NCBI RefSeq assembly: GCF_008933165.1
Contig: NZ_WBVQ01000001.1
Location: 248,001-312,000, forward strand
Direction of reading: 5' to 3'
Origin: Phaeocystidibacter marisrubri
Lineage (GTDB): Bacteria; Bacteroidota; Bacteroidia; Flavobacteriales; Schleiferiaceae
DNA: 64,000 nucleotides
The position numbers were made by a program, and so were the translations under genes. Shown in pieces: positions 1 through 64,000 of the stretch; the first letter of the stretch is position 1, and each line of letters starts with the position of its first letter. The notes below the pieces were generated by a model that saw only the letters and a list, made by a program, of their open reading frames with translations, was not told where the DNA came from and did no database searches.

Positions 1-1397
1 TGTTGAGCAAAAGTAGGATTCGCCACATTCAACGCGGGAGAAATGCTGTCCAATTTGTAGTTGAAGTTTTGATAGTTCACGAACCGCGGATTCTCATCGA
101 GCTCGCAGTTGGTGAATCGAGTAGGGTCTTCCCTGTCGAAAGAACCATCGAAAGGATTTTCAGCCAATCGGAGAAAACACGTGTTGAAATTGAACTCTAA
201 GTTTCCAGAAGGTTCATAGCCCAATCCGAACTCCACTCTTCGAGAACCGTATACAATGGTATTGCGGAAATTCGCAGCTAACACGTCTCTGGTGAAACGC
301 TGACCTATGTTGTTTTCGTAGTAGTTAAAGAGTCCGATGGTTGGTGTGCTTCTACCGCCAATCGAATAGTTGGCAAAGGTGCAATGGGTAAAGGAATATC
401 GACCTCCCAATGCGTAGAGTCCGTATACACCGCTGTTGCCCACCACTACGTTTTCGGCTTGAATGTTTGCAAAACCTCCATAAATACCCACTCTGCTGCT
501 ATTCAAAACTTGGGTATTTCGAACCACGAGATTTGGTGTGGTAGAAGCGGTGCTATCCACCAAAAGCGCAATTGTACTATTCTTGATGATGGCGTTTTGA
601 ATCAAGTTATTGGTACTTCCATTTTGAATGAAGATACCTCCGAGGGCTCCGCCCCATTGCCCGGCTACATTTTCATAGAAAGGTTCTAGACGATCCCCTT
701 GAATAATTACCGGGTTCGTTTCGATCTGTCCAGTGTTGTTAGGGTCAATTTGAAGAGAGCCTCCTTTGTAAACCCACAATCCACTTCCCGAATGAAAGTG
801 AATTTCAGTACCCGGAAGAATGGTGAGTGTACACAGGCTGTCTACAACGGCATATCCGTAAATCACATGGGGTTTGTCTGGACCCCATGTAGCGTTGCAG
901 TCTATGACGGAATAAGGGATGGCACCATTGTTAAACGATCCGGTAGGATAATAGAAGTGAGCATCTTTGGTGAGTGTGACCAAATCGACGTCCTGTGTTC
1001 TACCCATCGTTTGAAGAACAATGGAGTCGGTATAGAGCAATTCGTTCGCCATTCCAACATCGGCTGTCACTTCAATGAGAATCGTGATGCTGTCGTTGGC
1101 TAGAAGTTCCACATCAGAAATATCCTTGGTTGGGGTTCCGTTTACATTGAGGCGATAGTAGCTATTGGGGCCCTTAGCTAGGAAGATGCGATCGATGTAA
1201 ATATCTTCGTCGGTAGGATTGTTCACGCGAAGCGTACGAGTGGAGGATCCCACTTGAGTAAAAACCGTATCGAGAAAGATCGTATCGGCAGATAAACCCA
1301 AGGTCACGCCTTTCCTCGCAAAAGTTTGATCCTTTCGGCAAGAGGAAAATGCTACTAGGGTGACTATCAATATAAAGAGTGGAAGGAGTCGCTTCAT
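1..1397 (-). CDS. Beta-helix-type lipoprotein, partial (C-terminus off the left edge)
   Basis: The frame is open from the ATG at 1395-1397 to the left edge of the window (465 codons seen, no stop). Residues 1-20 form a lipoprotein signal ending FSSC with the lipidated Cys at 20, so export to the envelope is expected. A region rich in beta strands follows (about 30-160), then repeated short turns with many Asn, Gly, Ile and Val, containing phrases such as GGIFIQNGS, NAIIKNSTIALLV and VRNTQVLNSSRVGIYG. These are typical of right-handed parallel beta-helix proteins that bind or cut polysaccharide or act as adhesins. No catalytic site is recognisable. It is divergent from rpmE2 with 147 bp between starts, and has its own -7 box. 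The lipoprotein call is firm; the beta-helix fold is inferred from repeat texture. Confidence 0.82.
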   Translation of the reverse strand, partial: MKRLLPLFILIVTLVAFSSCRKDQTFARKGVTLGLSADTIFLDTVFTQVGSSTRTLRVNNPTDEDIYIDRIFLAKGPNSYYRLNVNGTPTKDISDVELLANDSITILIEVTADVGMANELLYTDSIVLQTMGRTQDVDLVTLTKDAHFYYPTGSFNNGAIPYSVIDCNATWGPDKPHVIYGYAVVDSLCTLTILPGTEIHFHSGSGLWVYKGGSLQIDPNNTGQIETNPVIIQGDRLEPFYENVAGQWGGALGGIFIQNGSTNNLIQNAIIKNSTIALLVDSTASTTPNLVVRNTQVLNSSRVGIYGGFANIQAENVVVGNSGVYGLYALGGRYSFTHCTFANYSIGGRSTPTIGLFNYYENNIGQRFTRDVLAANFRNTIVYGSRRVEFGLGYEPSGNLEFNFNTCFLRLAENPFDGSFDREDPTRFTNCELDENPRFVNYQNFNYKLDSISPALNVANPTFAQ

Positions 1398-1401
1398 GTG
1401 T

Positions 1402-1409
1402 CAAAGATA
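1402..1409 (-). promoter_or_regulatory. -7 box of the beta-helix lipoprotein gene
   Basis: On the minus strand this reads TATCTTTG, a perfect match to the Bacteroidota -7 consensus TAnnTTTG, and it ends 4 nt before the ATG. Transcription would start at or beside the start codon. No clear -33 TTG lies at the usual distance. Confidence 0.55.
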
Positions 1410-1447
1410 TTCAACGCAACAATTTATCTGACATTGTATCCCGTCAA

Positions 1448-1480
1448 TTGTTGTAGATATGAAATTTTACTCTAATTTTG
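1448..1480 (+). promoter_or_regulatory. Promoter of rpmE2
   Basis: The -7 box TAATTTTG (1473-1480) matches TAnnTTTG exactly and is preceded at 19 bp by TTG (1451-1453, with a second TTG at 1448-1450), the Bacteroidota primary sigma pattern. It predicts a leader of about 60 nt before the rpmE2 ATG. Confidence 0.7.
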
Positions 1481-1544
1481 CCGTCTGCTAAAGGAAACAA
1501 TAAAGGGAGTGGGGCCAAATCCTCACTTAATAAAGAAGCGCACT

Positions 1545-1796
1545 ATGAAACAAGGAATTCACCCAGAGAACTATCGTCTCGTTTGTTTTAAAGACATGGG
1601 AACTGAGGATACTTTCATCACTCGTTCTTGTGCTAACACAAAAGATACTATCGAGATCGACGGTGTTGAGTACCCATTGGTAAAAATGGAAATCTCTTCA
1701 TACTCTCACCCTTTCTACACTGGTAAGGTGAAGATGATCGATACAGCAGGTCGTGTGGACAAGTTCCGCAACCGTTACGCGAAATTCAAGAAGTAA
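1545..1796 (+). CDS. rpmE2: Ribosomal protein L31, type B
   Basis: This 83-residue large-subunit ribosomal protein is recognised from the N-terminus [11 protein letters not shown], the core block of [11 protein letters not shown], and the C-terminus [12 protein letters not shown]. It has the two-Cys pattern of the zinc-free (type B) form rather than the four-Cys zinc-binding form. The ATG at 1545 is chosen because homologues begin MKxGIHP; a longer in-frame start at 1509 would add unrelated residues. It is a single-gene unit with a strong promoter upstream and an intrinsic terminator 27 bp after the stop. Confidence 0.97.
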
Positions 1797-1823
1797 GAGA
1801 ATATCTCTTCTACGAAATAGAAA

Positions 1824-1849
1824 GGCTACCCATTCGGGTGGCCTTTTTT
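1824..1849 (+). terminator. Intrinsic terminator after rpmE2
   Basis: An 8-bp stem GGCTACCC/GGGTGGCC (1824-1831 and 1836-1843, one G-T pair) with loop ATTC is followed by six T. Confidence 0.9.
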
Positions 1850-1900
1850 CGTTTATACTTTCCCGTGAAATGCTAACTTCGTGATCCAAAATCTATCTCC

Positions 1901-3079
1901 ATGAATCTCATATTATTCGACGGTCCGGTAAGAAACCACTTGTTGCCACTTACGTTTACTCGTCCAGTTGCAAAACTGAGAGTTGGTATCTTAACCATTG
2001 CTGAGAAATGGGAGAAGCGCTTGGAGCTGAAGGCTTCATATCTCACACAGTCGTACATGACGTCGCTGTTTCCTATGAAGGTGACGGCTGACAATATTTT
2101 GGTGGATGGTTCCATTTGTCCCGATATGCGTTTGTTGTCAAAAATCATCGAACTCAAAACGGGACAAGGTCTCTTTGCAGGAGAGTTGTTGTTGGCAGCT
2201 CGACTCCCTTCTGATCGAGTGGCAGATGTTCACTCTCCGGAAAATTTGGATCGAATAGAATACGGTTCTGAGTTTACCCAGATTTCTCGTCCTTGGGATA
2301 TCTTCTCCAAAAACGGAGCTGAACTAGAGCGTGATTTTAACTTCATTACGGAGGGCAGAACTTCGGCTCCTATTTCAAAGACAAATACGGTAATTGGGGA
2401 TCGCATTTTCTTGGAGGAAGGAGCGAAAGTGGAAGCGGCAGTGTTGAATTCAACCACCGGTCCAATTTACCTCGGTGCCGATGCTGAAATCATGGAGGGG
2501 GCTTTAGTGCGTGGAGGATTGGCGATGTGTGAACACTCCACTCTCAAACTCGGAGCAAAGATTTACGGACCAACCACCATCGGACCTCATTCCAAAGTGG
2601 GGGGAGAAGTGAGTAATTCCGTTATCATTGGATATTCCAATAAGGGGCACGATGGATTTTTGGGAAACGCGGTGTTGGGTGAATGGTGTAATATCGGTGC
2701 AGATTCAAACAACTCCAACCTCAAGAACAACTACGACGAAGTTCGTTTGTGGAGTTATGTAAAGGGAGGATTTGAGAAGACCGGACTTCAATTCTGTGGC
2801 CTCATCATGGGCGATCACAGCAAGTGCGGCATCAACACCATGTTCAATACGGGAACAGTTGTGGGCGTGAGTTCCAACATTTACGGTTCGGGATTTCCGA
2901 GGAATTTTGTGCCAAGCTTCGCTTGGGGGGGAGCCAGTGGATTTACGGAGTACCGAATTGACAAGGCGACCAAAACCATGGAGTTGGTGATGGAGCGCAG
3001 AGGAATCCCACTCACAGATGACATGTTGGCCATGTATGAACATCTCTATCGCGAAACCGAATCCAATCGCAACTTTTAG
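1901..3079 (+). CDS. GlmU-family putative sugar nucleotidyltransferase
   Basis: This 392-residue protein has an N-terminal nucleotidyltransferase-like part (about 1-190, starting MNLILFDGPVRNHLLPLTF) and a C-terminal left-handed beta-helix of hexapeptide repeats (about 190-350, with VIIGYSNKGHDGFLGNAVLG and IGADSNN). The layout matches Bacteroidota proteins annotated as GlmU-like. These lack the classical GxGTRM loop of true GlmU, so the donor sugar, and even catalytic activity, are uncertain. The hexapeptide part may carry acyltransferase activity or drive trimer formation. The gene stands alone between rpmE2 and lon. Confidence 0.82.
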   Translation: MNLILFDGPVRNHLLPLTFTRPVAKLRVGILTIAEKWEKRLELKASYLTQSYMTSLFPMKVTADNILVDGSICPDMRLLSKIIELKTGQGLFAGELLLAARLPSDRVADVHSPENLDRIEYGSEFTQISRPWDIFSKNGAELERDFNFITEGRTSAPISKTNTVIGDRIFLEEGAKVEAAVLNSTTGPIYLGADAEIMEGALVRGGLAMCEHSTLKLGAKIYGPTTIGPHSKVGGEVSNSVIIGYSNKGHDGFLGNAVLGEWCNIGADSNNSNLKNNYDEVRLWSYVKGGFEKTGLQFCGLIMGDHSKCGINTMFNTGTVVGVSSNIYGSGFPRNFVPSFAWGGASGFTEYRIDKATKTMELVMERRGIPLTDDMLAMYEHLYRETESNRNF

Positions 3080-3215
3080 CTGACAGAGCTTCCCTAGCGA
3101 TTGCTCAATTCCGACATTTTTTCCGATTTATTCTATTGGCACGGCGCTTGACCTTAAGCGGCAAGTGTCAGAAATACGTATATCTATTTGATGGGTAGGA
3201 AGTGTTTCTGTCAAT

Positions 3216-5726
3216 ATGACCCAACAAGACAAATTCGATCGAGAGATCATATACAATATGGACAAGCTGTCATTGACTCACTTATTAGGCGAAGAAACGG
3301 AGTTTATTCCGTTGGTAACCTCAGAGGCCGAGAATGAACTGAATGAATCGGAAATACCTACAGAAATTGCCATTTTACCACTGCGTAATACGGTTCTATT
3401 TCCTGGAGTGGTTTCACCGATTACAGCAGGTAGAGATAAATCCATTCGCTTGATAAAAGACGTTCAGGCGAGTTCAACCAAATTGATTGGAGTTGTAGGA
3501 CAACGCGATGCATCTACGGAAGATCCCGGATTTGGGGATATCTATGAAGTGGGTACCATTGCGAGTATTGTTCGCAGTTTCAAAATGCCAGATGGAAACA
3601 CGACCATCATTTTACAGGGCAAGCGTCGATTCCGCATCGTTGAGATCATCGGAACAGAACCTTATCACAGAGCCAAGATTGAACTTCTAGGAGAAGAGGA
3701 AGTGGCCGAGAACGATGCCGAGTTCCACAAAATCATGAGCTCGGTAAAAGAGTTGGCCAATCAGATTATTGAAGAAAGTCCGCACATTCCAACAGAAGCA
3801 CAAGTTGCTCTGAAGAACATCAAGAGCGATCGATTCTTGCTGCACTTCATCGCCTCTAACATGAGCATGGAAGTGGAAGGCAAGCAAGATTTGCTGGAGA
3901 CTGATTCCATGACAGAGCGTGCTAAGATTGTATTGAAGCAACTCACGCTTGAACTTCAAATGTTGGAAGTGAAGAACGAGATCCAGACTAAGGTTCGTTC
4001 GGAATTCGATCAACAGCAAAGAGAGTACTTCCTTCAACAGCAAATGCGAACCATTCAAGAGGAATTGGGTGGGAATAGCTCAGAAGCTGAAATTGAAGAA
4101 ATGCGTGCTCGTGCTAAGGCCAAGAAGTGGGATGAGAAAACAGCGGCTCACTTCGACAAGGAATTGTCGAAGATGCAACGCCTGAATCCACAAGTTCCGG
4201 AATACAGTATTCAGAGAAATTACTTGGAACTCCTTTTGGATCTTCCATGGAATGAATTCTCGAAAGACAATTTCGATCTGAAGAGAGCACGTAAGATTCT
4301 AGATCGCGATCACTACGGTTTGGAAGAGGTGAAAGAGCGTATTATCGAGTATCTCGCCGTTCTCAAATTGAAGAACGACATGAAGAGCCCGATTCTCTGC
4401 TTATACGGTCCTCCAGGTGTGGGTAAAACCAGCTTGGGCAAGAGTGTGGCCGAAGCGTTAGGTAGAGAGTATATCCGAATTAGCTTAGGCGGACTGCGGG
4501 ATGAGGCGGAGATTAGAGGTCACCGTAAAACCTACATTGGCGCCATGCCGGGTAGAATTATTCAAAGCTTGAAGAAAGCGGGAACATCTAATCCGGTGTT
4601 TGTTCTTGACGAAATTGACAAACTGACCTACGGCGGACAAGGAGATCCAAGTTCAGCGATGTTGGAAGTACTCGACCCCGAGCAAAACAACGCGTTCTAC
4701 GACAATTTCCTTGAATTGGGATACGACCTTTCCAAAGTGCTCTTCATTGCTACCGCCAATAACTTGGGTAGCATCCAACCGGCCCTTCGCGATAGAATGG
4801 AGATTATTGATATCACCGGATATACGCTGGAAGAGAAAGTTGAAATTGGCAAACGTCACCTTTGGCCAAAGCTGCTAAGAGACCACGGGTTGAAGAAAAC
4901 TCAATCGGTGATTGGCAAAAAAGAACTGGCTACTGTAGTAGAATCATATACGCGCGAATCGGGTGTGCGTTCCTTGGAGAAGCAATTGGCCCGATTGGTG
5001 CGTCACGCTGCTAAAAGTGTAGCGATGGAGGAAGAGTATTCTCCAAAAGTGACCAACGATGAAATCCGAGGAATTTTGAAAGCTCCTCGATTTACAAGAG
5101 ATAAGTATCAAGGAAACGATGTAGCCGGTGTGGTTACAGGTTTGGCATGGACGCCTGTTGGAGGTGATATTCTCTTCATTGAGAGCTCATTGAGCAAAGG
5201 AACTGGGAGAACGGTAATCACTGGGAATCTCGGGGATGTGATGAAAGAAAGTGCCACCATTGCGATGGCTTACTTAAAGTCGCATTCAGATGAATTTGAT
5301 ATTCCTTTCGAAGCTTTCAAACAGTGGGATGTAAATATTCACGTTCCTGAAGGTGCGGTTCCAAAAGATGGTCCTTCTGCAGGTATTACTTTATTAACGG
5401 CCCTTGCGAGTTTGTTCACTCAGCGAAAAGTGAAGGCTAAACTCGCTATGACGGGGGAAATTACCTTGCGCGGAAAAGTGTTGCCAGTTGGAGGGATTAA
5501 GGAGAAGATTCTCGCTGCCAAGCGTTCTGACATCAAGGAGATTATTCTTTGTGAAGACAACCGTAAGGACATCGAGGAGATCAATCCAGAATACATCAAA
5601 GGGATGGATTTCCACTTTGTTCGGGAAATGGCAGAAGTGGTGGAATTGGCATTGACGAAGCAAAAAGTGAAGGGAGCTAAGGATCTTCTCCCTAAGACGG
5701 TGGAAGGTTCAAAGGACAACCAATAA
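3216..5726 (+). CDS. lon: ATP-dependent protease Lon
   Basis: This cytosolic protease degrades misfolded and regulatory proteins. All parts of the 836-residue protein are present: the LON substrate-binding domain (about 50-245, from PTEIAILPLRNTVLFPG), a helical coiled linker, the AAA+ module with Walker A GPPGVGKTS (from residue 398), Walker B VFVLDEIDK, and the S16 peptidase with catalytic Ser 721 in PKDGPSAG and Lys 764 in GGIKEK. The N-terminal extension of about 45 residues before the LON domain is acidic and usual for Bacteroidota. The start at 3216 is the first ATG after a 137-bp gap. No heat-shock operator is recognisable. Confidence 0.98.
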   Translation: MTQQDKFDREIIYNMDKLSLTHLLGEETEFIPLVTSEAENELNESEIPTEIAILPLRNTVLFPGVVSPITAGRDKSIRLIKDVQASSTKLIGVVGQRDASTEDPGFGDIYEVGTIASIVRSFKMPDGNTTIILQGKRRFRIVEIIGTEPYHRAKIELLGEEEVAENDAEFHKIMSSVKELANQIIEESPHIPTEAQVALKNIKSDRFLLHFIASNMSMEVEGKQDLLETDSMTERAKIVLKQLTLELQMLEVKNEIQTKVRSEFDQQQREYFLQQQMRTIQEELGGNSSEAEIEEMRARAKAKKWDEKTAAHFDKELSKMQRLNPQVPEYSIQRNYLELLLDLPWNEFSKDNFDLKRARKILDRDHYGLEEVKERIIEYLAVLKLKNDMKSPILCLYGPPGVGKTSLGKSVAEALGREYIRISLGGLRDEAEIRGHRKTYIGAMPGRIIQSLKKAGTSNPVFVLDEIDKLTYGGQGDPSSAMLEVLDPEQNNAFYDNFLELGYDLSKVLFIATANNLGSIQPALRDRMEIIDITGYTLEEKVEIGKRHLWPKLLRDHGLKKTQSVIGKKELATVVESYTRESGVRSLEKQLARLVRHAAKSVAMEEEYSPKVTNDEIRGILKAPRFTRDKYQGNDVAGVVTGLAWTPVGGDILFIESSLSKGTGRTVITGNLGDVMKESATIAMAYLKSHSDEFDIPFEAFKQWDVNIHVPEGAVPKDGPSAGITLLTALASLFTQRKVKAKLAMTGEITLRGKVLPVGGIKEKILAAKRSDIKEIILCEDNRKDIEEINPEYIKGMDFHFVREMAEVVELALTKQKVKGAKDLLPKTVEGSKDNQ

Positions 5727-5773
5727 TTTAGCCTTCCATACGTTCTTTGGTAGGAAAAAACTACCTTCCCGCT

Positions 5774-6808
5774 ATGCTTCGAAGATTTGCGCAATCACTG
5801 TTTTTATTGTGTATTGCCGGCTCACCGTTGTACGGTCAGCTCGGTGGATCGTCAACCTATTCGTTTCTGAATTTGTCGCCTTCAGCACGACCGAGTGCGC
5901 TTGCGCAAGCTTCTATTGCTTCGGTAGAAAGTGACGTTCAATTTGTATGGTTGAATCCGGCACTTCTTCGAGAAGAGCACAAGAAGCAGATTTCCATTGG
6001 ATATGTTGGACTCCCCGGTGGCATTAATGCAGCCGAAGGGGCCTATGCCTTTGGGGTGGCAGAACGACAGTATGTGATGCTGGGGTTTCGCTATCTCGAT
6101 TATGGATCGTTTGACGGTACGGATGTGGTGGGCAATCCCACGGGAACATTCCGTGCATCTGATCAATTGTTGAATGGTACATACGCCTATCACCTCGATT
6201 CCAATTGGCAGTTTGGCGCGAGTTTTAAACTGATCAATTCCGTTTATGAGTCGTACACCAGTTTTGGATTTGGTGTGGATTTAGCCGCGGTATATCAAAT
6301 ACCTAAAAGTCGATTTGCGTTTGCCCTCATTGCTAAGAATGCAGGCTCACAACTGACCTCGTATGCGGGACAGTTAGAACCTCTTCCATTCGAAGTCCAA
6401 TTCGCAGTTTCCAATCGATTTGAACATTTGCCTTTCCGTTGGACCATTCAACTTGAGAACTTACAGAAATGGGATCTCACCTACTTTGATCCCAATCGCG
6501 TTTCACAGGATCAAGTGACGGGAGATCAAACGTACGATGAACTCAATTTTGGAGATAAGCTGCTTCGTCACTTTTCCGTTAGTGGAGATTTAAATTTGGG
6601 TAGACGATTGAACTTTCAGCTCGGATACAGTTTTAGACGGGCAGGAGAAATGTCGATTCCGTCGAGAAGAACTTCCGCGGGTCTCACTTTTGGAATAGGA
6701 TTGAAGCTCAGTAAATTCCACATCAATTACGCTAACCGATATGTACATGTGGCCGGCAGAATGCACCACTTGGGCATTACGGTAGATCTAGAAGACTTCG
6801 GTTCATAA
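5774..6808 (+). CDS. porQ: Type IX secretion system protein PorQ
   Basis: This 344-residue protein has a signal peptide (about 1-21, ending SPLYGQ) followed by an outer-membrane beta-barrel-like sequence rich in aromatic alternation (LGFRYLDYGSFDG, LGYSFRRAGEM). Homologues are annotated PorQ, in the PorV/FadL-like fold, and belong to the set that anchors or processes type IX secretion cargo at the outer membrane. The start at 5774 is chosen because it gives a clean signal peptide. It overlaps cmk by one base (TAATG), an arrangement conserved in the phylum. A cargo protein with a sorting domain lies at 17472-19274. Confidence 0.9.
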   Translation: MLRRFAQSLFLLCIAGSPLYGQLGGSSTYSFLNLSPSARPSALAQASIASVESDVQFVWLNPALLREEHKKQISIGYVGLPGGINAAEGAYAFGVAERQYVMLGFRYLDYGSFDGTDVVGNPTGTFRASDQLLNGTYAYHLDSNWQFGASFKLINSVYESYTSFGFGVDLAAVYQIPKSRFAFALIAKNAGSQLTSYAGQLEPLPFEVQFAVSNRFEHLPFRWTIQLENLQKWDLTYFDPNRVSQDQVTGDQTYDELNFGDKLLRHFSVSGDLNLGRRLNFQLGYSFRRAGEMSIPSRRTSAGLTFGIGLKLSKFHINYANRYVHVAGRMHHLGITVDLEDFGS

Positions 6809-7512
6809 TGTCAGTATCGATCACCATTGCCATTGATGGCCACTCATCAACGGGGAAAAGCACTCTCGCTAAGCGTTTGGCATCATCACTATCCTATCTC
6901 TACGTAGATACGGGCGCCATGTATCGATGCGCAACACTGTGTGCCTTGAACGCCCAATTACTCACGGATTTGAATCATCTGGATAGCGATGCAATTGCAG
7001 AGGCGGTTCGGAATTGTGAGATTGGATTTGTGCGCGGCGAGAACGGTTCAAACCGGGCCACGTTGAATGGAGTAGACGTAGAGGATGAGATTCGCACCAT
7101 GGGCGTTTCCTCGAAGGTGAGCTATGTGAGTGCCATCCCTGCAGTAAGGGCGAATCTAGTTGAACAACAACAGAAGATGGGGCAAGCTGGTGGAGTGGTA
7201 ATGGATGGCCGTGATATCGGAACCGTCGTATTTCCAAATGCAGAATTGAAGATCTTCATGACCGCTCGTTCAGAGGTTCGCGCTCAGAGGCGCTACGAAG
7301 AACTATTGGCAAAAGGCGAAGAAGTTAGTTTTGCTGAGGTGGCGGAAAACTTGCAGGAGAGGGATGTGATTGATAGTAATAGAGAGGTGGGGCCATTGGT
7401 GGCAGCCGATGATGCTAGACTGTTGGACAACTCAGATATTACGCTAGATGAGCAATTCAAGATCGCACTGTCTTGGGCTCATATTGAAATCGAAAAAAGG
7501 GGAGAAGAGTAA
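6808..7512 (+). CDS. cmk: Cytidylate kinase
   Basis: The enzyme phosphorylates CMP and dCMP using ATP for nucleic acid and phospholipid precursor supply. Its 234 residues carry the P-loop GHSSTGKST near the N-terminus (11-19), the substrate-binding VDTGAMYRCAT, and MDGRDIGTVVFP, all diagnostic of bacterial Cmk. The ATG overlaps the porQ stop, indicating coupled translation. The next gene is convergent and ends 13 bp away. Confidence 0.97.
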   Translation: MSVSITIAIDGHSSTGKSTLAKRLASSLSYLYVDTGAMYRCATLCALNAQLLTDLNHLDSDAIAEAVRNCEIGFVRGENGSNRATLNGVDVEDEIRTMGVSSKVSYVSAIPAVRANLVEQQQKMGQAGGVVMDGRDIGTVVFPNAELKIFMTARSEVRAQRRYEELLAKGEEVSFAEVAENLQERDVIDSNREVGPLVAADDARLLDNSDITLDEQFKIALSWAHIEIEKRGEE

Positions 7513-7525
7513 AGGTTGATTACTC

Positions 7526-7837
7526 TTAAGAATTGGATTGAGTCGCTGAGGCATATTGCAAAGGCTCATCAGCTTCCATCAGCATTTCCTTGATAAAGGA
7601 GATATATTTCTTCATTGCCTCTTCACGTGTCATTCCGCGAAGTCGTTTCCACTGATCGTGCATGAAAGTGCGTACAATATCGGAATTGGAAGTAGGCCTG
7701 TCATTGGTATTGTCACCTTCAGTTGCCTGCTTAAAGTAACCATACGCAATGAGCATGCGATCGGGAGCTTGCTTGGGCATCGTCCTTCCAAGCTCTACAT
7801 ATTTCTTGAATTCGAGATTCAAGTCCTTTACATCCAT
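7526..7837 (-). CDS. Acyl-CoA-binding protein
   Basis: This 103-residue soluble helical protein binds and buffers long-chain acyl-CoA. The signature MLIAYGYFKQATEGD, followed by WKRLRGMTREEAMKKYI, is that of the ACBP family best known from eukaryotes, including the conserved Tyr and Lys that contact the CoA moiety. The start at 7837 (MDVKDLN) is favoured over a Met six codons upstream because of family length. It lies 89 bp downstream of psd and on the same strand as the phospholipid genes, which fits a role in supplying acyl chains. Confidence 0.9.
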   Translation of the reverse strand: MDVKDLNLEFKKYVELGRTMPKQAPDRMLIAYGYFKQATEGDNTNDRPTSNSDIVRTFMHDQWKRLRGMTREEAMKKYISFIKEMLMEADEPLQYASATQSNS

Positions 7838-7926
7838 GCTGTGGCTTTTGAACAAAAATATAAAAATTCGCTTCCATGTGCAGAATGTCCGTTTGTTCTA
7901 CTATTAACAGACATATCAACAGAGGA

Positions 7927-8577
7927 TTAAATTTCTGCTAAGATGGTTTCTCCTCCAATCGGTCTCTGACCAATTTCAACCTTGATTTTAGCATCCAGAG
8001 GAAGCAGGATATCTACGCGAGATCCGAATCGGATAAATCCACACTGGTCGCCTGTAGCGACTTTAGTATTGGGCTTCGCGTAATTGATAATTCTACGTGC
8101 TACGGCGCCTGCGATTTGGCGATGCATCACTTCAACACCATTGTCGGCTTGTACAACTACAGTTGTTCTTTCATTCAATGTGCTCGACTTTGGATGCCAT
8201 GCTACCAAGAATGCACCTGGGTGATGTTTGGAGTATTTCACGATTCCACCAATTGGGAAGCGGTTCACGTGGACGTTGAGTGGCGACATGAAAATAGATA
8301 CCTGAATTCTCTTGTCGTTGAAGTATTCGGTTTCTTCCACTTCTTGAATGGCAACAACCTTTCCGTCAGCTGGAGCAATCAGTTGATGGGGTTCCACATT
8401 GGTAAATCGAGCAGGGTGACGAAAGAAGTACACCATGAATCCATACAGAATCCCTGAGGCGATCAGTAAGAGTCCCTCTAACCAATCTATTCCTATAAAG
8501 CTGAAGAGAAAGTTGAGTGCTGCAAAAATGAGCAACGCGACAAATAGTGGCTTGCGACCTTCCGGGTGTAATTTCAT
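7927..8577 (-). CDS. psd: Phosphatidylserine decarboxylase proenzyme (short type)
   Basis: The enzyme makes phosphatidylethanolamine from phosphatidylserine at the inner membrane. The 216-residue proenzyme has hydrophobic segments at about 10-30 and 32-52, the conserved LIAPADGKV, and the self-cleavage site FGS (Gly 185-Ser 186), whose Ser becomes the pyruvoyl cofactor. The FGS form, instead of LGST, is usual for the short Psd family. It is 8 bp downstream of cdsA, so the two successive steps of phospholipid synthesis are co-expressed. Confidence 0.96.
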   Translation of the reverse strand: MKLHPEGRKPLFVALLIFAALNFLFSFIGIDWLEGLLLIASGILYGFMVYFFRHPARFTNVEPHQLIAPADGKVVAIQEVEETEYFNDKRIQVSIFMSPLNVHVNRFPIGGIVKYSKHHPGAFLVAWHPKSSTLNERTTVVVQADNGVEVMHRQIAGAVARRIINYAKPNTKVATGDQCGFIRFGSRVDILLPLDAKIKVEIGQRPIGGETILAEI

Positions 8578-8585
8578 GGTAGGAA

Positions 8586-9392
8586 TTATAGAATGTACAA
8601 ATATAGCCAGACCATGGGCACAACGAACAAAAAGCTGTCGATTCTATCCAATAGTCCGCCGTGTCCTGGTATGAATTTCCCAGAATCTTTCACCTTAGCA
8701 GAGCGCTTCAGGGCACTTTCAAACAAGTCGCCCATGGTTCCTCCAATGCTGGAAATGAGTCCGAAGAATATCCAATCGGAAAGGGTGTATTCGGTAATGG
8801 TGTAAACGTGAAAGAGATAACCAGCTAGTATGGCAAAGGCCATCCCTCCTACAAATCCTTCTACACTTTTCTTTGGAGATAGTCTTTCGTGTAAGCGGTG
8901 CTTTCCTATGGATTTTCCAACCAAGTAAGCAAAGGTGTCATTGGTCCAAATCATGACAAACAATCCCAGGAGTAGGGTGGCGTCAAAGAAGCCATAACTG
9001 TCTACGGTGAACCAAGGAGCCAAGGATATGGGGAGAGCCAAGTAGGCAACTGCCAGTACCGAGTTGCTCATTCTAGCCGTAGTGATCTCGGAATCGCTGG
9101 CCCAAATGTGCTGAACGAAAATGGCTACCACAGATGCTACGATAGCGGGAGCGAGATTGAGGCCGGTACCATAAATGAATTGATAGGCTGATGTGCCCCA
9201 TAGGATCAAAATTCCCAAAAGGGAAGAGTAGTAGATACGATGGTTGGACGTGAGTTTTCTCATTTCAAAGAAACCCACAACGCCCATGATTCCCATGAGT
9301 GCAAAAGTGAGCATGCTATCAACGAGAATAGAGGCAAGAATCACTGCCACGTAGATGGCCCCATAGAGGCCGCGCTTAATAAGTTCACTCAT
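8586..9392 (-). CDS. cdsA: Phosphatidate cytidylyltransferase
   Basis: This 268-residue polytopic inner-membrane enzyme makes CDP-diacylglycerol from phosphatidate and CTP. It has about seven or eight hydrophobic segments. The C-terminal signature is visible as KDSGKFIPGHGGLLDRIDS, preceded by LSPKKSVEGFVGG and DLFESALKR, all typical of CdsA. Its start overlaps the stop of the LUD-domain gene by 4 bp, and psd follows after 8 bp. Confidence 0.97.
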   Translation of the reverse strand: MSELIKRGLYGAIYVAVILASILVDSMLTFALMGIMGVVGFFEMRKLTSNHRIYYSSLLGILILWGTSAYQFIYGTGLNLAPAIVASVVAIFVQHIWASDSEITTARMSNSVLAVAYLALPISLAPWFTVDSYGFFDATLLLGLFVMIWTNDTFAYLVGKSIGKHRLHERLSPKKSVEGFVGGMAFAILAGYLFHVYTITEYTLSDWIFFGLISSIGGTMGDLFESALKRSAKVKDSGKFIPGHGGLLDRIDSFLFVVPMVWLYLYIL

Positions 9393-10024
9393 TGGAGATC
9401 GTCTTCAATCAACAAGAGATAGAGTGATCTATTCTTATTGGGGTCGGCAGAAGCCTGACGAACAGATTCAGAAAGTGCACCTTTCAAGGTTGTAATTTGA
9501 TTGGGGCGCTTCTCTCTGTAGGTGTTATTGATTCTGCTCATTCCGGAACTCAAACTATCTACAACCTGACTGGTGCGGGCAAGAAGAATGTGTGTTTCTG
9601 GAAGTTCAGAAATCTTGTAAATGCCCAATTGATAATCGGTAACCATGATTCCACCATTGAATGCAACGAGTGCTTCACAGGTGGTGCAAATCCCATCAGA
9701 GATGGATGGATTATCTTCTTGAACAGGTAAGTCGAGTTTCTTAAGAGAGGAGGAGATGGATTGCTCTGGAGTGAACAAATGTTGGATTTTGGCCTCTGTG
9801 CAAATCTTCTTCACATTGATGTAAGCCTCTTCCAAGGTTTCACAATATAGAAAGTGCCCACCGTTTTGCGTGTACGTTTGTACAAAGCGCAAATCGATGG
9901 GCTCTTCTTCTTTAGGAGCATAAGGTGACTTCTCAGGAGTGTCGTCTTCTCGACTCTCGTCAGGCTTACCGCTTAAGACGGAGAAGAATTTACCGAATAA
10001 ACCCGGTTTCCCTTTGTGACCCAT
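9389..10024 (-). CDS. LUD-domain (LutC/YkgG-like) protein
   Basis: This 211-residue protein has a charged, probably flexible N-terminus (1-45) followed by a LUD-type domain: LFTPEQSISSSLKKL, then the conserved block SDGICTTCEALVAFNGG and the C-terminal NITTLKG-like stretch. The family includes LutC of lactate use, but stand-alone versions like this are widespread in Bacteroidota beside ftsH and cdsA, and their role is not known. It sits 70 bp after ftsH and overlaps cdsA by 4 bp. Confidence 0.85.
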   Translation of the reverse strand: MGHKGKPGLFGKFFSVLSGKPDESREDDTPEKSPYAPKEEEPIDLRFVQTYTQNGGHFLYCETLEEAYINVKKICTEAKIQHLFTPEQSISSSLKKLDLPVQEDNPSISDGICTTCEALVAFNGGIMVTDYQLGIYKISELPETHILLARTSQVVDSLSSGMSRINNTYREKRPNQITTLKGALSESVRQASADPNKNRSLYLLLIEDDLQ

Positions 10025-10094
10025 ATACTTTAATCTTCCTTATTTGGACAGAGTACAAAGTACCCAAAAAAGGAGGATATCAAAAAACTATAAA

Positions 10095-12257
10095 TCAGGA
10101 AGTTTCAACATCGCGTTGTGAGGAATCCTCATTTGAGGCATCCGACTCCGATTTAACGTTGCTTTCTCCGATTTTAACACCCTCAGAATCAGTCGAATCG
10201 ACGTTTTCTTTAGGAGCTTCAGGTTTTGCTACATCTTGCTCACTTTTTTCGAGTCTAGCTGCTCTATCAAGCCATGGACGCTTGCCAAAGATGCCTTCTA
10301 GGTTCTCTTTGAAGATCACTTCTTTCTCAAGAAGTGTTTCAGCAAGCTCGGTAAGCTTGTCGCGATTGTCGCTCAGGAGCTTCACAGCGCGATCGTATTG
10401 CTCTTCGATAATGCTTCTGATTTCTTCATCGATAGCTTGAGCGGTTTGTTCGCTATATGGCTTGTCGAATGTGAATTCATTTTGGCCGGTAGAGTCGTAA
10501 TACGTCACATTTCCAATGCGACGGTTGAGTCCGTAAACGGTTACCATTGCACGGGCTTGCTTGGTCACTTTTTCCAAGTCGCTCAAGGCACCTGTGCTGA
10601 TTTTTCCGAAGATTACCTCTTCTGCAGCACGACCACCTAGGGTAGCGGCCATCTCGTCCAACATCTGTTCTGCCGTAGTGATCTGACGCTCTTCAGGAAG
10701 ATACCAAGCGGCTCCAAGACTGCGTCCACGAGGAACGATGGTTACTTTTACCAGTGGAGAAGCATGTTCCAACAACCAGCTAACGGTTGCGTGTCCCGCT
10801 TCGTGATAAGCGATGGTTTTCTTCTCATCTGGAGTGATGAGCTTCGATTTCTTCTCCAATCCACCTACAATACGATCTACCGCATCGAGGAAGTCTTGTT
10901 TCTCTACAACCTTCTTGTTCTTACGAGCGGCTACCAATGCTGCTTCGTTACATACGTTCGCAATATCAGCACCAGAGAAACCTGGCGTTTGACGCGCTAG
11001 AAGATCTACGTCGATATCATCAGATACGCGAATAGGCTTCAAGTGAACTTGGAAAATTTCCTTTCTTTCGTTCAGTTCTGGAAGGTCAACATAAATCAAA
11101 CGGTCAAAACGTCCTGCACGCATCAAGGCGCGGTCTAGGATGTCTGCACGGTTTGTTGCGCCCATTACAATGACGTGTTCGTTGGTGCCAAAACCATCCA
11201 TTTCTGTAAGGAGTTGGTTCAACGTGTTCTCACGTTCGTCGTTGCCGCCGGAGAAATTACTCTTACCACGAGCTCTACCAATGGCATCAATCTCGTCGAT
11301 AAAGATGATACATGGTGACTTCTCCTTCGCCTGACGGAAGAGGTCGCGCACCCTGGAGGCACCTACACCTACAAACATCTCAACGAAGTCCGAACCACTC
11401 AAACTAAAGAATGGAACCTTAGCTTCGCCAGCAACGGCTTTGGCCAAAAGAGTTTTACCAGTGCCCGGAGGGCCTGAGAGCAATACGCCTCTTGGGATTT
11501 TACCACCTAGGTTGCTGTATTTCTGTGGATTCTTAAGGAAGTCTACAATTTCAAGGACTTCTTCTTTGGCACCTTCCATTCCAGCTACGTTTTGGAACGT
11601 AACTCGAACTTTCGTGTCCTTGTCGTAAATCTGAGCTTTAGATTTACCGATGTTGAAGATTTGGCTACCTGCGCCACCGGCACCTCCGCCCATTCTTCTC
11701 ATCAAGAAAATCCAGATGACTACGAAGAATAGAAGGGGAACGAACCACACGATGAGATCGCCCCAAATATTGGGTTCATTGCGGTAATCACGAAGAATTT
11801 CACCGTGCTTTTCAGCAATCTGTGGGTTCTCTTCGTAGAAATTGTCCAATCGAGTTTCGAACGACTCAATAGGCATGATGAAGACGTAATGAGGACCTTT
11901 GTTGAGTTCATCTCCAATTACATTCTTCGCAACGTCTTCAAATTGCTTGTCGTTGGTCAATGCGCTATCCGTGATAAACACGCGAATTTCTTCCTTATTG
12001 ACGATTTGAACCTTGGCAACTTCGTTCGCCTTGATCCAAGTGGTCAGTGTGTGGAAGTTCACATCTTTAGAAGAAGTGGAATTGTCGGCAAAGAAATTAA
12101 TGCCAAGCAGGAATAGAATCACAAAACCATAAACCCAGTAGAGGTTAGGCTTGCGTTTTGGGTCGTTTTTACGACGATTCCCACCACCGTTCTCATTTTT
12201 CTTTGAGAACTGCTCTTTGAGCTTGTCTAGTTGACGTTTTTCGTCTTTGTTCTCCAT
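10095..12257 (-). CDS. ftsH: ATP-dependent zinc metalloprotease FtsH
   Basis: This membrane-anchored protease handles membrane and short-lived regulatory proteins. The 720-residue protein has two transmembrane segments (about 38-56 and 166-186) around a periplasmic domain, the AAA+ domain with Walker A GPPGTGKT (262-269) and the second region of homology RAGRFDR, and the zinc site HEAGH at 485-489. An acidic, Ser-rich tail ends the protein. The start at 12257 (MENKDEK) is chosen because upstream codons overlap the rsfS stop region. It is 2 bp downstream of rsfS. Confidence 0.98.
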
Positions 12258-12259
12258 TA

Positions 12260-12625
12260 TTATTTTGTTTCTATGTGAGTAGCAATTGCGTCTCCCCACA
12301 AACTTTCAAGGTCGTAGAATTCTCTCGCCTCACCCCTGAAGATGTGAACGACTGCATTGACGTAATCCATGAGCACCCATTCGGAGCGGTCTGCTCCTTC
12401 AACGTGCCAAGGCTTATCGCCGAGTTGCTCACGAACCCGTTTTTCAACAGCTTCAGAAATGGATTTTACCTGCGTGTTCGATGTACCTGAGGCAATAACA
12501 AAGTAATCACACACAGAGTTCTCTAACTCGCGTAAGTCGAGAACTGTGATGTCTTGCCCCTTGTTGTCTTGGATGCCTTCGATGATTTGTTCGATCAGCG
12601 CAGAATGCGACGGCTGGTCTTGCAT
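12260..12625 (-). CDS. rsfS: Ribosomal silencing factor RsfS
   Basis: This 121-residue protein binds L14 on the large subunit and blocks subunit joining in slow growth. The family blocks DITVLDLRELENSVCDYFVI, ASGTSNTQVKSI, WVLMDYVNAVVHIF and YDLESLWGDA are all present. The start at 12625 is chosen; a Met 18 bp upstream is possible. It is the first gene of the run rsfS-ftsH-LUD-cdsA-psd. Confidence 0.96.
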   Translation of the reverse strand: MQDQPSHSALIEQIIEGIQDNKGQDITVLDLRELENSVCDYFVIASGTSNTQVKSISEAVEKRVREQLGDKPWHVEGADRSEWVLMDYVNAVVHIFRGEAREFYDLESLWGDAIATHIETK

Positions 12626-12644
12626 GAAGCGTATATTTCTCAAT

Positions 12645-12672
12645 CAATATTAGTGATTTTCGCTTGCGCAAA
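12645..12672 (-). promoter_or_regulatory. Promoter of the rsfS-ftsH operon
   Basis: Read on the minus strand, TTTG (12669-12672) is followed after 16 bp by TAATATTG (12645-12652), 7 of 8 to TAnnTTTG counting fixed positions loosely. It lies 19 nt upstream of the rsfS start, in the shared region with birA. Confidence 0.45.
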
Positions 12673-12693
12673 CAGAGTGCCACGTACACGGTT

Positions 12694-12701
12694 TATATTT
12701 G
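12694..12701 (+). promoter_or_regulatory. -7 box of birA
   Basis: TATATTTG matches TAnnTTTG exactly and ends 5 nt before the birA ATG, so the mRNA is predicted to be leaderless. The -33 element is weak. Confidence 0.55.
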
Positions 12702-12706
12702 CTGTC

Positions 12707-13441
12707 ATGCTCAAACGAGGTATCGAATATCGGCATTTTCAGTCTATAGCGTCTACTAATGCTATGGCATCTAGTGTATTAGAGTCGGAAAAAATTGAAC
12801 ATTTTTTAGTCTTAAGCACTGACACTCAAACAAAAGGACGTGGACAGCAAGGGACAACATGGCAGGATTTTCCAGGTGAAAATTTGTTAATGACATTGAT
12901 TACCCCCTCTATTTCATGGCCCGCCGCCCGCGTGTTCGACTTAAATATGGCGATTAGTTTGGCTATTCTTCAAGCGCTAAAGCCACATTTGCCAGTTCAA
13001 CTGAAATGGCCCAACGATATTTGGGTGAGCGGTAAGAAGATGGCTGGATTGCTGATAGAGCCCGTAGTTCGAGGGGGATATGTTCAGCGATTGGTTGTTG
13101 GCCTCGGGCTAAACGTGAACCAAACTCAATTTGATTCTTCATTAAATGCAACGTCTCTCGTGCTTGAATGTGGAAAACCGTTCGATCTTTCGCTCGTTCG
13201 AGAATCCATCAGTGAAAGCATTCAATCCGCACTGACTAAAATTTTGCAAACGGGGATATCTCCCAAGAAAGAATACCTCAACTCCTGTGTGGCATATGCC
13301 AGAATAGGCAAGTACCGATCAGGTGATCAGGAGTTTACCGCGCTTTTTTCGGATATCGACAATCACGGTAGGCAAATCTTGCTTCATTCTGATGGAAGCA
13401 AGCATGCCTACGATTTAAAGGAAGTGAAGTATTTGCCTTAA
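12707..13441 (+). CDS. birA: Biotin-[acetyl-CoA-carboxylase] ligase
   Basis: The enzyme activates biotin as biotinyl-AMP and attaches it to the biotin carrier protein of acetyl-CoA carboxylase. The 244 residues cover the catalytic core, with the KGRGQQGTTW adenylate-binding loop, LKWPNDIWVSGKKMAG and GLGLNVN. There is no N-terminal helix-turn-helix, so this is the monofunctional type that does not act as a repressor. The start at 12707 gives the family N-terminus. Its stop overlaps the stop of the convergent SRPBCC gene. Confidence 0.95.
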   Translation: MLKRGIEYRHFQSIASTNAMASSVLESEKIEHFLVLSTDTQTKGRGQQGTTWQDFPGENLLMTLITPSISWPAARVFDLNMAISLAILQALKPHLPVQLKWPNDIWVSGKKMAGLLIEPVVRGGYVQRLVVGLGLNVNQTQFDSSLNATSLVLECGKPFDLSLVRESISESIQSALTKILQTGISPKKEYLNSCVAYARIGKYRSGDQEFTALFSDIDNHGRQILLHSDGSKHAYDLKEVKYLP

Positions 13442-13830
13442 AGCTGCTCGAGCTTGTCGCTCAATTTTCCAAGGAAATTGGTCAATGGCTTAGTAACCAT
13501 CATTTTCAACATGGCGTTGAACTCGCCGTGAAAGTGAAGTTGTGCGGCGGTGCCATCGTTCTCGTCCGTTAGTGTGCCTACGAGTTCAAAGTTGAGTTTA
13601 TCGCTAGCCGACTTCAACACGATCTTATCTGAAGGACTCAATTCTGCCACTTTCATCTTCACTGCCGGAAGACCTTTCAATTCAAACAGAAACCAATCGT
13701 CTCCCGATTCAAATTTTTGAACATCATCCGGCATGATATCACTAAAATTGGCCGGGGTGCTCAAGTGAGAGAAAACTTCTGTTCTTGGCTTGTTGATATG
13801 GACTTGACGTCCTTCGATATGTGTATTCAT
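13438..13830 (-). CDS. SRPBCC-fold (START-like) protein
   Basis: This 130-residue protein has the beta-strand and long C-terminal helix pattern of the SRPBCC ligand-binding fold (NKPRTEVFSHLSTPANF near the start, FHGEFNAMLKMMVTKP at the end). Homologues lie next to pyrE in many Bacteroidota. The ligand is unknown. The start at 13830 (MNTHIEG) is 4 bp after the pyrE stop and is preferred to a long upstream extension that would run through pyrE in another frame. Its stop overlaps that of birA on the other strand. Confidence 0.85.
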   Translation of the reverse strand: MNTHIEGRQVHINKPRTEVFSHLSTPANFSDIMPDDVQKFESGDDWFLFELKGLPAVKMKVAELSPSDKIVLKSASDKLNFELVGTLTDENDGTAAQLHFHGEFNAMLKMMVTKPLTNFLGKLSDKLEQL

Positions 13831-13834
13831 GCTA

Positions 13835-14476
13835 TTATTTGTTCCAGTTGGAAGGGTCAACTCTCCATTGAGCAAGTGTGCGCTCTTGTGATTTGTCCAC
13901 GTAACCACCTTCAACAGCTTTGTCGATGAGGTGTTCATAATCGCTAAGTGTGACAAGCTGGCAGTTGGCCTTTTCAAAAGCTTCTTCAGAAACGTTGAAC
14001 CCATAGGTGAAAATGGCACCCATACCCAAAACTCTTGATCCAGCAGCTCGAAGCGCATCAACGGCTTGAAGTGAACTCATTCCCGTAGAAACGAGATCTT
14101 CAATCACAACCACATTTGCACCTTCAGGCAAGTGCCCTTCGATCAAGTTTTGTCTCCCATGATCTTTAGCCTTGCCACGAACGTACACAAAAGGAAGTCC
14201 GAGTTGCTCTGCCACCAAGGCCCCAAGAGCAATAGCTCCAGTTGCCACACCTGCAATTACATCTGCAGAGGGGTAGTGCTCTTCTACCACAGTTGCCATG
14301 GCACTACGAAGGTAGTTGCGGATAGCAGGGTAGGACAAGCTCATACGGTTGTCACAGTAAATTGGAGATTTCCATCCTGAAGCCCAAGTAAAAGGTTGCT
14401 CAGGTTGTAATTTGATTGCCTTTATTTGCAAAAGGAATTCCGCAGTCTTATCAGCGGTGTCAGCGTTCAAAACCAT
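13835..14476 (-). CDS. pyrE: Orotate phosphoribosyltransferase
   Basis: This pyrimidine biosynthesis enzyme converts orotate and PRPP to OMP. The 213 residues contain the phosphoribosyltransferase PRPP loop VVVIEDLVSTG (122-132), the flexible catalytic loop YVRGKAKDHGRQNLIEG and the N-terminal ASGWKSPIYCDNR. The start at 14476 is chosen because a perfect -7 box ends 4 nt upstream. The divergent NUDIX gene starts only 7 bp away. Confidence 0.96.
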   Translation of the reverse strand: MVLNADTADKTAEFLLQIKAIKLQPEQPFTWASGWKSPIYCDNRMSLSYPAIRNYLRSAMATVVEEHYPSADVIAGVATGAIALGALVAEQLGLPFVYVRGKAKDHGRQNLIEGHLPEGANVVVIEDLVSTGMSSLQAVDALRAAGSRVLGMGAIFTYGFNVSEEAFEKANCQLVTLSDYEHLIDKAVEGGYVDKSQERTLAQWRVDPSNWNK

Positions 14477-14480
14477 GTCG

Positions 14481-14488
14481 CAAATGTA
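14481..14488 (-). promoter_or_regulatory. -7 box of pyrE, overlapping the NUDIX start codon
   Basis: On the minus strand this reads TACATTTG, a perfect TAnnTTTG, 4 nt before the pyrE ATG. On the plus strand the same bases contain the probable ATG (14484) of the NUDIX gene. Confidence 0.5.
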
Positions 14489-15095
14489 CACGATTTTCAT
14501 CAACGATCTTACTGTTCACATCACGAGAAAGGCACCTGCCATTGGCAAAGTGGTGGAAGTGACTGAAGACCCGAGAATTTGGTTGGATAAACATTGGGAT
14601 ACCATTGTTTCTAAGCCAAAGAACATGCATTTGTATGTGGTAACGGAAGCGCCAGAAGAGCTTTGGAACTACATCGGAAAGAGATACCGACACATTGAAG
14701 CAGCTGGAGGATTAGTGCGAAATACGTTGGGTGAGGTCCTCTTCATTCATCGCTTGGGAAAGTGGGATTTGCCGAAAGGGAAATTGGAAGAAGGGGAGGA
14801 TGTTCGCGAATGCGCGCTTCGAGAAGTGGAAGAAGAGTGCAGTCTAACGGGACATACGATTGTCGAGGAATTTCCTTCTACATATCACACGTACAAGATG
14901 GGAGAAACCCCGGTGTTGAAACGTACGTATTGGTATTTGATGCGTGTGGAAGGTCGCCCAGAATTAGCTCCTCAAATTGAAGAGGACATCACAGAAACGG
15001 TTTGGTTGAAGGAAGTTGATTGGGCACAGGTAGAAAACAACACCTACCCATCTATTAAGTCACTTCTCGAGACGTATCGATTTCGGTACAAATAG
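14484..15095 (+). CDS. NUDIX hydrolase
   Basis: This 203-residue protein cleaves nucleoside diphosphates linked to another moiety. The NUDIX box is complete (GKLEEGEDVRECALREVEEE, then C), preceded by the family feature RLGKWDLPKG. The first 70 residues are a separate N-terminal region starting MYTIFINDL, as in other Bacteroidota members of this group. The start at 14484 fits those homologues; an ATG at 14475 adds three residues. Its 3' end overlaps coaD on the other strand by 36 bp. The substrate cannot be told from sequence. Confidence 0.9.
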   Translation: MYTIFINDLTVHITRKAPAIGKVVEVTEDPRIWLDKHWDTIVSKPKNMHLYVVTEAPEELWNYIGKRYRHIEAAGGLVRNTLGEVLFIHRLGKWDLPKGKLEEGEDVRECALREVEEECSLTGHTIVEEFPSTYHTYKMGETPVLKRTYWYLMRVEGRPELAPQIEEDITETVWLKEVDWAQVENNTYPSIKSLLETYRFRYK

Positions 15096-15524
15096 ACTGT
15101 GATCTCCATTGTTGCGAAATACATCCCGAACAATACTGGAAGAGATGTAGGCATATCGAGCCGAAGTGAGCAGGAAAACCGTTTCTAAGTTGGGGTTCAT
15201 CTCGCGATTGGCCTGTGCAATGGCCTTTTCAAACTCAAAATCGGCTGGGTTTCGAATCCCTCTCAACAGAAAATCAACCCCTTTTTCTACCGCGAAATCG
15301 ATGGTAAGTCCGCTGTAGGTTGCCACTTCAACCTTGCTATCTCCCTCAAAAGTTTGACGAATCCACTCCATTCTCTTCTCCAAGGGGAACATATATTGCT
15401 TGTTCGCATTTTCACCAACGGCAATAATGATCTTGTCAAAAAGCGGAAGCGCTCTGCGAATGATGTTCTCATGTCCCAATGTAATGGGGTCAAATGAACC
15501 GGGGAATAGGGCGGTGCGTGCCAT
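15060..15524 (-). CDS. coaD: Phosphopantetheine adenylyltransferase
   Basis: This is the penultimate step of coenzyme A synthesis. The 154 residues begin ARTALFPGSFDPITLGH with the nucleotidyltransferase TxGH motif, continue with LLRGIRNPADFEFE, and end with ISSSIVRD. It lies 2 bp after ddl. It overlaps the convergent NUDIX gene by 36 bp at the 3' ends. Confidence 0.97.
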   Translation of the reverse strand: MARTALFPGSFDPITLGHENIIRRALPLFDKIIIAVGENANKQYMFPLEKRMEWIRQTFEGDSKVEVATYSGLTIDFAVEKGVDFLLRGIRNPADFEFEKAIAQANREMNPNLETVFLLTSARYAYISSSIVRDVFRNNGDHSLFVPKSIRLEK

Positions 15525-15526
15525 GG

Positions 15527-16522
15527 TTAAGCTCCTTTTGTCGCGTTGCGACGGGTTTCTTCGAGGACTAAGGTAAAAAAGTCTGTCAAGCTCATTCCTG
15601 CATGTCTCACTTGTTGCGGAACAATGCTCGCAGGAGAGAGGCCTGGAACGGTGTTCACTTCAATTAGGTATGGAAGTCCGCTTGTCTGTTCTACAATGTA
15701 GTCTGCCCTTACAACACCTTTTAAGTGGAGGAGTTCATACACTTTTGCCGTGATGTTCCGAATTTCACTTTCAACTTCCGCAGAAACTCGAGCTGGTGTG
15801 ATTTCTTCAGAGGCTCCTTGGTATTTTGCTTCGTAATCAAAAAAGGACTTCTTGGGAACGATTTCTGTGAGCGCGAGAATCTCTGCCTTTCCATCTTTTG
15901 CGTACACGCCACAGCCAACTTCCGTTCCAATTACTCCTTGCTCAATCACTACCCGTTGGTCTTCGGTTCGAGCAAATTTTACGGCTTCTTCTAAATCTCC
16001 AGGATTTTCAACTCTACTTACGCCAAAGCTGCTGCCCGAGCGACTAGGCTTGACGAAAACGGGGAAATTGAGCAGTTTGGTAACCAAGGCAGGATCCACG
16101 TCTTCACCAGGGTGTAGGTAGATGGATGGAGCCACGCGAACTCCGAAGTCACTTAATACGCGGTTGCATTCTGCTTTGTTGAATGTCAAGGCCGATTCAA
16201 ACACATCACAAGAGGTTTGAGGAATGTTCAGCAATTGCAGGTAACCCTGTAAAATGCCATCTTCCCCTGGATTGCCGTGAATGGCATTGAAGAGCAAATC
16301 GAAGGTGATTTTTTCACCGTTCATTTGAGCGGAGAAATCGTTCTTGTCGATGGCATACTCCACTCCGTCTTCAACCAAAACCCATCTATCTTTCAAGATG
16401 TGAATGGCAAAAGGCGTATAAAGTGATCGATCCAAGTTGTTGTAAACGGTTTGTCCACTCAAGATTGAGATTTCAAACTCGGAGGAATATCCCCCCATCA
16501 AAATGCCAACGTTCTTCTTCAT
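15527..16522 (-). CDS. ddl: D-alanine--D-alanine ligase
   Basis: This cytoplasmic ligase makes the D-Ala-D-Ala dipeptide of peptidoglycan. The 331 residues follow the ATP-grasp plan: N-terminal GILMGGYSSEFEISILSG, central VFVKPSRSGSSFGVSRV, and C-terminal YLIEVNTVPGLSPASIVPQQ with metal-binding residues. It is the first gene of ddl-coaD. It is divergent from a PASTA protein gene, another peptidoglycan-linked product. Confidence 0.97.
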   Translation of the reverse strand: MKKNVGILMGGYSSEFEISILSGQTVYNNLDRSLYTPFAIHILKDRWVLVEDGVEYAIDKNDFSAQMNGEKITFDLLFNAIHGNPGEDGILQGYLQLLNIPQTSCDVFESALTFNKAECNRVLSDFGVRVAPSIYLHPGEDVDPALVTKLLNFPVFVKPSRSGSSFGVSRVENPGDLEEAVKFARTEDQRVVIEQGVIGTEVGCGVYAKDGKAEILALTEIVPKKSFFDYEAKYQGASEEITPARVSAEVESEIRNITAKVYELLHLKGVVRADYIVEQTSGLPYLIEVNTVPGLSPASIVPQQVRHAGMSLTDFFTLVLEETRRNATKGA

Positions 16523-16618
16523 AAGTTTGATGAATGCGATTCAGCGAATGTAGTTAAGGTAGGCGTATCTACCATCAATCCTCACATAAAACGATAGCAC
16601 TCGCTTAAACGATATGTC

Positions 16619-16626
16619 TATCTTTG
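16619..16626 (+). promoter_or_regulatory. -7 box upstream of the PASTA gene
   Basis: TATCTTTG is a perfect TAnnTTTG, 16 nt before the chosen ATG. The region is the 120-bp divergent spacer shared with ddl. Confidence 0.5.
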
Positions 16627-16642
16627 ACTCGAATTAGTGCTT

Positions 16643-17482
16643 ATGAAAATTGTTCGCTTTCTAAAGAGTAAAACCTTCGCGATTAATGCGGTGGTGATAG
16701 TAGTGGTTGCCGTATTGGGAATTTACTTTCTTCAAAAGTACCTATCGGCTATTACCGATCACGGTGAAGTGGTGGTAGTTCCAGATTTGTCAACGTATTC
16801 CCTCTCTCAAGTGGAGAACGAATTGTCGGCTTTGGAGCTCACCTTTGAGGTGATGGATTCCTCTGAATTCAAGAAGAGCTATCCTCCTGGATCCGTAGTT
16901 CAACAGTACCCCAAGGCAGGCAGTGAGGTGAAGCGAGATAGAACCATCAAGCTCACCCTTAATCCATTGCACGAGCGTAAACTCGCCCTTCCTGATATTA
17001 TTGATATTCCAAGAACCGATGCTGCTTTCCGATTGGAGAGTAGAGGTTTTAAAGTGGGCAAGGTCCGCTACGTCCCGGATATCGGAAAGGACAACGTACT
17101 CGCTGTAGAGTTGAATGGAAACAAAGTGGAAACAGGGCAGAAATACGAAAAGGGCACTCGCTTTGACCTCGTGCTCGGTATGGGGCTCAGCGATGAGCGA
17201 ATTGGCGTTCCGTCTCTCTATGGATTGGTAGCCGATTCGGTATCCTTTGTCCTTCGTTCGAGAATGCTGAATACTGGCGCTATTTTATACGATGAAACCG
17301 TAACTGATACAGCGAATGCTCGCGTCTACAAACAAACCCCTATTCCAACCCTCGAATCCGTGATTCGAATGGGAGATGGTGTGGATGTTTGGTTGACCGA
17401 TGATTACACGAAAATCCCTGCTAATCCGTTATTGCCTCAAACAGAACCAGATTCTACTAGCTTCATTGAAAATGCGGATTAA
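16643..17482 (+). CDS. PASTA-domain membrane protein
   Basis: This 279-residue protein has a short cytoplasmic N-terminus, one transmembrane helix (about 13-33) and three PASTA-like repeats outside (about 43-110, 115-180 and 183-260). The repeats show VVVPDLSTYSLSQVENEL, LPDIIDIPRTDAAFRLESRG and GVPSLYGLVADSVSFVL. PASTA repeats bind uncrosslinked peptidoglycan stems in other bacteria. There is no kinase domain, so this is not a PknB-type receptor. Its neighbours are ddl (divergent) and, overlapping by 11 bp, a type IX cargo gene. The ATG at 16643 is preferred over a GTG six bases upstream. Confidence 0.9.
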   Translation: MKIVRFLKSKTFAINAVVIVVVAVLGIYFLQKYLSAITDHGEVVVVPDLSTYSLSQVENELSALELTFEVMDSSEFKKSYPPGSVVQQYPKAGSEVKRDRTIKLTLNPLHERKLALPDIIDIPRTDAAFRLESRGFKVGKVRYVPDIGKDNVLAVELNGNKVETGQKYEKGTRFDLVLGMGLSDERIGVPSLYGLVADSVSFVLRSRMLNTGAILYDETVTDTANARVYKQTPIPTLESVIRMGDGVDVWLTDDYTKIPANPLLPQTEPDSTSFIENAD

Positions 17483-19274
17483 AACGCTCTTTATACTTTC
17501 TATGCTCTCTATTTCTTCCGTGGCTCAACAGGAAGTGATAGGAGTTCCCACTTATCGACCACAAAGTCCAGCCCCACTGATGAAAACGGGGGATACGCTG
17601 AATCTGCCTTTTAAAGATGACTTTAGCGGAGCGGTGGGATTTCCAAATACGCGCAGATGGTCGGATGCCAAAGGGTATGTAAACAACACCTTTCCGATTA
17701 ATCAGCCGAGTAGGGGTGTCCTTACTCTAGACGGTTTGAACGAAGGTGGTAGAGCTTATGATCTAAGTCATGCAGGAAGCGATACCCTAGCCGATGTGGT
17801 GACTTCGGCTTTTCTCGATTTATCCACTGCTACCTCACCTTACTTGAACTTCATGTACCAAGAGGGAGGATATGGTGAAGCGCCTGAGAGCAACGATAGT
17901 TTGGTGGTTGATTTTTGGCATGTAGACTCTGCCCGTTGGGAAAGAGTATGGAGCGTTCGAGGTGGTCAACTTCAAAATGATGAATGGCGGTGGGCTGCTA
18001 TTTCGGCCAACAATCCCAAGTGGTTGAAGGATGGATTCCGCTTTAGAATTGGAACATATGGAGCGCTTAATGGCGCCTTTGATGTGTGGAATATTGACTA
18101 CTTGTCCATGGAGTCGTTTCGATCTCCTCAGGATACGGTGATTGAAGATCCTGCCGTTACTCTTCCACTTCCAAGTTTGATTGATAAGTTTACGCAGGTG
18201 CCTTGGTTTCACATGACCAATTCCCAGTTTAAAAGTTCGCTCGATTTGCTGTATCGCCGAAATGGTCCAGCTCCTGTTGGTGGTTGGCAGTTGTATCTGA
18301 GAAATTACAACCTCTACCAAGATGGTAGTGTGATTGATGGAAATGTCGACAACACGGTGAATTCGAGTCTAGATCACAATCAGAACTTAACGTATACATT
18401 GCCAGTTGCGACGGGAAGTATCAATAAATCTGTGACACAAGAGACGAATGTGACTCTGGAAACATGGTTGTCTGGCGATGCCAACGCAGTTGGAATTCAG
18501 AAGAACGATACCATTGTCCACACCCAACGATTTTCAAATGTGTACGCTTTTGATGATGGATCAGCTGAACGCGTATACGGACTTACACAATCGAATTCAT
18601 ACATTCTCTATCGCTTCCAACCTTTGTTGAGCGATACGGTAAAGGGGTTTCAGATGTACTTTGGGGAAGCAGGGGCTAATCAAAGCAGATCGCCTTTCCA
18701 AATCGTAGTCTTCAACTTCCAGAACAATGCTCCTGGTACCATTCGCTATCTGTCGGATTCCATTTATTATCCGCAGTACGCGGGAGCGCAGAATCAGTTT
18801 TATTCTTACGAACTTGATACATCGGGTCTGTATATCAACGGTACCGTGTATATAGGAGTGAAACAACTTTCTACGGTTCCACTTACCATAGGCTTGGATA
18901 GAAACACCGACAGTTTGAATCAGATCATTTACGGAGATGGTGTGAATTGGTTTCCGTCTCTTGAAAAGAATAGTCACTTGATGATGAGACCCTATTTCAA
19001 GTATCACCCCACCGATATTTCAGTGAGGGAATGGGACGAAGTTGAGCGCGCCGTCATCTATCCAAATCCTTCCAACGGAATCTTCCGAGTGAAGCTCAAC
19101 GAATGGACATCGGCTAATTTATCTGTGCTCGATTTGAGTGGAAGAATCTATTGGTCAGATGAGATTCAAAATGGAGAAGAGATAGACCTCTCTTCTTTAG
19201 ATTCAGGAGTCTACCTTTGCAGGCTAGTGAATGGGAGTGAAGTCTACTCCCTGAAAATTATCATTCAGAACTAA
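17472..19274 (+). CDS. Secreted protein with type IX sorting domain
   Basis: The 600-residue protein has a signal peptide (about 1-20, ending SSVAQ) and a C-terminal type IX secretion sorting domain of about 75 residues, seen in VIYPNPSNGIFRVKL, VLDLSGRIYWSD and LDSGVYLCRLV. The middle part is beta-rich and has no recognised catalytic motif; it may be an adhesin or surface-layer component. The ATG at 17472 overlaps the PASTA gene and gives a proper signal peptide. It overlaps the next gene by TAATG. Export through the system that includes PorQ is inferred. Confidence 0.88.
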   Translation: MRIKTLFILSMLSISSVAQQEVIGVPTYRPQSPAPLMKTGDTLNLPFKDDFSGAVGFPNTRRWSDAKGYVNNTFPINQPSRGVLTLDGLNEGGRAYDLSHAGSDTLADVVTSAFLDLSTATSPYLNFMYQEGGYGEAPESNDSLVVDFWHVDSARWERVWSVRGGQLQNDEWRWAAISANNPKWLKDGFRFRIGTYGALNGAFDVWNIDYLSMESFRSPQDTVIEDPAVTLPLPSLIDKFTQVPWFHMTNSQFKSSLDLLYRRNGPAPVGGWQLYLRNYNLYQDGSVIDGNVDNTVNSSLDHNQNLTYTLPVATGSINKSVTQETNVTLETWLSGDANAVGIQKNDTIVHTQRFSNVYAFDDGSAERVYGLTQSNSYILYRFQPLLSDTVKGFQMYFGEAGANQSRSPFQIVVFNFQNNAPGTIRYLSDSIYYPQYAGAQNQFYSYELDTSGLYINGTVYIGVKQLSTVPLTIGLDRNTDSLNQIIYGDGVNWFPSLEKNSHLMMRPYFKYHPTDISVREWDEVERAVIYPNPSNGIFRVKLNEWTSANLSVLDLSGRIYWSDEIQNGEEIDLSSLDSGVYLCRLVNGSEVYSLKIIIQN

Positions 19275-20320
19275 TGGTTGAGAATTACGCCGCAGGTGAA
19301 GCTGAAAATGGAGATAGAACGGAAGAGCAGTTTGAGCACTTCAAAATTGTAGCTGACCCGGGCCAAAGTATAGTTCGAGTTGATAAATTTCTACAAGGTC
19401 ACATGGAGAACACCTCTAGAAACCGCATTCAGAGTGCGGCAGAGGAAGGTTCGGTTCATGTAAATGGGGTTGCTGTAAAGAGTAATTACAAAGTGAAACC
19501 AGGTGATGTTGTGACCTTGGTTCTTTCTTACCCGCCTACCGAATATGAGGTGGGGCCTGAAGATATTCCCCTAGACATCCTCTATCGTGATGAGGATGTT
19601 GTCGTGCTTAATAAGGAAGCGGGTCTGGTTGTCCACCCTGGAGTTGGAAACTACACCGGTACCTTGGTCAATGCACTTATGTTTTTGTTCGATAATCTCC
19701 CAACAGCCAATGGTGATCGTCGTCCAGGGTTGGTCCACCGTTTGGATAAGAACACTTCGGGGATTCTCGTTGCTGCAGTAACAGAAGAATCCCTAACCCA
19801 TTTGGCAAAGCAGTTTGCTGATCGCACCACAGATCGCGAATACATTGCCATTGTTTGGGGGAATGTGGAAGAAGATGAAGGTACCATTACGGGAAATATT
19901 GGAAGAAGTTTGAAGAACCGCAAAGTAATGTCGGTGTTCCCTGAAGGAGATCACGGCAAGCATGCGGTAACCCATTATAAGGTTTTAGAGAGATTGGGAT
20001 ATGTAACGGTGGTTAGTTGTAAACTGGAAACCGGAAGAACCCATCAGATTAGAGCGCATTTCAAATTTATTGGGCATCCACTTTTCAACGATGAAGAGTA
20101 TGGGGGAGATAAGATTTTGAAAGGGACACTCTTCACCAAATACAAGCAGTTTGTTCAGAATTGTTTTGATGCTTGTCCGCGACAAGCCCTACATGCAAGA
20201 CGATTGGCTTTTGATCATCCGACTACAGGAGAGCGCATGGAGTTTGTAAGAGAGATTCCTGAGGATATGCAAACGGTGATAGAGAAGTTTAGAACGTATA
20301 CTCAATCTCGACAGGAGTAG
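19274..20320 (+). CDS. rluD: RluA/RluD-family 23S rRNA pseudouridine synthase
   Basis: This 348-residue enzyme isomerises uridines in 23S rRNA. An S4 RNA-binding domain (about 32-85) is followed by the catalytic domain with HRLDKNTSG, in which Asp 158 is the catalytic residue, and CKLETGRTHQIRAH. The closest type is RluD, but the exact target uridines are not provable from sequence. The start overlaps the stop of the cargo gene upstream, so PASTA, cargo and rluD form one unit. Confidence 0.93.
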   Translation: MVENYAAGEAENGDRTEEQFEHFKIVADPGQSIVRVDKFLQGHMENTSRNRIQSAAEEGSVHVNGVAVKSNYKVKPGDVVTLVLSYPPTEYEVGPEDIPLDILYRDEDVVVLNKEAGLVVHPGVGNYTGTLVNALMFLFDNLPTANGDRRPGLVHRLDKNTSGILVAAVTEESLTHLAKQFADRTTDREYIAIVWGNVEEDEGTITGNIGRSLKNRKVMSVFPEGDHGKHAVTHYKVLERLGYVTVVSCKLETGRTHQIRAHFKFIGHPLFNDEEYGGDKILKGTLFTKYKQFVQNCFDACPRQALHARRLAFDHPTTGERMEFVREIPEDMQTVIEKFRTYTQSRQE

Positions 20321-20365
20321 AATAAATCTGTGACTTTAAACACGGTGGTTGTGCTGTTGACTTCC

Positions 20366-20373
20366 TAAATTTA
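20366..20373 (+). promoter_or_regulatory. Possible -7 box of the cytochrome c peroxidase gene
   Basis: TAAATTTA differs from TAnnTTTG only at the last base and ends 4 nt before the ATG at 20378, repeating the leaderless spacing seen elsewhere in the window. Confidence 0.35.
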
Positions 20374-20377
20374 GAGA

Positions 20378-21445
20378 ATGAAGAAGTGGATCGTAGTTGT
20401 TGGAGTGTTGAGCTTTGTGGCTTGTCAGCCTGATCGATTTGAAGAATCAACCATTGGGCCAGATGTCACGTATATCGATTTCCCTACTCCAGATAATTTC
20501 CCAGCTCCATCTATTCCGGGAGACAACCCCACTACTGAAGAAGGCGTTCGGTTGGGTAGACATCTCTTCTATGATAAACGCCTAAGTGATGACAACACTT
20601 TGGCTTGCGCCGGTTGTCACTTTCAAGACTTTGGCTTCGCCGATTTCAACGCGACTAGCACTGGAATTGATGGTGTTGCAGGGGATATGAATGCCATGGT
20701 ACTCTTCAACTTGGCTTGGCAAGATCACTTTTTTTGGGATGGAAGAAGCCCTAGCCTAGAAGCTCAAGCCATAGAGCCTGTCATCAATCCGATTGAAATG
20801 CACACTACATGGGACAAGGTTCTCATGAAGTTAGAATCGGATTCAGCTTATCAATACATGTTCAATGCGGCATTTGGTCCTAACAGCTTTACGAAGGAGA
20901 ATGCGGCCAAGGCTATTGCTCAATTTGAGCGTATGTTGATTAGCTCCAATAGTAAGTTTGATCAATACCTCAAGGGACAGTACCAATTCACTCCAGAGGA
21001 GCAGTTGGGTTACACTATTTTCAGCTCAGAGCGTGGGGATTGTTTCCACTGTCATGGTGATGCCGCAACAGGGAACTTGTTTGGTGCATTTGGAACGCTT
21101 CAATTCAGCAACAATGGACTAGATTCCATTTTAACTCCGGGTTCCGGTAGAGAAGGAGTCACGGGAGATACATTGGATAGAGCGAAGTTTAAAATTCCAT
21201 CCTTGCGCAATGTGGAGTATACCTATCCATACATGCACGATGGGCGTTTCCAAAACTTGTTCCAAGTTCTAGAACACTACAATAGCGGAGGGCATAGTTC
21301 CTACACGTTAGATCCGAACATGAAGAATCCGGGTGAAAGTAGAAACTGGACCCAGCAAGAGAAAGATGCACTTCTCGCATTTCTCTACACCTTGAGTGAT
21401 CCAACGTTCCTTACCGATACGGCCTTTGCCGATCCATTTGAATAG
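20378..21445 (+). CDS. Cytochrome c peroxidase (MauG/CcpA family) lipoprotein
   Basis: The enzyme reduces hydrogen peroxide with electrons from small cytochromes or copper proteins in the periplasm. The 355 residues carry a lipoprotein signal with Cys 16 (SFVAC) and two c-type haem sites, CAGCH (77-81) and CFHCH (222-226), with the usual spacing. The conserved FFWDGRSPSLEAQ and YMHDGRF are also present. It is convergent with the NlpE-like gene, 2 bp between stops, without a visible terminator. Confidence 0.95.
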   Translation: MKKWIVVVGVLSFVACQPDRFEESTIGPDVTYIDFPTPDNFPAPSIPGDNPTTEEGVRLGRHLFYDKRLSDDNTLACAGCHFQDFGFADFNATSTGIDGVAGDMNAMVLFNLAWQDHFFWDGRSPSLEAQAIEPVINPIEMHTTWDKVLMKLESDSAYQYMFNAAFGPNSFTKENAAKAIAQFERMLISSNSKFDQYLKGQYQFTPEEQLGYTIFSSERGDCFHCHGDAATGNLFGAFGTLQFSNNGLDSILTPGSGREGVTGDTLDRAKFKIPSLRNVEYTYPYMHDGRFQNLFQVLEHYNSGGHSSYTLDPNMKNPGESRNWTQQEKDALLAFLYTLSDPTFLTDTAFADPFE

Positions 21446-21447
21446 AC

Positions 21448-21921
21448 TTATTCCTCCGTTTCGGGTGAATAGGTAAGTGTTAATTCGTAAGGATACGTGC
21501 TTTCTATTTTATTCAAGTCTCTATCTAATTTTAAGAGAGATGACTCTTGAAAGAGATAGTGCTGTTGATTGGCTTGATCTTCTGGAAAAAGAGTGAGGAT
21601 TTTACCCTCTCTGGTTGAGTCTTGATACCAACGATTTACAATCACTGCTGTACAAACCTCGGCAAAGGGCTGATCGCCATCTGACGTACCCTCGTAAATT
21701 TCAGCAAATACTACATCAGAGTATTCGCCAATGGCTGTAGAATTCAGTGCAATCGTGGTGGTAATGCTTTCGCAATCGGCACAAGGTAAATGCCCGACGT
21801 ATTGAATGGGAGGGGAGTTGGGAGGAGCAGTTTGAGGCTTCGTGTCAGGATTTTGGCAAGCGGTCATTCCTAGAACAACCGCTACCATACCTACTCGTTT
21901 AAATAAATGGCTCGTGACCAT
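21448..21921 (-). CDS. NlpE-like copper/envelope stress lipoprotein
   Basis: This 157-residue lipoprotein has Cys 22 after VVLGMTA, then a Pro-rich linker and the NlpE N-terminal hallmark LPCADCE (CxxC, Cys 47 and 50), followed by a small beta-barrel-like domain. In enterobacteria NlpE senses copper and surface contact; no Cpx system is seen here, so only the family is claimed. It overlaps the end of the acyl-CoA ligase gene by 23 bp; internal Met 12 would remove the overlap but leave a very short signal. Confidence 0.82.
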   Translation of the reverse strand: MVTSHLFKRVGMVAVVLGMTACQNPDTKPQTAPPNSPPIQYVGHLPCADCESITTTIALNSTAIGEYSDVVFAEIYEGTSDGDQPFAEVCTAVIVNRWYQDSTREGKILTLFPEDQANQQHYLFQESSLLKLDRDLNKIESTYPYELTLTYSPETEE

Positions 21922-23680
21922 AAATGTTCTTGTATAAGTCTTTGTATTTCTGCTTGATCGGCTTTCTGCGCAAGCTCAGCTTAGGGGTGAGTTCACCGCC
22001 TTCTGTACTCCAAATGTTTGGAGTGAGCTCAAACTTCTTCACACGTTCCCAATTTCCGTATCGTTCGTTGGTGTGATCGATCTCTACTTTGATGCGATCT
22101 ATCACGCGCTGATCTTTTACAATCTCCTCGTTTGAAGTGAAAGGAATGTTCTTTCGCTCGCACCAGTCCTTTAAAAATGCAAAGTCAGGCTGAACAAAGG
22201 CTGCAGGGTGTTTTTCACCTTCGCCAATTACCATGATTTGCTCGATGAAGCGCGACTCTTTGAAGGAGTTTTCCATGATTTGAGGAGCGACATACTTCCC
22301 ACCGGATGTTTTGAACATCTCTTTTTTACGGTCAGTGATTTTCAAGTATTGCCCTTCTACAATCTCACCAATATCTCCAGTGTGAAACCAGCCGTCTTCG
22401 GTAAGAACTTCACGAGTCTTTTCAGGCTGCTTGTAGTAGCCCATCATGATGTTTGGTCCTTTTGCAAGGATCTCTCCATCTTCTGCAATCTTCACTTCAA
22501 CATTGTTGATCGGACGACCTACGGTTCCAATGCGTGTTCCATCGTTCAGTGGACAGTTTACCGCAATTACTGGAGAGGTTTCGGTCAATCCATATCCCTC
22601 TTGAATATTGATGCCCGCGGCGAGGAAGATTCGAGCGAGACGAGGGTTTAATGCCGCAGAACCTGAAGCAATTGCCTTCACATTTCCACCCAAGGCCTGC
22701 TGCCATTTACTAAAGATCAGTTTTCGTGCAATACTGAGTTGGAAGTTGTAGAACGCACTGGTACCCTTCACATCATATTTCTCGCCCAATGATACAGCCC
22801 AGAAGAACAGAGCTCTTTTGATGCCGGTAAGCTCAGAACCAGTCAGCATGATTTTATCGAACACCTTTTCGAGAAGTCGTGGTACAGCCGTAAAGATGAC
22901 TGGCTTCACTTCGCGAATATTATCCCCAATGGTGTCGAGTGATTCTGCATAATAAAGTGGTACACCAGAATAGGCGTACAAGTAAATGAGCATTCGCTCA
23001 AAAATATGACATAGTGGAAGGAAGCTAATGGCTCTTCCGTTGGTGTCGAGGGGGAGTCGGTCTTGACAATCTAGAACGTTAGAAACAATGTTCCAGTGAC
23101 TCAACATTACCCCCTTGGGGCGCCCCGTAGTTCCCGAGGTATAGATCAGTGTCGCCAAATCGTCTTTCTCAACCGCATCCATGCGTTTTTGCATTTCTTC
23201 TGGATGTGGGTTTGCTTTTCCCAGTTCAAGAATTTCTGCCCAATTTGGAATGCCCGATTCATTATCGAAAATATAGATCTCTTTGAGGTTGGGACATTCA
23301 GCTTGAACTCGCTTAACCTTTTCGTAGAGTTCGAGATTGCTCACGAAACACATCTTCACCTCTGCTTCATTGAAGATATAAGCATAATCATCTTCTGATG
23401 CAGTGGGATACATGGGAACATCAATAGCGCCAGCTTGTAAAATACCAATGTCCATCACGTTCCATTCCCAGCGGTTGTTGGAACTGATGATGGCGATCTT
23501 ATCCTTGGGTTGAATTCCCTTTTCGATAAGGGCGGAAGCAATATGTCCGGCATTATCAACGTACTCCTGCGTACTTACCTTGATCCATTCACCATTGACT
23601 TTTGTGGCAATAGCATCGGGAAGAGGGGAGTTCGCCAATTGATAGTGGGGAAAATCAAAAAGACGAGTGGGTTTGTTCAT
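21899..23680 (-). CDS. Long-chain fatty-acid-CoA ligase
   Basis: This 593-residue AMP-forming ligase activates fatty acids to acyl-CoA. The adenylation motif TSGTTGRPKG lies at 181-190, with LPLCHIFERM, GYGLTETSP, the hinge region GWFHTGDIGE and the C-terminal catalytic Lys region TPKLSLRRKPI. The type resembles FAA1/FadD15-like long-chain ligases common in Bacteroidota. It is 34 bp downstream of the amidohydrolase gene. Confidence 0.93.
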   Translation of the reverse strand: MNKPTRLFDFPHYQLANSPLPDAIATKVNGEWIKVSTQEYVDNAGHIASALIEKGIQPKDKIAIISSNNRWEWNVMDIGILQAGAIDVPMYPTASEDDYAYIFNEAEVKMCFVSNLELYEKVKRVQAECPNLKEIYIFDNESGIPNWAEILELGKANPHPEEMQKRMDAVEKDDLATLIYTSGTTGRPKGVMLSHWNIVSNVLDCQDRLPLDTNGRAISFLPLCHIFERMLIYLYAYSGVPLYYAESLDTIGDNIREVKPVIFTAVPRLLEKVFDKIMLTGSELTGIKRALFFWAVSLGEKYDVKGTSAFYNFQLSIARKLIFSKWQQALGGNVKAIASGSAALNPRLARIFLAAGINIQEGYGLTETSPVIAVNCPLNDGTRIGTVGRPINNVEVKIAEDGEILAKGPNIMMGYYKQPEKTREVLTEDGWFHTGDIGEIVEGQYLKITDRKKEMFKTSGGKYVAPQIMENSFKESRFIEQIMVIGEGEKHPAAFVQPDFAFLKDWCERKNIPFTSNEEIVKDQRVIDRIKVEIDHTNERYGNWERVKKFELTPNIWSTEGGELTPKLSLRRKPIKQKYKDLYKNIYGHEPFI

Positions 23681-23714
23681 GATATTCTGCTATTTGGGCT
23701 AGTCTTATGCGTAC

Positions 23715-25355
23715 TTAATACATTTTGTATACTACCTCGCCGTGAACCACAGTTGTTAAAACTTTGGTAGATAGTATTTTATCCGATTTTATACGAAGTA
23801 GGTTCTTGTCTAAAATAGTAAAGTCTGCCCACTTTCCCGCTTCGATGCTGCCTTTTTCGCTTTCTTCAAAGCATGCATAAGCGGCCCAAATGGTCATGCC
23901 TTTTAATGCGTCTACACGTCCAATGGCGTTTTCCATTTGGAATCCTTCGGGAGGATATCCAATTCCATCTTTTCGGATCGTGGCGGCATAGAAGGTTTCA
24001 ATGGGACTGATGTCTTCTACTGGGAAATCGGTACCTAGGGCAAGGAGTCCAGCCTCATCCAACAAACGTTGATAGGCATAGGCGTATTGGATTCTTTCGG
24101 GTCCTAGTCGATTTTCCGCCCAAGGCATATCACTTGTGGCATGGGTAGGCTGAACAGAAGGAATGATTCCGTAGGTATTGAAGTATGCAAAATCGGAAGA
24201 GTCCATTACTTGAGCGTGTTCAATTCTCCATCGCAGGTCATTCTCTGGGGTGCAAAACTTACCGTAAATATCAAGGATGAGACGATTGGCACTGTCGCCA
24301 ATGGCATGTGTGTTCATTTGGAACCCCGCTTTGGCCAAACGGGCAGCCGCGCTTCTGAAATGTTCTGGGTCGTGTAGGAGGAAGCCTCTTTCATTCGGAG
24401 CGTCGTGATAAGGATGAATGAGACAAGCCCCGCGAGAGCCCAAAGCACCATCTCCATAAAATTTGAAGCTTCTAACATTGAGGCGGTCTGATTTATACGG
24501 TCCGCGCTCACAGTAGTAATCCAAAGCTTCAGGAGAGTCTGAAACCATGGCATACACTTGCATTTTTAGGATACCGGCTTGCTGAAGTGAATCAATCAGT
24601 TCTATAGATTCACGAGGAAGTCCAGCTTCTACAACGGAGGTGAGTCCTGCCTTAAAACAGTCTTTCTCGGCTTCTAAGAGGGCTTCAATCTGCTGAGCTC
24701 GCGAGTGTGGAGGAAGGTTCAATAGATTGATTGCGTTGTCAATCAATACTCCAGTGGGTTTATCGTTGGGAGCGTGCACAAGTCCACCTTCAATTTCTTC
24801 CCCGGGAATGTAGTTGGATTGAGCAAGGGCGTAGTCGTTTACAATAACGGCATGACCATCAACGCGTGTCAGCACAACCTGTATGTTTGGGAAGTGGAAA
24901 TTCAATGAATCATTGGTTGGGAATGATGAGTCTTCCCAGTCATTCTGGTCCCAACCTCTACCTTCAATAAAAGTCAATTCGGGATGATCTTTGGCAAACT
25001 GCACCGTTCTGCGAACTACATCTTCCCAGGATTTCGTTCCAGTGAGGTCTACTTTGTACTTACCGAGGCCATAGGCCATGAAGTGCGTGTGGGCGTCGAT
25101 AAATCCGGGATAGACAAATTGTCTTCTTACGTTGAGGTATTCCTTACCTACCCATTTTTCATCAGAGCTGCTGGGGTAAATACTTTCTATTTTACCATCA
25201 ATCACGGCAATGTTGCAATCCCGACAAATACTGTCTGGGTAAACAATGTCGGCATGTTCTAGAACGAAATCGGCGCGTCCAGGTTGTACCGGACTATTGC
25301 AGGAACACAGAGTGGCGATGCAAGCGCTCAAGGCAAAGAGGAGTTGACTTTTCAT
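23715..25355 (-). CDS. YtcJ-like amidohydrolase lipoprotein
   Basis: The 546 residues have a lipoprotein signal (ATLCSC, Cys near 19) and an amidohydrolase-superfamily core of the YtcJ type: PGFIDAHTHF with the metal-binding HxH, FIEGRGWDQN, the later NTHAIGDSANRLIL and the Asp in LALGTDFPVEDISP. The physiological substrate is unknown. The start at 25355 gives the signal peptide; a longer upstream start lacks one. Divergent from purL. Confidence 0.9.
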   Translation of the reverse strand: MKSQLLFALSACIATLCSCNSPVQPGRADFVLEHADIVYPDSICRDCNIAVIDGKIESIYPSSSDEKWVGKEYLNVRRQFVYPGFIDAHTHFMAYGLGKYKVDLTGTKSWEDVVRRTVQFAKDHPELTFIEGRGWDQNDWEDSSFPTNDSLNFHFPNIQVVLTRVDGHAVIVNDYALAQSNYIPGEEIEGGLVHAPNDKPTGVLIDNAINLLNLPPHSRAQQIEALLEAEKDCFKAGLTSVVEAGLPRESIELIDSLQQAGILKMQVYAMVSDSPEALDYYCERGPYKSDRLNVRSFKFYGDGALGSRGACLIHPYHDAPNERGFLLHDPEHFRSAAARLAKAGFQMNTHAIGDSANRLILDIYGKFCTPENDLRWRIEHAQVMDSSDFAYFNTYGIIPSVQPTHATSDMPWAENRLGPERIQYAYAYQRLLDEAGLLALGTDFPVEDISPIETFYAATIRKDGIGYPPEGFQMENAIGRVDALKGMTIWAAYACFEESEKGSIEAGKWADFTILDKNLLRIKSDKILSTKVLTTVVHGEVVYKMY

Positions 25356-25359
25356 GCAT

Positions 25360-25367
25360 CCAATGTA
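25360..25367 (-). promoter_or_regulatory. Possible -7 box of the amidohydrolase gene
   Basis: On the minus strand this reads TACATTGG, one base off TAnnTTTG, ending 4 nt before the ATG. Confidence 0.35.
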
Positions 25368-25441
25368 TTGAATATTGAAGTTGGAATGTACCACAGGTAG
25401 ATATGTATTGTATTGAATGTGGAACATCGGGTGAATATGAC

Positions 25442-25449
25442 TACTTTTG
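25442..25449 (+). promoter_or_regulatory. -7 box of purL
   Basis: TACTTTTG matches TAnnTTTG exactly, giving a leader of about 20 nt before the ATG at 25475. I see no purine riboswitch in the 119-bp spacer. Confidence 0.5.
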
Positions 25450-25474
25450 CAGTCCATACGAAAAGCAATTGCAC

Positions 25475-27709
25475 ATGTCGGTCAGCACTGTTGAAACCAC
25501 TGTAGAAACTGCAAAGGAATTAGGATTACTTCCAGAGGAGTTTGATAAGATTGTCAGCATTCTAGGACGCACACCTAACTTCACTGAGTTGAGTATTTAC
25601 TCAGTAATGTGGAGTGAGCACTGTAGCTACAAGAATTCTATTGTTTGGCTCAAAACCCTACCTAAAGACGGACCTCATATGCTTGTTAAAGCAGGTGAAG
25701 AGAATGCTGGTCTTGTTGATATTGGAGACGGTTTGGCATGTGCCTTTAAGATTGAATCACACAACCACCCTTCTGCTATTGAGCCTTACCAAGGTGCGGC
25801 AACGGGTGTAGGTGGAATCAATCGCGATATCTTCACCATGGGAGCACGTCCAATTGCACAATTGAACTCGCTTCGTTTTGGCGATATTGAAAGTGCGAGA
25901 ACACAGTGGTTGGTGAAAGGTGTAGTGAAGGGGATCGGCGATTACGGTAACTCTTTCGGTATTCCAACGGTTGGAGGAGAAGTGTACTTCGACTCTTGTT
26001 ACAACCAAAATCCATTGGTGAATGCTTTCTCTGCAGGTATTGTAGAAGTAGGTGGCCAAATCTCTGCCAAGAGTGGAGGAGTGGGTAACCCTGTATTCAT
26101 CGTAGGATCTGCTACGGGGCGTGACGGTATTCACGGTGCCGCGTTTGCTTCAAAGGATCTGAGCGAAGATTCAGCAAACGACATTCCAAGCGTTCAAGTA
26201 GGTGATCCATTCCAAGAGAAGTTGTTGTTAGAAGCTACAATGGAACTAGCGAAGAGCGGTGCTGTTGTGGGAATGCAAGATATGGGTGCAGCCGGTATTA
26301 CTTGTTCTTCATCAGAGATGAGTGCAGGTGGAGGCTTGGGTATGCGCCTATGGTTAGATAAAGTTCCAACTCGTCAAGACGGAATGGAACCTTGGGAGAT
26401 TCTACTTTCAGAATCTCAAGAGCGCATGCTTGTAATCGTGGAAAAAGGCCGCGAAGCTGACGTACAGAAGATTTTTGACAAGTGGGATATCCACTGTGAG
26501 CAGATCGGTGAAGTGATTGAAGGTGATCTTCTCGAATACTATTGGGGAGAAGAATTGGTGGCAACCACACCAGCAGAACCGTTGGTTCTTGGCGGAGGTG
26601 CTCCAGTGTATTACCGAGAAACACGTGAGCCTGCTTACTTCAACGAATACAAAGAATTCGATATCAATTCAGTTACTGTTCCTGCAGATTTGAAAGCAGC
26701 AGCAGAAACGGTGATCACCTCACCAAACATTGCGTCTAAGAAGTTCATTTATGAGCAATATGACAGCATGGTGGGTACGGTAAATATGTCTACAAATGGC
26801 CCAACAGATGCGCCGATTGTAAACATTAAAGATACGAACCGCGGTATCGCAATGACAGTAGACTGTAATAGCCGTTATGTGCATGCCGACCCGAAAGTGG
26901 GTACCATGATTGCGGTTTCTGAAGCAGCTCGTAACATTGTAGTTTCGGGGGGTGTTCCTTCTGCGATTACCAACTGTTTGAACTTTGGAAATCCATACAA
27001 TCCAGAAGTGTATTGGCAGTTTGTAGGCGCCATCAAAGGGATGTCTGAGGCGTGTGAGAAGTTTACAACTCCGGTAACCGGTGGTAACGTTAGCTTCTAC
27101 AACCAAACGGTGTTGAAGGATCGCACTGAGCCTGTTTTCCCTACGCCTACCATCGGTATGATTGGATTGGTAGAAGACAAGAAGCATATCACTACAATTC
27201 CATTCAAGGAGAAAGGTCACTTGATTTATTTGATCGGTGAGAACCGCAACGATATTTCTCAATCTGAGTACTTGGTAAAATACCACAAGATTGAGAAGTC
27301 TCCAGTGCCATACTTTAGTCTAGAAGAGGAATACGCGAACCAAGAGCAAATCAAGATGCTCATCCGCAAGGGGGTTCTTCGTTCCGCTCACGATGTGAGT
27401 GAAGGTGGATTGTTCGTTTCACTTCTCGAAAGTGCAATGAGCTCTGGATTAGGTTTTGACGTTACAAGTGACGCAGCCATTCGCAAGGATGCCTGGTTGT
27501 TTGGCGAAGGTCAGAGCCGTGCAGTAGTTACTGTAGATTCGGATCACGAAGATGAGTTCATCGACTTGATGATGCTAAACGGTGTTGAGTTCGATTTGCT
27601 CGGTCATGTTACAAAAGGTTCCATCCGTATCGATGATGAGGATTGGGGAGAAGTAAGCGAGTGGAAAGACAAATACGATAATGCTATCGGCAAGTATTTC
27701 CAGCACTAA
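25475..27709 (+). CDS. purL: Phosphoribosylformylglycinamidine synthase subunit PurL
   Basis: This purine biosynthesis enzyme turns FGAR, ATP and an ammonia source into FGAM. The 744 residues match the small PurL type that works with PurQ and Pur[15 protein letters not shown] with the catalytic His, [38 protein letters not shown] and the second half with [17 protein letters not shown]. No purQ or purS is seen in this window. The start at 25475 (MSVSTVE) is preferred to an upstream in-frame Met at 25403 that lies inside the promoter region. Confidence 0.96.
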
Positions 27710-27778
27710 GTCATACTTGATATTGTCTCGACCTAGATAGGAGACTTATCTTTAGATATTCAAACTACTTTGATTTAT

Positions 27779-27817
27779 AACAGCCATTGGATGAAGTTCC
27801 AGTGGCTGTTTTGTTTT
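27779..27817 (+). terminator. Intrinsic terminator after purL
   Basis: AACAGCCA (27779-27786) pairs with TGGCTGTT (27803-27810); the inner GGA/TCC may extend the stem. It is followed by TTGTTTT. Confidence 0.8.
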
Positions 27818-27830
27818 GCATTCTCTGGAG

Positions 27831-27986
27831 TCAACTACCTATAGAGGAGAGGCTGGTATTGGTTACTGTGCTTTTGTCAATTAGAATGACATCCATGGCA
27901 TTTTCCGCGGTGTCATATTCATCCTTTATTACGGTGCGTGAAGCTTGGATATAAATTATAGAAACATGGATATTCACAGTCTTCAT
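27831..27986 (-). CDS. Small reading frame, possible gene fragment (third of three)
   Basis: The ATG at 27984-27986 opens 51 codons on the minus strand, beginning MKTVNIHVSIIYIQ and containing AENAMDVILIDKSTVT. Its composition looks coding, but its first 20 codons overlap the end of the preceding fragment in another frame. It could be a short independent gene or the 3' end of a gene broken by frameshifts. No family is recognised. Confidence 0.35.
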   Translation of the reverse strand: MKTVNIHVSIIYIQASRTVIKDEYDTAENAMDVILIDKSTVTNTSLSSIGS

Positions 27987-28152
27987 TGTATTCTTTAACG
28001 ACCCAATATTCTTTCGCCAATCCGCATTCCTTCCGCTTCTCGTGAATTGACATTAACTTAATCAGCGACGGGATAGACTGCTCCCTAAGAGGATTTATTT
28101 CAACAAACTGCTTGTTCAGTTCTTTTGGAGAACGACTTGATGACCATGCTCT
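27919..28152 (-). pseudogene. Open frame without a good start (second of three fragments)
   Basis: This 77-codon open stretch looks coding (KELNKQFVEINPLREQSIPS, then HEKRKECGLAKEYWVV, then DCEYPCFYNLYPSF) but has no ATG until codon 34 (28053). It overlaps the end of the preceding fragment, whose frame it would continue after a -1 shift near 28120-28130. The Cys spacing continues that of the first fragment. It is best read as the middle of a frameshifted or decaying gene. No family recognised. Confidence 0.4.
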
Positions 28153-28406
28153 TCACATGAATAATCATAGTGGATAATGGCAGTGGTCTGCATGCCTGTG
28201 TCTCTCCATCCCCAAGCACATTTTATCGGGCAAATCAGCCAGTGAAAGTTGCGCTCTTCATTCACGGGTTTGTAATCCTGACAACTACAACCTTCGTCAC
28301 TTACATCATTACCGCCTAGCCATTTAGGCCAAGCCCCCATGGATTGCATACCAACTCCAGCGATTATACCACCAAGAGCCGTGCTCATGATTAAGGTCCC
28401 AGCCAA
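28116..28406 (-). pseudogene. Small Cys-containing membrane-type protein, probably 5' part of a broken gene
   Basis: The 96 codons from a TTG at 28406 begin with a hydrophobic Gly-rich segment (TALGGIIAGVGMQSMGAW) followed by a Cys- and Trp-rich part (EGCSCQDY, WLICPIKCAWGW, YDYSCEEHGHQV). The open frame extends about 19 codons further upstream (basic, RKLINAFNSKARVGRG) without an ATG, so the true start is missing or uses a rare codon. The stop at 28116 falls where a -1 shift would lead into the next fragment. Composition differs from flanking genes. It may be a relic of transferred DNA. No family recognised. Confidence 0.45.
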
Positions 28407-28440
28407 CCCGCGACCTACCCTTGCTTTCGAATTGAATGCG

Positions 28441-28783
28441 TTTATCAGTTTTCTTATAGTGATATATTTTAGCTAATGGTTTAAAATTAAACAACTATGC
28501 AGTAATATTCATTTTATTTCACACATATATTCTGAAATCGTTTTATTGAGTTGTCTTCAAAAAATGGACGTATTAGACGTCTTGAATACTCTTGGGGGCT
28601 TAAGTAGCTATGACAGCTCCGTTCTCAAGAACAGCGGTTAAATGAACACATTGTCGCTGGAACAATTGCTCTTACAGCGATCGAGATCACATCCATCAAT
28701 TATCCGCTAGCCAGCTAGTATGTTTTTACGAACCACTGCGAGCATAAAGCGAGGTCATTTTTACTCGACGAGATAGAGGAAAA
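28441..28783 (+). other. AT-rich stretch without a recognisable gene
   Basis: This part is notably AT-rich up to about 28560. It holds only two tiny plus-strand frames (25 codons from 28563 and 22 codons from about 28640) that show no supporting signals. I see no RNA gene, insertion sequence end or clear repeat in it. Confidence 0.5.
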
Positions 28784-28784
28784 G

Positions 28785-28819
28785 AAAAAGCCCTCCGATG
28801 TAAATCGGAGGGCTTTTTT
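28785..28819 (-). terminator. Strong terminator at the 3' end of the structured RNA
   Basis: AGCCCTCCGAT (28789-28799) pairs perfectly with ATCGGAGGGCT (28804-28814) around a 4-nt loop, flanked by A5 and T6. It can act in both directions; on the minus strand it ends the candidate RNA. Confidence 0.88.
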
Positions 28820-29020
28820 GTGCGAATACGTATGCCAAACCCAGAGCCACCTATCTCTCTGGGTTCTGTCCGGTACCCCCCAATGATAGTCAATCAAAGT
28901 GTATCGGAGCCTAAGAGAGAGTTTAGAGTTTACCTCTGTTCCTTTCTAGTACATGACGAATTTGGTCATGCATGAGAGAGTAGGAGATTGAGAAAAGAAC
29001 GAGGCGTTTCGTATTCGCAC
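28820..29020 (-). ncRNA. Candidate structured small RNA, about 200 nt
   Basis: No protein frame fits here. The two ends are complementary: GTGCGAATACG at the 5' end (29010-29020 on the plus strand, complemented) pairs with CGTATTCGCAC at the 3' end (28820-28830), with GCC/GGC extending the stem after a small bulge. Inside are hairpins ACCCAGAG/CTCTGGGT near the 3' side and GCATGAC/GTCATGT near the 5' side, and a longer imperfect pairing TCCGATAC/GTACCGGA. A -7-like box ends 3 nt before the 5' end and an intrinsic terminator follows at once. Length, closing stem and isolated unit recall 6S RNA, but I cannot match conserved 6S positions, so the family is left open. Confidence 0.65.
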
Positions 29021-29023
29021 ATT

Positions 29024-29031
29024 CAAATATG
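29024..29031 (-). promoter_or_regulatory. -7-like box for the structured RNA
   Basis: On the minus strand this reads CATATTTG, one base off TAnnTTTG, and ends 3 nt before the predicted RNA 5' end. No -33 TTG at the normal distance. Confidence 0.4.
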
Positions 29032-29061
29032 ATAATCCAAAATGAGAGCGTGTTGGATTAT
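29032..29061. repeat. 9-bp perfect inverted repeat between the LytTR gene and the structured RNA
   Basis: ATAATCCAA (29032-29040) and TTGGATTAT (29053-29061) are separated by 12 bp, with TTTT following on the plus strand. It abuts the -7 box of the RNA and could be an operator, or a weak terminator for rightward or leftward transcription. Confidence 0.5.
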
Positions 29062-29103
29062 TTTACCAACTGCATGTTTCAATTTATAAACTGCATTTAA
29101 TCC

Positions 29104-29832
29104 TTAAAGAAGTCGTTTTGCCGCCTCCGACTTATGCGTTCTTGAAACTTCTAGGGCTCTTCCATCGGTCATGGTCACGCTCGCTTGCATGCCTTTTTCG
29201 TAATTCACTACATGAGCGGTATTGATGATGTACTTCTTGTGGCATCGCATGAATGCGTAATCTTGAATGAGTTCGCCAAAATGTCCTATGGACTTGGAGG
29301 CCAGAACCGTTCTGCCTTTGGTAAGGTAAATTTCGGTGTATGATCCTGAGCCAATGAGATAGAGGATGTCTTTGGTGGGATACCGAACGGTGCCTGACCG
29401 GTTCGGAATACTCAACATATGAGAGACTCCATTTCCGTTTAGATGTTCGGTAAGTTTTTGCGTGGAAAAAGTGCCACCAGAAGCAGAAATACATCGTTGA
29501 ATCGCGTTGTCTAGTGTCTGCTGGTCGTACGGTTTTAACATGTAATGCACAGCGGCATATTCAAAGGCGTCTAAGGCGTATTCATCGTATGCCGTAGTGA
29601 AAACGATCTTGAATTCAGGATTGGGAAATCGGTCTAGTACTTCAAAGCCCAGTCGTTTCTTTATTCGGATGTCCAAAAACAGGATATCCGGTTTTTCGAA
29701 CAGGAGAATCTCTATGGCAGTGTCAACATCGGAAGCCTCTCCCACTATCTCCAATTCGTACTTTGAAGAAGAAATCAAGTTTTTCAGTAGGGCTCTTGCG
29801 TGAGGTTCGTCATCAACCAAAATGCATTTCAT
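29104..29832 (-). CDS. LytTR-family response regulator
   Basis: The 242-residue regulator has a receiver domain (1-120; acidic DDEP, phospho-acceptor Asp 54 in ILFLDIRIKK, Lys in LKPYD) and a C-terminal LytTR DNA-binding domain (about 140-242, with ILYLIGSGSYTEIYLTKG and MRCHKKYIINTAHV). It lies 20 bp downstream of the sensor kinase gene, so the two form a cognate pair. Targets are unknown. Confidence 0.95.
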   Translation of the reverse strand: MKCILVDDEPHARALLKNLISSSKYELEIVGEASDVDTAIEILLFEKPDILFLDIRIKKRLGFEVLDRFPNPEFKIVFTTAYDEYALDAFEYAAVHYMLKPYDQQTLDNAIQRCISASGGTFSTQKLTEHLNGNGVSHMLSIPNRSGTVRYPTKDILYLIGSGSYTEIYLTKGRTVLASKSIGHFGELIQDYAFMRCHKKYIINTAHVVNYEKGMQASVTMTDGRALEVSRTHKSEAAKRLL

Positions 29833-29852
29833 GAGGTTAGATTGCTAGGGGG

Positions 29853-32800
29853 TTAAAGTCCGATAGTCATCACAAAGTGTGTTCCAGTATTTTCAGGGCG
29901 CAATTCGAGCTCGTACGTTTTCTCATATAGCGCTGCTAATAATTCCAACCTCTGGAGCACATTCCTCAAACCGAGGGATCCCTTGTTTGAAATGCCTTGC
30001 TTCATCGCTCGCCATTCTGAGAGAGGGAATCCATCTCCGTTATCGGTGATGTGAATTTCTATCGTATTTAATTGTCGTTTGATTATGAGTTTAACGATGC
30101 CTCTATTGGTTTTGTTACTTACTCCATGCCAAACTGCATTTTCTAGTAAAGGTTGGATGAGCATGGGAGGCACAAAAGTGGTTTTCGTATTGATGTCTGA
30201 ATCGATCTCTATGATGAAATCGAAACAATCCTCCAGTCGGAGTAACTCAATACTCATGAACTCATCGAGATATTGAATTTCCTCTTCCAGAGAAACGCGG
30301 TGTAAGTCGGGTCTGCTGATGGTTTTTCGTATCAGTACGGCGAGTCGTTTTAAGTACTCAGAAGCAGTGCTGTTTCGGTTGCTGTTGATGAGGTACTGAA
30401 TGGAGTTAAAAGCATTGAAAATGAAATGCGGATTGATTTGCATCTTCAAGGTGGCCATATTGGATTCAATGAGCTGCTTATCTTGCTTTTTTCGCCTTTC
30501 GTTTACGATAATAGCGATGGCGAGAATGATGAGTAGAGGGGAGGTCAACAGGGTCCAGAACCACCATGTGTCAGTTATAAAAGGGCGAATTTGGAAAGTG
30601 AAGATGGATTGAATGTTGCTCCAGACGCCATACTCACTGCGTAATTGGACTTCAAGATTGTAGCTTCCATAGCGCAGATTTGAGAAACTGAGATCGCCAG
30701 ATTCATCGTATTCCCATGGGGCGTCAGGCGTTAATCTCCATCGCAGCAATTGACCCCGATTTTGAACGGAATTGGCGGATAGGATTTTAACGGAGATATA
30801 CGCTGTCCCTCGATTAAGGTTGAGGTGATTGTTTTCATCTAATGCAGCCTCGATTCCATTTACCCGTAGATTGGAGTAGTTCAATTGAACGTCATCTGGC
30901 AGATTCATAATGTACTCCAAAGGTGCCTTTAGCACTTGATTTCCATGGAAGACGAAGATGCTCGTATCTCCTGGAATTATCTCTCGAATGGAATTTTCTG
31001 CAACATAGTCGTGTAGCGGAAGAATTCTACAATAGGCAATTTCGTTTCCCTTCATTACCAAGACGAATAGACTCTTCTCGGATGCGGTAATAAGCACGTT
31101 TTTATAGGTGCTTACGGAGATGGTATAGTCGCTGGGTAAATAGTTTTGAGCCGTTAAGTGGATGGTGGTATCTGCACCTAACAGATAGATTCCATCGTTA
31201 TAGGAAGGCAGTACTAACCAATCTGCGCCTAACTTGTAGAGTTGTGATGTCTTGATGCTATTTTGAAGCTCTTCGTTGAGCAGTGGCAAATAGCTAGAGT
31301 TCGTTTTTCTGTAGAGGTTTCGTTCAGTTAAGACGTAATCGATACTATCGTTGGATAGTGAAAAATCAATGATGAATGAAGAGTCGCTTGGAATGGAAAC
31401 TTCCTCTGTGAAAACATGTTGGGTATCGACAGAGAATAATTTTCCTTCATTTAGTACATAATACTTAGTCCAATCTGAATTAGCGGTGCTTTTAGTTAGG
31501 AATGAAGTGCCCAAAAAGGGAAAAGATTTTTCTCTTCCCGCAGGGAAAATAGACCAAATTCGATGGTGCTCAGGGTGTGTGATAGAAGTGGTAAGAAACA
31601 GGTCGTTCAGTACGCTGTCTTGCCAATGAGATCGATGAAATCGGCTGTTTACGATAGGTCGATACGGAATTGGTACTTTCTTGACTATAGATAAGTCGGA
31701 GGACGTTAATTGCAGACTGTAGATGGTGTCTGAAACAGCTGCGTAAAAGAGCCCATTGTAATAATGAAAAGGTCGAGTGAGCCGATTAGGGAAAGTTAAA
31801 TCTTGGACTTCATAATTCGTCAAATTGATGTTTGGAATGATTCTCAGTCCTTCATTAATGTCGCAAATCCAATAGTATCCCGACTTCGTCTTATAGATGT
31901 CAGAGATGCTTTGGTTGTCAAAAAAATGCCCCGTCTGAACGAGCTCTCCACCTTTCAGAGCATAGCGAGTAATTCCATCCGACAGTGTGCAGCAATAGAG
32001 TTCGTTGTCAATAACCCGAAAGGCTACGTGGTCACAGAATAAGATGGGAGCAGCCTTGATATCCCCATTCTCGAGTATTTCAAAAAGGGTGTGCTGGGTG
32101 GTGATAAAATGACGTTCAACGCCACTAGAGTCTAGTTGATCAACCAAAGAAATCCGACTCCGTCTTGGGGGAGGTTCTGAATCACAGAGCTTCTTTAGGT
32201 CGCTGTGATTCATGTACCTAATCTTCAATTTTTCACCCCACGCAGAAACAAACGAGGTGTCTATTCTTCGGTTCGAATCGTTTAGATTTTTGAATCCAAC
32301 TGTTCGGGAGATGTATCGATCTAGTCCCCCCATCATTAAGTGAAAGATATCTTTCCCGTCTCTCTCAATAATGGCCGGTGTAACCCGAAACCTCTCTTCT
32401 ACAATTGGTGTATGGATTTCAATTTTGTCATCCGTAAAGCTGCACGTAGCAAAGGATAAGTCATTTGCATACAAGTCGAATATGAGGTGATTTCCATCCT
32501 CGGACACCCACATGTAGTATACGAAGTGGCTTCGAGGTGTTTTTTTGTTCAAGTCGTCGTTAAACGGAGGGGCAACCCAAACCCCTTTGTCTAGATAAAA
32601 GACTCCAGATGAGGCGGTTAATGCCCAAATTCGTCCAATGGGATCGACGTGTAAATTGTAAATAGTAGAAAGTTCGCCGTTCGAACTTTTGTCAAGCGGA
32701 ATCACTTTGGATCCATACATGGCAAAGGCACCTTGCTCCGTACAGACGTATTTAACGCCAATGGAGTCCTCAACCACGTGGTATACTTCACGAGCTGGAA

Positions 32801-32993
32801 GTTGTTGTGTGGACTGATCCATCCACGGTTGTTGTCCTCTTACCGCCGTGCTGAACAGAATGATGACGAAGCCGATGCTAAAAAGGGAATACGAGGAGAG
32901 GTAGAATGATGATGCCTTGGAAAACAAGGCCTTCATTTGAAAATTGGAAGTAGTAAGTCTCCTCATGAGAGTCATGTTTCGTAGCACTCTCAA
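29853..32993 (-). CDS. Sensor histidine kinase with periplasmic beta-propeller (LytS/YehU type)
   Basis: The product of up to 1046 residues has an N-terminal hydrophobic signal/anchor (about 27-53), a long periplasmic region of propeller-like beta repeats (about 55-720), a Y_Y_Y-like immunoglobulin-type domain (about 720-800), a transmembrane helix (about 805-830), and a His_kinase domain with His 856 in INPHFIFNAFNSIQ. An HATPase region with LLENAVWHGV and ITDNGDGFPL follows. Such sensors often detect glycans or envelope state in Bacteroidota, but the ligand here is unknown. An ATG at 32936 would give a more usual signal sequence. It is 20 bp after the deacetylase-like gene. Confidence 0.92.
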   Translation of the reverse strand: MRVLRNMTLMRRLTTSNFQMKALFSKASSFYLSSYSLFSIGFVIILFSTAVRGQQPWMDQSTQQLPAREVYHVVEDSIGVKYVCTEQGAFAMYGSKVIPLDKSSNGELSTIYNLHVDPIGRIWALTASSGVFYLDKGVWVAPPFNDDLNKKTPRSHFVYYMWVSEDGNHLIFDLYANDLSFATCSFTDDKIEIHTPIVEERFRVTPAIIERDGKDIFHLMMGGLDRYISRTVGFKNLNDSNRRIDTSFVSAWGEKLKIRYMNHSDLKKLCDSEPPPRRSRISLVDQLDSSGVERHFITTQHTLFEILENGDIKAAPILFCDHVAFRVIDNELYCCTLSDGITRYALKGGELVQTGHFFDNQSISDIYKTKSGYYWICDINEGLRIIPNINLTNYEVQDLTFPNRLTRPFHYYNGLFYAAVSDTIYSLQLTSSDLSIVKKVPIPYRPIVNSRFHRSHWQDSVLNDLFLTTSITHPEHHRIWSIFPAGREKSFPFLGTSFLTKSTANSDWTKYYVLNEGKLFSVDTQHVFTEEVSIPSDSSFIIDFSLSNDSIDYVLTERNLYRKTNSSYLPLLNEELQNSIKTSQLYKLGADWLVLPSYNDGIYLLGADTTIHLTAQNYLPSDYTISVSTYKNVLITASEKSLFVLVMKGNEIAYCRILPLHDYVAENSIREIIPGDTSIFVFHGNQVLKAPLEYIMNLPDDVQLNYSNLRVNGIEAALDENNHLNLNRGTAYISVKILSANSVQNRGQLLRWRLTPDAPWEYDESGDLSFSNLRYGSYNLEVQLRSEYGVWSNIQSIFTFQIRPFITDTWWFWTLLTSPLLIILAIAIIVNERRKKQDKQLIESNMATLKMQINPHFIFNAFNSIQYLINSNRNSTASEYLKRLAVLIRKTISRPDLHRVSLEEEIQYLDEFMSIELLRLEDCFDFIIEIDSDINTKTTFVPPMLIQPLLENAVWHGVSNKTNRGIVKLIIKRQLNTIEIHITDNGDGFPLSEWRAMKQGISNKGSLGLRNVLQRLELLAALYEKTYELELRPENTGTHFVMTIGL

Positions 32994-33013
32994 ATATAGA
33001 AGATGTTCTCTAA

Positions 33014-33916
33014 TTAGGAATAGAGAAAAGACGCTATTCTATAGGTGTTTGCGTGTGCTTCTATAATGTCTGAAAGTCGTTCGGAGTATCCGCCTCCCAT
33101 GCTCACCGCTACAGGGATTTCATTCGCAATACAGGTTTCAAACACCAATCGATCCCTCGATTTACAGCCTTCTATGCTCAAACCCAGTCGGCCAAGTTTG
33201 TCGCTAGCCAATACATCTACCCCTGATTGAAAGAAGATAAACTGCGGTTCAATTCGTTGAATGAGCTCCTTTAAATTCCTGTCCAGAATAGAGAGATAGG
33301 CACTATCGCTAATTCCGTCAGGCAACTCTATGTCGAGGTCACTTTTTTCTTTGTGTAGCGGGTAATTTTTTTCACCATGCATGCTGAAGGTGAAGACGCG
33401 TGGTTCATTCTCAAATATGCGAGCGGTACCGTTTCCTTGGTGCACATCTAAATCCACTACTAGGATTCGCTCCATTAGATGGTAGTCTATTAGATGGTGG
33501 GCTGCAATAGCATTGTCATTTAAGAGGCAAAAACCTTCACCCGATGCAGCATAGGCATGATGAGTTCCTCCTGCGATGTTGAAGGAAACTCCATTTGCCA
33601 ATGCGTATTCAGCATTCATTACCGTCCCTCTACAGATAATGGTTTCTCGTTTTACCAACTGATCGCTGTGTGGGAATCCGATTTTCCTTTGCGCTTTTCG
33701 GTCCAGCGTACCATCTCTTAGTTGTTCCCAGTAAGTCTTGTCGTGCGTTCGGACAATTCGATCCTCTTCCAATGCATCTGGAGCAAAAAACTGGGATTCA
33801 GAGAGGGTTCCTTCGCGAATCAGTTGTTCGGGCAGTAGCTCGTATTTGGCCATGGGAAATCTATGTCCTTCCGGAAGGGGATGACAATAGATGGGGTCAA
33901 ATGCTACCTTGAACAT
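33014..33916 (-). CDS. Histone deacetylase-superfamily amidohydrolase
   Basis: This 300-residue zinc hydrolase carries the class fingerprint: catalytic pair His 119-His 120 in GGTHHAY, zinc ligands Asp 157 and His 159 in VVDLDVHQGNG, a third ligand Asp 234 in SGVDVLASD, and the terminal GGGYS. The order and short length resemble the HDAC11-like/bacterial group that deacylates small molecules, polyamines or lysines. It is cytoplasmic. It sits 4 bp after pheT and 20 bp before the sensor kinase gene, so expression is probably coupled. Confidence 0.93.
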   Translation of the reverse strand: MFKVAFDPIYCHPLPEGHRFPMAKYELLPEQLIREGTLSESQFFAPDALEEDRIVRTHDKTYWEQLRDGTLDRKAQRKIGFPHSDQLVKRETIICRGTVMNAEYALANGVSFNIAGGTHHAYAASGEGFCLLNDNAIAAHHLIDYHLMERILVVDLDVHQGNGTARIFENEPRVFTFSMHGEKNYPLHKEKSDLDIELPDGISDSAYLSILDRNLKELIQRIEPQFIFFQSGVDVLASDKLGRLGLSIEGCKSRDRLVFETCIANEIPVAVSMGGGYSERLSDIIEAHANTYRIASFLYS

Positions 33917-33920
33917 GGTA

Positions 33921-36359
33921 TTATCTCAACTCAGCTTGGAATTCACGTTCCAAGGCCGATTGGATTTTTGCCATGGTTTGATCGAGCTGCTTGTCGTTCA
34001 AAGTCTTTTCGGCATCCAAAATGGTGAATCTCAATCCGTAGCTCTTTTTGCCTTCAGGAAGATTTTTTCCTTCGTAGACGTCAAAAAGGTCAACCTCTTT
34101 GAGCCATTTCTTTTCGGTGCGCTTTGCGATTTTTTCGAGATCAGCATACTGTACGGAAGTGTCTACCAAAAGAGCCAAGTCGCGTTGAACGGCAAAAGTT
34201 TTAGGTAGATCTGCGTACTTCACCACGCTACGAGTAATCATGGTGACGAGCATGTCCCAATCGATATCTGCGTAAAATACAACTTCGTCAATGTCGCACA
34301 TTTTCATGTACTTTCTTGATACATACCCCAGCGTTCCTACTGCTCTACCTTGAACATTGAGTTCAAGTCCATCTGCCAATACACCGTTTTCCCCTAGCGT
34401 TTTGTAGAAGAAGTTGAGGTTGAATCTGCCGAGGAAGGCTTCTACAATGCCCTTGAGGGTGAAGAAGCTACTATCTGTGGAAGGAGTAGACCAGTGCGCA
34501 GCTTGACGTGGGCCGCTCACCCATATGCCAAGACGCTTGTTTTCACTGTACTTTTCGCTCTCATTTTTGCGGTACACATTTCCGAACTCAAAAGCACGAA
34601 TGGTTTTTTGCTGACGATTTCGGTTGTATGCTATCGTTTCCAATCCACCCAATAGAAGGGTCATTCTCATGACGCCTAGATCTTGACTCAATGGGTTGAG
34701 GATGTCTACACAGTTTTCAATTGGGAAGTCTGTGTTGTCTTCGTAGTAACTGCGCTTGGTGAGCGAGTTATTCATGATCTCAGAAAGTCCAATTCCAGCA
34801 AGGGTGCTAGCTGCCAAACGACGGAGGTCATCCGGGTGGCGAGGTTCATTATGTGGCAAGTTCATGCGCATGCCCTCTGGAAATTCGATGTTGTCAAATC
34901 CGAAGATTCTCAGGATTTCTTCTACCACATCAGCTTCGCGAGTAACGTCCCATCGATAAAGAGGCACGGCTACGTGAAGTGCATCGCCATTTTCCCCAAT
35001 GATTCGAAATTCAAGGGAGTCGAGAATGGATAGGATGTCTTCTCTTGGAATGGCTTGCCCCAATAAGGCGTTGATACGCTTGTAGGAGAGATGGATCTGT
35101 GGTTCTTCAAATTTCTGGGTGACTTCCGAAACGATGTCGGAGCCAATTTTAGCACCGGCAACTTCGCACATGAGAAGTGCAGCTCGCTTCAAAGCATATT
35201 CCGTTAAAGCAGGATCAACGCCCCTTTCATAGCGGAATGATGCGTCGGTGTTCAAAGCGTGACGCTTGGCCGTTTTGCGAATTCGAACTGGATTAAACCA
35301 CGCCGCTTCTAAGAATACAGTTGTGGTTCCATTCGATACGCCCGAATCAAGTCCGCCGAATACACCTGCAATGCACTTGCCGCCATTGCTGTCGGCAATC
35401 ATCAAATCCGATGCGTCCAAGGTGCGTTCTTTCTCATCCAAAGTGATGAACTTAGTTCCTTTTGGAAGGGTACGGACAAGTAAGTGATCGTTGGCCACTT
35501 TGTCTCCATCGTAAGCGTGAAGTGGGTGACCTGTTTCGTGCAGAACAAAATTGGTGACGTCAACAATGTTGTTTACGGGTTGAAGTCCAATGCTCAGAAG
35601 GGCGTTTTTCAACCAAGAAGGAGATTCGCCAACCTTAACATCGGTGAGGGTAACTCCGTAGAACTGCGGACATCCTTCGGTGTCTTCTATCGTGAGTTTG
35701 AATGGACGCTCTTTGTGTTCGGGAGTAAATGCCACTACACTCGGAAGGGAGAGTTGAGTTTCTATTCCATCGCGAAGCAAACCTGCACGCAAGTCGCGCG
35801 CCACGCCGTAATGACCCAATGCGTCTGTGCGATTTGGGGTGAGTCCGATTTCAAATACAATATCGTTTTCGATGTTGAAGTATTCTGCAGCCGGAGTACC
35901 TACTGTGGTTTCTTCCAACACTAGAATACCGTCATGACTAACGCCCATGCCGAGTTCGTCTTCGGCACAAATCATTCCTTCACTAACGCTCCCACGGATT
36001 TTACCCTTTTTGATCTTCAGGGCCTCTTCACCTCCTCCTGGGTAAAGAACAGCACCAATGGTAGCAACCGGAACATATTGTCCAGCGGCAACGTTAGGAG
36101 CACCACATACGATGTTTATAGGTTCATCACCGCCAACATCTACCGTGGTCACTTTCAATCGATCGGCATCTGGATGTTGCTCGCAGGTAAGCACCTTTCC
36201 AATCACTACGCCTTTTAATCCGCCTTTTATGGATTCAATTTCTTCCATTCCCTCCACCTCAAGTCCGGTGCGAGTAAGAATTTCAGAAACTAGAGTGGGT
36301 GTAACGACTGCAGGATCAAAGTTGAGATATCTGCGAAGCCAGCTGTAGCTGATTGTCAT
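33921..36359 (-). CDS. pheT: Phenylalanine--tRNA ligase beta subunit
   Basis: This 812-residue subunit of the cytoplasmic PheS2PheT2 enzyme has an N-terminal tRNA-binding OB domain (VIGKVLTCEQHPDADRLKV), the B3/B4 editing region (TDVKVGESPSWLKNAL through HAYDGDKV), B5, a core-like domain, and the C-terminal anticodon-recognition domain (FAVQRDLALLVDTSVQ). pheS is not in the window. It is first in a same-strand run with the deacetylase, kinase and regulator. Confidence 0.98.
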   Translation of the reverse strand: MTISYSWLRRYLNFDPAVVTPTLVSEILTRTGLEVEGMEEIESIKGGLKGVVIGKVLTCEQHPDADRLKVTTVDVGGDEPINIVCGAPNVAAGQYVPVATIGAVLYPGGGEEALKIKKGKIRGSVSEGMICAEDELGMGVSHDGILVLEETTVGTPAAEYFNIENDIVFEIGLTPNRTDALGHYGVARDLRAGLLRDGIETQLSLPSVVAFTPEHKERPFKLTIEDTEGCPQFYGVTLTDVKVGESPSWLKNALLSIGLQPVNNIVDVTNFVLHETGHPLHAYDGDKVANDHLLVRTLPKGTKFITLDEKERTLDASDLMIADSNGGKCIAGVFGGLDSGVSNGTTTVFLEAAWFNPVRIRKTAKRHALNTDASFRYERGVDPALTEYALKRAALLMCEVAGAKIGSDIVSEVTQKFEEPQIHLSYKRINALLGQAIPREDILSILDSLEFRIIGENGDALHVAVPLYRWDVTREADVVEEILRIFGFDNIEFPEGMRMNLPHNEPRHPDDLRRLAASTLAGIGLSEIMNNSLTKRSYYEDNTDFPIENCVDILNPLSQDLGVMRMTLLLGGLETIAYNRNRQQKTIRAFEFGNVYRKNESEKYSENKRLGIWVSGPRQAAHWSTPSTDSSFFTLKGIVEAFLGRFNLNFFYKTLGENGVLADGLELNVQGRAVGTLGYVSRKYMKMCDIDEVVFYADIDWDMLVTMITRSVVKYADLPKTFAVQRDLALLVDTSVQYADLEKIAKRTEKKWLKEVDLFDVYEGKNLPEGKKSYGLRFTILDAEKTLNDKQLDQTMAKIQSALEREFQAELR

Positions 36360-36394
36360 GAGAATATTATTTCAAGGCCGATATTGTAAAGGCA

Positions 36395-36402
36395 CAAAGG
36401 TA
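36395..36402 (-). promoter_or_regulatory. -7 box of pheT
   Basis: On the minus strand this reads TACCTTTG, a perfect TAnnTTTG, giving a leader of about 30 nt. Confidence 0.45.
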
Positions 36403-36451
36403 CATAGTGTTCAACGAAGATGGAAGTGGTGAGAGCAATGTAAATTACCTC

Positions 36452-37063
36452 TCAAAAAGTTCCGAATAAGACGCCGGCCCAAATGAAGAAACGAACGTAT
36501 CGAATTAATGCAACCCGGGCGAACAAGCTCATTCGAATTCCCGCTAACCCTGCAATCATAGAGATGAGAGGATAGGGGAGTGGGGTAAGGGCGGCGATAG
36601 CGATAAGCAGACCGCCATATTTTTTAATTTGTTTGATTTGAAGACTGAATTTTTGATCCACCCAATCGTGGATTCTAGGTAAACGGTAGAGTCGGGTTCC
36701 AATGATGAAAGAGATCAAACCGCCGGCATAGCTCACTGTCGCAAGTATGCCTACCATCAAGTAGGGTTGGGGGAACGATTTCGCCCAAACTATGAAGGCC
36801 TCGGGAGGAAGTACGCCTACAATTACTTCGCTGGCAAAAAGCCAAGAAATGACAGCCCATGTGCTGTACTTTTCAGTGATTTCTTCAGAAAAATCACTGA
36901 AGTTAAAAACGTACTTATTCAGTAACCAAGCTGCCGCTGCAAATACGGCTAGAAAGAGGAGTAACCGCAGAAGGTTTTTCCCCATAAATTTATAACCACC
37001 CGAAATACGAAAGTAACGATGAAGGGTAATCTGTCTGTTCCAAAACTTTTTGATTGGCGACAT
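36452..37063 (-). CDS. VTT/SNARE-associated (DedA-like) membrane protein
   Basis: The 203-residue protein (start MSPIKKFW) has hydrophobic segments at about 28-50, 68-85, 95-120, 150-170 and 180-200. It has the VTT-type re-entrant features GVLPPEAFIVWA and TPLPYPLISMIAG, characteristic of DedA/TMEM41-like proteins that move phospholipids across membranes. Alternative starts at 37093 and 36985 exist. Single gene between pheT and the papain-like gene. Confidence 0.8.
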   Translation of the reverse strand: MSPIKKFWNRQITLHRYFRISGGYKFMGKNLLRLLLFLAVFAAAAWLLNKYVFNFSDFSEEITEKYSTWAVISWLFASEVIVGVLPPEAFIVWAKSFPQPYLMVGILATVSYAGGLISFIIGTRLYRLPRIHDWVDQKFSLQIKQIKKYGGLLIAIAALTPLPYPLISMIAGLAGIRMSLFARVALIRYVRFFIWAGVLFGTF

Positions 37064-37186
37064 CTTGAGATATACTTGATCCGTTGAGGACATCCGTGAA
37101 CAGCGATTTTTGTAAGGTGGATGTGCAATTTAGAAACAAACGGACAGCGGAGAAAGTTTACCCTATAGAATAATTACTCCCTTTCT

Positions 37187-38071
37187 CTAAATTTTGCTCT
37201 CTTCTGGAATATAGCCAACGTCGATGGGCTTGCCTCCCTTTTTGTGCTTTTTGGATGGACGTCGATCTACATCTGCGTCTTCAACGATATAGGCTTCATG
37301 TACCACTTTTTCGAAGAGTTCATAGGCAATCCATCCATATCCATTCTCGCCCCAGTCTTCACCCCAAGAGTTGAGGATTTTATAGGCGCCTCTTCTGTCG
37401 TCATAACCAATAACAACCACAGCGTGACCACCCGTATATCGGTTGGAAGAAACGCGATAAACTTCTCCGTCGGAAAGGTTGTCGAACCACGTGTCTGTTT
37501 CTAAGCCTACCACAACGGGTTTGCCATGAACGAGAAAGGTTTTCATCTGTCCTTCATTCCGGTATTCTACTCTTTTCCATCCGCCAATGACGTATGCTTT
37601 GGCCTCAACTTTAATGGAGTTTCCAGGGATTTTAGAGCAATCTTCATCGTCGTATGGAAAGCTGGTCATGGGAGCTACACCACTTCTTCGCATGAGCTCT
37701 AAGGCTTCCCGCAAATTCGACCCACTGTAACAGTTGTCGCTTATCTGATTGTAAATGAAGGCTGGACTAAACACGTGGTCTTGCTCGGTGGGTGGGCGTT
37801 GGAGTCTGCGAGCTTCTTGATACGATTTCAGGCCGTATGCCAAGGCCCATCCTACGCAGGAAGCCTGACTACCCTGATCTCCTGGCTTGGGAAACCACTT
37901 GCTCAAATCGAATTCCGAAGGGACGTTCTTGAGGAGCTGAATGGATGCCTTCTCGATCTGAACGTAGTCTTCTTGGTTTGCAAAACGAAGACCATTCGCT
38001 CGTTGTGCCGACAGCGAAAGCGACAATGCCAAACTTGCAATGAGTGTCCAGAGAATGAGATGTAAGCGCAC
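37187..38071 (-). CDS. Secreted papain-like (C1A) cysteine protease
   Basis: The 294-residue protein has a signal peptide (1-22, SLSAQ) and a C1A peptidase domain with oxyanion Gln 66, catalytic Cys 72 in SQASCVGWALAYG, His 216 in TGGHAVVVIGYDD and Asn 234 in KILNSWGEDWG. There is no long propeptide of the ERFNIN type; about 30 residues precede the mature-like domain. The start is a GTG, the only one that yields the signal peptide. The tail after residue 270 is Lys-rich. It follows recG by 75 bp. Confidence 0.93.
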   Translation of the reverse strand: MRLHLILWTLIASLALSLSLSAQRANGLRFANQEDYVQIEKASIQLLKNVPSEFDLSKWFPKPGDQGSQASCVGWALAYGLKSYQEARRLQRPPTEQDHVFSPAFIYNQISDNCYSGSNLREALELMRRSGVAPMTSFPYDDEDCSKIPGNSIKVEAKAYVIGGWKRVEYRNEGQMKTFLVHGKPVVVGLETDTWFDNLSDGEVYRVSSNRYTGGHAVVVIGYDDRRGAYKILNSWGEDWGENGYGWIAYELFEKVVHEAYIVEDADVDRRPSKKHKKGGKPIDVGYIPEESKI

Positions 38072-38146
38072 GAGTGTAGTTTAATTCTTCTAACGTTCTG
38101 ATAACGAACGCTAGTCTACCGAAGATAGAAAATCTCGAAGATAGTT

Positions 38147-40252
38147 TTAAGAGATTTTACTCCAGTGAACTTTGCCTTTGTTTTGTGCTACAAAGAACGT
38201 TCTGGTTTGAGCGTGTTCCGGCTTTTCCAATCTAGGGTCTTCTTGGAGGAGGCCTTCGGCTTCTTTCCTTGCCAATTGAAGGAGTTGTCCATCTTTTGAC
38301 AAGTTGGCAATCTTTAAATCCAACATTCCACTTTGGCGCGTCCCCATGAGGTCGCCCGGACCTCTGAGTTGCAGGTCTACATCGGCAATCTCAAAGCCGT
38401 CGTTCGTGCGAACCATGGTTTCCAATCGCGTTTTTGCTTCGTTGCTCAGTTTGTTGCCTGTCATCAAGATGCAATAGCTTTGTTCGGCACCTCTGCCCAC
38501 ACGCCCTCTCAATTGGTGAAGTTGACTGAGGCCAAATCGCTCGGAGCTTTCGATGATCATCAAGCTGGCGTTGGGAACGTTTACACCGACTTCAATAACG
38601 GTGGTGGCTACCATGATTTGGGTTTCACCTTTGGCAAATCGCTGCATTTCTGCATCCTTGTCTTCGGCTTTCATTCTGCCATGAACGATGCTCACTTGAT
38701 ACTCTGGACGAGGAAATTCTCTACAGATACTTTCATATCCATCTTCCAAATCCTTGTAATCCATCGTAGAACTCTCCTCAATGAGGGGATAGACCACATA
38801 ACACTGTCTTCCTTTCGCGATTTCATCTTTCATGAATCCGAATACCTGCAATCGATTACTGTCGTATCGATGCACCGTTTTGATGGGCTGTCGGCCTGGA
38901 GGTAATTCATCAATTACGCTGATGTCCAAATCGCCATACAAGCTCATGGCTAGGGTTCGTGGAATTGGCGTAGCGGTCATGATGAGAATGTGTGGGGGAA
39001 TGGTGTTCTTCTTCCACAGTTTGGCCCTTTGAGCAACTCCAAATCGATGCTGTTCATCAATTACAGCCAAACCCAGATTCCTAAACTTCACAGTGGGTTC
39101 AATAAGGGCGTGGGTTCCCACTAGAATGTCCAATTGTCCGTTGAGAAGATCGGCATGTATCTCTTTTCGTCTCGCGGTTTTTGTGCTTCCCGTGAGCAAG
39201 GCAATTCGAACGGGGGTTCCCTCCAGTAGTTCGGCAAGTCCGTTGTAGTGTTGCTGTGCGAGAATTTCTGTTGGAGCCATCAGACAGGCTTGGAAACCGT
39301 TATCGATGGCAATCAACATGCTCAAGAGTGCAACTACGGTTTTTCCCGATCCCACATCTCCTTGAACCAAACGATTCATGTGCTTACCGCTTCTGCTATC
39401 ACTCCGAATTTCCTTGAGTACTCTCTTTTGGGCACCTGTTAATTCGAAGGGTAAGTTGTTTTTGTAGAAGTTGTTGAAGGTGTCTCCAACTTCTCCAAAT
39501 ACTTGTCCCGGAGTCTGCTTGGTCTTCAGGTCCTTTTGAAGTAAGAGAGCTATTTGAATGAAGTAGAACTCCTCAAATTTTAGGCGGTTCCTGGCGATCT
39601 CCAGTCGTTCCAGCGACTGAGGGAAATGAACTTCAAACAGGGCGGCTTCTCTACTTGGCCATTTGTAATGTTCAAGAATTCGGCTCGGTAAATTTTCCCG
39701 AATCAAACCCTTGACTTGTGGTAGGAGTACGCGGGTGAGTTTCGAAATACCTCGGGCATTTAATCCCTTGTTCGTCAGTTTTTCCGTGCTGTTGTAAACC
39801 GGTTGAAGTCCTTGTATGGGAGATTTTGTGAAATCTTCCGCGAGTTCCAATTCTGGATGAGGAAAGGAGTACTTGCCTTTAAAGTAATTGGGCTTGCCAA
39901 ATAGGACGTATTCCTTCCCCATTTGAAGGGATTTCGCAATCCATTGTGCTCCTTTGAACCACACCAATTCAACTCGGCCTGTAGCATCTTCAAACTGAGC
40001 TACTAGTCGTTTTTTTCGGGCAGCACCTATTTCTTGCATAGAAGTGATTCTTCCTCTCAGCTGAACTTCGGCGGCCGCAGATTGAAGCTCATTTACCGTA
40101 TAGAACTTAGAGCGGTCAATGTATCGAAACGGGTAAGTATGTAGCAGGTCCTCAAATGTGTGGATGCCCATTTCCGTTTTCAGAGCATCAGCCTTTGCTG
40201 GACCAACGCCTTTCAAGAATTCTATCGGTGTTTTGAGAAGATCTCTCTCCAT
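38147..40252 (-). CDS. recG: ATP-dependent DNA helicase RecG
   Basis: This branch-migrating helicase rescues stalled forks and processes Holliday junctions. The 701 residues show the N-terminal wedge/OB domain (PIEFLKGVGPAKADAL), Walker A GDVGSGKT, DEQHRFGVAQRAKLW, TATPIPRTLAMSLYGDLD, and the C-terminal GRVGRGAEQSYC and GPGDLMGTRQSG. The start at 40252 is the family start; the upstream extension would overlap the divergent peptidase promoter. Confidence 0.97.
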   Translation of the reverse strand: MERDLLKTPIEFLKGVGPAKADALKTEMGIHTFEDLLHTYPFRYIDRSKFYTVNELQSAAAEVQLRGRITSMQEIGAARKKRLVAQFEDATGRVELVWFKGAQWIAKSLQMGKEYVLFGKPNYFKGKYSFPHPELELAEDFTKSPIQGLQPVYNSTEKLTNKGLNARGISKLTRVLLPQVKGLIRENLPSRILEHYKWPSREAALFEVHFPQSLERLEIARNRLKFEEFYFIQIALLLQKDLKTKQTPGQVFGEVGDTFNNFYKNNLPFELTGAQKRVLKEIRSDSRSGKHMNRLVQGDVGSGKTVVALLSMLIAIDNGFQACLMAPTEILAQQHYNGLAELLEGTPVRIALLTGSTKTARRKEIHADLLNGQLDILVGTHALIEPTVKFRNLGLAVIDEQHRFGVAQRAKLWKKNTIPPHILIMTATPIPRTLAMSLYGDLDISVIDELPPGRQPIKTVHRYDSNRLQVFGFMKDEIAKGRQCYVVYPLIEESSTMDYKDLEDGYESICREFPRPEYQVSIVHGRMKAEDKDAEMQRFAKGETQIMVATTVIEVGVNVPNASLMIIESSERFGLSQLHQLRGRVGRGAEQSYCILMTGNKLSNEAKTRLETMVRTNDGFEIADVDLQLRGPGDLMGTRQSGMLDLKIANLSKDGQLLQLARKEAEGLLQEDPRLEKPEHAQTRTFFVAQNKGKVHWSKIS

Positions 40253-40257
40253 GTACC

Positions 40258-40265
40258 CAAAAATG
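40258..40265 (-). promoter_or_regulatory. Possible -7 box of recG
   Basis: On the minus strand this reads CATTTTTG, one base off TAnnTTTG, ending 5 nt before the ATG. Confidence 0.35.
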
Positions 40266-40318
40266 ATGAATTCCTTTGATATGGTGGCCTTTTTCACTTC
40301 ACTGAAATGGGAAAATTC

Positions 40319-40326
40319 TATCTTCG
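40319..40326 (+). promoter_or_regulatory. Possible -7 box of the M1 aminopeptidase gene
   Basis: TATCTTCG is one base off TAnnTTTG and ends 5 nt before the ATG at 40332, repeating the leaderless spacing. Confidence 0.4.
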
Positions 40327-40331
40327 AAAGC

Positions 40332-42728
40332 ATGTTAAAGTACTTGCTCCTTTGTATACCACTCTCTTTGAGTGCCCAACAATATGAAGTAGATGACGCT
40401 GTTCCGCGTGAATTAATAGTAGATCAGGATAGTCTCCATGCAGATCTGTTTTTTGAACCAGAAGATGGGATTGTAGAGGGAACCGTCCATTTGTATGTGC
40501 ATAAAATGGAGCGAACCGACTCCATTTGGCTGGATGCAAAACCGTCCATTTCTGTGGTTAACCCGCCTCGATTTAATGGTGGGGAAGTGACTTGGAGTAG
40601 GGAAGAGCAAGGTATCGTGCTGCGTCCATCGAGTGAATGGGAAGAGTCGGAAATAGAAATCGACTTTTCTTCTCGGCCCTTCAAAGGGGTGTATTTTAAT
40701 GGATGGGATGATCCGTCTGGAAAGGCCCGTAGGCAGATATTTACTCAGGGTCAGGGGATTGATCACCGACATTGGCTTCCGCATGTGGATGCTCAGAATG
40801 ACAAGCTAATGACGTCTTTGAGTATCACATTTGATAGTGATTTCCAAGTCCTAGCTAATGGTGAGCTTGTTTCTAAAGCTAGTGAAGGGGCGGAAATGAC
40901 CACCTGGACATACGTCATGCATCATCCACATTCTTCTTATTTAATGGCCTTTGTAATAGGGAAGTATCATGAAACTGTTGTAGGGGAATCGCCGTTTAGA
41001 GCGGTTTATATGTATGAAGATTTAGATGATGCCTATCCAACCACTTACTATGCAAACGATCAAGTTTGGACGTATCTGAACGATCGAATTGGCTATCCTT
41101 TTGTGTGGAGTGCCTACCGCCAAGCTCCTGTGGCAAACTTTCCACACGGCGCCATGGAGAATACGTGTATGACCATCTTTTCAGAGGTGTTCATTGCAGA
41201 TAGCGCAAGTTTTGCAGATAGAAACTATGTGTATGTGAACGCTCATGAGTTAGCGCATCATTGGTTTGGAGATTTGGTAACCGTTCCAAGTTCACATGAT
41301 TTCTGGTTGCATGAAGGTTTTGCAACATATTACCAAATGGAAGCAGAGCGAGCTGTGTTTGGGCATGAGCACTACACTTATGAATGGATGAAAGCCCTCG
41401 ATTTGGTTCGAACGGCTAATGAGGTTGACGCTTTTCCGCTTCAACATTCCAAGGCCGGAAGCCACCGATTCTATCAATTGGGGGCATTGACCTTGCGAGC
41501 TTTAGAGCACGAAGTAGGTACGACCGTTTTTGACAGCGCCATTGTCCGATACTTGGAGCAGAATGCCTTCGGTTTAGTGACCACCTCTACGTTTAAGAAT
41601 GTAATGGAAGAAACATGTGAGTGTGAGCTCGATGATTTTTTTGCAGCGTATGTGGAGAAACCGCATGAATCTACCGGATATGTTGACTACCAAATTGACG
41701 AATCTACCAAGGCACTAGTCATTCGTGCAAAGCAATGGAATAAATGGGGTGAACCACTTCCTATACACCGCCTTCATGTTCGCATTTGGAAGGATGAGTT
41801 TGAATATGAAGATCGATTTATCAACTTTGAAAAGGATACTTGGAGCGAGCTGTTTCGATTTGAAGATCGCTGGACAGTTGTAGAGTTTGATCCGTACCAT
41901 CATTATCCCATTGACTGGAAAATCGAATTGCCCGACTCTATGGCGATTAACATGGCAATGATGTGCTCTCCATACACTCAAGCGAGGGTGGTTTCTCAAA
42001 TAGATCTCGAATCGGAGTACTTTCGCGATTTAGCTGGGTTGATGATGGATATTGGTCCTCAGTGTACTCGGGATTCACTGATGTCTCGCGCAGCTAAAGA
42101 GCGACCAGAGAACTTTGAGGAAATCATGTTCATGGCGATGATTCTTTCTGAGGACATTAACAGTGTAGGGCATTTTGCTCGTCTTTTTCCGTTCTCAGAA
42201 CTTGATGAAAAGCAGGTTGATGGAATGATTTTGGCCCTTCGCGACACTTCTTCTTTGAGTGATGCAAACGCACTCAAAGTGGCATTTTCAATCATAGGTT
42301 CAAACAGGAATTCCATCCCAGATGTGCTAGAAGCACTGGATACGCGAAGTGGTGGATTGGATCACGATATTGACTTGTTCTGTGCGTATTTGACTGTAGC
42401 CATCAAAGGGCGTTCGGATGTAGCCGGTCTGCCGCGCTTACTCGATTTTGCAGGGCCTAGTTATTCGAATGACATCCGACAATCGGCATGGGATTACCTG
42501 TCTATGTTGAAATATTCAGGTGAAGATTTACGAGAGATTCAATACGCTGCCTTGACGAGCAGACATCGACACCTTCGCAACGCAGCGGTGAAAAGGGCAA
42601 AGGAATATTTGAGCACCATGAACCGAAATCGCGAGATCCGTGAGATACAATTTGCGCTCAAGGATGCTCATCCAGATGATATTGCAAGAGTTGAACGTAT
42701 CTTAGACATCCAATTGGACCTAGACTAA
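40332..42728 (+). CDS. M1-family metallo-aminopeptidase, exported
   Basis: The 798-residue protein has a signal peptide (1-17, SLSAQ) and the M1 plan: an N-terminal saddle domain, the GAMEN exopeptidase motif (273-277), the zinc site HELAH (305-309) with Glu 328 in WLHEGFATY, then a helical C-terminal domain. It has no type IX sorting domain, so a periplasmic or membrane-bound location is likely. The start at 40332 gives the signal peptide. Divergent from recG; the next gene begins 7 bp after the stop. Confidence 0.94.
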   Translation: MLKYLLLCIPLSLSAQQYEVDDAVPRELIVDQDSLHADLFFEPEDGIVEGTVHLYVHKMERTDSIWLDAKPSISVVNPPRFNGGEVTWSREEQGIVLRPSSEWEESEIEIDFSSRPFKGVYFNGWDDPSGKARRQIFTQGQGIDHRHWLPHVDAQNDKLMTSLSITFDSDFQVLANGELVSKASEGAEMTTWTYVMHHPHSSYLMAFVIGKYHETVVGESPFRAVYMYEDLDDAYPTTYYANDQVWTYLNDRIGYPFVWSAYRQAPVANFPHGAMENTCMTIFSEVFIADSASFADRNYVYVNAHELAHHWFGDLVTVPSSHDFWLHEGFATYYQMEAERAVFGHEHYTYEWMKALDLVRTANEVDAFPLQHSKAGSHRFYQLGALTLRALEHEVGTTVFDSAIVRYLEQNAFGLVTTSTFKNVMEETCECELDDFFAAYVEKPHESTGYVDYQIDESTKALVIRAKQWNKWGEPLPIHRLHVRIWKDEFEYEDRFINFEKDTWSELFRFEDRWTVVEFDPYHHYPIDWKIELPDSMAINMAMMCSPYTQARVVSQIDLESEYFRDLAGLMMDIGPQCTRDSLMSRAAKERPENFEEIMFMAMILSEDINSVGHFARLFPFSELDEKQVDGMILALRDTSSLSDANALKVAFSIIGSNRNSIPDVLEALDTRSGGLDHDIDLFCAYLTVAIKGRSDVAGLPRLLDFAGPSYSNDIRQSAWDYLSMLKYSGEDLREIQYAALTSRHRHLRNAAVKRAKEYLSTMNRNREIREIQFALKDAHPDDIARVERILDIQLDLD

Positions 42729-42735
42729 TCATCTC

Positions 42736-44094
42736 TTGAACGATAGAAGCGACAAATTACTACGCATCCTACAGTGGCTGGGTGATTTGGTATTACTTAA
42801 TGCCAGCTTCGCCGTGTCCGCTTGGTTGCGTTTTGACGATTTACGAGTAGAGAATGAAGAGTATTACAACTACTACATCCAGTTGTTGGTGTTCTTTAAC
42901 TTGAGTTGGTCCTTGATTGGTGTAGGACTGGGGATTTACAATCTCCGACCTGGCACGGAGATTCGGACGGCACTCGGTAGGGCAATGAACGCGCTTGCTG
43001 CACACGGAATATTATTCGCCATTCTCGCTGTTAGTTTAAAGGGGGAATATTATTCGCGTCTCTTCTTGATCTATTTTTACTCGAGCTTCACAATGGGAAT
43101 ACTCATCTTTCGAGGGGTTTTTATTTCGTTCTGGAGATCTTGGCAAAAGAAGGGGAAATACGCGCGATCAGTTTGGTTGGTGGGAAATGGAAACGCAATT
43201 GCGGATTTTCAAAAGGAATTAGACCATCATCCCGAGTATGGCTATCGCGTCATTACATCTCCCAAAACACCTGAGGAAGCGGCAGAAATGCTGGCCTCGG
43301 GAGTACGACCTGCTGAAATGTACGTTTCACTCCTGCGTGGAGATGAGTCCATTGATCAGTGGTATGTTCTGGCAGAACAAGAGGGAATTCGATTCCGCTT
43401 TTTGCCCGATTTAAAGTGGACCAATATCCGACATGCTCGCGTGGATTTGATGGGGGAAATTCCGGTACTTATTCCTCGAAAAGAGCCGCTTGGTTATTGG
43501 CATAGTCGCGTCATAAAGCGAACGTTTGATATCGTGTTTTCAACCATTATTGTTCTCGGAGTGCTTTCGTGGTTTTTGCCACTTCTTGCGGTTATTATTC
43601 GATTGGATTCTAAGGGCAACCCCTTCTTTGGTCAGGTGAGATCGGGGTTGAACGGTGAAGAGTTCACTTGTCTGAAGTTGCGAACCATGGTGGTGAACCA
43701 TGGAGATGAGAGTGTACAAGCATCGGCACAGGACACGCGCATTACACGTGTTGGCCGTTTTTTACGAAAGCACAACCTTGACGAGTTGCCTCAGTTTATC
43801 AATGTGTTGCTAGGGCAGATGAGCATTGTAGGCCCACGTCCGCATATGATCGCCCATACCGAGAGTTACCGTCACAAGGTAGAGGCCTTCATGGTTCGTC
43901 ATTGGGTGAAGCCGGGAATTACCGGTATGGCTCAAGTGATGGGGTATCGCGGTGAAACTAAGGAAGATACAGATATGTCAGATCGCGTGAACGCAGATGT
44001 GTATTACCTAGAGCATTGGTCGCTCTTACTCGATGTTAAAATCTTCTTCTGGACCATTTGGAATATGGTAACAGGTAGGAAGTCAGGAGTTTAG
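42736..44094 (+). CDS. Exopolysaccharide polyprenyl glycosylphosphotransferase
   Basis: The 452-residue membrane enzyme transfers a sugar-1-phosphate to undecaprenyl phosphate, the first step of capsule or exopolysaccharide assembly. It has four N-terminal transmembrane helices (about 12-120), a CoA-binding-like middle domain, a further helix (about 262-285) and the bacterial sugar transferase domain with FTCLKLRTM, LRKHNLDELPQFINVL, MSIVGPRPHM and KPGITGMAQV. The start is a TTG; there is no in-frame ATG before residue 80 or so and a stop lies just upstream. Two glycosyltransferase genes follow on the other strand. Confidence 0.92.
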   Translation: MNDRSDKLLRILQWLGDLVLLNASFAVSAWLRFDDLRVENEEYYNYYIQLLVFFNLSWSLIGVGLGIYNLRPGTEIRTALGRAMNALAAHGILFAILAVSLKGEYYSRLFLIYFYSSFTMGILIFRGVFISFWRSWQKKGKYARSVWLVGNGNAIADFQKELDHHPEYGYRVITSPKTPEEAAEMLASGVRPAEMYVSLLRGDESIDQWYVLAEQEGIRFRFLPDLKWTNIRHARVDLMGEIPVLIPRKEPLGYWHSRVIKRTFDIVFSTIIVLGVLSWFLPLLAVIIRLDSKGNPFFGQVRSGLNGEEFTCLKLRTMVVNHGDESVQASAQDTRITRVGRFLRKHNLDELPQFINVLLGQMSIVGPRPHMIAHTESYRHKVEAFMVRHWVKPGITGMAQVMGYRGETKEDTDMSDRVNADVYYLEHWSLLLDVKIFFWTIWNMVTGRKSGV

Positions 44095-44144
44095 TTCTGG
44101 TTATTTATTTCCATTTTCTCGAATCATTTGTCTCTTTCCGGTAG

Positions 44145-44152
44145 TACATTTG
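44145..44152 (+). promoter_or_regulatory. -7 box of the 2OG-Fe(II) oxygenase gene
   Basis: TACATTTG is a perfect TAnnTTTG, ending 7 nt before the ATG. A TTTG lies 14 bp upstream, a little closer than the normal -33 spacing. Confidence 0.5.
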
Positions 44153-44159
44153 TAGTCAA

Positions 44160-44780
44160 ATGTCAGCATTATCGTTGTTTGACCGTATCGCTGATGGATT
44201 AGCAGATACAGGTTACTTCTCGATTCCCAATTTTGTGTCTCGGGATGAAGCGTTAGCTATTCGCGACATAGCCATTCGACACAAAGAAGAAGGCGAATTT
44301 CGAAGAGCAGGTATTGGGAAGCAGATTGAATATCAACTCGAAAAAGACATTCGAGGGGATGAGATTTTGTGGATTGATAATGAGGATACAGCTCCCAGTA
44401 TTAAGTCCTATCTCCAGCGCATGGAGGAACTTCAGAATTTTCTAAATTATACGTGTTTTCTTGGCCTGAAGGAATACGAGATCCATTTTGCGGTCTATCC
44501 AAAAGGTACTAGATATGCTCGTCATTCGGATCGATTTAAGAACAATCCCCATCGAGTGATCAGCTTTGTTCTCTACTTAAATCCCGATTGGGAGGAGGAA
44601 GATGGTGGACAGTTGGCTATTTATTTGGAAGGTAAAGATCCCGTCTTCATTCTTCCAGAAGCAGGGAAGTTGGTGTGTTTCAGATCCGAAATTGAACACG
44701 AGGTTCTGGAGTGCAATCGCGCGCGATACAGCCTAACGGGATGGTTGTTGGATCAACCTGTCGGCTTAACCTTCTTGTGA
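44160..44780 (+). CDS. 2OG-Fe(II) oxygenase (prolyl 4-hydroxylase-like)
   Basis: The 206-residue enzyme carries the double-stranded beta-helix iron site His 122 and Asp 124 (YARHSD), His 180 (EIEHEVL), and Arg 189 for 2-oxoglutarate (RARYSLTGW). It resembles stand-alone bacterial P4H-like oxygenases (PiuC/P4Hc type), which hydroxylate proteins such as elongation factor Tu. The substrate is unproven here. Its stop lies 1 bp from the convergent glycosyltransferase stop. Confidence 0.9.
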   Translation: MSALSLFDRIADGLADTGYFSIPNFVSRDEALAIRDIAIRHKEEGEFRRAGIGKQIEYQLEKDIRGDEILWIDNEDTAPSIKSYLQRMEELQNFLNYTCFLGLKEYEIHFAVYPKGTRYARHSDRFKNNPHRVISFVLYLNPDWEEEDGGQLAIYLEGKDPVFILPEAGKLVCFRSEIEHEVLECNRARYSLTGWLLDQPVGLTFL

Positions 44781-44781
44781 G

Positions 44782-45870
44782 TTAAATCCGAACTTGGCTA
44801 AAGACGAGTTCGTACTGTTCAGCTATCGACTTCCAGTTGTACTTTTCGCGAATCGCGTTGGTGTTTCGCTTGATCATCTGTAATGTCTTATCGTCTTTTT
44901 CAACGGTGTCAATCCAATGGGATACTTCATCGGAATTGCTGAAGTAATAGGCGTTTTCGTCGGTGACAGATCGGTTGAATGGATTGTCGTGTGCAACGAT
45001 TGTAGCACCGCATGCCATGGCCTCTAGTAGAGATGGATTTGTTCCGCCTACGCTGTGACCGTGAAAATAGAGGTGACAATGATGCCTGAGGTTATCTACA
45101 ATTTCCTTGTTGTATTCCGCATTGAGAAAGCGAATTCGAGCATCTTTAAAATCTCGTATAAGCTCCTGACCATATTTTGTGTCGAGATTGCCCATCACGA
45201 GGGTTATTCGTTGAGATGCAGCATATTTAACTCCCGAAAGAATTTCTCGAATGTGGTTTTCAGGCTCCATTCGAGCGATGAGAAGATTGTATTCGCCCGG
45301 TTGAATACTGTAGGGTTCCAATACCGCTGGGTTAGGCGACTTTAATATGTCGGCTCCGTAAGGGATGAACACTGCTTGTCCGCCAAATTTATCGTGTAGG
45401 TATTTCTCAATGGCGATATTGTCGCCAACCATGAGGTGAGAATGGCGAGCGGCCCATCGCTCAGATCTCAACAAGAATTTTTGCGTGAGCTTGTTGTACT
45501 TACTGCGCTTCCATTCCAATCCGTCCATGTTGGTTACAATCCGAGCACTTTTGGGCAACATCCATTGCCATATCCCACTGGAGGTGTACCCTAATTGTAG
45601 AATGACATCGAATTGTCTCCAGTGTGCATCAAAGATTTGGTTGAAGTCGTAGATGAATTGTCCAACTGTTCCAAACCGGTGCTCGGGGTCGTATTTATGG
45701 ATAATTCGAACTCCCTTGAACTCTTTGTTGGCATAGGGGTGGCGGTGACCGTTGTATACGAATACAGAGTGTCCCATTTTGACGAGTCGAACCGAAAGCT
45801 GCTCGGCTAATTCTTCAAATCCTCCATATCTATTGGGAATGCCGCGAGACCCAATGATGCCAATTCTCAT
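44782..45870 (-). CDS. Glycosyltransferase (DUF1972-GT4 type)
   Basis: The 362-residue GT-B enzyme begins MRIGIIGSRGIPNRYGGFEE, the hallmark of the DUF1972 N-terminal domain found in rhamnosyl- and related transferases. Its C-terminal GT4 domain has YLHGHSVGGTNPSLLEAMACG-type donor binding. It probably extends a surface polysaccharide with the sugar transferase across the strand. It is 37 bp downstream of another glycosyltransferase gene. Confidence 0.92.
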   Translation of the reverse strand: MRIGIIGSRGIPNRYGGFEELAEQLSVRLVKMGHSVFVYNGHRHPYANKEFKGVRIIHKYDPEHRFGTVGQFIYDFNQIFDAHWRQFDVILQLGYTSSGIWQWMLPKSARIVTNMDGLEWKRSKYNKLTQKFLLRSERWAARHSHLMVGDNIAIEKYLHDKFGGQAVFIPYGADILKSPNPAVLEPYSIQPGEYNLLIARMEPENHIREILSGVKYAASQRITLVMGNLDTKYGQELIRDFKDARIRFLNAEYNKEIVDNLRHHCHLYFHGHSVGGTNPSLLEAMACGATIVAHDNPFNRSVTDENAYYFSNSDEVSHWIDTVEKDDKTLQMIKRNTNAIREKYNWKSIAEQYELVFSQVRI

Positions 45871-45907
45871 ATTCTGGTTCAGGTTAATGGACTGGAAAGG
45901 TAGTTAA

Positions 45908-46930
45908 TTAAGCGTTCAACCGCGTTTCATAAAGTTTGTGAAGTGTTTCTGCTGCTCGTTTCCAGGTGTACTGGCATGCATACGCTCTTCCACTTGAAGA
46001 TGTAGGTGTTTGCAGCGCTTCTTCAACACCTCTAGCAATATCATCTGGAGCCAATGGGTTGATGGCGTGGACATAGTCTTTCAACAATTCATAGGCTCCT
46101 GCCGAGGTCGAAAGCACTACTTCACAACCTTGAGATAGTCCCTCTAAAGCCGTTAATCCAAAAGTCTCAAATGTACTTGGAACGAGGACCACTTTATGTG
46201 ATCGATACAGCATTTTTAGAGCCTCCATGGAAGAGTGAGGGCGAAAGGACATGTTGTTGGTAGCTAGTTTTTTACACTCTGTGAGATAGCTGGGATTATT
46301 GCTGGCCGCATCGCCTACAAATGTGATATTCTCGTGGAGTTGAGCCAATCCTTCGATGGCTCTTTTTTGATTTTTAATTTCTTCAAATCGCCCCACTACC
46401 AGCACCCCTCTTCGCTCCTCACGTTCTTCGGGAAGTTCTTCTGAGTAGCTGCGATTGATTCCTGGTGGAACAACGTAGGTTGGAGCTATATCGCCAAAAG
46501 CCTGTTGTAGTCTCATGACTTCCTTTTCTGTGGTAGTGATGAGCAAGTCAGCTCGTTGGAGGATTTGCTGCATGGACTTTTCCTGTCCCGCTGTCAAGTA
46601 CGAAAACGGCGGAATTCTATCGTTGCCAAGGATTCCTCTTGCCAGGGTTTTTAGCGTTTCCATTCGGTTTGAATTGTTGTATTCTACCCAAATGGTGCTG
46701 ATGAAAAGTGGAACGGCATCCCAGTTCCTGTGGCGAATCAAATCTGCAGGTCGACCTAAGTTGAAGAAGTGTACCAAATCATACTCGCTCAAGTCCACAT
46801 TTCGCTGATTCGTGATAACATCCACTTGAACTCCCAGTTGTGAGAGCTCCGCTGCAGATTGCTCAACCTGTTGGGTGTCTCCTCCTGGTTGAATGAAAAG
46901 CGTAGAACGAGTAACGAAGGCAATTTTCAT
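45908..46930 (-). CDS. Glycosyltransferase family 4
   Basis: The 340-residue GT-B enzyme has an N-terminal acceptor domain (VTRSTLFIQPGGDTQQVE) and a C-terminal donor domain with VVGRFEEIKNQ, HKVVLVPSTFETFGLTALE and GCEVVLSTSAG. The sugar is unknown. First gene of a two-gene glycosyltransferase unit, with a terminator of the preceding gene just upstream. Confidence 0.92.
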   Translation of the reverse strand: MKIAFVTRSTLFIQPGGDTQQVEQSAAELSQLGVQVDVITNQRNVDLSEYDLVHFFNLGRPADLIRHRNWDAVPLFISTIWVEYNNSNRMETLKTLARGILGNDRIPPFSYLTAGQEKSMQQILQRADLLITTTEKEVMRLQQAFGDIAPTYVVPPGINRSYSEELPEEREERRGVLVVGRFEEIKNQKRAIEGLAQLHENITFVGDAASNNPSYLTECKKLATNNMSFRPHSSMEALKMLYRSHKVVLVPSTFETFGLTALEGLSQGCEVVLSTSAGAYELLKDYVHAINPLAPDDIARGVEEALQTPTSSSGRAYACQYTWKRAAETLHKLYETRLNA

Positions 46931-46960
46931 TCAGCCAAGATGCAAAAAATAGGCAAAAGA

Positions 46961-46984
46961 AAACCCCGGAAAACTCCGGGGTTT
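46961..46984 (-). terminator. Terminator of the NTF2-like gene
   Basis: AAACCCCGGA (46961-46970) pairs with TCCGGGGTTT (46975-46984) around a 4-nt loop. On the minus strand it is followed by TTTTCTTTT. Confidence 0.88.
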
Positions 46985-47017
46985 CAATCACAAAAATTCA
47001 TGATTTGGATTGGTATC

Positions 47018-47431
47018 TTAAGAAGGGAGGAGTGAAGAGTGGTGATCTTCAATCTTCCACTTGCCGTTTCTATTGTTGAGGACGAACGTGTATCGAGCGG
47101 GCATGGCCATTTTCTTTCCGTCGTCGTCTAACCAAGTGAAGACATAAACTCCTGAAACTACAGGTAGGCCTGCGATTTCTTTGATGTCAATTTCACGGAA
47201 AGAAACCTCGAGGTTGTGTTTTTCAGAACTGATAAATTCGTTGAAGTAATTCCGAATTCCCTGTTCGTCGCAGCGCAATCGATGCGTGATCGAACCCCAG
47301 AGTGCGGCATTCTTAGAATAACACGATACAATCTTATCGGTTACTCCATTCTTTACTCCACTCAACCAAGTTTGAAGGAGGTTGAGTATTTCCTCTTGCT
47401 TCTGATTTGATTTTAGGGCTACTGCGTACAT
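47018..47431 (-). CDS. NTF2-like (SnoaL/CaMKII-association-like) protein
   Basis: This 137-residue protein has the alpha+beta cone pattern of the NTF2-like superfamily, with ILNLLQTWLSGVKNG at the start, CYSKNAALWGSITHRLR in the middle and ARYTFVLNNRNGKWKIEDHH at the end. That matches the DUF4440/SgcJ-EcaC or calmodulin-kinase association group. Function is unknown; most members bind small molecules or oligomerise. The start at 47431 is preferred to an extension from 47479. A one-gene unit with its own terminator. Confidence 0.8.
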   Translation of the reverse strand: MYAVALKSNQKQEEILNLLQTWLSGVKNGVTDKIVSCYSKNAALWGSITHRLRCDEQGIRNYFNEFISSEKHNLEVSFREIDIKEIAGLPVVSGVYVFTWLDDDGKKMAMPARYTFVLNNRNGKWKIEDHHSSLLPS

Positions 47432-47525
47432 GGTGAAGGTTTTTATAAGTAGTACTTCAAGAACACGATTTTCAATCATCGTGCCAAACCATATACGGCC
47501 CTGCGTAGGACTTTGGATTTCACTG

Positions 47526-47567
47526 AGGAAAAAGAACTCTCAAGCCTTGTAATTAAAGGCTTGAGAG
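47526..47567 (-). terminator. Terminator overlapping the end of the MATE gene
   Basis: A 12-bp perfect stem (47537-47548 with 47556-47567) holds the MATE stop codon in its 7-nt loop. On the minus strand it is followed by TTCTTTTTCC. Confidence 0.85.
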
Positions 47568-48896
47568 AAGATGTTTAACTTTCTGATTAAATCGATACCA
47601 AAGGGTGAATCCAGAAACTCCAAGTCCAATTGCAAGTCCAATCCAGACCCCAATAGCACCGTATTCTAGAACGACACCTAACAGGTACCCAACCGGCAAT
47701 GCAATGATCCAATACGAGATGAAAGTTACCCAAGTTGGGAATTTCACATCTCCCAAACCGCGCAATGCACCTAGGGCGGTAACCTGAACACCGTCGCTGA
47801 TTTGGAACACGGTGGCAACGATGAGCAATTGTGCTGCAACGCTGGTTACATTGATGTCGTCGTTAAAGAACGCAGGAAAGAAGTTTCTACCCGCGAGGTA
47901 AATGATTCCGGTAACAGTCATGAAAATGACGGTCATTTCAAAGATTGTGGTAGAGGCAATTTTGAGGGTAGGATAATCTTTCTTGCCCAGCTGATTGCTC
48001 ACCCGAACTGTTGCTGCTGCACCAAAGCCTGAAGCTGCCATGTAGCTGATGGAAGCGAGGGAAATGGCAATCTGGTGAGCTGCTTGATCATTTGCACTGA
48101 TCGTTCCAATAATCACAGAAGCAGAGGCAAACGCACCTACTTCAAAGATGTATTGAAATCCTGAAGGCACACCAATGCGTAGGATTTCCTTCATGTCGGT
48201 CCACTTGATTTTAGTAGCTCTCCAGTACTGCATGTACTCATGGTATTTCTGTTTGCCATGAACCCATAGAACCATAGTAATGGTCATGAAGATTCGGCTG
48301 TAGAGCGTAGCCCATCCAGCTCCAACCATCCCCATAGGTTCAAAACCGAGGTTTCCAAAAATGAATACCCAGTTGAGAAATACGTTCACGCCGTTTGCAA
48401 TCAAGCTCAAACGCATGGCCGCTTTAGTGTCGCTTAATCCCTCTGTAAACTGCTTGTATGTAAAGAAAATTTGAAGAGGGAAGAAGGAGAGTGCAACGAC
48501 CGTGAAATAAGGAATCGCATTGACAACCACTTCTGGATCTTGCCCAAAAGCGTCCATCATATTTCGCACGGACATGAGTGTGCCCACCATCCATACACCG
48601 ATGATGATGTTGATGATCAACCCGTTCTTGAATAAACGAGTGGATTTCTTTTTATTCCCCGCTCCATCCGCATTTGCCACAAGAGGGGTGAGTCCATAGG
48701 CTACGCCAATTCCAAATACGAGTGGAATGGCCAGTAGACTATTCGCGAAGGAAATAGCAGCGAGTGGGATGGCTCCAATTTGGCCAACCATTAAGCTGTC
48801 GATTACCCCCACGAGGATTTGACCTAGAGATCCGATCATAACCGGATATGCTAGGTTGATGTTTTTTATGTATTCTGATTTGGGTGCCTTTAGCAT
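47553..48896 (-). CDS. MATE-family efflux transporter
   Basis: The 447-residue inner-membrane exporter has about twelve hydrophobic segments in two homologous halves. The N-terminal half has YPVMIGSLGQILVGVIDSLM and MVGQIGAIPLAAISFANS, typical of the NorM/MATE fold coupled to Na+ or H+. Substrates are unknown. The start at 48896 (MLKAPKSEY) is chosen because a Met seven codons upstream lies inside the preceding gene's terminator stem. Its own terminator spans the stop codon. Confidence 0.94.
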   Translation of the reverse strand: MLKAPKSEYIKNINLAYPVMIGSLGQILVGVIDSLMVGQIGAIPLAAISFANSLLAIPLVFGIGVAYGLTPLVANADGAGNKKKSTRLFKNGLIINIIIGVWMVGTLMSVRNMMDAFGQDPEVVVNAIPYFTVVALSFFPLQIFFTYKQFTEGLSDTKAAMRLSLIANGVNVFLNWVFIFGNLGFEPMGMVGAGWATLYSRIFMTITMVLWVHGKQKYHEYMQYWRATKIKWTDMKEILRIGVPSGFQYIFEVGAFASASVIIGTISANDQAAHQIAISLASISYMAASGFGAAATVRVSNQLGKKDYPTLKIASTTIFEMTVIFMTVTGIIYLAGRNFFPAFFNDDINVTSVAAQLLIVATVFQISDGVQVTALGALRGLGDVKFPTWVTFISYWIIALPVGYLLGVVLEYGAIGVWIGLAIGLGVSGFTLWYRFNQKVKHLLSSL

Positions 48897-48900
48897 GGTC

Positions 48901-48927
48901 AAAAAAAAATCCCGCAAGTGCGGGATT
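48901..48927 (-). terminator. Terminator of the 76-residue protein gene, just before MATE
   Basis: AATCCCGCA (48908-48916... read on plus) pairs with TGCGGGATT (48919-48927). On the minus strand the stem is followed by a run of nine T that ends 4 nt before the MATE ATG. Confidence 0.88.
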
Positions 48928-48933
48928 CAATTA

Positions 48934-49164
48934 TTATGATTGTTGTTCATACCGTTCTACCTCCCGTTGGTAGAACGATTCTGCTTCTTCAATAAGTGTG
49001 GAAACCTCTGCGGTGACGTCTTCTTCCGCCTCGCCAGATATATCATCAAACCATTCAACTTCGTCATTCTCCAAATTCATAATGAATCGAGGGAATTCGT
49101 TGTGGATGATGTAAATGGCATCCGGAAAATCTGTATTGTCGCCAATGAGGAACTTAGGCACCAT
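48934..49164 (-). CDS. Small conserved Bacteroidota protein of unknown function
   Basis: This 76-residue acidic protein begins MVPKFLIGDNTDFPDAIYII, a block I recognise from uncharacterised proteins in Flavobacteriia. It continues with NEFPRFIMNLENDEVEWFDD and an acidic helical tail. No catalytic motif or membrane segment is visible. It has its own -7 box and terminator. Confidence 0.8.
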   Translation of the reverse strand: MVPKFLIGDNTDFPDAIYIIHNEFPRFIMNLENDEVEWFDDISGEAEEDVTAEVSTLIEEAESFYQREVERYEQQS

Positions 49165-49189
49165 GATTTCTTGTCTCTGATTTGAGGGG

Positions 49190-49197
49190 CAAATGTA
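49190..49197 (-). promoter_or_regulatory. -7 box of the 76-residue protein gene
   Basis: On the minus strand this reads TACATTTG, a perfect TAnnTTTG, 25 nt before the ATG. Confidence 0.45.
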
Positions 49198-49233
49198 GAG
49201 AAAAATGTAGGTTATGACTCGGGTTTTGAATAC

Positions 49234-49261
49234 AAAAAAAGCCGCTTCGATGGAAGCGGCT
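49234..49261 (-). terminator. Terminator of the outer-membrane barrel gene
   Basis: AGCCGCTTC (49240-49248) pairs perfectly with GAAGCGGCT (49253-49261), followed on the minus strand by seven T. Confidence 0.9.
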
Positions 49262-49281
49262 CTCTGTTCTATGGTATTGGT

Positions 49282-49920
49282 TTAGAAGAGTACACCTACA
49301 CCGAAGGCAATCGATGATAGGTCGAGATCCAAACCGAAATTTGATGTGGTTGTCTTTAACTCATTGTTTCCACCTGGATCTTCTGTTGTTGTTGAAGAGG
49401 AGTATCCTAAGAATCCGTAACTCGCATCAAGGAAGAACATATCGTTGACAAAGTAAGTGAGGCCAACGCCTAATCCAGCATTAAGAGCACTCATGTCTGT
49501 CTCTGCTGTGGCGTCGTTAATGTTGTCGGTTATTGTTTGTCCTCCAGAACCGAAGCCGATGGAAAGTTGACCGTACATAGAGAACTTGTCGTTGTAAGGA
49601 ACATAGTATCGACCGAACAATCCGTAGGTTAGCATGCTCGTGGTAGTTTCTGTTTCTATAGGCTCGACCGTAACAGAAGTATTAGCATAGCCTAAACCAA
49701 TACCAACCGCTAGGTTGTCTTGGATGAAATAGCCACCAGTGATTCCAATATTGAATGCACTGTTCGAGAAAATATCGGTAGAGCTGGTGCCATCATCTTC
49801 TGCAGTTCCACCTGTACTAAAACCTAAATTTCCAGTGGCCATAATTGATCCTTCGTTCCATTGAGCGGAGGCGCTTAGGCCAAACAATGCGAGTCCGGCT
49901 GTTAGTAATGCCTTTTTCAT
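49282..49920 (-). CDS. Outer-membrane beta-barrel protein
   Basis: The 212-residue protein has a signal peptide (1-19, LSASAQ) and eight or so amphipathic beta strands with alternating aromatic residues, such as NLAVGIGLGYANTSV, LTYGLFGRYYVPY and DASYGFLGY. It ends in a Phe-terminated strand (VGVLF), as for small OmpA/OmpW-like porin-type barrels (OMP_b-brl). It is probably abundant, with its own terminator. The ligand is unknown. Confidence 0.88.
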   Translation of the reverse strand: MKKALLTAGLALFGLSASAQWNEGSIMATGNLGFSTGGTAEDDGTSSTDIFSNSAFNIGITGGYFIQDNLAVGIGLGYANTSVTVEPIETETTTSMLTYGLFGRYYVPYNDKFSMYGQLSIGFGSGGQTITDNINDATAETDMSALNAGLGVGLTYFVNDMFFLDASYGFLGYSSSTTTEDPGGNNELKTTTSNFGLDLDLSSIAFGVGVLF

Positions 49921-50020
49921 AACAATTGTTTTTAAGAGTTAATATCTCAATTTAGGTCGCAATGGAAGGATATTTACTAGATGAGAAGAAGTGTAATTAA
50001 CGAGGCTTTGTTAATAACGC

Positions 50021-50058
50021 AAAAGAAAAACTCCCGAAACCTAGTGGTGACGGGAGTT
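50021..50058 (-). terminator. Terminator of the ABC-MscS-Ppx-NtrC-like operon
   Basis: AACTCCCG (50029-50036) pairs with CGGGAGTT (50051-50058) across a 14-nt loop, followed on the minus strand by TTTTTCTTTT. Confidence 0.75.
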
Positions 50059-50090
50059 GTAAGAAGATTGTTAGAAGTGTCTTTACGACA

Positions 50091-51254
50091 TTACTTTCGG
50101 GCGTATTGTTCTACGTCAGTACCTGTGATTTCCGGTCCACAAAGGATGTAGAGTCTTTCCATCACATTTCGGAATTCGCGGATATTTCCAGTCCAATCAA
50201 ACGCCTGTAAGGCTTTGATAGCATCGGCATTGATCTTCTTGGGAGCAATACCTTGTTCTTCAGAGATTTTCTCTCCAAAATGTTCCGCTAGTTGAGGGAT
50301 GTCTTCTTTGCGGTCGTTTAGTCCGGGTACGCGAATTACAATGACAGACAAGCGATGGTAGAGATCTTCTCTGAATTTTCCGTCTGCTATTTCCTTTTGT
50401 AGATCTTTATTGGTGGCTGCAAGAACGCGAACATTTACCTTGATTTCTTTGTCGCCTCCCACAGGAGTAATCTTGCTTTCTTGAAGAGCTCGCAGAACCT
50501 TTGCTTGTGCACTAAGGCTCATGTCACCGATTTCATCTAGAAATAGAGTTCCTCCATCGGCCAATTCGAACTTGCCTTTTCTGTCTTTCACCGCAGAAGT
50601 GAAGGCGCCTTTCTTGTGGCCAAAAAGTTCGCTTTCAATCAATTCAGAAGGAATGGCTGCACAGTTCACTTCAATCATTGGAGCTTTAGATCTCTCGCTC
50701 TTCTCGTGGAGGTGATGTGCTACGAGTTCTTTACCAGAACCATTTGGTCCCATGATGAGTACTCTGGCTTCGGTAGGTGCTACTTTCTCTATCATATCTT
50801 TTACCTCAGATAGAGAGCCTGAGTCGCCAATCATCTCGTACTTTTTGCTCACTTTCTTTTTGAGGACTTTCACCTCTGTGGCAAGTTGTGTACGGTCTAG
50901 CGCGTTGCGAACGGTGTTCAACAGTCGATTCAAATCAGGCGGTTTCGAGATGAAGTCGTATGCCCCTTTTTTGATACAGTCCACAGCTGTTTCTATATCG
51001 CCGTGCCCTGAAATCATTACCACCGCTGTGTCGGGATAGAGACTCATGATCTTGTCAAGAACTTCAATGCCATCCATCCCGGGCATTTTAATATCACAGA
51101 GAACAAGGTCGTATGACTTTTCAGCCATGAGATCTAGCCCTGCTTTTCCGTGTTCCGCATCATCTACGGAAAAGGAGTTATTCTCTTCTGCAATGATGTT
51201 TCGCAACACATTGCGTATTGCTTTTTCGTCTTCAATTATGAGGATGTTAGCCAT
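50091..51254 (-). CDS. NtrC-family response regulator without a DNA-binding domain
   Basis: The 387 residues comprise a receiver domain (1-118, phospho-acceptor Asp 54 in LVLCDIKMPGMDG) and a sigma-54-type AAA+ domain with MGPNGSGKELVAHHLHEKS and GGTLFLDEIGDMS. The loop that contacts sigma-54 reads GAFTSA (216-221) instead of GAFTGA. The protein stops at DVEQYARK with no C-terminal Fis-type helix-turn-helix. It may activate from solution or by binding another regulator. The start at 51254 is 1 bp from the ppx stop and is preferred to the overlapping Met at 51278. Last gene of the operon. Confidence 0.93.
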   Translation of the reverse strand: MANILIIEDEKAIRNVLRNIIAEENNSFSVDDAEHGKAGLDLMAEKSYDLVLCDIKMPGMDGIEVLDKIMSLYPDTAVVMISGHGDIETAVDCIKKGAYDFISKPPDLNRLLNTVRNALDRTQLATEVKVLKKKVSKKYEMIGDSGSLSEVKDMIEKVAPTEARVLIMGPNGSGKELVAHHLHEKSERSKAPMIEVNCAAIPSELIESELFGHKKGAFTSAVKDRKGKFELADGGTLFLDEIGDMSLSAQAKVLRALQESKITPVGGDKEIKVNVRVLAATNKDLQKEIADGKFREDLYHRLSVIVIRVPGLNDRKEDIPQLAEHFGEKISEEQGIAPKKINADAIKALQAFDWTGNIREFRNVMERLYILCGPEITGTDVEQYARK

Positions 51255-51255
51255 C

Positions 51256-52173
51256 TTATTTTTTTGTTCTTTCTGCATATACCCCTTCCTTCATGGAGTA
51301 GGTAGACAGTCTGATTTTTTCTATGCTTAGCAAATCGAGTACCAAAGCGATTTGAATGCCAGCGAGGTGAATCATTTCTGCTCGCATTTCTAACATTCCC
51401 GGCATCTCTAAACGCTCTTTGGTGTCTGCCGCAATCAAATCATTGATCAAGATTCGGAGTTCACCTTCATCAAAGCTACCGCTGATTTGGCCACTTTGAA
51501 GAGGAGCTCTACCATGGCGCAATGCGAGTACATCGTACAATGTATCAAAGGATCCGCTTGATCCAATTAACATTTTAGCAGGATGTTTTTGATAGGCTTC
51601 CATCAAATCTTCAAGAGCACTTTTAATGTACTCTCTAATTTGCATGGCTTGCTGCGGTAGTATGGGGTTGTGGGGTTTGAATAGGTCTAAGAGACGGGTT
51701 ACTCCCAATTCATAACTATTCGCCCAGAAGACTTCGTTTTTATTTCCCAAAACAAACTCAGTGCTCCCCCCGCCAATATCCATAATTAGTACCGGTTCGT
51801 CACCAATCTCCACTGCTTGTTGAACGCCTTTAAATATGAGTTCAGCTTCGCGAAGTCCACCAATCACTTCAACTTGGATTTGAGTGGCTTCAAAGACGGC
51901 TTTCACAAATTCGTCACCATTTGCTGCGCTTCTTACCGCACTGGTGGCAAATGCTAGTATTTGATCGACCCCTAAATCTGCAGCGGTAGAGCGATGTGTG
52001 ATCATCGCTTCAATGCCACGGTCAAATGCATCTGGAGCGATTTTGCCATCTGTAATTCCTCCTTTGCCGAGTTTCACGGGAATCTTGTCGTTGTGCAAGG
52101 TGGTGCCTTCATCGGTATCACGTACCAACAAATTGAAGGTGTTCGTGCCTAAATCTATGATGGCAATTCTCAT
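51256..52173 (-). CDS. Ppx/GppA-family exopolyphosphatase
   Basis: The 305-residue enzyme has the ASKHA fold signature IAIIDLGTNTFNLLV, the second phosphate loop DIGGGSTEFVLG and the ATSAVRSAANG block. It hydrolyses polyphosphate and/or the alarmone pppGpp; this short form lacks the C-terminal HD-like domain of E. coli Ppx. It overlaps mscS by 4 bp. Gene order suggests co-regulation with osmotic and envelope transport. Confidence 0.92.
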   Translation of the reverse strand: MRIAIIDLGTNTFNLLVRDTDEGTTLHNDKIPVKLGKGGITDGKIAPDAFDRGIEAMITHRSTAADLGVDQILAFATSAVRSAANGDEFVKAVFEATQIQVEVIGGLREAELIFKGVQQAVEIGDEPVLIMDIGGGSTEFVLGNKNEVFWANSYELGVTRLLDLFKPHNPILPQQAMQIREYIKSALEDLMEAYQKHPAKMLIGSSGSFDTLYDVLALRHGRAPLQSGQISGSFDEGELRILINDLIAADTKERLEMPGMLEMRAEMIHLAGIQIALVLDLLSIEKIRLSTYSMKEGVYAERTKK

Positions 52174-53063
52174 TCGTTATTTTCTTTAGATTCCGGCTCT
52201 AAGGGACTTCCAGTTCTTGGATAGTCTCTCACCCAAAGGTCGCGTTGAGGGAATGGAATCGTGATGTTATTCTCTCTGAATTTCTGATCGATGATGTATC
52301 GAACGTCGCTTTTTACGGCTTCAATTCTGAAGAGGTTTGCACTGTAGAAGAAGATCTTGAAATCAAGAGAACTATTGCCGAAGTCGATAAATTGAACCGT
52401 GGGCGCAGGAGTTTTAGAAATCATCTTGTGTTCATTTACTGCATCGAGGAGTAGTTTTTCCACAAGGCGGGTGTCTGAGCCATATGCTACGCCCACACCA
52501 ATGCTGAATCGGGTGACTTTCTTGCTCTGACTCCAGTTGATTACATGCTCATTGGTCAATTTTTGGTTCGGAATTATCATGTAGATATCGTCCCTCGTTT
52601 GAACGAGCGTGGTTCTCAATCCCACCTCCAGAACTTTTCCAATAATTCCATCTACCTCTACAATGTCACCTACGGTAACGGTCCGCTCCATAAGAATGAT
52701 GAACCCGGAGACAAAGTCCTTAAAAGCATCTTGAAGTCCCAGACCCAATCCTACAAATAGCGCCGTGGAGCCGGCCAAGAGCACGGTGATCTTTACACCG
52801 AGATAATCCAAGCAGTAAATGATGGATATTGTCCAAAGCAGGTATTTGAGTATTTGAGTAATCGCATAGGCCTTACCCGGATCAATGCGTTTTCGCTGAA
52901 CTCGGTTATCAAGGGCTCGTTGAATCAACCAAATAGCAGCGCGCGTAATCCCGATAATAAAGAGGATAATGACCACTTCAAGTACCGAAAAGGAGTACGT
53001 GCGCTCTCCGATTTCCGCATTGAAGAACTGATACTCAAGAATAGATGTGAGTTTTTCTCTCAT
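52170..53063 (-). CDS. MscS-family mechanosensitive ion channel
   Basis: The 297-residue channel has three N-terminal membrane segments (about 25-45, 65-85 and 90-112). The pore helix region reads LGVKITVLLAGSTALFVGLG and continues LGLQDAFKDFVSGFIILMER, and a cytoplasmic beta/alpha vestibule follows (VGDIVEVDGIIGKVLEVGLR). It opens on hypo-osmotic shock. It lies 6 bp after the ABC permease and overlaps ppx by 4 bp. Confidence 0.95.
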   Translation of the reverse strand: MREKLTSILEYQFFNAEIGERTYSFSVLEVVIILFIIGITRAAIWLIQRALDNRVQRKRIDPGKAYAITQILKYLLWTISIIYCLDYLGVKITVLLAGSTALFVGLGLGLQDAFKDFVSGFIILMERTVTVGDIVEVDGIIGKVLEVGLRTTLVQTRDDIYMIIPNQKLTNEHVINWSQSKKVTRFSIGVGVAYGSDTRLVEKLLLDAVNEHKMISKTPAPTVQFIDFGNSSLDFKIFFYSANLFRIEAVKSDVRYIIDQKFRENNITIPFPQRDLWVRDYPRTGSPLEPESKENNE

Positions 53064-53069
53064 TGAATT

Positions 53070-54374
53070 TTAAATAGGTCGATAGCGAATCCATTTCCAG
53101 ATTTCCTTGTACGAAGTCTTTTTGCCGTACATCAAGATTCCCACTCGATAAATTCTTCCTGCAATCCATGTGGTTCCCAAGAAGCCGCCAATGAGCAACA
53201 CCATGCTGAGGATCAACTGCCAAGTTGGAACGTCAAAAGGAATTCTAACCATCATGACAATAGGGGAAGTAAATGGAACCATGGAGAACCAAAAGGCCAA
53301 GTCGGAGTGAGGGTTTTCAATTACGCTAGAGCTAACAATTAGCGCTAGAACCAACGGAATCACTAGTGGGGTCATGAACTGTTGTGTATCCGTTTCACTG
53401 TCAACCGCTGCGCCTACAGCGGCAAACAAAGCACCGTAAAGCATGTAGCCTCCAATAAAGTAGAACAAGAAGCCCAGAAGGATTTCAGAAATCGGAAGCG
53501 AAGTGATTTGGTTGAATATCATCTGTGCTGTTTCATTCACTTGTTCGCCCGCGGCAATTTTTTCTGGATCGAGTTGATCAGCCATCATCATCCCTGTAGT
53601 TGCTTGGAATATGACCATGGAAAGTACCACCCAAATGGTGAATTGTAGTACACCTACAAAGCCAATTCCTACAACTTTCCCAACCATGAGTTGGAAAGGT
53701 TTTACGGATGAAATCAAGACTTCGACGATGCGATTCGACTTCTCCTCAATAACTCCACGCATAATCTGCGCAGCATACAAGAAAATGAAGATGTAGATCA
53801 TGAAACCAGCGGCATAACCCACAACGATCTTTACTTCAGTTACACTCTCGGTTTCTGTGCTTTCCGAGAGGTTGAAAGTCTTTAGTTTTACCTTGGTTCT
53901 TGCATTTGCTACCACCTCTGGGTTGACGTTTTCTGCGAGGAGTTTGTGTTCCAGAATGGCGGTTTCTAGTTTCTCACTACAGTATTCTTCCAAACTCAAA
54001 GAGATGTCTTCTTTGCCATATACCGATGCGTTTCTCTTCCAAAAATCTGGATCTCCTGAAGGACTCACTGGGATGTAGAAAAGTGCATCTAAATCTTCCT
54101 GTGAATCCAGGAGTTCAAGTGCTTTATCCTTGTCATATTGCTTTGGATCTAGATAGCGAAGTTCATGCATGTCGTCGCCAGGACTTCCTGTCAAAAGCGC
54201 ACTTTCATCTAGAACCACCAACACCTTTGGACCTTCTGGGATAGAGGCGATGAGGGCTGGAGCAATCATCAGGGCGCCGAATAGAATAGGCCCCAAGATG
54301 GTCATAATTAGGAAGGAACGTTTTTTTACGCGAGAACTGAACTCACGTTGAATGATGAGCCAAGTCTTATTCAT
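53070..54374 (-). CDS. ABC transporter permease (NatB/ABC-2 type)
   Basis: The 434-residue permease has one N-terminal transmembrane helix (about 22-45), a long extracytoplasmic loop (about 45-190) and five or six helices in the C-terminal half (IVVGYAAGFMIYIFIFLYA, GIGFVGVLQFTIWVVLSMVI, PLVIPLVLALIVSSSVI). This matches exporters of the NatAB/YhaP type. It overlaps the ATPase gene by 4 bp. Substrate unknown. Confidence 0.92.
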   Translation of the reverse strand: MNKTWLIIQREFSSRVKKRSFLIMTILGPILFGALMIAPALIASIPEGPKVLVVLDESALLTGSPGDDMHELRYLDPKQYDKDKALELLDSQEDLDALFYIPVSPSGDPDFWKRNASVYGKEDISLSLEEYCSEKLETAILEHKLLAENVNPEVVANARTKVKLKTFNLSESTETESVTEVKIVVGYAAGFMIYIFIFLYAAQIMRGVIEEKSNRIVEVLISSVKPFQLMVGKVVGIGFVGVLQFTIWVVLSMVIFQATTGMMMADQLDPEKIAAGEQVNETAQMIFNQITSLPISEILLGFLFYFIGGYMLYGALFAAVGAAVDSETDTQQFMTPLVIPLVLALIVSSSVIENPHSDLAFWFSMVPFTSPIVMMVRIPFDVPTWQLILSMVLLIGGFLGTTWIAGRIYRVGILMYGKKTSYKEIWKWIRYRPI

Positions 54375-55294
54375 GATTCTCGGTTTTGAACGTTGCGAAT
54401 AAAGATGTCATTCACACTTGGGATTACTTCCTCAAAGTGGTCTATGGTTGCAAGGGGAAGCAAGGCTTCCAGCAAGGCATTGGGTTTTGTGCCATCTGGC
54501 AGTTTTACCGTGGCTTCTCTATGGTCATGCCAAGAGTGATCGTCTACCAGGGTAAACGACTCTTTGATTTTTGACGTAACCTGATTTACATCTCCGACAT
54601 AAGCCACGCGATAGGTATTGGTTCGATAGTCGTCTTGAACCGATTTTAGAGGGCCTTCCAAGATTTTTCTCGATTTGTTAATCAATGCGATGTGATCACA
54701 AATTTCCTCCACACTTTCCATTCGGTGCGTTGAGAAAATGATGGTAGCACCTTCGTTGTTGAGGCGCTTGATTTCACTTTTGATCAATTCCGTATTGATC
54801 GGGTCGAAGCCGGTAAACGGTTCGTCGAAAATGAGGAGTTCTGGTTGGTGAAGAACGGTGACGATGAATTGAACTTTTTGGGCCATACCCTTACTGAGTT
54901 CTTCAATCTTCTTATCCCACCAATCAGTGATTTCAAAGCGTTCAAACCAATGCTTGAGCTTGGCTTTTGCTTCAGAGTTGGAAAGTCCTTTGAGTCGACA
55001 GAGATACATGGCCTGTTCTCCGACCTTCATTTTCTTATACAATCCGCGCTCTTCGGGTAAGTATCCAATTTTGCCAATGTCGTTGGCCGTTAGAGGTTTG
55101 CCGTTGAGTAGTAGTTTTCCAGAATCAGGTGCAGTGATCTGGTTAATAATGCGAATAAAGCTCGTTTTTCCAGCTCCATTAGGACCCAGCAACCCGAATA
55201 TGCTTCCTTTCGGAATTTGAAGACTTAGATCGGTAAGGGCGTGGTGGCCTTCGTAGGATTTGTTGATGGAAATCGCTTCTAAATGTGCGTCCAT
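54371..55294 (-). CDS. ABC transporter ATP-binding protein
   Basis: The 307-residue ATPase has Walker A GPNGAGKTS (37-45), signature ELSKGMAQKVQF, Walker B LLIFDEPFTGFDP and the H-loop STHRMESVEEI. A C-terminal extension of about 80 residues follows, as in NatA/DrrA-like ATPases. Partner of the permease gene it overlaps. First gene of the five-gene operon; a palindrome sits directly upstream. Confidence 0.96.
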   Translation of the reverse strand: MDAHLEAISINKSYEGHHALTDLSLQIPKGSIFGLLGPNGAGKTSFIRIINQITAPDSGKLLLNGKPLTANDIGKIGYLPEERGLYKKMKVGEQAMYLCRLKGLSNSEAKAKLKHWFERFEITDWWDKKIEELSKGMAQKVQFIVTVLHQPELLIFDEPFTGFDPINTELIKSEIKRLNNEGATIIFSTHRMESVEEICDHIALINKSRKILEGPLKSVQDDYRTNTYRVAYVGDVNQVTSKIKESFTLVDDHSWHDHREATVKLPDGTKPNALLEALLPLATIDHFEEVIPSVNDIFIRNVQNRES

Positions 55295-55301
55295 ATATTT
55301 T

Positions 55302-55345
55302 GTTGGTTATGGCTCTAAGTTAGCCATAGCCAACACTTCGTACAA
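55302..55345 (-). promoter_or_regulatory. Promoter with a palindromic operator upstream of the ABC operon
   Basis: A 13-bp inverted repeat (55302-55314 and 55322-55334, one G-T mismatch) has 7 bp between arms. On the minus strand TTG (55343-55345) is followed after 20 bp by TAACTTAG (55315-55322), one base off the -7 consensus. The -7 box therefore sits in the spacer of the palindrome, 20 nt before the ATG. This geometry fits repression by a dimeric regulator; no T-run follows, so it is not an ordinary terminator. Confidence 0.6.
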
Positions 55346-55360
55346 GTTTGAGCAATGCTA

Positions 55361-55939
55361 TTAAAACATTTCCGCAGAAAGTTTCATGGCTTGTTCAACA
55401 TGTCGTTGTGAATGAGCGAGTACAAATGCATACGCATCCCCCAATTTCAGCTTGAGCCATTTGCCCAATAGCGTTTGGACTTTGATGCGATTCCAGTTGT
55501 AGTCTTCTGTGGCTTTGATCAATCGCTCTAATTCAGCGCAATCTTGCGAGAATTTCTCAAAAACAACGTGCTCTACTAGTCGAGCTTTAGGGTCTTTTTG
55601 GTTCAACGGCACAAGGCTGTCGAAGGTCTTCATCTTGTATCGAATCACTCCATTTTTCGGACGCATGGCATTCGACATCAACTTGCCTATCCAACCCATT
55701 TTATAGGAAGATTGTGCCCGATCCGCCGAGTTTGCCTTTTCTTCTGCTCTTCGAAACGCTTTGATGTATTGCTCGTTGGTGAGGTTGATGTGCTCAATAC
55801 ACTGAAGAATACTCCATTGTTCCTCCGAAGGCTTGGCGTTGAGTTGCTCTGCTTCCAAGTAATAGAATGAGGTTTCTATTTGCTTTTGAAGTTGTTGAAG
55901 ATCATCAATAATGCGTTGCCCAAATTCGTGCTGAGTCAT
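55361..55939 (-). CDS. DinB-superfamily protein
   Basis: The 192-residue protein has the four-helix DinB/YfiT-like pattern with metal-binding-type His residues in CIEHINLTNEQYI and LAHSQRHVEQAMKL. Family members are putative metal-dependent hydrolases or thiol transferases; activity here is unknown. It lies 66 bp upstream of the ABC operon on the same strand, with the palindromic promoter between them. Confidence 0.85.
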   Translation of the reverse strand: MTQHEFGQRIIDDLQQLQKQIETSFYYLEAEQLNAKPSEEQWSILQCIEHINLTNEQYIKAFRRAEEKANSADRAQSSYKMGWIGKLMSNAMRPKNGVIRYKMKTFDSLVPLNQKDPKARLVEHVVFEKFSQDCAELERLIKATEDYNWNRIKVQTLLGKWLKLKLGDAYAFVLAHSQRHVEQAMKLSAEMF

Positions 55940-56079
55940 CTCTTTGTATTCAAATTAGAATAGGAGGACAAAAGTAGGTTGAATGGTCTAGACCTGATCA
56001 ACAATCAATGGGCGGATGAAGTTCAGAGTGATTTTAGGTTGAAGTGAGAAGATGTTTTTTACACCATTTTCTTTGTGCA

Positions 56080-56997
56080 TCACTTGAGGATGAACTCTTG
56101 TATAGATTGGTTGAGGTTGATAGGAAGATCGCTACTCTTAATGAGGATGTCACTTTCCTCGACTCCCATCTCTGTGAACCATTGGGTCCAATATGCTTTC
56201 AGTACTTCTTCTTCAAAAGGATTCTCTGGGTTTGGATTGAGGCCTAATAAGAGAATCTTGGTTCCATTCAAGTCATTGCCCGTTGGAAAGAATCCAAAAT
56301 CACGTCTTTCCATAATGGTTTTCCAATCGGAGGTGTTCAATCCTAGTTCTTTGAAAGTCTGACGGCCAATACTCATTCTTCGACCACCTTCAGATGCCAT
56401 CGAACGAGGGTGGTACATGTAGCCGTCTGTAAGTATGACGACAATGTTTTTCGCATTCGATCTCGTACAATAGTCCTTCACCCGACTTTTAAAGAATCGC
56501 CAAATATCGGAACCTATGAAGTGGTTGTCGGTTATGGCCTGATTGTAAATCTTAGCTGTGTTTTCGGCGTATTGAATTGGAATTTGGGCCAATACTTCAC
56601 GTGTGATAGTATTTCTATTTAGCTCAATCCGCAAGGCTGAAAGATGTCTGGCTATTTCCGGCTCGTGGGGAAGCGGATCGATGTATGTGCTCAGACGATC
56701 ATCTATTTGAATGATTCTCTTCTGCGCTACATGATGTTTAAATGCTCGAACAATGGAACCGATATGTCCCGTGTCCCTTTGATAGAACTCCATGGTTGGG
56801 TTCGGGTATTTTCCAGGATCAATCCTATCCGATAGATCAATCAGGATACTAATATTCAAATTGACACTCGGAGCGACGATCGATTCCTCAGGCATCATAG
56901 AAATTGCGCCATGCTGATCCATTGGACTCCCATAGTAAGGGAAGCTGGATGGTGCTGTCATCAACCCGGTGAACAGCAGAGTTATAGCTTTATACAT
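56080..56997 (-). CDS. Exported vWA-like protein
   Basis: The 305-residue protein has a probable signal peptide (1-18) and a von Willebrand A-like core: strand ISILIDLSDRIDP (about 50-62), a central helical part, and NIVVILTDGYMYHP (about 185-198) with the usual TDG. The metal site is incomplete: the DxSxS motif reads DLSDR. I recognise no specific family. It overlaps the coiled-coil membrane gene by 8 bp and is the last gene of a four-gene unit with TerB-like and TPR proteins. A role as an envelope-side partner of the membrane protein is inferred. Confidence 0.7.
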   Translation of the reverse strand: MYKAITLLFTGLMTAPSSFPYYGSPMDQHGAISMMPEESIVAPSVNLNISILIDLSDRIDPGKYPNPTMEFYQRDTGHIGSIVRAFKHHVAQKRIIQIDDRLSTYIDPLPHEPEIARHLSALRIELNRNTITREVLAQIPIQYAENTAKIYNQAITDNHFIGSDIWRFFKSRVKDYCTRSNAKNIVVILTDGYMYHPRSMASEGGRRMSIGRQTFKELGLNTSDWKTIMERRDFGFFPTGNDLNGTKILLLGLNPNPENPFEEEVLKAYWTQWFTEMGVEESDILIKSSDLPINLNQSIQEFILK

Positions 56998-58264
56998 CAG
57001 AATCAGGGTTAGAGCCGTAATACACTTGTTCTTGTTGATCGCCAGTTAGCTCGTATTTGTTCAAGTGAGCTTTTTCAACCTCATTGCAAGCTTGTACCAA
57101 TCGGGTTTTTTCATTTTCCATGAGTGAATGAGTGGTAGATATTCCTCGATTCCATCCATTCACATAGGAACTGTGGATCACCATGTATTTTTGTTTTGGA
57201 AAGATGAATCCATCAATTCGTCCTTGCAGCTCATGTACAACTTCATTGAGCGAAGCGATTTCAGCGGTTACAATTTCTACAGAAGTGGTCATTTCGCGGA
57301 GTCTGTTTTCGAAATTGAGTTTGTCTTCCTTCAGTTTTCGGATGAAGCGATTCACTTTATCCATGTTGTGGAACTCTTTCATGGTGAAGTCAAAAACAAG
57401 GCCCCAGATGAGGTAGACTACAAAACCAGCAAAGATGATTCCCCAGAATTGAGCATTTTGAAGAGCAAACCCCAAATTGTGAGCAGGAGAATTGAGGGTT
57501 CGTGTGAACTCATAAACGTTCTTGTCAATCTGGTAGGCAAGGATCACATCAAAAATAAAGGTGATGCCAATAAGGATGGCCACTTTTACAGTCGACTTGT
57601 TCTTCATAAACATGTGAATGAGATACCCTAGTCCCATAAATGCAAAGGGGATCGTGCAGACAAAAACTGCTTCTAGAAGTCCGTCGTTGAAGGCCTTGGA
57701 TAATGCTCGGGCATCAAAAATGGCGGCGGTAAGACTATCGGTTCTAAACTCCTTGAAGAAGGCGGAATAGGAAGCGGAAATGTAGAACACAAACAAGTAA
57801 ATCGAAATTGGAATCAGCACGGAAAGTCCGATGTAGAATTGAGCCTTTGGTCGCTTATCAGCTTGTAGTCCATGGCGAGCTGGATGGATTTTTACCGAAG
57901 CAATGTCTTGATCAATTTGTTGCGTTTTCGACTTCAAATTGTCACATTCCTTTTGCTTGATATCTCTGTAGGTCTCCTTTTTAATGATATCGGTGAGGAC
58001 TCGATTCTGTTGTTCTACGGTTGGTCGTTTTAATTCTTTTTGTTCATCCAAATTGCTACGGCATTCGTCCTTAACGGATTGATACAGATCCTCCAAACTT
58101 GCTGCAAAACTTGCCGCGCGTCCCATGGATACTCTAGAATCATCAAGGCCTCTATCGAAATATGACTCGCGAATACCTTTTGATTCAACAGTTGTTTTTT
58201 TCGCCTGGGGCTCATCAACGTGGTTGGGATAGATCAAGGTGAGATCTTTTAATGAATAGTCCAT
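56990..58264 (-). CDS. Four-TM coiled-coil membrane protein
   Basis: The 424-residue protein has an N-terminal cytoplasmic region with a predicted coiled coil (about 60-125), four transmembrane helices (about 141-166, 195-218, 226-245 and 273-292) and a second coiled coil (about 300-350), ending in a soluble tail with a conserved-looking KYMVIHSSYVNGW. I recognise no family. It is 9 bp after the TerB-like gene and overlaps the vWA-like gene. The architecture suggests a scaffold or channel in the inner membrane. Confidence 0.75.
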   Translation of the reverse strand: MDYSLKDLTLIYPNHVDEPQAKKTTVESKGIRESYFDRGLDDSRVSMGRAASFAASLEDLYQSVKDECRSNLDEQKELKRPTVEQQNRVLTDIIKKETYRDIKQKECDNLKSKTQQIDQDIASVKIHPARHGLQADKRPKAQFYIGLSVLIPISIYLFVFYISASYSAFFKEFRTDSLTAAIFDARALSKAFNDGLLEAVFVCTIPFAFMGLGYLIHMFMKNKSTVKVAILIGITFIFDVILAYQIDKNVYEFTRTLNSPAHNLGFALQNAQFWGIIFAGFVVYLIWGLVFDFTMKEFHNMDKVNRFIRKLKEDKLNFENRLREMTTSVEIVTAEIASLNEVVHELQGRIDGFIFPKQKYMVIHSSYVNGWNRGISTTHSLMENEKTRLVQACNEVEKAHLNKYELTGDQQEQVYYGSNPDSDV

Positions 58265-58273
58265 ATCAGAGGG

Positions 58274-58696
58274 TTATTTAAGTTCGAGTAATAAGGCGTC
58301 TTTACTGATCCCAGCCCTCACTTTTTCAATGAGATAATCCGCTAAGGCAGTTACATTCTCTTCTTTGAATTGAAACTTTCTAACATACTTGATGAGTGTT
58401 TCTCTTTCATCTGGCGTCACTTTTCCGTCGGCCCAAATCATACGGGTTAAATCGTAGAGATATTCCACACGGGTCTCTATAGAATCGGGGATGTCCAAAG
58501 AGCCGGTTGTAGATAGAAGAACGCGGTCTAGTTCTATCTCCGATATTCCTCTTTCTAAGGCGAACTGATAAAGGGTTTTCCATTCCTCAGCCGAAAAATC
58601 TCCATCTGTCATGGCCATTTGATAGAGGCGCAAAAAGTGTCCTTTGATTTCTGATGTAATCTTCATAGGTGGTTGATCTAGGTTAGTGTCTATCAC
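58274..58696 (-). CDS. TerB-like protein
   Basis: The 140-residue helical protein has two TerB-type acidic repeats, MAMTDGDFSAEEWKTLYQFA and MIWADGKVTPDERETLIKYV, matching the metal-binding helical domain of the tellurite-resistance TerB family. TerB-like proteins occur in membrane-associated stress and phage-response modules, often with vWA proteins, as here. The start could be 58696 (14-bp overlap with the gene upstream) or 58666. Confidence 0.85.
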   Translation of the reverse strand: MIDTNLDQPPMKITSEIKGHFLRLYQMAMTDGDFSAEEWKTLYQFALERGISEIELDRVLLSTTGSLDIPDSIETRVEYLYDLTRMIWADGKVTPDERETLIKYVRKFQFKEENVTALADYLIEKVRAGISKDALLLELK

Positions 58697-59735
58697 TCCA
58701 TCGTCTGAGCTCGAAGACGGAGTTAAATTTCAATTGTAGCAGTTTAAGGGCAGGCGGGTCTTCACTGAAGAAGTGGTATTCTTGCCTACCTTTCGCAATA
58801 TTGTCGATTGCATTTTGGAGTACTTCCAATGCGTCCTCTTTGGAGTCGAGATCGTTGATGAGGTTGATCCCCGCTAGATAGGATTCTGTGCTTTCCTTTC
58901 TTAGTCCAGCACACCATTGAGACAGGCCTTGGTTGAAGTGCAACTCCGGATGATCTACAAGTTCTAGTGCCTTTTGAACATATTCGATAGATGTGCTGAA
59001 GTCTCCAGCTTCATAAAACACCCAACTCGCATTGGAGTAGTTTTGCGCAGTTTCACGTGCTTCTGCATTCTCCCGTCTTTCCGTTCGGTAACTCTGAAAT
59101 GCATCAATCAGCCCACTAACACCTTCTGCAATGGCATCCACTTCGTTGGCTGTTTCTTCGGGTTGAATGTTTCCTTCCTCGGACTCGTTATTTTTCTTGA
59201 CAAGTGCTGTTACTTCTACATATAATGTCAGTCCTTCCCAAACATTCGGATTCTCAAAGCAGAGGTATAAGGTGGGCTGAATGGGGTCGTTTATCCGTAC
59301 AATTCCCTGAGAGTAGTTTTCACGAGTGCCAGTAGTCCAATGGCTGGAGGCAAGATGCTTACTGAATTGTATGGCGTTTGATTCGTCTGTCACATAGATG
59401 TTGCAACGAACATTTCCTTCTGGGACAGTCATTGAGTTAAATAGAGAGGAGGAAATCCCAGAGGGCTCTAATGCTTCAATGAGTTGAGAGAAGAGGTTTA
59501 GGCTTTCCGAAGAGCTCTCTTTCACCGCGCGAAATGCGTAATACCATTCAATGGTGTTTTCGGGGAGTGAAAGGGCTAAGTATGTGCGATTATCTCCAGT
59601 TCCAATTGCAGCTCTAGTGGAGTTGTTGAGGTAGAAAGACTGTGTTTGTTGAACTTTTACAATCTCAAGGTTGTCCTGTGCGTACGCAAAGAATGAGAGG
59701 GTAGATAAAAGAAGGGTGATTACAGGCAGTTTCAT
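58683..59735 (-). CDS. Exported TPR-containing protein
   Basis: The 350-residue protein has a signal peptide (1-19, SFFAYAQ), a beta-rich domain (about 25-180) of unknown type, a low-complexity acidic linker (about 185-205) and a C-terminal helical part with one or two TPR-like units (WVFYEAGDFSTSIEYVQKAL, then LHFNQGLSQWCAGLRKEST). Family unknown. It is the first gene of the unit with TerB-like, coiled-coil and vWA-like genes, after a 96-bp gap. Confidence 0.75.
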   Translation of the reverse strand: MKLPVITLLLSTLSFFAYAQDNLEIVKVQQTQSFYLNNSTRAAIGTGDNRTYLALSLPENTIEWYYAFRAVKESSSESLNLFSQLIEALEPSGISSSLFNSMTVPEGNVRCNIYVTDESNAIQFSKHLASSHWTTGTRENYSQGIVRINDPIQPTLYLCFENPNVWEGLTLYVEVTALVKKNNESEEGNIQPEETANEVDAIAEGVSGLIDAFQSYRTERRENAEARETAQNYSNASWVFYEAGDFSTSIEYVQKALELVDHPELHFNQGLSQWCAGLRKESTESYLAGINLINDLDSKEDALEVLQNAIDNIAKGRQEYHFFSEDPPALKLLQLKFNSVFELRRWSDRH

Positions 59736-59831
59736 AAGGAGGAGGTTTGTTTTGTAGGTGTAAGTACATGATAATCAGTTGTGTTGTGCGCTGGTTTTTT
59801 CCTAAGGGTAGGTATTTGTTTCCGAGATGCC

Positions 59832-60887
59832 CTATTGCATTTCCGCGTAATTGTCTGCAGATACTAATAAGACGGATTGGAAATCGTAGATCTGCTCAAG
59901 GCTCTCCAATGGATGGCGAGTTTCTTTTTTCTCCATATTGAAAGTTCCCAAATACTTGGTGGTACCGTTGAAGTGAAAGCGGCAGAGTGGTTTTCGATTG
60001 TTGTCGTCTAGTAGAACGCCGCAATAGGATTGGGTGTCTCTCATCGCGATTCGTTCAACGGGAATTTTGCGTCGAAGAATGGCCACTACAATTTTGAAGG
60101 CTTCGCTTTCTTCTTCCGTTGTTACTATTTTACTGACAGGCTCTGTGTCGATCTCTTCTTGCTGACGGATCTCCAACTCTTTGTTGAGTGCAGAATTTAG
60201 TCGGTCGTTTACCCGTTCGCTAATTGTTTGAGAGGCTGCTTTTTGAACCAGCTCCTGAAATTCGGTCATCACCTTTTCGGTTATCCTGCCAGAATACACT
60301 TTGGATGTTAATAGACGTACAAAACCAGGAGAGGGAGATTTGAGTTCTTCGTTGAATTGGTATTTCAATTCTTTGATATACTTCAAAGAACTCGCGTTGG
60401 TGAGAATGGTATCAACGTCAAAATTCGACTTGTGAAATTTTGCAATCTCGTTGATGGTGGCCTCTTTTACGTCGCAGATGTTGAATTCGAGAAAAGGCTT
60501 CTCGTCCATCTTATTTGCGTTTTCAAGATCGGTATAGAATCGAAATTCAATACCGTTGGTCAGAAGGGCAAAGCGCGTCTTCGTGGTGTGAAAGTATCGG
60601 AAGAGTTGTGAATTGTGAACATTCAAGTCTTCTTTCCAGTGCTTACATTCAATGATAAGAATGGGTTCTCCTTTTTGGAAGATGGCGTAATCTACTTTTT
60701 CCCCTTTCTTCAATCCGATGTCCGCCGTGTATTCAGGAATAACTTCGAGAGGATTGAAGGTGTCATATCCTAAGGAAGCAATGAAGGGGAGTACGAAGGC
60801 GTGTTTGGTAGACTCCTCAGTATGAATTTTCTCTTTTAGCTGTTCTATTTTTTCACCCAATGCTTTGAGTTGATTCTGTAATTCCAT
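59832..60887 (-). CDS. Orphan nuclease with type I restriction HsdR N-terminal-like domain
   Basis: The 351-residue protein starts with a short coiled coil (1-25), followed by an HSDR_N-like domain (about 25-150) with the PD-(D/E)xK residues Asp 66 in KVDYAIF, and Glu 80 and Lys 82 in LIIECKHW. A helical linker and a C-terminal domain (about 255-351) with PLCRFHFN follow. There is no helicase motor, methylase or specificity subunit nearby. The start at 60887 (MELQNQ) is chosen because an upstream extension would overlap the DUF3761-like gene in another frame. Similar stand-alone proteins are usually annotated type I restriction endonuclease; DNA cleavage is not proven. Confidence 0.85.
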   Translation of the reverse strand: MELQNQLKALGEKIEQLKEKIHTEESTKHAFVLPFIASLGYDTFNPLEVIPEYTADIGLKKGEKVDYAIFQKGEPILIIECKHWKEDLNVHNSQLFRYFHTTKTRFALLTNGIEFRFYTDLENANKMDEKPFLEFNICDVKEATINEIAKFHKSNFDVDTILTNASSLKYIKELKYQFNEELKSPSPGFVRLLTSKVYSGRITEKVMTEFQELVQKAASQTISERVNDRLNSALNKELEIRQQEEIDTEPVSKIVTTEEESEAFKIVVAILRRKIPVERIAMRDTQSYCGVLLDDNNRKPLCRFHFNGTTKYLGTFNMEKKETRHPLESLEQIYDFQSVLLVSADNYAEMQ

Positions 60888-60906
60888 GATTTCGTTTGTA
60901 TTAGAG

Positions 60907-61134
60907 TTATTTACACAACCAAACCCGCACGCCTCCGTGATGGGAGCAGGTGCCTGAGCCGGTAGATTTGCTGTAGGTGCCATCCTTACAAATTGCCCCT
61001 ATTCTCGAGCCTACGATGGAGTCGCATGGTACGGCATCTTTGAAGTAGGCATCTTCTGTTGGAGGAGATGCCGGATTGATAGAGCAGGTGACAAGGAGCA
61101 GTGTGAGGCTTATGTAATTCAGGTGTTGAAGCAT
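60907..61134 (-). CDS. DUF3761-like small lipoprotein
   Basis: The 75-residue lipoprotein has Cys 17 in LLVTC and a C-terminal mini domain ICKDGTYSKSTGSGTCSHHG then GGVRVWLC, the Cys/His-rich pattern of DUF3761 proteins. The function is unknown; in some bacteria the domain follows a nuclease or is secreted. It is 1 bp after the membrane protein gene and 19 bp before the nuclease gene. Confidence 0.8.
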   Translation of the reverse strand: MLQHLNYISLTLLLVTCSINPASPPTEDAYFKDAVPCDSIVGSRIGAICKDGTYSKSTGSGTCSHHGGVRVWLCK

Positions 61135-61135
61135 T

Positions 61136-62329
61136 TTAGTTGTAAGTGTTGATGGTGTATTTCAGTTTCCATCTGCCTCTTTCATATCGGAACACGAATT
61201 CTTCCACTGGTCGCATTCCTTTGAATTCGGTCTCTTGAAGTTTCAATCGTTCTCCGTATTCATCAAAGTGAACAGAGGTTTTAACCAGTCGAATGTTTTC
61301 TTCAAATAGAGTGGTGACTACGCATTCTGTAGCTGTACGTTCTTCTATTCGAGAAATAGAGAAGTCAACCTCGTTGGTATTGATGAATGCAAAGGAGAAA
61401 TCAATTTGAAGAGGAATCTCTTTTGTGATTCGGACATCCTTGTAGATGAAGGCGGCAGAATTGGATAACCAATAGGCGTGATAGGGATTCATAGGGTCCA
61501 TTTGAATTCCTGCCGCGCGAATACTCCTCTGGGTAGAAAGTGTGTTGAATCCATTCGTAAATACCATCCTATTTCGGTATCTCGAAGAAATTCGGTCAAA
61601 TGCCTTATATCTGTTGCTGATCTCTGTAAGGTTGGAAGGTGTTCCATTCTTTTCATGGAATTCTTGTAAATGATCGGCAGTAATCTTTTGTTCAAATTGA
61701 TCCAAGTATGCGCGAATCTGTTCATTGATGGTTTTACTGTCGAGTACAGGAAGGGTGTCGCGAAGTTGAATTACCAAAGGCTGGTTGGTAGGGAAGGAGT
61801 CGAAAGTGATGGTGGTGTCGATGTTCTCAAACTCGAACCTCAGCTTCAAAGGGAGCGCTTGATGGGTGTCATATTGGATGTCAAACTCTCCAGAGTTATT
61901 GGTGAGATCCGATTGATTGAGAAGAGCCGATGAGATTTTTACATCGGGAAGAGGGCGCTCGTTGTACATGACAAGTCCGCGAAGAGTAGAAGTACTATCG
62001 CAATTATCACGTATGATGATGGTGTTGGGATTGGAGAAGTAGGCGACTAAAAATACCGCGAGCCCGGTAACGATCTTAACAATGCCAGAAGCATTTAGCT
62101 TGAATGCTCCAGGTATGGCACTACCAAAGGAAGCTAATCCAATGGAGGCGCAAACTCTGAAAAGTCGGTACTGGCTCGCGGTGGGACAGGGAAGGAAGAG
62201 ACTGATAGAAATTATAAAAAGAATAATGACCAACCCTGACCATAAGGGAAGACTAGATCTCAGATGTTTGAGTCCGTAATGGATGTTAACACTTCCGAGC
62301 GCTAGGTATTTTGCCTTATAGTTTCGCAT
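61136..62329 (-). CDS. Membrane protein with carboxypeptidase-regulatory-like domain
   Basis: The 397-residue protein has three N-terminal hydrophobic segments (about 29-47, 57-75 and 82-98), then a beta-sandwich domain (about 113-195; TLRGLVMYNERPLPDVKISS, LTNNSGEFDIQ) of the carboxypeptidase-regulatory type. A C-terminal domain of unknown fold ends FRYERGRWKLKYTINTYN, a texture recalling NTF2/DUF-type tails. Function unknown. It lies between the TM2-like and DUF3761-like genes with gaps of 9 and 1 bp. Confidence 0.72.
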   Translation of the reverse strand: MRNYKAKYLALGSVNIHYGLKHLRSSLPLWSGLVIILFIISISLFLPCPTASQYRLFRVCASIGLASFGSAIPGAFKLNASGIVKIVTGLAVFLVAYFSNPNTIIIRDNCDSTSTLRGLVMYNERPLPDVKISSALLNQSDLTNNSGEFDIQYDTHQALPLKLRFEFENIDTTITFDSFPTNQPLVIQLRDTLPVLDSKTINEQIRAYLDQFEQKITADHLQEFHEKNGTPSNLTEISNRYKAFDRISSRYRNRMVFTNGFNTLSTQRSIRAAGIQMDPMNPYHAYWLSNSAAFIYKDVRITKEIPLQIDFSFAFINTNEVDFSISRIEERTATECVVTTLFEENIRLVKTSVHFDEYGERLKLQETEFKGMRPVEEFVFRYERGRWKLKYTINTYN

Positions 62330-62338
62330 TCAGATGAA

Positions 62339-62542
62339 TTACGGATTTGAAGTGTAGGCGTCGTATACGTTCCAGGCCCATATTCCAAAAGGAATGATGA
62401 TGGTCCATAGCAGAAAAAAGGCTGCAATTCCTCCTACAATCCAAATGAGGATGCCTTTTAGAACTTCACCTTTAATCAATTGACCGAGTCCCGGTATGAA
62501 GAAAGAGACGAGAGCTGGGAAAGAGTGGGTTTGTTTATTCAT
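62339..62542 (-). CDS. Small TM2-like membrane protein
   Basis: This 67-residue protein has the motif FFIPGLGQLIKGEVLKG, typical of TM2/DUF5683-like small membrane proteins, and two transmembrane helices (about 12-30 and 34-54), ending WNVYDAYTSNP. The start at 62542 (MNKQTHS) is chosen; a longer frame would run through the HNH gene. 23 bp downstream of the HNH gene. Confidence 0.78.
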   Translation of the reverse strand: MNKQTHSFPALVSFFIPGLGQLIKGEVLKGILIWIVGGIAAFFLLWTIIIPFGIWAWNVYDAYTSNP

Positions 62543-62565
62543 GACATTGATATTTATAGAATCAT

Positions 62566-62901
62566 TTATCGGGCTTTGATAATGCAGAAGTTGGAAGCGG
62601 GAGAGTCGTTTCCCTTTGAGCGATTGTTTTGCCATTGAAGCGGTTGAAGGTTGGAGATTTCGTCTCCGCCTCCTTTTGATACGGGAATGATGTGATCGAC
62701 CTCCCATCCGGTTCCATTGTCGATGGTATGGCCATATTTTTCGAATTCAATCCATGCGCCGCATGAATCTTTTCTTCTTTTGGAGGGATCTACTCCCGCA
62801 ACCACGGTGGCCTTTTTCCACACGGCTTCTATTCTTTCATCTGAGAATCGATCGCCGTGTGCGGTTGAGTTGGCCTTTCTTTTCATAAGAGGAGTTCGCA
62901 T
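62566..62901 (-). CDS. HNH endonuclease
   Basis: The 111-residue protein has the beta-beta-alpha metal motif WEVDHIIPVSKGGGDEISN then LQPLQWQNNRSKG, with Asp 69, His 70 and Asn 84 and the later Asn residues, and one Cys near 47. It is of the small stand-alone HNH type. Targets unknown. A second Met at residue 6 could be the start. It is 20 bp after the truncated gene at the right edge. Confidence 0.87.
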   Translation of the reverse strand: MRTPLMKRKANSTAHGDRFSDERIEAVWKKATVVAGVDPSKRRKDSCGAWIEFEKYGHTIDNGTGWEVDHIIPVSKGGGDEISNLQPLQWQNNRSKGNDSPASNFCIIKAR

Positions 62902-62921
62902 GTGTTAAAGGATATTTGAGG

Positions 62922-64000
62922 TTAATCAAGAAACTTCTGGCACCATTCCGCCATCTTGATGGTTAGTGGGTTTGAGCTCATTTTCAACTTCCACAAATAG
63001 GCGTGCTTATATTCCGGATGGTAGGATGGGTTTGTGAGAATACTCTTGAATAATTCTTTGAATACAATTCGTTGTTGGCGAGGTTTGAAGAGTAGGAATA
63101 AGAAGACGTGTATCCTTTTCCACAAAGTGAATTGTTGATAGAATGAAGGTGTGAAGTTTAGATTCGCAAGAAGCTGTTTGGCTTGATCTGCCGCTTTCCG
63201 TTGTTGTTCGCGCTTGCGCTCTTCTCTTTCCATTCGTTGACGCAACAGTTCGCGCTTCATCTCCTCAATGGTAAGTTGCTCAACATGGTCCAACTGATCA
63301 ATGAATCGGATGAAGGCAGACGACCCCATTTTCTTTATTTCGAGATTGGAGTCGTCAATCCATTCAATCATGAGTTTTTCAACTGGAGTGATGGTGCGAT
63401 TGGATAGATTCATCCACGCAGGAATCGTATTCTCACCGATCTCAATCTTGTATTCCGAGTCGGTTTCTTGAAGTTTTCGCTGCTCGAAGTAGATCACCAA
63501 AAGCAGATCGGATAATGTTTTTCTATTCTCTTCTACAGAGAGGTCATACAGCGTCGTGAAGTACTTTTTTCCAATTTCGAAATTCTGTCCAATCAGAGTA
63601 CCTGCTGTGTGATTAATGACCTTCACCAGGCTCGAACGCTTCTCTTGACGGATGAGAATGGCAAGACGATTAAAGACGTCATCCAATGAAATGATATCAC
63701 TTCCATCATTGTGGTAAGGGATTCGTTGAAAGGTTTCCAATACCGTCACAATTAGTTTATCCCGCAGGGTGAGTTTCTGTCTTCTATTATCTTGAGAAGT
63801 TGAATCTGCGGCTGAATCGAACCAATTATATAGAGTCTCTCTTACCATCTCAGGATAGTAGTCGTATGCTCGTTGAAGTCCAATTGCAATGGGGATTTGC
63901 AGATCGTCGATGACGGTGAATTCCTCTAAGACATCTATCAGTTGTCGACTGTGATGTTGTATGATTCGAGGTAAGGATTCAGAGAGGCGGCTGATTGCAA
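62922..64000 (-). CDS. Large unrecognised protein, partial (N-terminus off the right edge)
   Basis: The frame is open across the right edge; at least 358 codons are visible. It is all-helical in appearance, with HEAT/ARM-like texture and a strongly charged coiled stretch (about 200-225 from the Met at 63848; REEMKRELLRQRMER-type). It ends MAEWCQKFLD. No catalytic motif and no family recognised. It is the first visible gene of the HNH, TM2, membrane protein, DUF3761, nuclease series. Confidence 0.7.
   Translation of the reverse strand, partial: AISRLSESLPRIIQHHSRQLIDVLEEFTVIDDLQIPIAIGLQRAYDYYPEMVRETLYNWFDSAADSTSQDNRRQKLTLRDKLIVTVLETFQRIPYHNDGSDIISLDDVFNRLAILIRQEKRSSLVKVINHTAGTLIGQNFEIGKKYFTTLYDLSVEENRKTLSDLLLVIYFEQRKLQETDSEYKIEIGENTIPAWMNLSNRTITPVEKLMIEWIDDSNLEIKKMGSSAFIRFIDQLDHVEQLTIEEMKRELLRQRMEREERKREQQRKAADQAKQLLANLNFTPSFYQQFTLWKRIHVFLFLLFKPRQQRIVFKELFKSILTNPSYHPEYKHAYLWKLKMSSNPLTIKMAEWCQKFLD

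Follow-up and report, generated by a model that had tools for sequence, protein, structure and literature searches.

The locus and its folded RNA

The window, a 64,000-nucleotide stretch of the Phaeocystidibacter marisrubri genome, carries on its minus strand a two-component system and, directly downstream of it, a folded RNA of about 200 nt. The response regulator gene (29104-29832), presumed to encode the activator of the RNA, specifies a receiver and a LytTR DNA-binding domain (PF00072 and PF04397, both above cut-off). Behind it, in the same direction, lies a sensor histidine kinase gene (29853-32993, start codon uncertain), whose product matched His_kinase above cut-off, with scores for Y_Y_Y and HATPase_c that stayed below the respective cut-offs. 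The stop codon of the regulator gene is about 85 nt upstream of the RNA, on the same strand. The RNA extends from about 29019 to 28822, that is, from the predicted start to the point where a conserved closing stem ends, as delimited by the fold, by the corresponding elements of congeners and by a published rule for transcription starts (PMC6847099), and a terminator hairpin follows at 28786-28820. The same element lies between purL, on the plus strand, and the orthologous response-regulator gene, on the minus strand, in both other species of the genus that were examined (G001, locus L009, 1218-1397; G002, locus L010, 1266-1404), so that the alignment of relatives proposed in an earlier note on this DNA found the element kept in both.

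The earlier note gave no strand; we place the RNA on the minus strand because the position of the promoter and synteny put it there. The minus strand folded with a minimum free energy of -93.2 kcal/mol against -56.1 +/- 4.1 kcal/mol in 200 shuffles, none of which equalled it (z -9.0, computed on a stretch that takes in the terminator hairpin). The plus strand of the same region gave a weaker z of -5.1, and is foldable as well because inverted repeats are present, as expected. An RNA on the plus strand was rejected given this weaker fold and given that the purL stop codon and the terminator come shortly before the element in G001 and G002, which therefore leaves little room for a plus-strand promoter. 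The terminator, claimed earlier to be perfect, does have its hairpin and a T-run, but is near perfect rather than perfect, and it is bidirectional; plus-strand transcripts could therefore use it too. We regard it as almost certain that the RNA is real and conserved, and its transcription from the minus strand with a promoter of its own, as deduced from the arrangement of the locus, as very probable.

On the minus strand, the ends of the RNA pair over 12 bp, TGTGCGAATACG (29021-29010) with CGTATTCGCACA (28830-28819), which agrees with the complementary ends of at least 11 bp claimed in the earlier note; the 12 bp are counted in the DNA, and the transcript may start at the third base. Within this closing stem (P1), the fold prediction gives a closed multi-branch junction with several arms, matching the internal hairpins claimed previously. 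Predicted folds of the three species place first the arm P2 (28933-29005), which is variable and very different in length between species, then the C/U-rich stretch ACUCUCUCUYAG (28911-28922), identical in all three species, which lies in the loop of a weak hairpin in the folds of the window and of G002 and is partly paired in G001. The arm P3 (28869-28908) has a conserved basal stem and a variable inner part. The arm P4 (28838-28865) has a 9-bp stem made of standard pairs only in all three species and carries the loop AUAGGUGG (28847-28854), also identical in the three and followed by CAUA in the shared P4 element. The unpaired probability of this loop was 0.76-1.0 in the window, with minima of 0.49 (middle U) and 0.51 (first A) in G001.

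Measured from stem to stem, the RNAs of the window, G001 and G002 are 197, 180 and 139 nt long. All three have the closing stem, P2, ACUCUCUCUYAG, P3, P4 with its AUAGGUGG loop, the -7 box and the terminator, and the two congener RNAs folded with z values of -5.0 and -4.2 against shuffles. An 8-bp core of P1 is kept in the three species with two of its eight pairs changed on both sides, and two of the nine pairs of P4 are likewise changed on both sides. This gives four double-sided changes among 17 pairs and no broken pair, a count that covers P1 and P4, leaves out P3 and depends on a register chosen by hand. An automatic covariance count on alignment A5 found no excess (one two-sided pair against a shuffle mean of 1.0), which we attribute to mis-registration of A5 in P1 and P4. 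The compensatory changes in the closing stem that the earlier note had looked to for support are thus present by the hand count and do not exceed expectation in the automatic one, and with three sequences the covariation case for the RNA appears modest.

The region of the RNA contains short open reading frames only, and a comparison of the frames inside the RNA across the three species found none conserved. A protein-coding role was rejected: the stretch TLSQFSV, encoded by the C/U motif, is common to G001 and G002, but the window has a stop codon there. By sequence, the complete transcription unit without a protein described earlier holds, and the conserved protein frame that the earlier note had named as an argument against its reading was not found across the three species.

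In the window, about 1.07 kb (27710-28785) with short open reading frames only separates purL from the terminator; two of these frames were tested against Pfam and gave no match. In G001 and G002, the purL stop codon is only tens of bases from the terminator. The gap in the window is possibly an insertion or the remains of decayed genes.

Known RNA families and distribution

Rfam 15 returned no match at gathering score in the window or in the two congener loci (L040 and L041). The best sub-threshold match was His_leader (E 0.0023, 31.1 of 49 bits), with an alignment that rests on P4 and the terminator. The architecture had also been likened to 6S RNA, and size, closing stem and phylum do fit 6S-Flavo (RF01685) and Bacteroidales-1 (RF01693). 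However, the covariance search that the earlier note had suggested returned no 6S family at the element even at E 10, with 6S models absent from the 37 matches obtained up to that value in 28750-29110. Instead of the single rod with a central promoter-like bubble that characterizes 6S RNA, a multi-branch fold without such a bubble was predicted in all three species. Furthermore, the same genome has a 6S candidate of its own elsewhere, at C1:1403654-1403795, adjoining rny (RNase Y), although its scores stayed below the cut-offs of both 6S-Flavo (37.4 bits, cut-off 85) and Bacteroidales-1 (33.6 bits, cut-off 60). On these three grounds, a 6S identity was rejected. RNase P was rejected as well, since RF00010 matched above cut-off at one other place in each of the three genus genomes and not at the element.

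The 6S candidate itself (locus L006, 1473-1662) is probably a divergent 6S RNA that is poorly covered by the 6S-Flavo and Bacteroidales-1 models. On its other side we recognized by eye a zapA-like frame, for which NCBIfam gave no confirmation.

A DNA search of 99 genomes matched the own copy alone. With R1, a covariance model built on the 3' half of the RNA, 88 genomes of the family yielded three strong matches (83-103 bits), all of the genus Phaeocystidibacter, and four weak ones (18-23 bits, E 0.04-0.83) in G045, G003, G115 and a second place of G001; those in G045, G003 and G115 were set aside by eye. Among 393 genomes of the order, R1 found the three strong matches of this genus and the weak G045 match (E 0.04), in a search run with stricter filters, which lose weak matches. 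Eighty fetched loci (53 of regulators and 27 of purL) gave no R1 match at E up to 1, a search that left out 80 named loci, L080-L159. A search of 56 genomes gave a purL match in 47, and 30 of the loci were taken for inspection; in the 27 outside the genus, no such RNA was seen by eye in the first 500 nt behind purL, a reading that would miss an RNA 1 kb off, as in the window, and the R1 search covered these 27 loci whole. No homologs were found in viral contigs, and relatives of the regulator in named genome contigs reached at most 35 % identity among the best 80 listed. Given that no new strong match appeared in the 88 family and 393 order genomes, the RNA is confined to the genus as far as tested. 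Its conservation within the genus, the compensatory stem changes counted by hand and the absence of an Rfam match at gathering score agree with the suggestion of the earlier note that it may be a new family, and we interpret the RNA as real and as representing a new, genus-level RNA family.

Two loci from another genus of the family (L074 and L075) have, as judged by eye, an RNase P-like RNA shortly behind purL, so this spot may host structured RNAs more than once.

The predicted promoter and its upstream direct repeat

The -7-like box that had been claimed near the 5' end is there: CATATTTG (29024-29031) is separated by 2 nt from the start of the 12-bp stem and differs by one letter from TAnnTTTG, the Bacteroidetes -7 element (PMC6847099). 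Its counterparts are CATATTCG in G001 and GATATTCG in G002, and none of the three is a perfect TAnnTTTG. The box lies 5 nt from a conserved GCG of the stem, and no clear -33 box was seen by eye in the window. In Flavobacterium johnsoniae, the last G of the -7 box is described as position -5 (PMC6847099); taking it as such here sets +1 at 29019.

Upstream of this box, the window and G001 have the direct repeat TGCAGTT-N14-TGCAGTT, with a period of 21, and G002 has a version two letters off. In the window, sequence comparison places the distal half at 29089-29095, the proximal half at 29068-29074 and the whole site at 29068-29095, and a constant 43 nt separates the start of the proximal half from the -7 box in all three species. 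Conservation in an ungapped three-way comparison is concentrated in these parts: invariant columns number 20 of 28 within the site, 5 of the 9 that follow it and 6 of 8 in the -7 box, against 6 of the 63 on the far side of the site, 2 of the 27 spacer columns and none of the 5 behind the box. Counted back from the first base of the stem GCG, the key G of the proximal half is 52 nt away in each species and that of the distal half 73 nt, which corresponds to -51 and -72 if +1 is 29019; in the distal half of G002, C takes the place of this G.

A LytTR half site comprises 9 bp. LytTR proteins are described as binding pairs of direct repeats that are mostly 12 bp apart (PMC6193735), and with 9-bp halves this spacing amounts to a period of 21. 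Judged by its spacing, the direct repeat has the geometry of LytTR binding sites, which is the main clue to function and was absent from the earlier note.

Searched genome-wide with up to two mismatches, the loose pattern TGCAGTT-N14-TGCAGTT does not stand out from its reversed control in the three genomes (55 against 43 places in the own genome, G000; 36 against 50 in G001; 49 against 28 in G002). A scan of the window with up to three mismatches gave 13 matches, one of them exact, against 6.7 expected. A refined 28-letter pattern with up to three mismatches was found at seven places in the three genomes, four of them exact, against one for the reversed control. Leaving the RNA promoter aside, the pattern was absent from G001 and matched G002 once, at three mismatches, so that no target other than the RNA promoter was seen in all of the three genomes.

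The fourth exact place lies in the own genome at C1:1187512-1187539 (locus L164, 1501-1528) and has a perfect TACCTTTG downstream at the same distance of 43 nt. Its zero-mismatch match was not blind, as the refined pattern had been drawn up with the site already known and leaves two positions unspecified; judged against the strict consensus of the three species, the site has one mismatch. Between 42 and 44 of 77 letters are identical at this place, whereas 20,000 random placements reached no more than 37. The -7 box at 43 nt and this letter identity thus lend independent support to it as a putative fourth site. This putative promoter precedes a small gene (153 aa from its ATG, no Pfam match) and an alpha/beta hydrolase gene.

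The regulator ortholog scored 439-447 bits in all three genus genomes and at most 189 bits elsewhere among the 393 genomes of the order, so that ortholog and RNA, each searched for in these 393 genomes, were found in the same three. Features expected of an effector sRNA of a LytTR system are present at the locus: neighbouring LytTR regulator and kinase genes, a direct repeat with a period of about 21 upstream of the RNA promoter and, as read from the sequence, a conserved non-coding RNA with its own promoter and terminator. We consider activation of the RNA by the neighbouring LytTR regulator probable.

In 13 of 107 other regulator loci, the regulator is followed by a stretch of at least 250 nt that contains no 70-residue frame. 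Of the 40 loci with the longest gaps that were listed, five contain a 7-letter sequence repeated exactly at a distance of 21 or 22 bp, and none of these repeats resembles TGCAGTT. In one locus of a Pedobacter sp. MAG (L120), 1200 nt without a frame of at least 70 residues follow a LytTR-type regulator and could hold an RNA gene.

A proposed circuit, its alternatives and known counterparts

The reading that we favour, and hold to be fairly likely, is that of a genus-specific small regulatory RNA that is the output of the two-component system directly upstream. Upon a signal, the kinase would phosphorylate the LytTR response regulator, which would bind the repeat at 29068-29095 and help RNA polymerase initiate at the -7 box (29024-29031). 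An RNA of about 200 nt, ending at 28786-28820, would be made, with its long closing stem holding the arms and probably protecting the molecule. The conserved and mostly unpaired ACUCUCUCUYAG and AUAGGUGG would then pair with target mRNAs in trans, a mode of action that we consider somewhat favoured. The proposed steps from regulator to repeat to RNA are based on geometry and conservation, and the earlier ones on domain knowledge. The RNA itself seems solid and its link to the regulator likely.

No clear target emerged from duplex energies between the RNA and the leader behind the fourth site, compared with 51 leaders of the window (ATG frames of at least 150 aa, of presumed gene status). With the P4 loop, this leader formed a duplex of -12.0 kcal/mol, which three of the 51 window leaders equalled or bettered; with the whole RNA and with the C/U loop, 12 and 48 of the 51 did so. 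The 12-letter sequence ACTCTCTCTYAG occurs at zero, two and one further places in G000, G001 and G002, against one, three and three for its reversed control. Two of these three places fall in what are apparently counterparts of one coding gene in G001 and G002; they have the orientation of the RNA and are hence not complementary to it, and the third is in a 3' UTR.

Two sequences with complementarity to the RNA were noticed. The leader behind the fourth site (L164, 1501-1602, C1:1187512 onwards) contains CCACCUCC, partly complementary to the P4 loop. In G001, GAACTGAGAGAGAGTT (C1:131008-131023; locus L186, 1509-1524) is a 16-nt perfect complement of the C/U stretch of that species; it is part of a small hairpin just before a terminator, in the 3' UTR of a gene whose product, judged by eye, looks secreted, and may be a target, a sponge or a chance match.

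The lack of a convincing pairing target in the leader comparison would suit an RNA that binds or titrates a protein, such as an RNA chaperone, the ribosome or a regulator, with the multi-branch shape and the Shine-Dalgarno-like AUAGGUGG loop as its binding surface. The closed architecture, with the same loop on a fully paired stem in all three species, fits this too; however, the unpaired, conserved C/U-rich stretch would be typical of a pairing seed, so that we consider protein titration unlikely. Still less probable is a structured 3' UTR, or a processed tail of the kinase-regulator operon, that stabilizes or regulates that mRNA. It would explain why the RNA follows on the same strand only about 85 nt behind the regulator stop codon, but the main conserved parts of the gap are a -7 box fixed 5 nt before the stem and, at a constant distance, an activator-type repeat. 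We give equally little probability to a repeat that is the site of a different regulator or has some other role, with the RNA constitutive or otherwise controlled. Counting the regulator gene itself, the own genome has seven matches to the regulator with E values up to 1e-20, so another regulator could bind the repeat; against this stand the adjacency of RNA and regulator in all three species, their co-occurrence and the same spacing of repeat and box at the fourth site. Finally, the size of about 200 nt, closing stem, promoter-like box and terminator would also fit a 6S RNA, either divergent or an additional one, that mimics an open promoter and thereby sequesters RNA polymerase, but such an identity is highly improbable given the absence of 6S models from the 37 matches up to E 10, the below-cut-off candidate for two 6S-type models beside RNase Y and the multi-branch fold without a central bubble.

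FasA of Streptococcus pyogenes carries a LytTR domain, and RNAIII of Staphylococcus aureus is longer than the RNA described here. The closest layout to the proposed regulator-driven RNA is that of FasBCA-FasX, in which an effector RNA lies at a two-component locus with a regulator site before its promoter: FasX, a 205-nt effector RNA, is the fourth gene of the fasBCA locus, a putative site for a regulator dimer lies upstream of the fasX promoter, and the authors favour action of FasA, described as ComE-like, only at fasX (PMC12675982, PMC7602753). Similarly, the only site conserved in the three Phaeocystidibacter species is the RNA promoter. The systems differ in phylum, promoter type and RNA, with two sensor kinases there and one here, and a multi-branch shape with a closing stem is not part of the description of FasX in these sources (PMC12675982, PMC7602753). 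In AgrCA-RNAIII, the LytTR regulator AgrA likewise binds a direct repeat upstream of an effector RNA promoter, but the proximal repeat is centred near -60, the agr promoters are divergent and RNAIII encodes delta-hemolysin (PMC4227749). RgaS/RgaR-SpoZ of C. difficile and VirS/VirR-VR-RNA of C. perfringens drive a small RNA through half sites 21 bp apart, and in RgaR-driven spoZ the critical G of each half is at -51 and -72 (PMC10602386), as here if +1 is 29019 and if the same G of the motif is meant, which we assume. In contrast to the RNA promoter of Phaeocystidibacter, these Firmicutes systems are described as having sites at several other genes too (PMC10602386). Within the same phylum, Rfp18 of Flavobacterium psychrophilum is also a strongly folded, genus-conserved regulatory RNA, but its description contains no link to a regulator, and we liken it by description, not sequence (PMC9723704). 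The likeness to FasX, RNAIII, VR-RNA and SpoZ is one of layout and function, with sequence kinship checked through Rfam alone.

Bacteroidota have many LytTR systems. Our search of the open-access literature returned no LytTR-driven sRNA circuit in this phylum among the matches listed, and LytTR regulators that act via a dedicated small RNA are described in Firmicutes (agr, vir, fas and rga; PMC4227749, PMC10602386, PMC12675982, PMC7602753). Some well-studied Gram-positive bacteria control entire programmes by a single RNA of such a circuit. Few sRNAs of Bacteroidota have been described; one paper that we found speaks of a paucity of data, and we saw in it no link from a LytTR regulator to an sRNA. 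Bacteroidota mRNAs are reported to lack Shine-Dalgarno sequences naturally, with the anti-Shine-Dalgarno sequence kept (PMC6847099). We tentatively suggest, as a speculative extension of the circuit, that a two-component system of Bacteroidota may have a single closed, multi-branched RNA as its main or only conserved output, with the Shine-Dalgarno-like AUAGGUGG acting on messages or ribosomes. If true, circuits of the agr/fas kind with an RNA as effector would exist outside Firmicutes. If right, the regulator, binding site, promoter and effector RNA named together here would be jointly testable, and the site pattern would be available for finding similar circuits.
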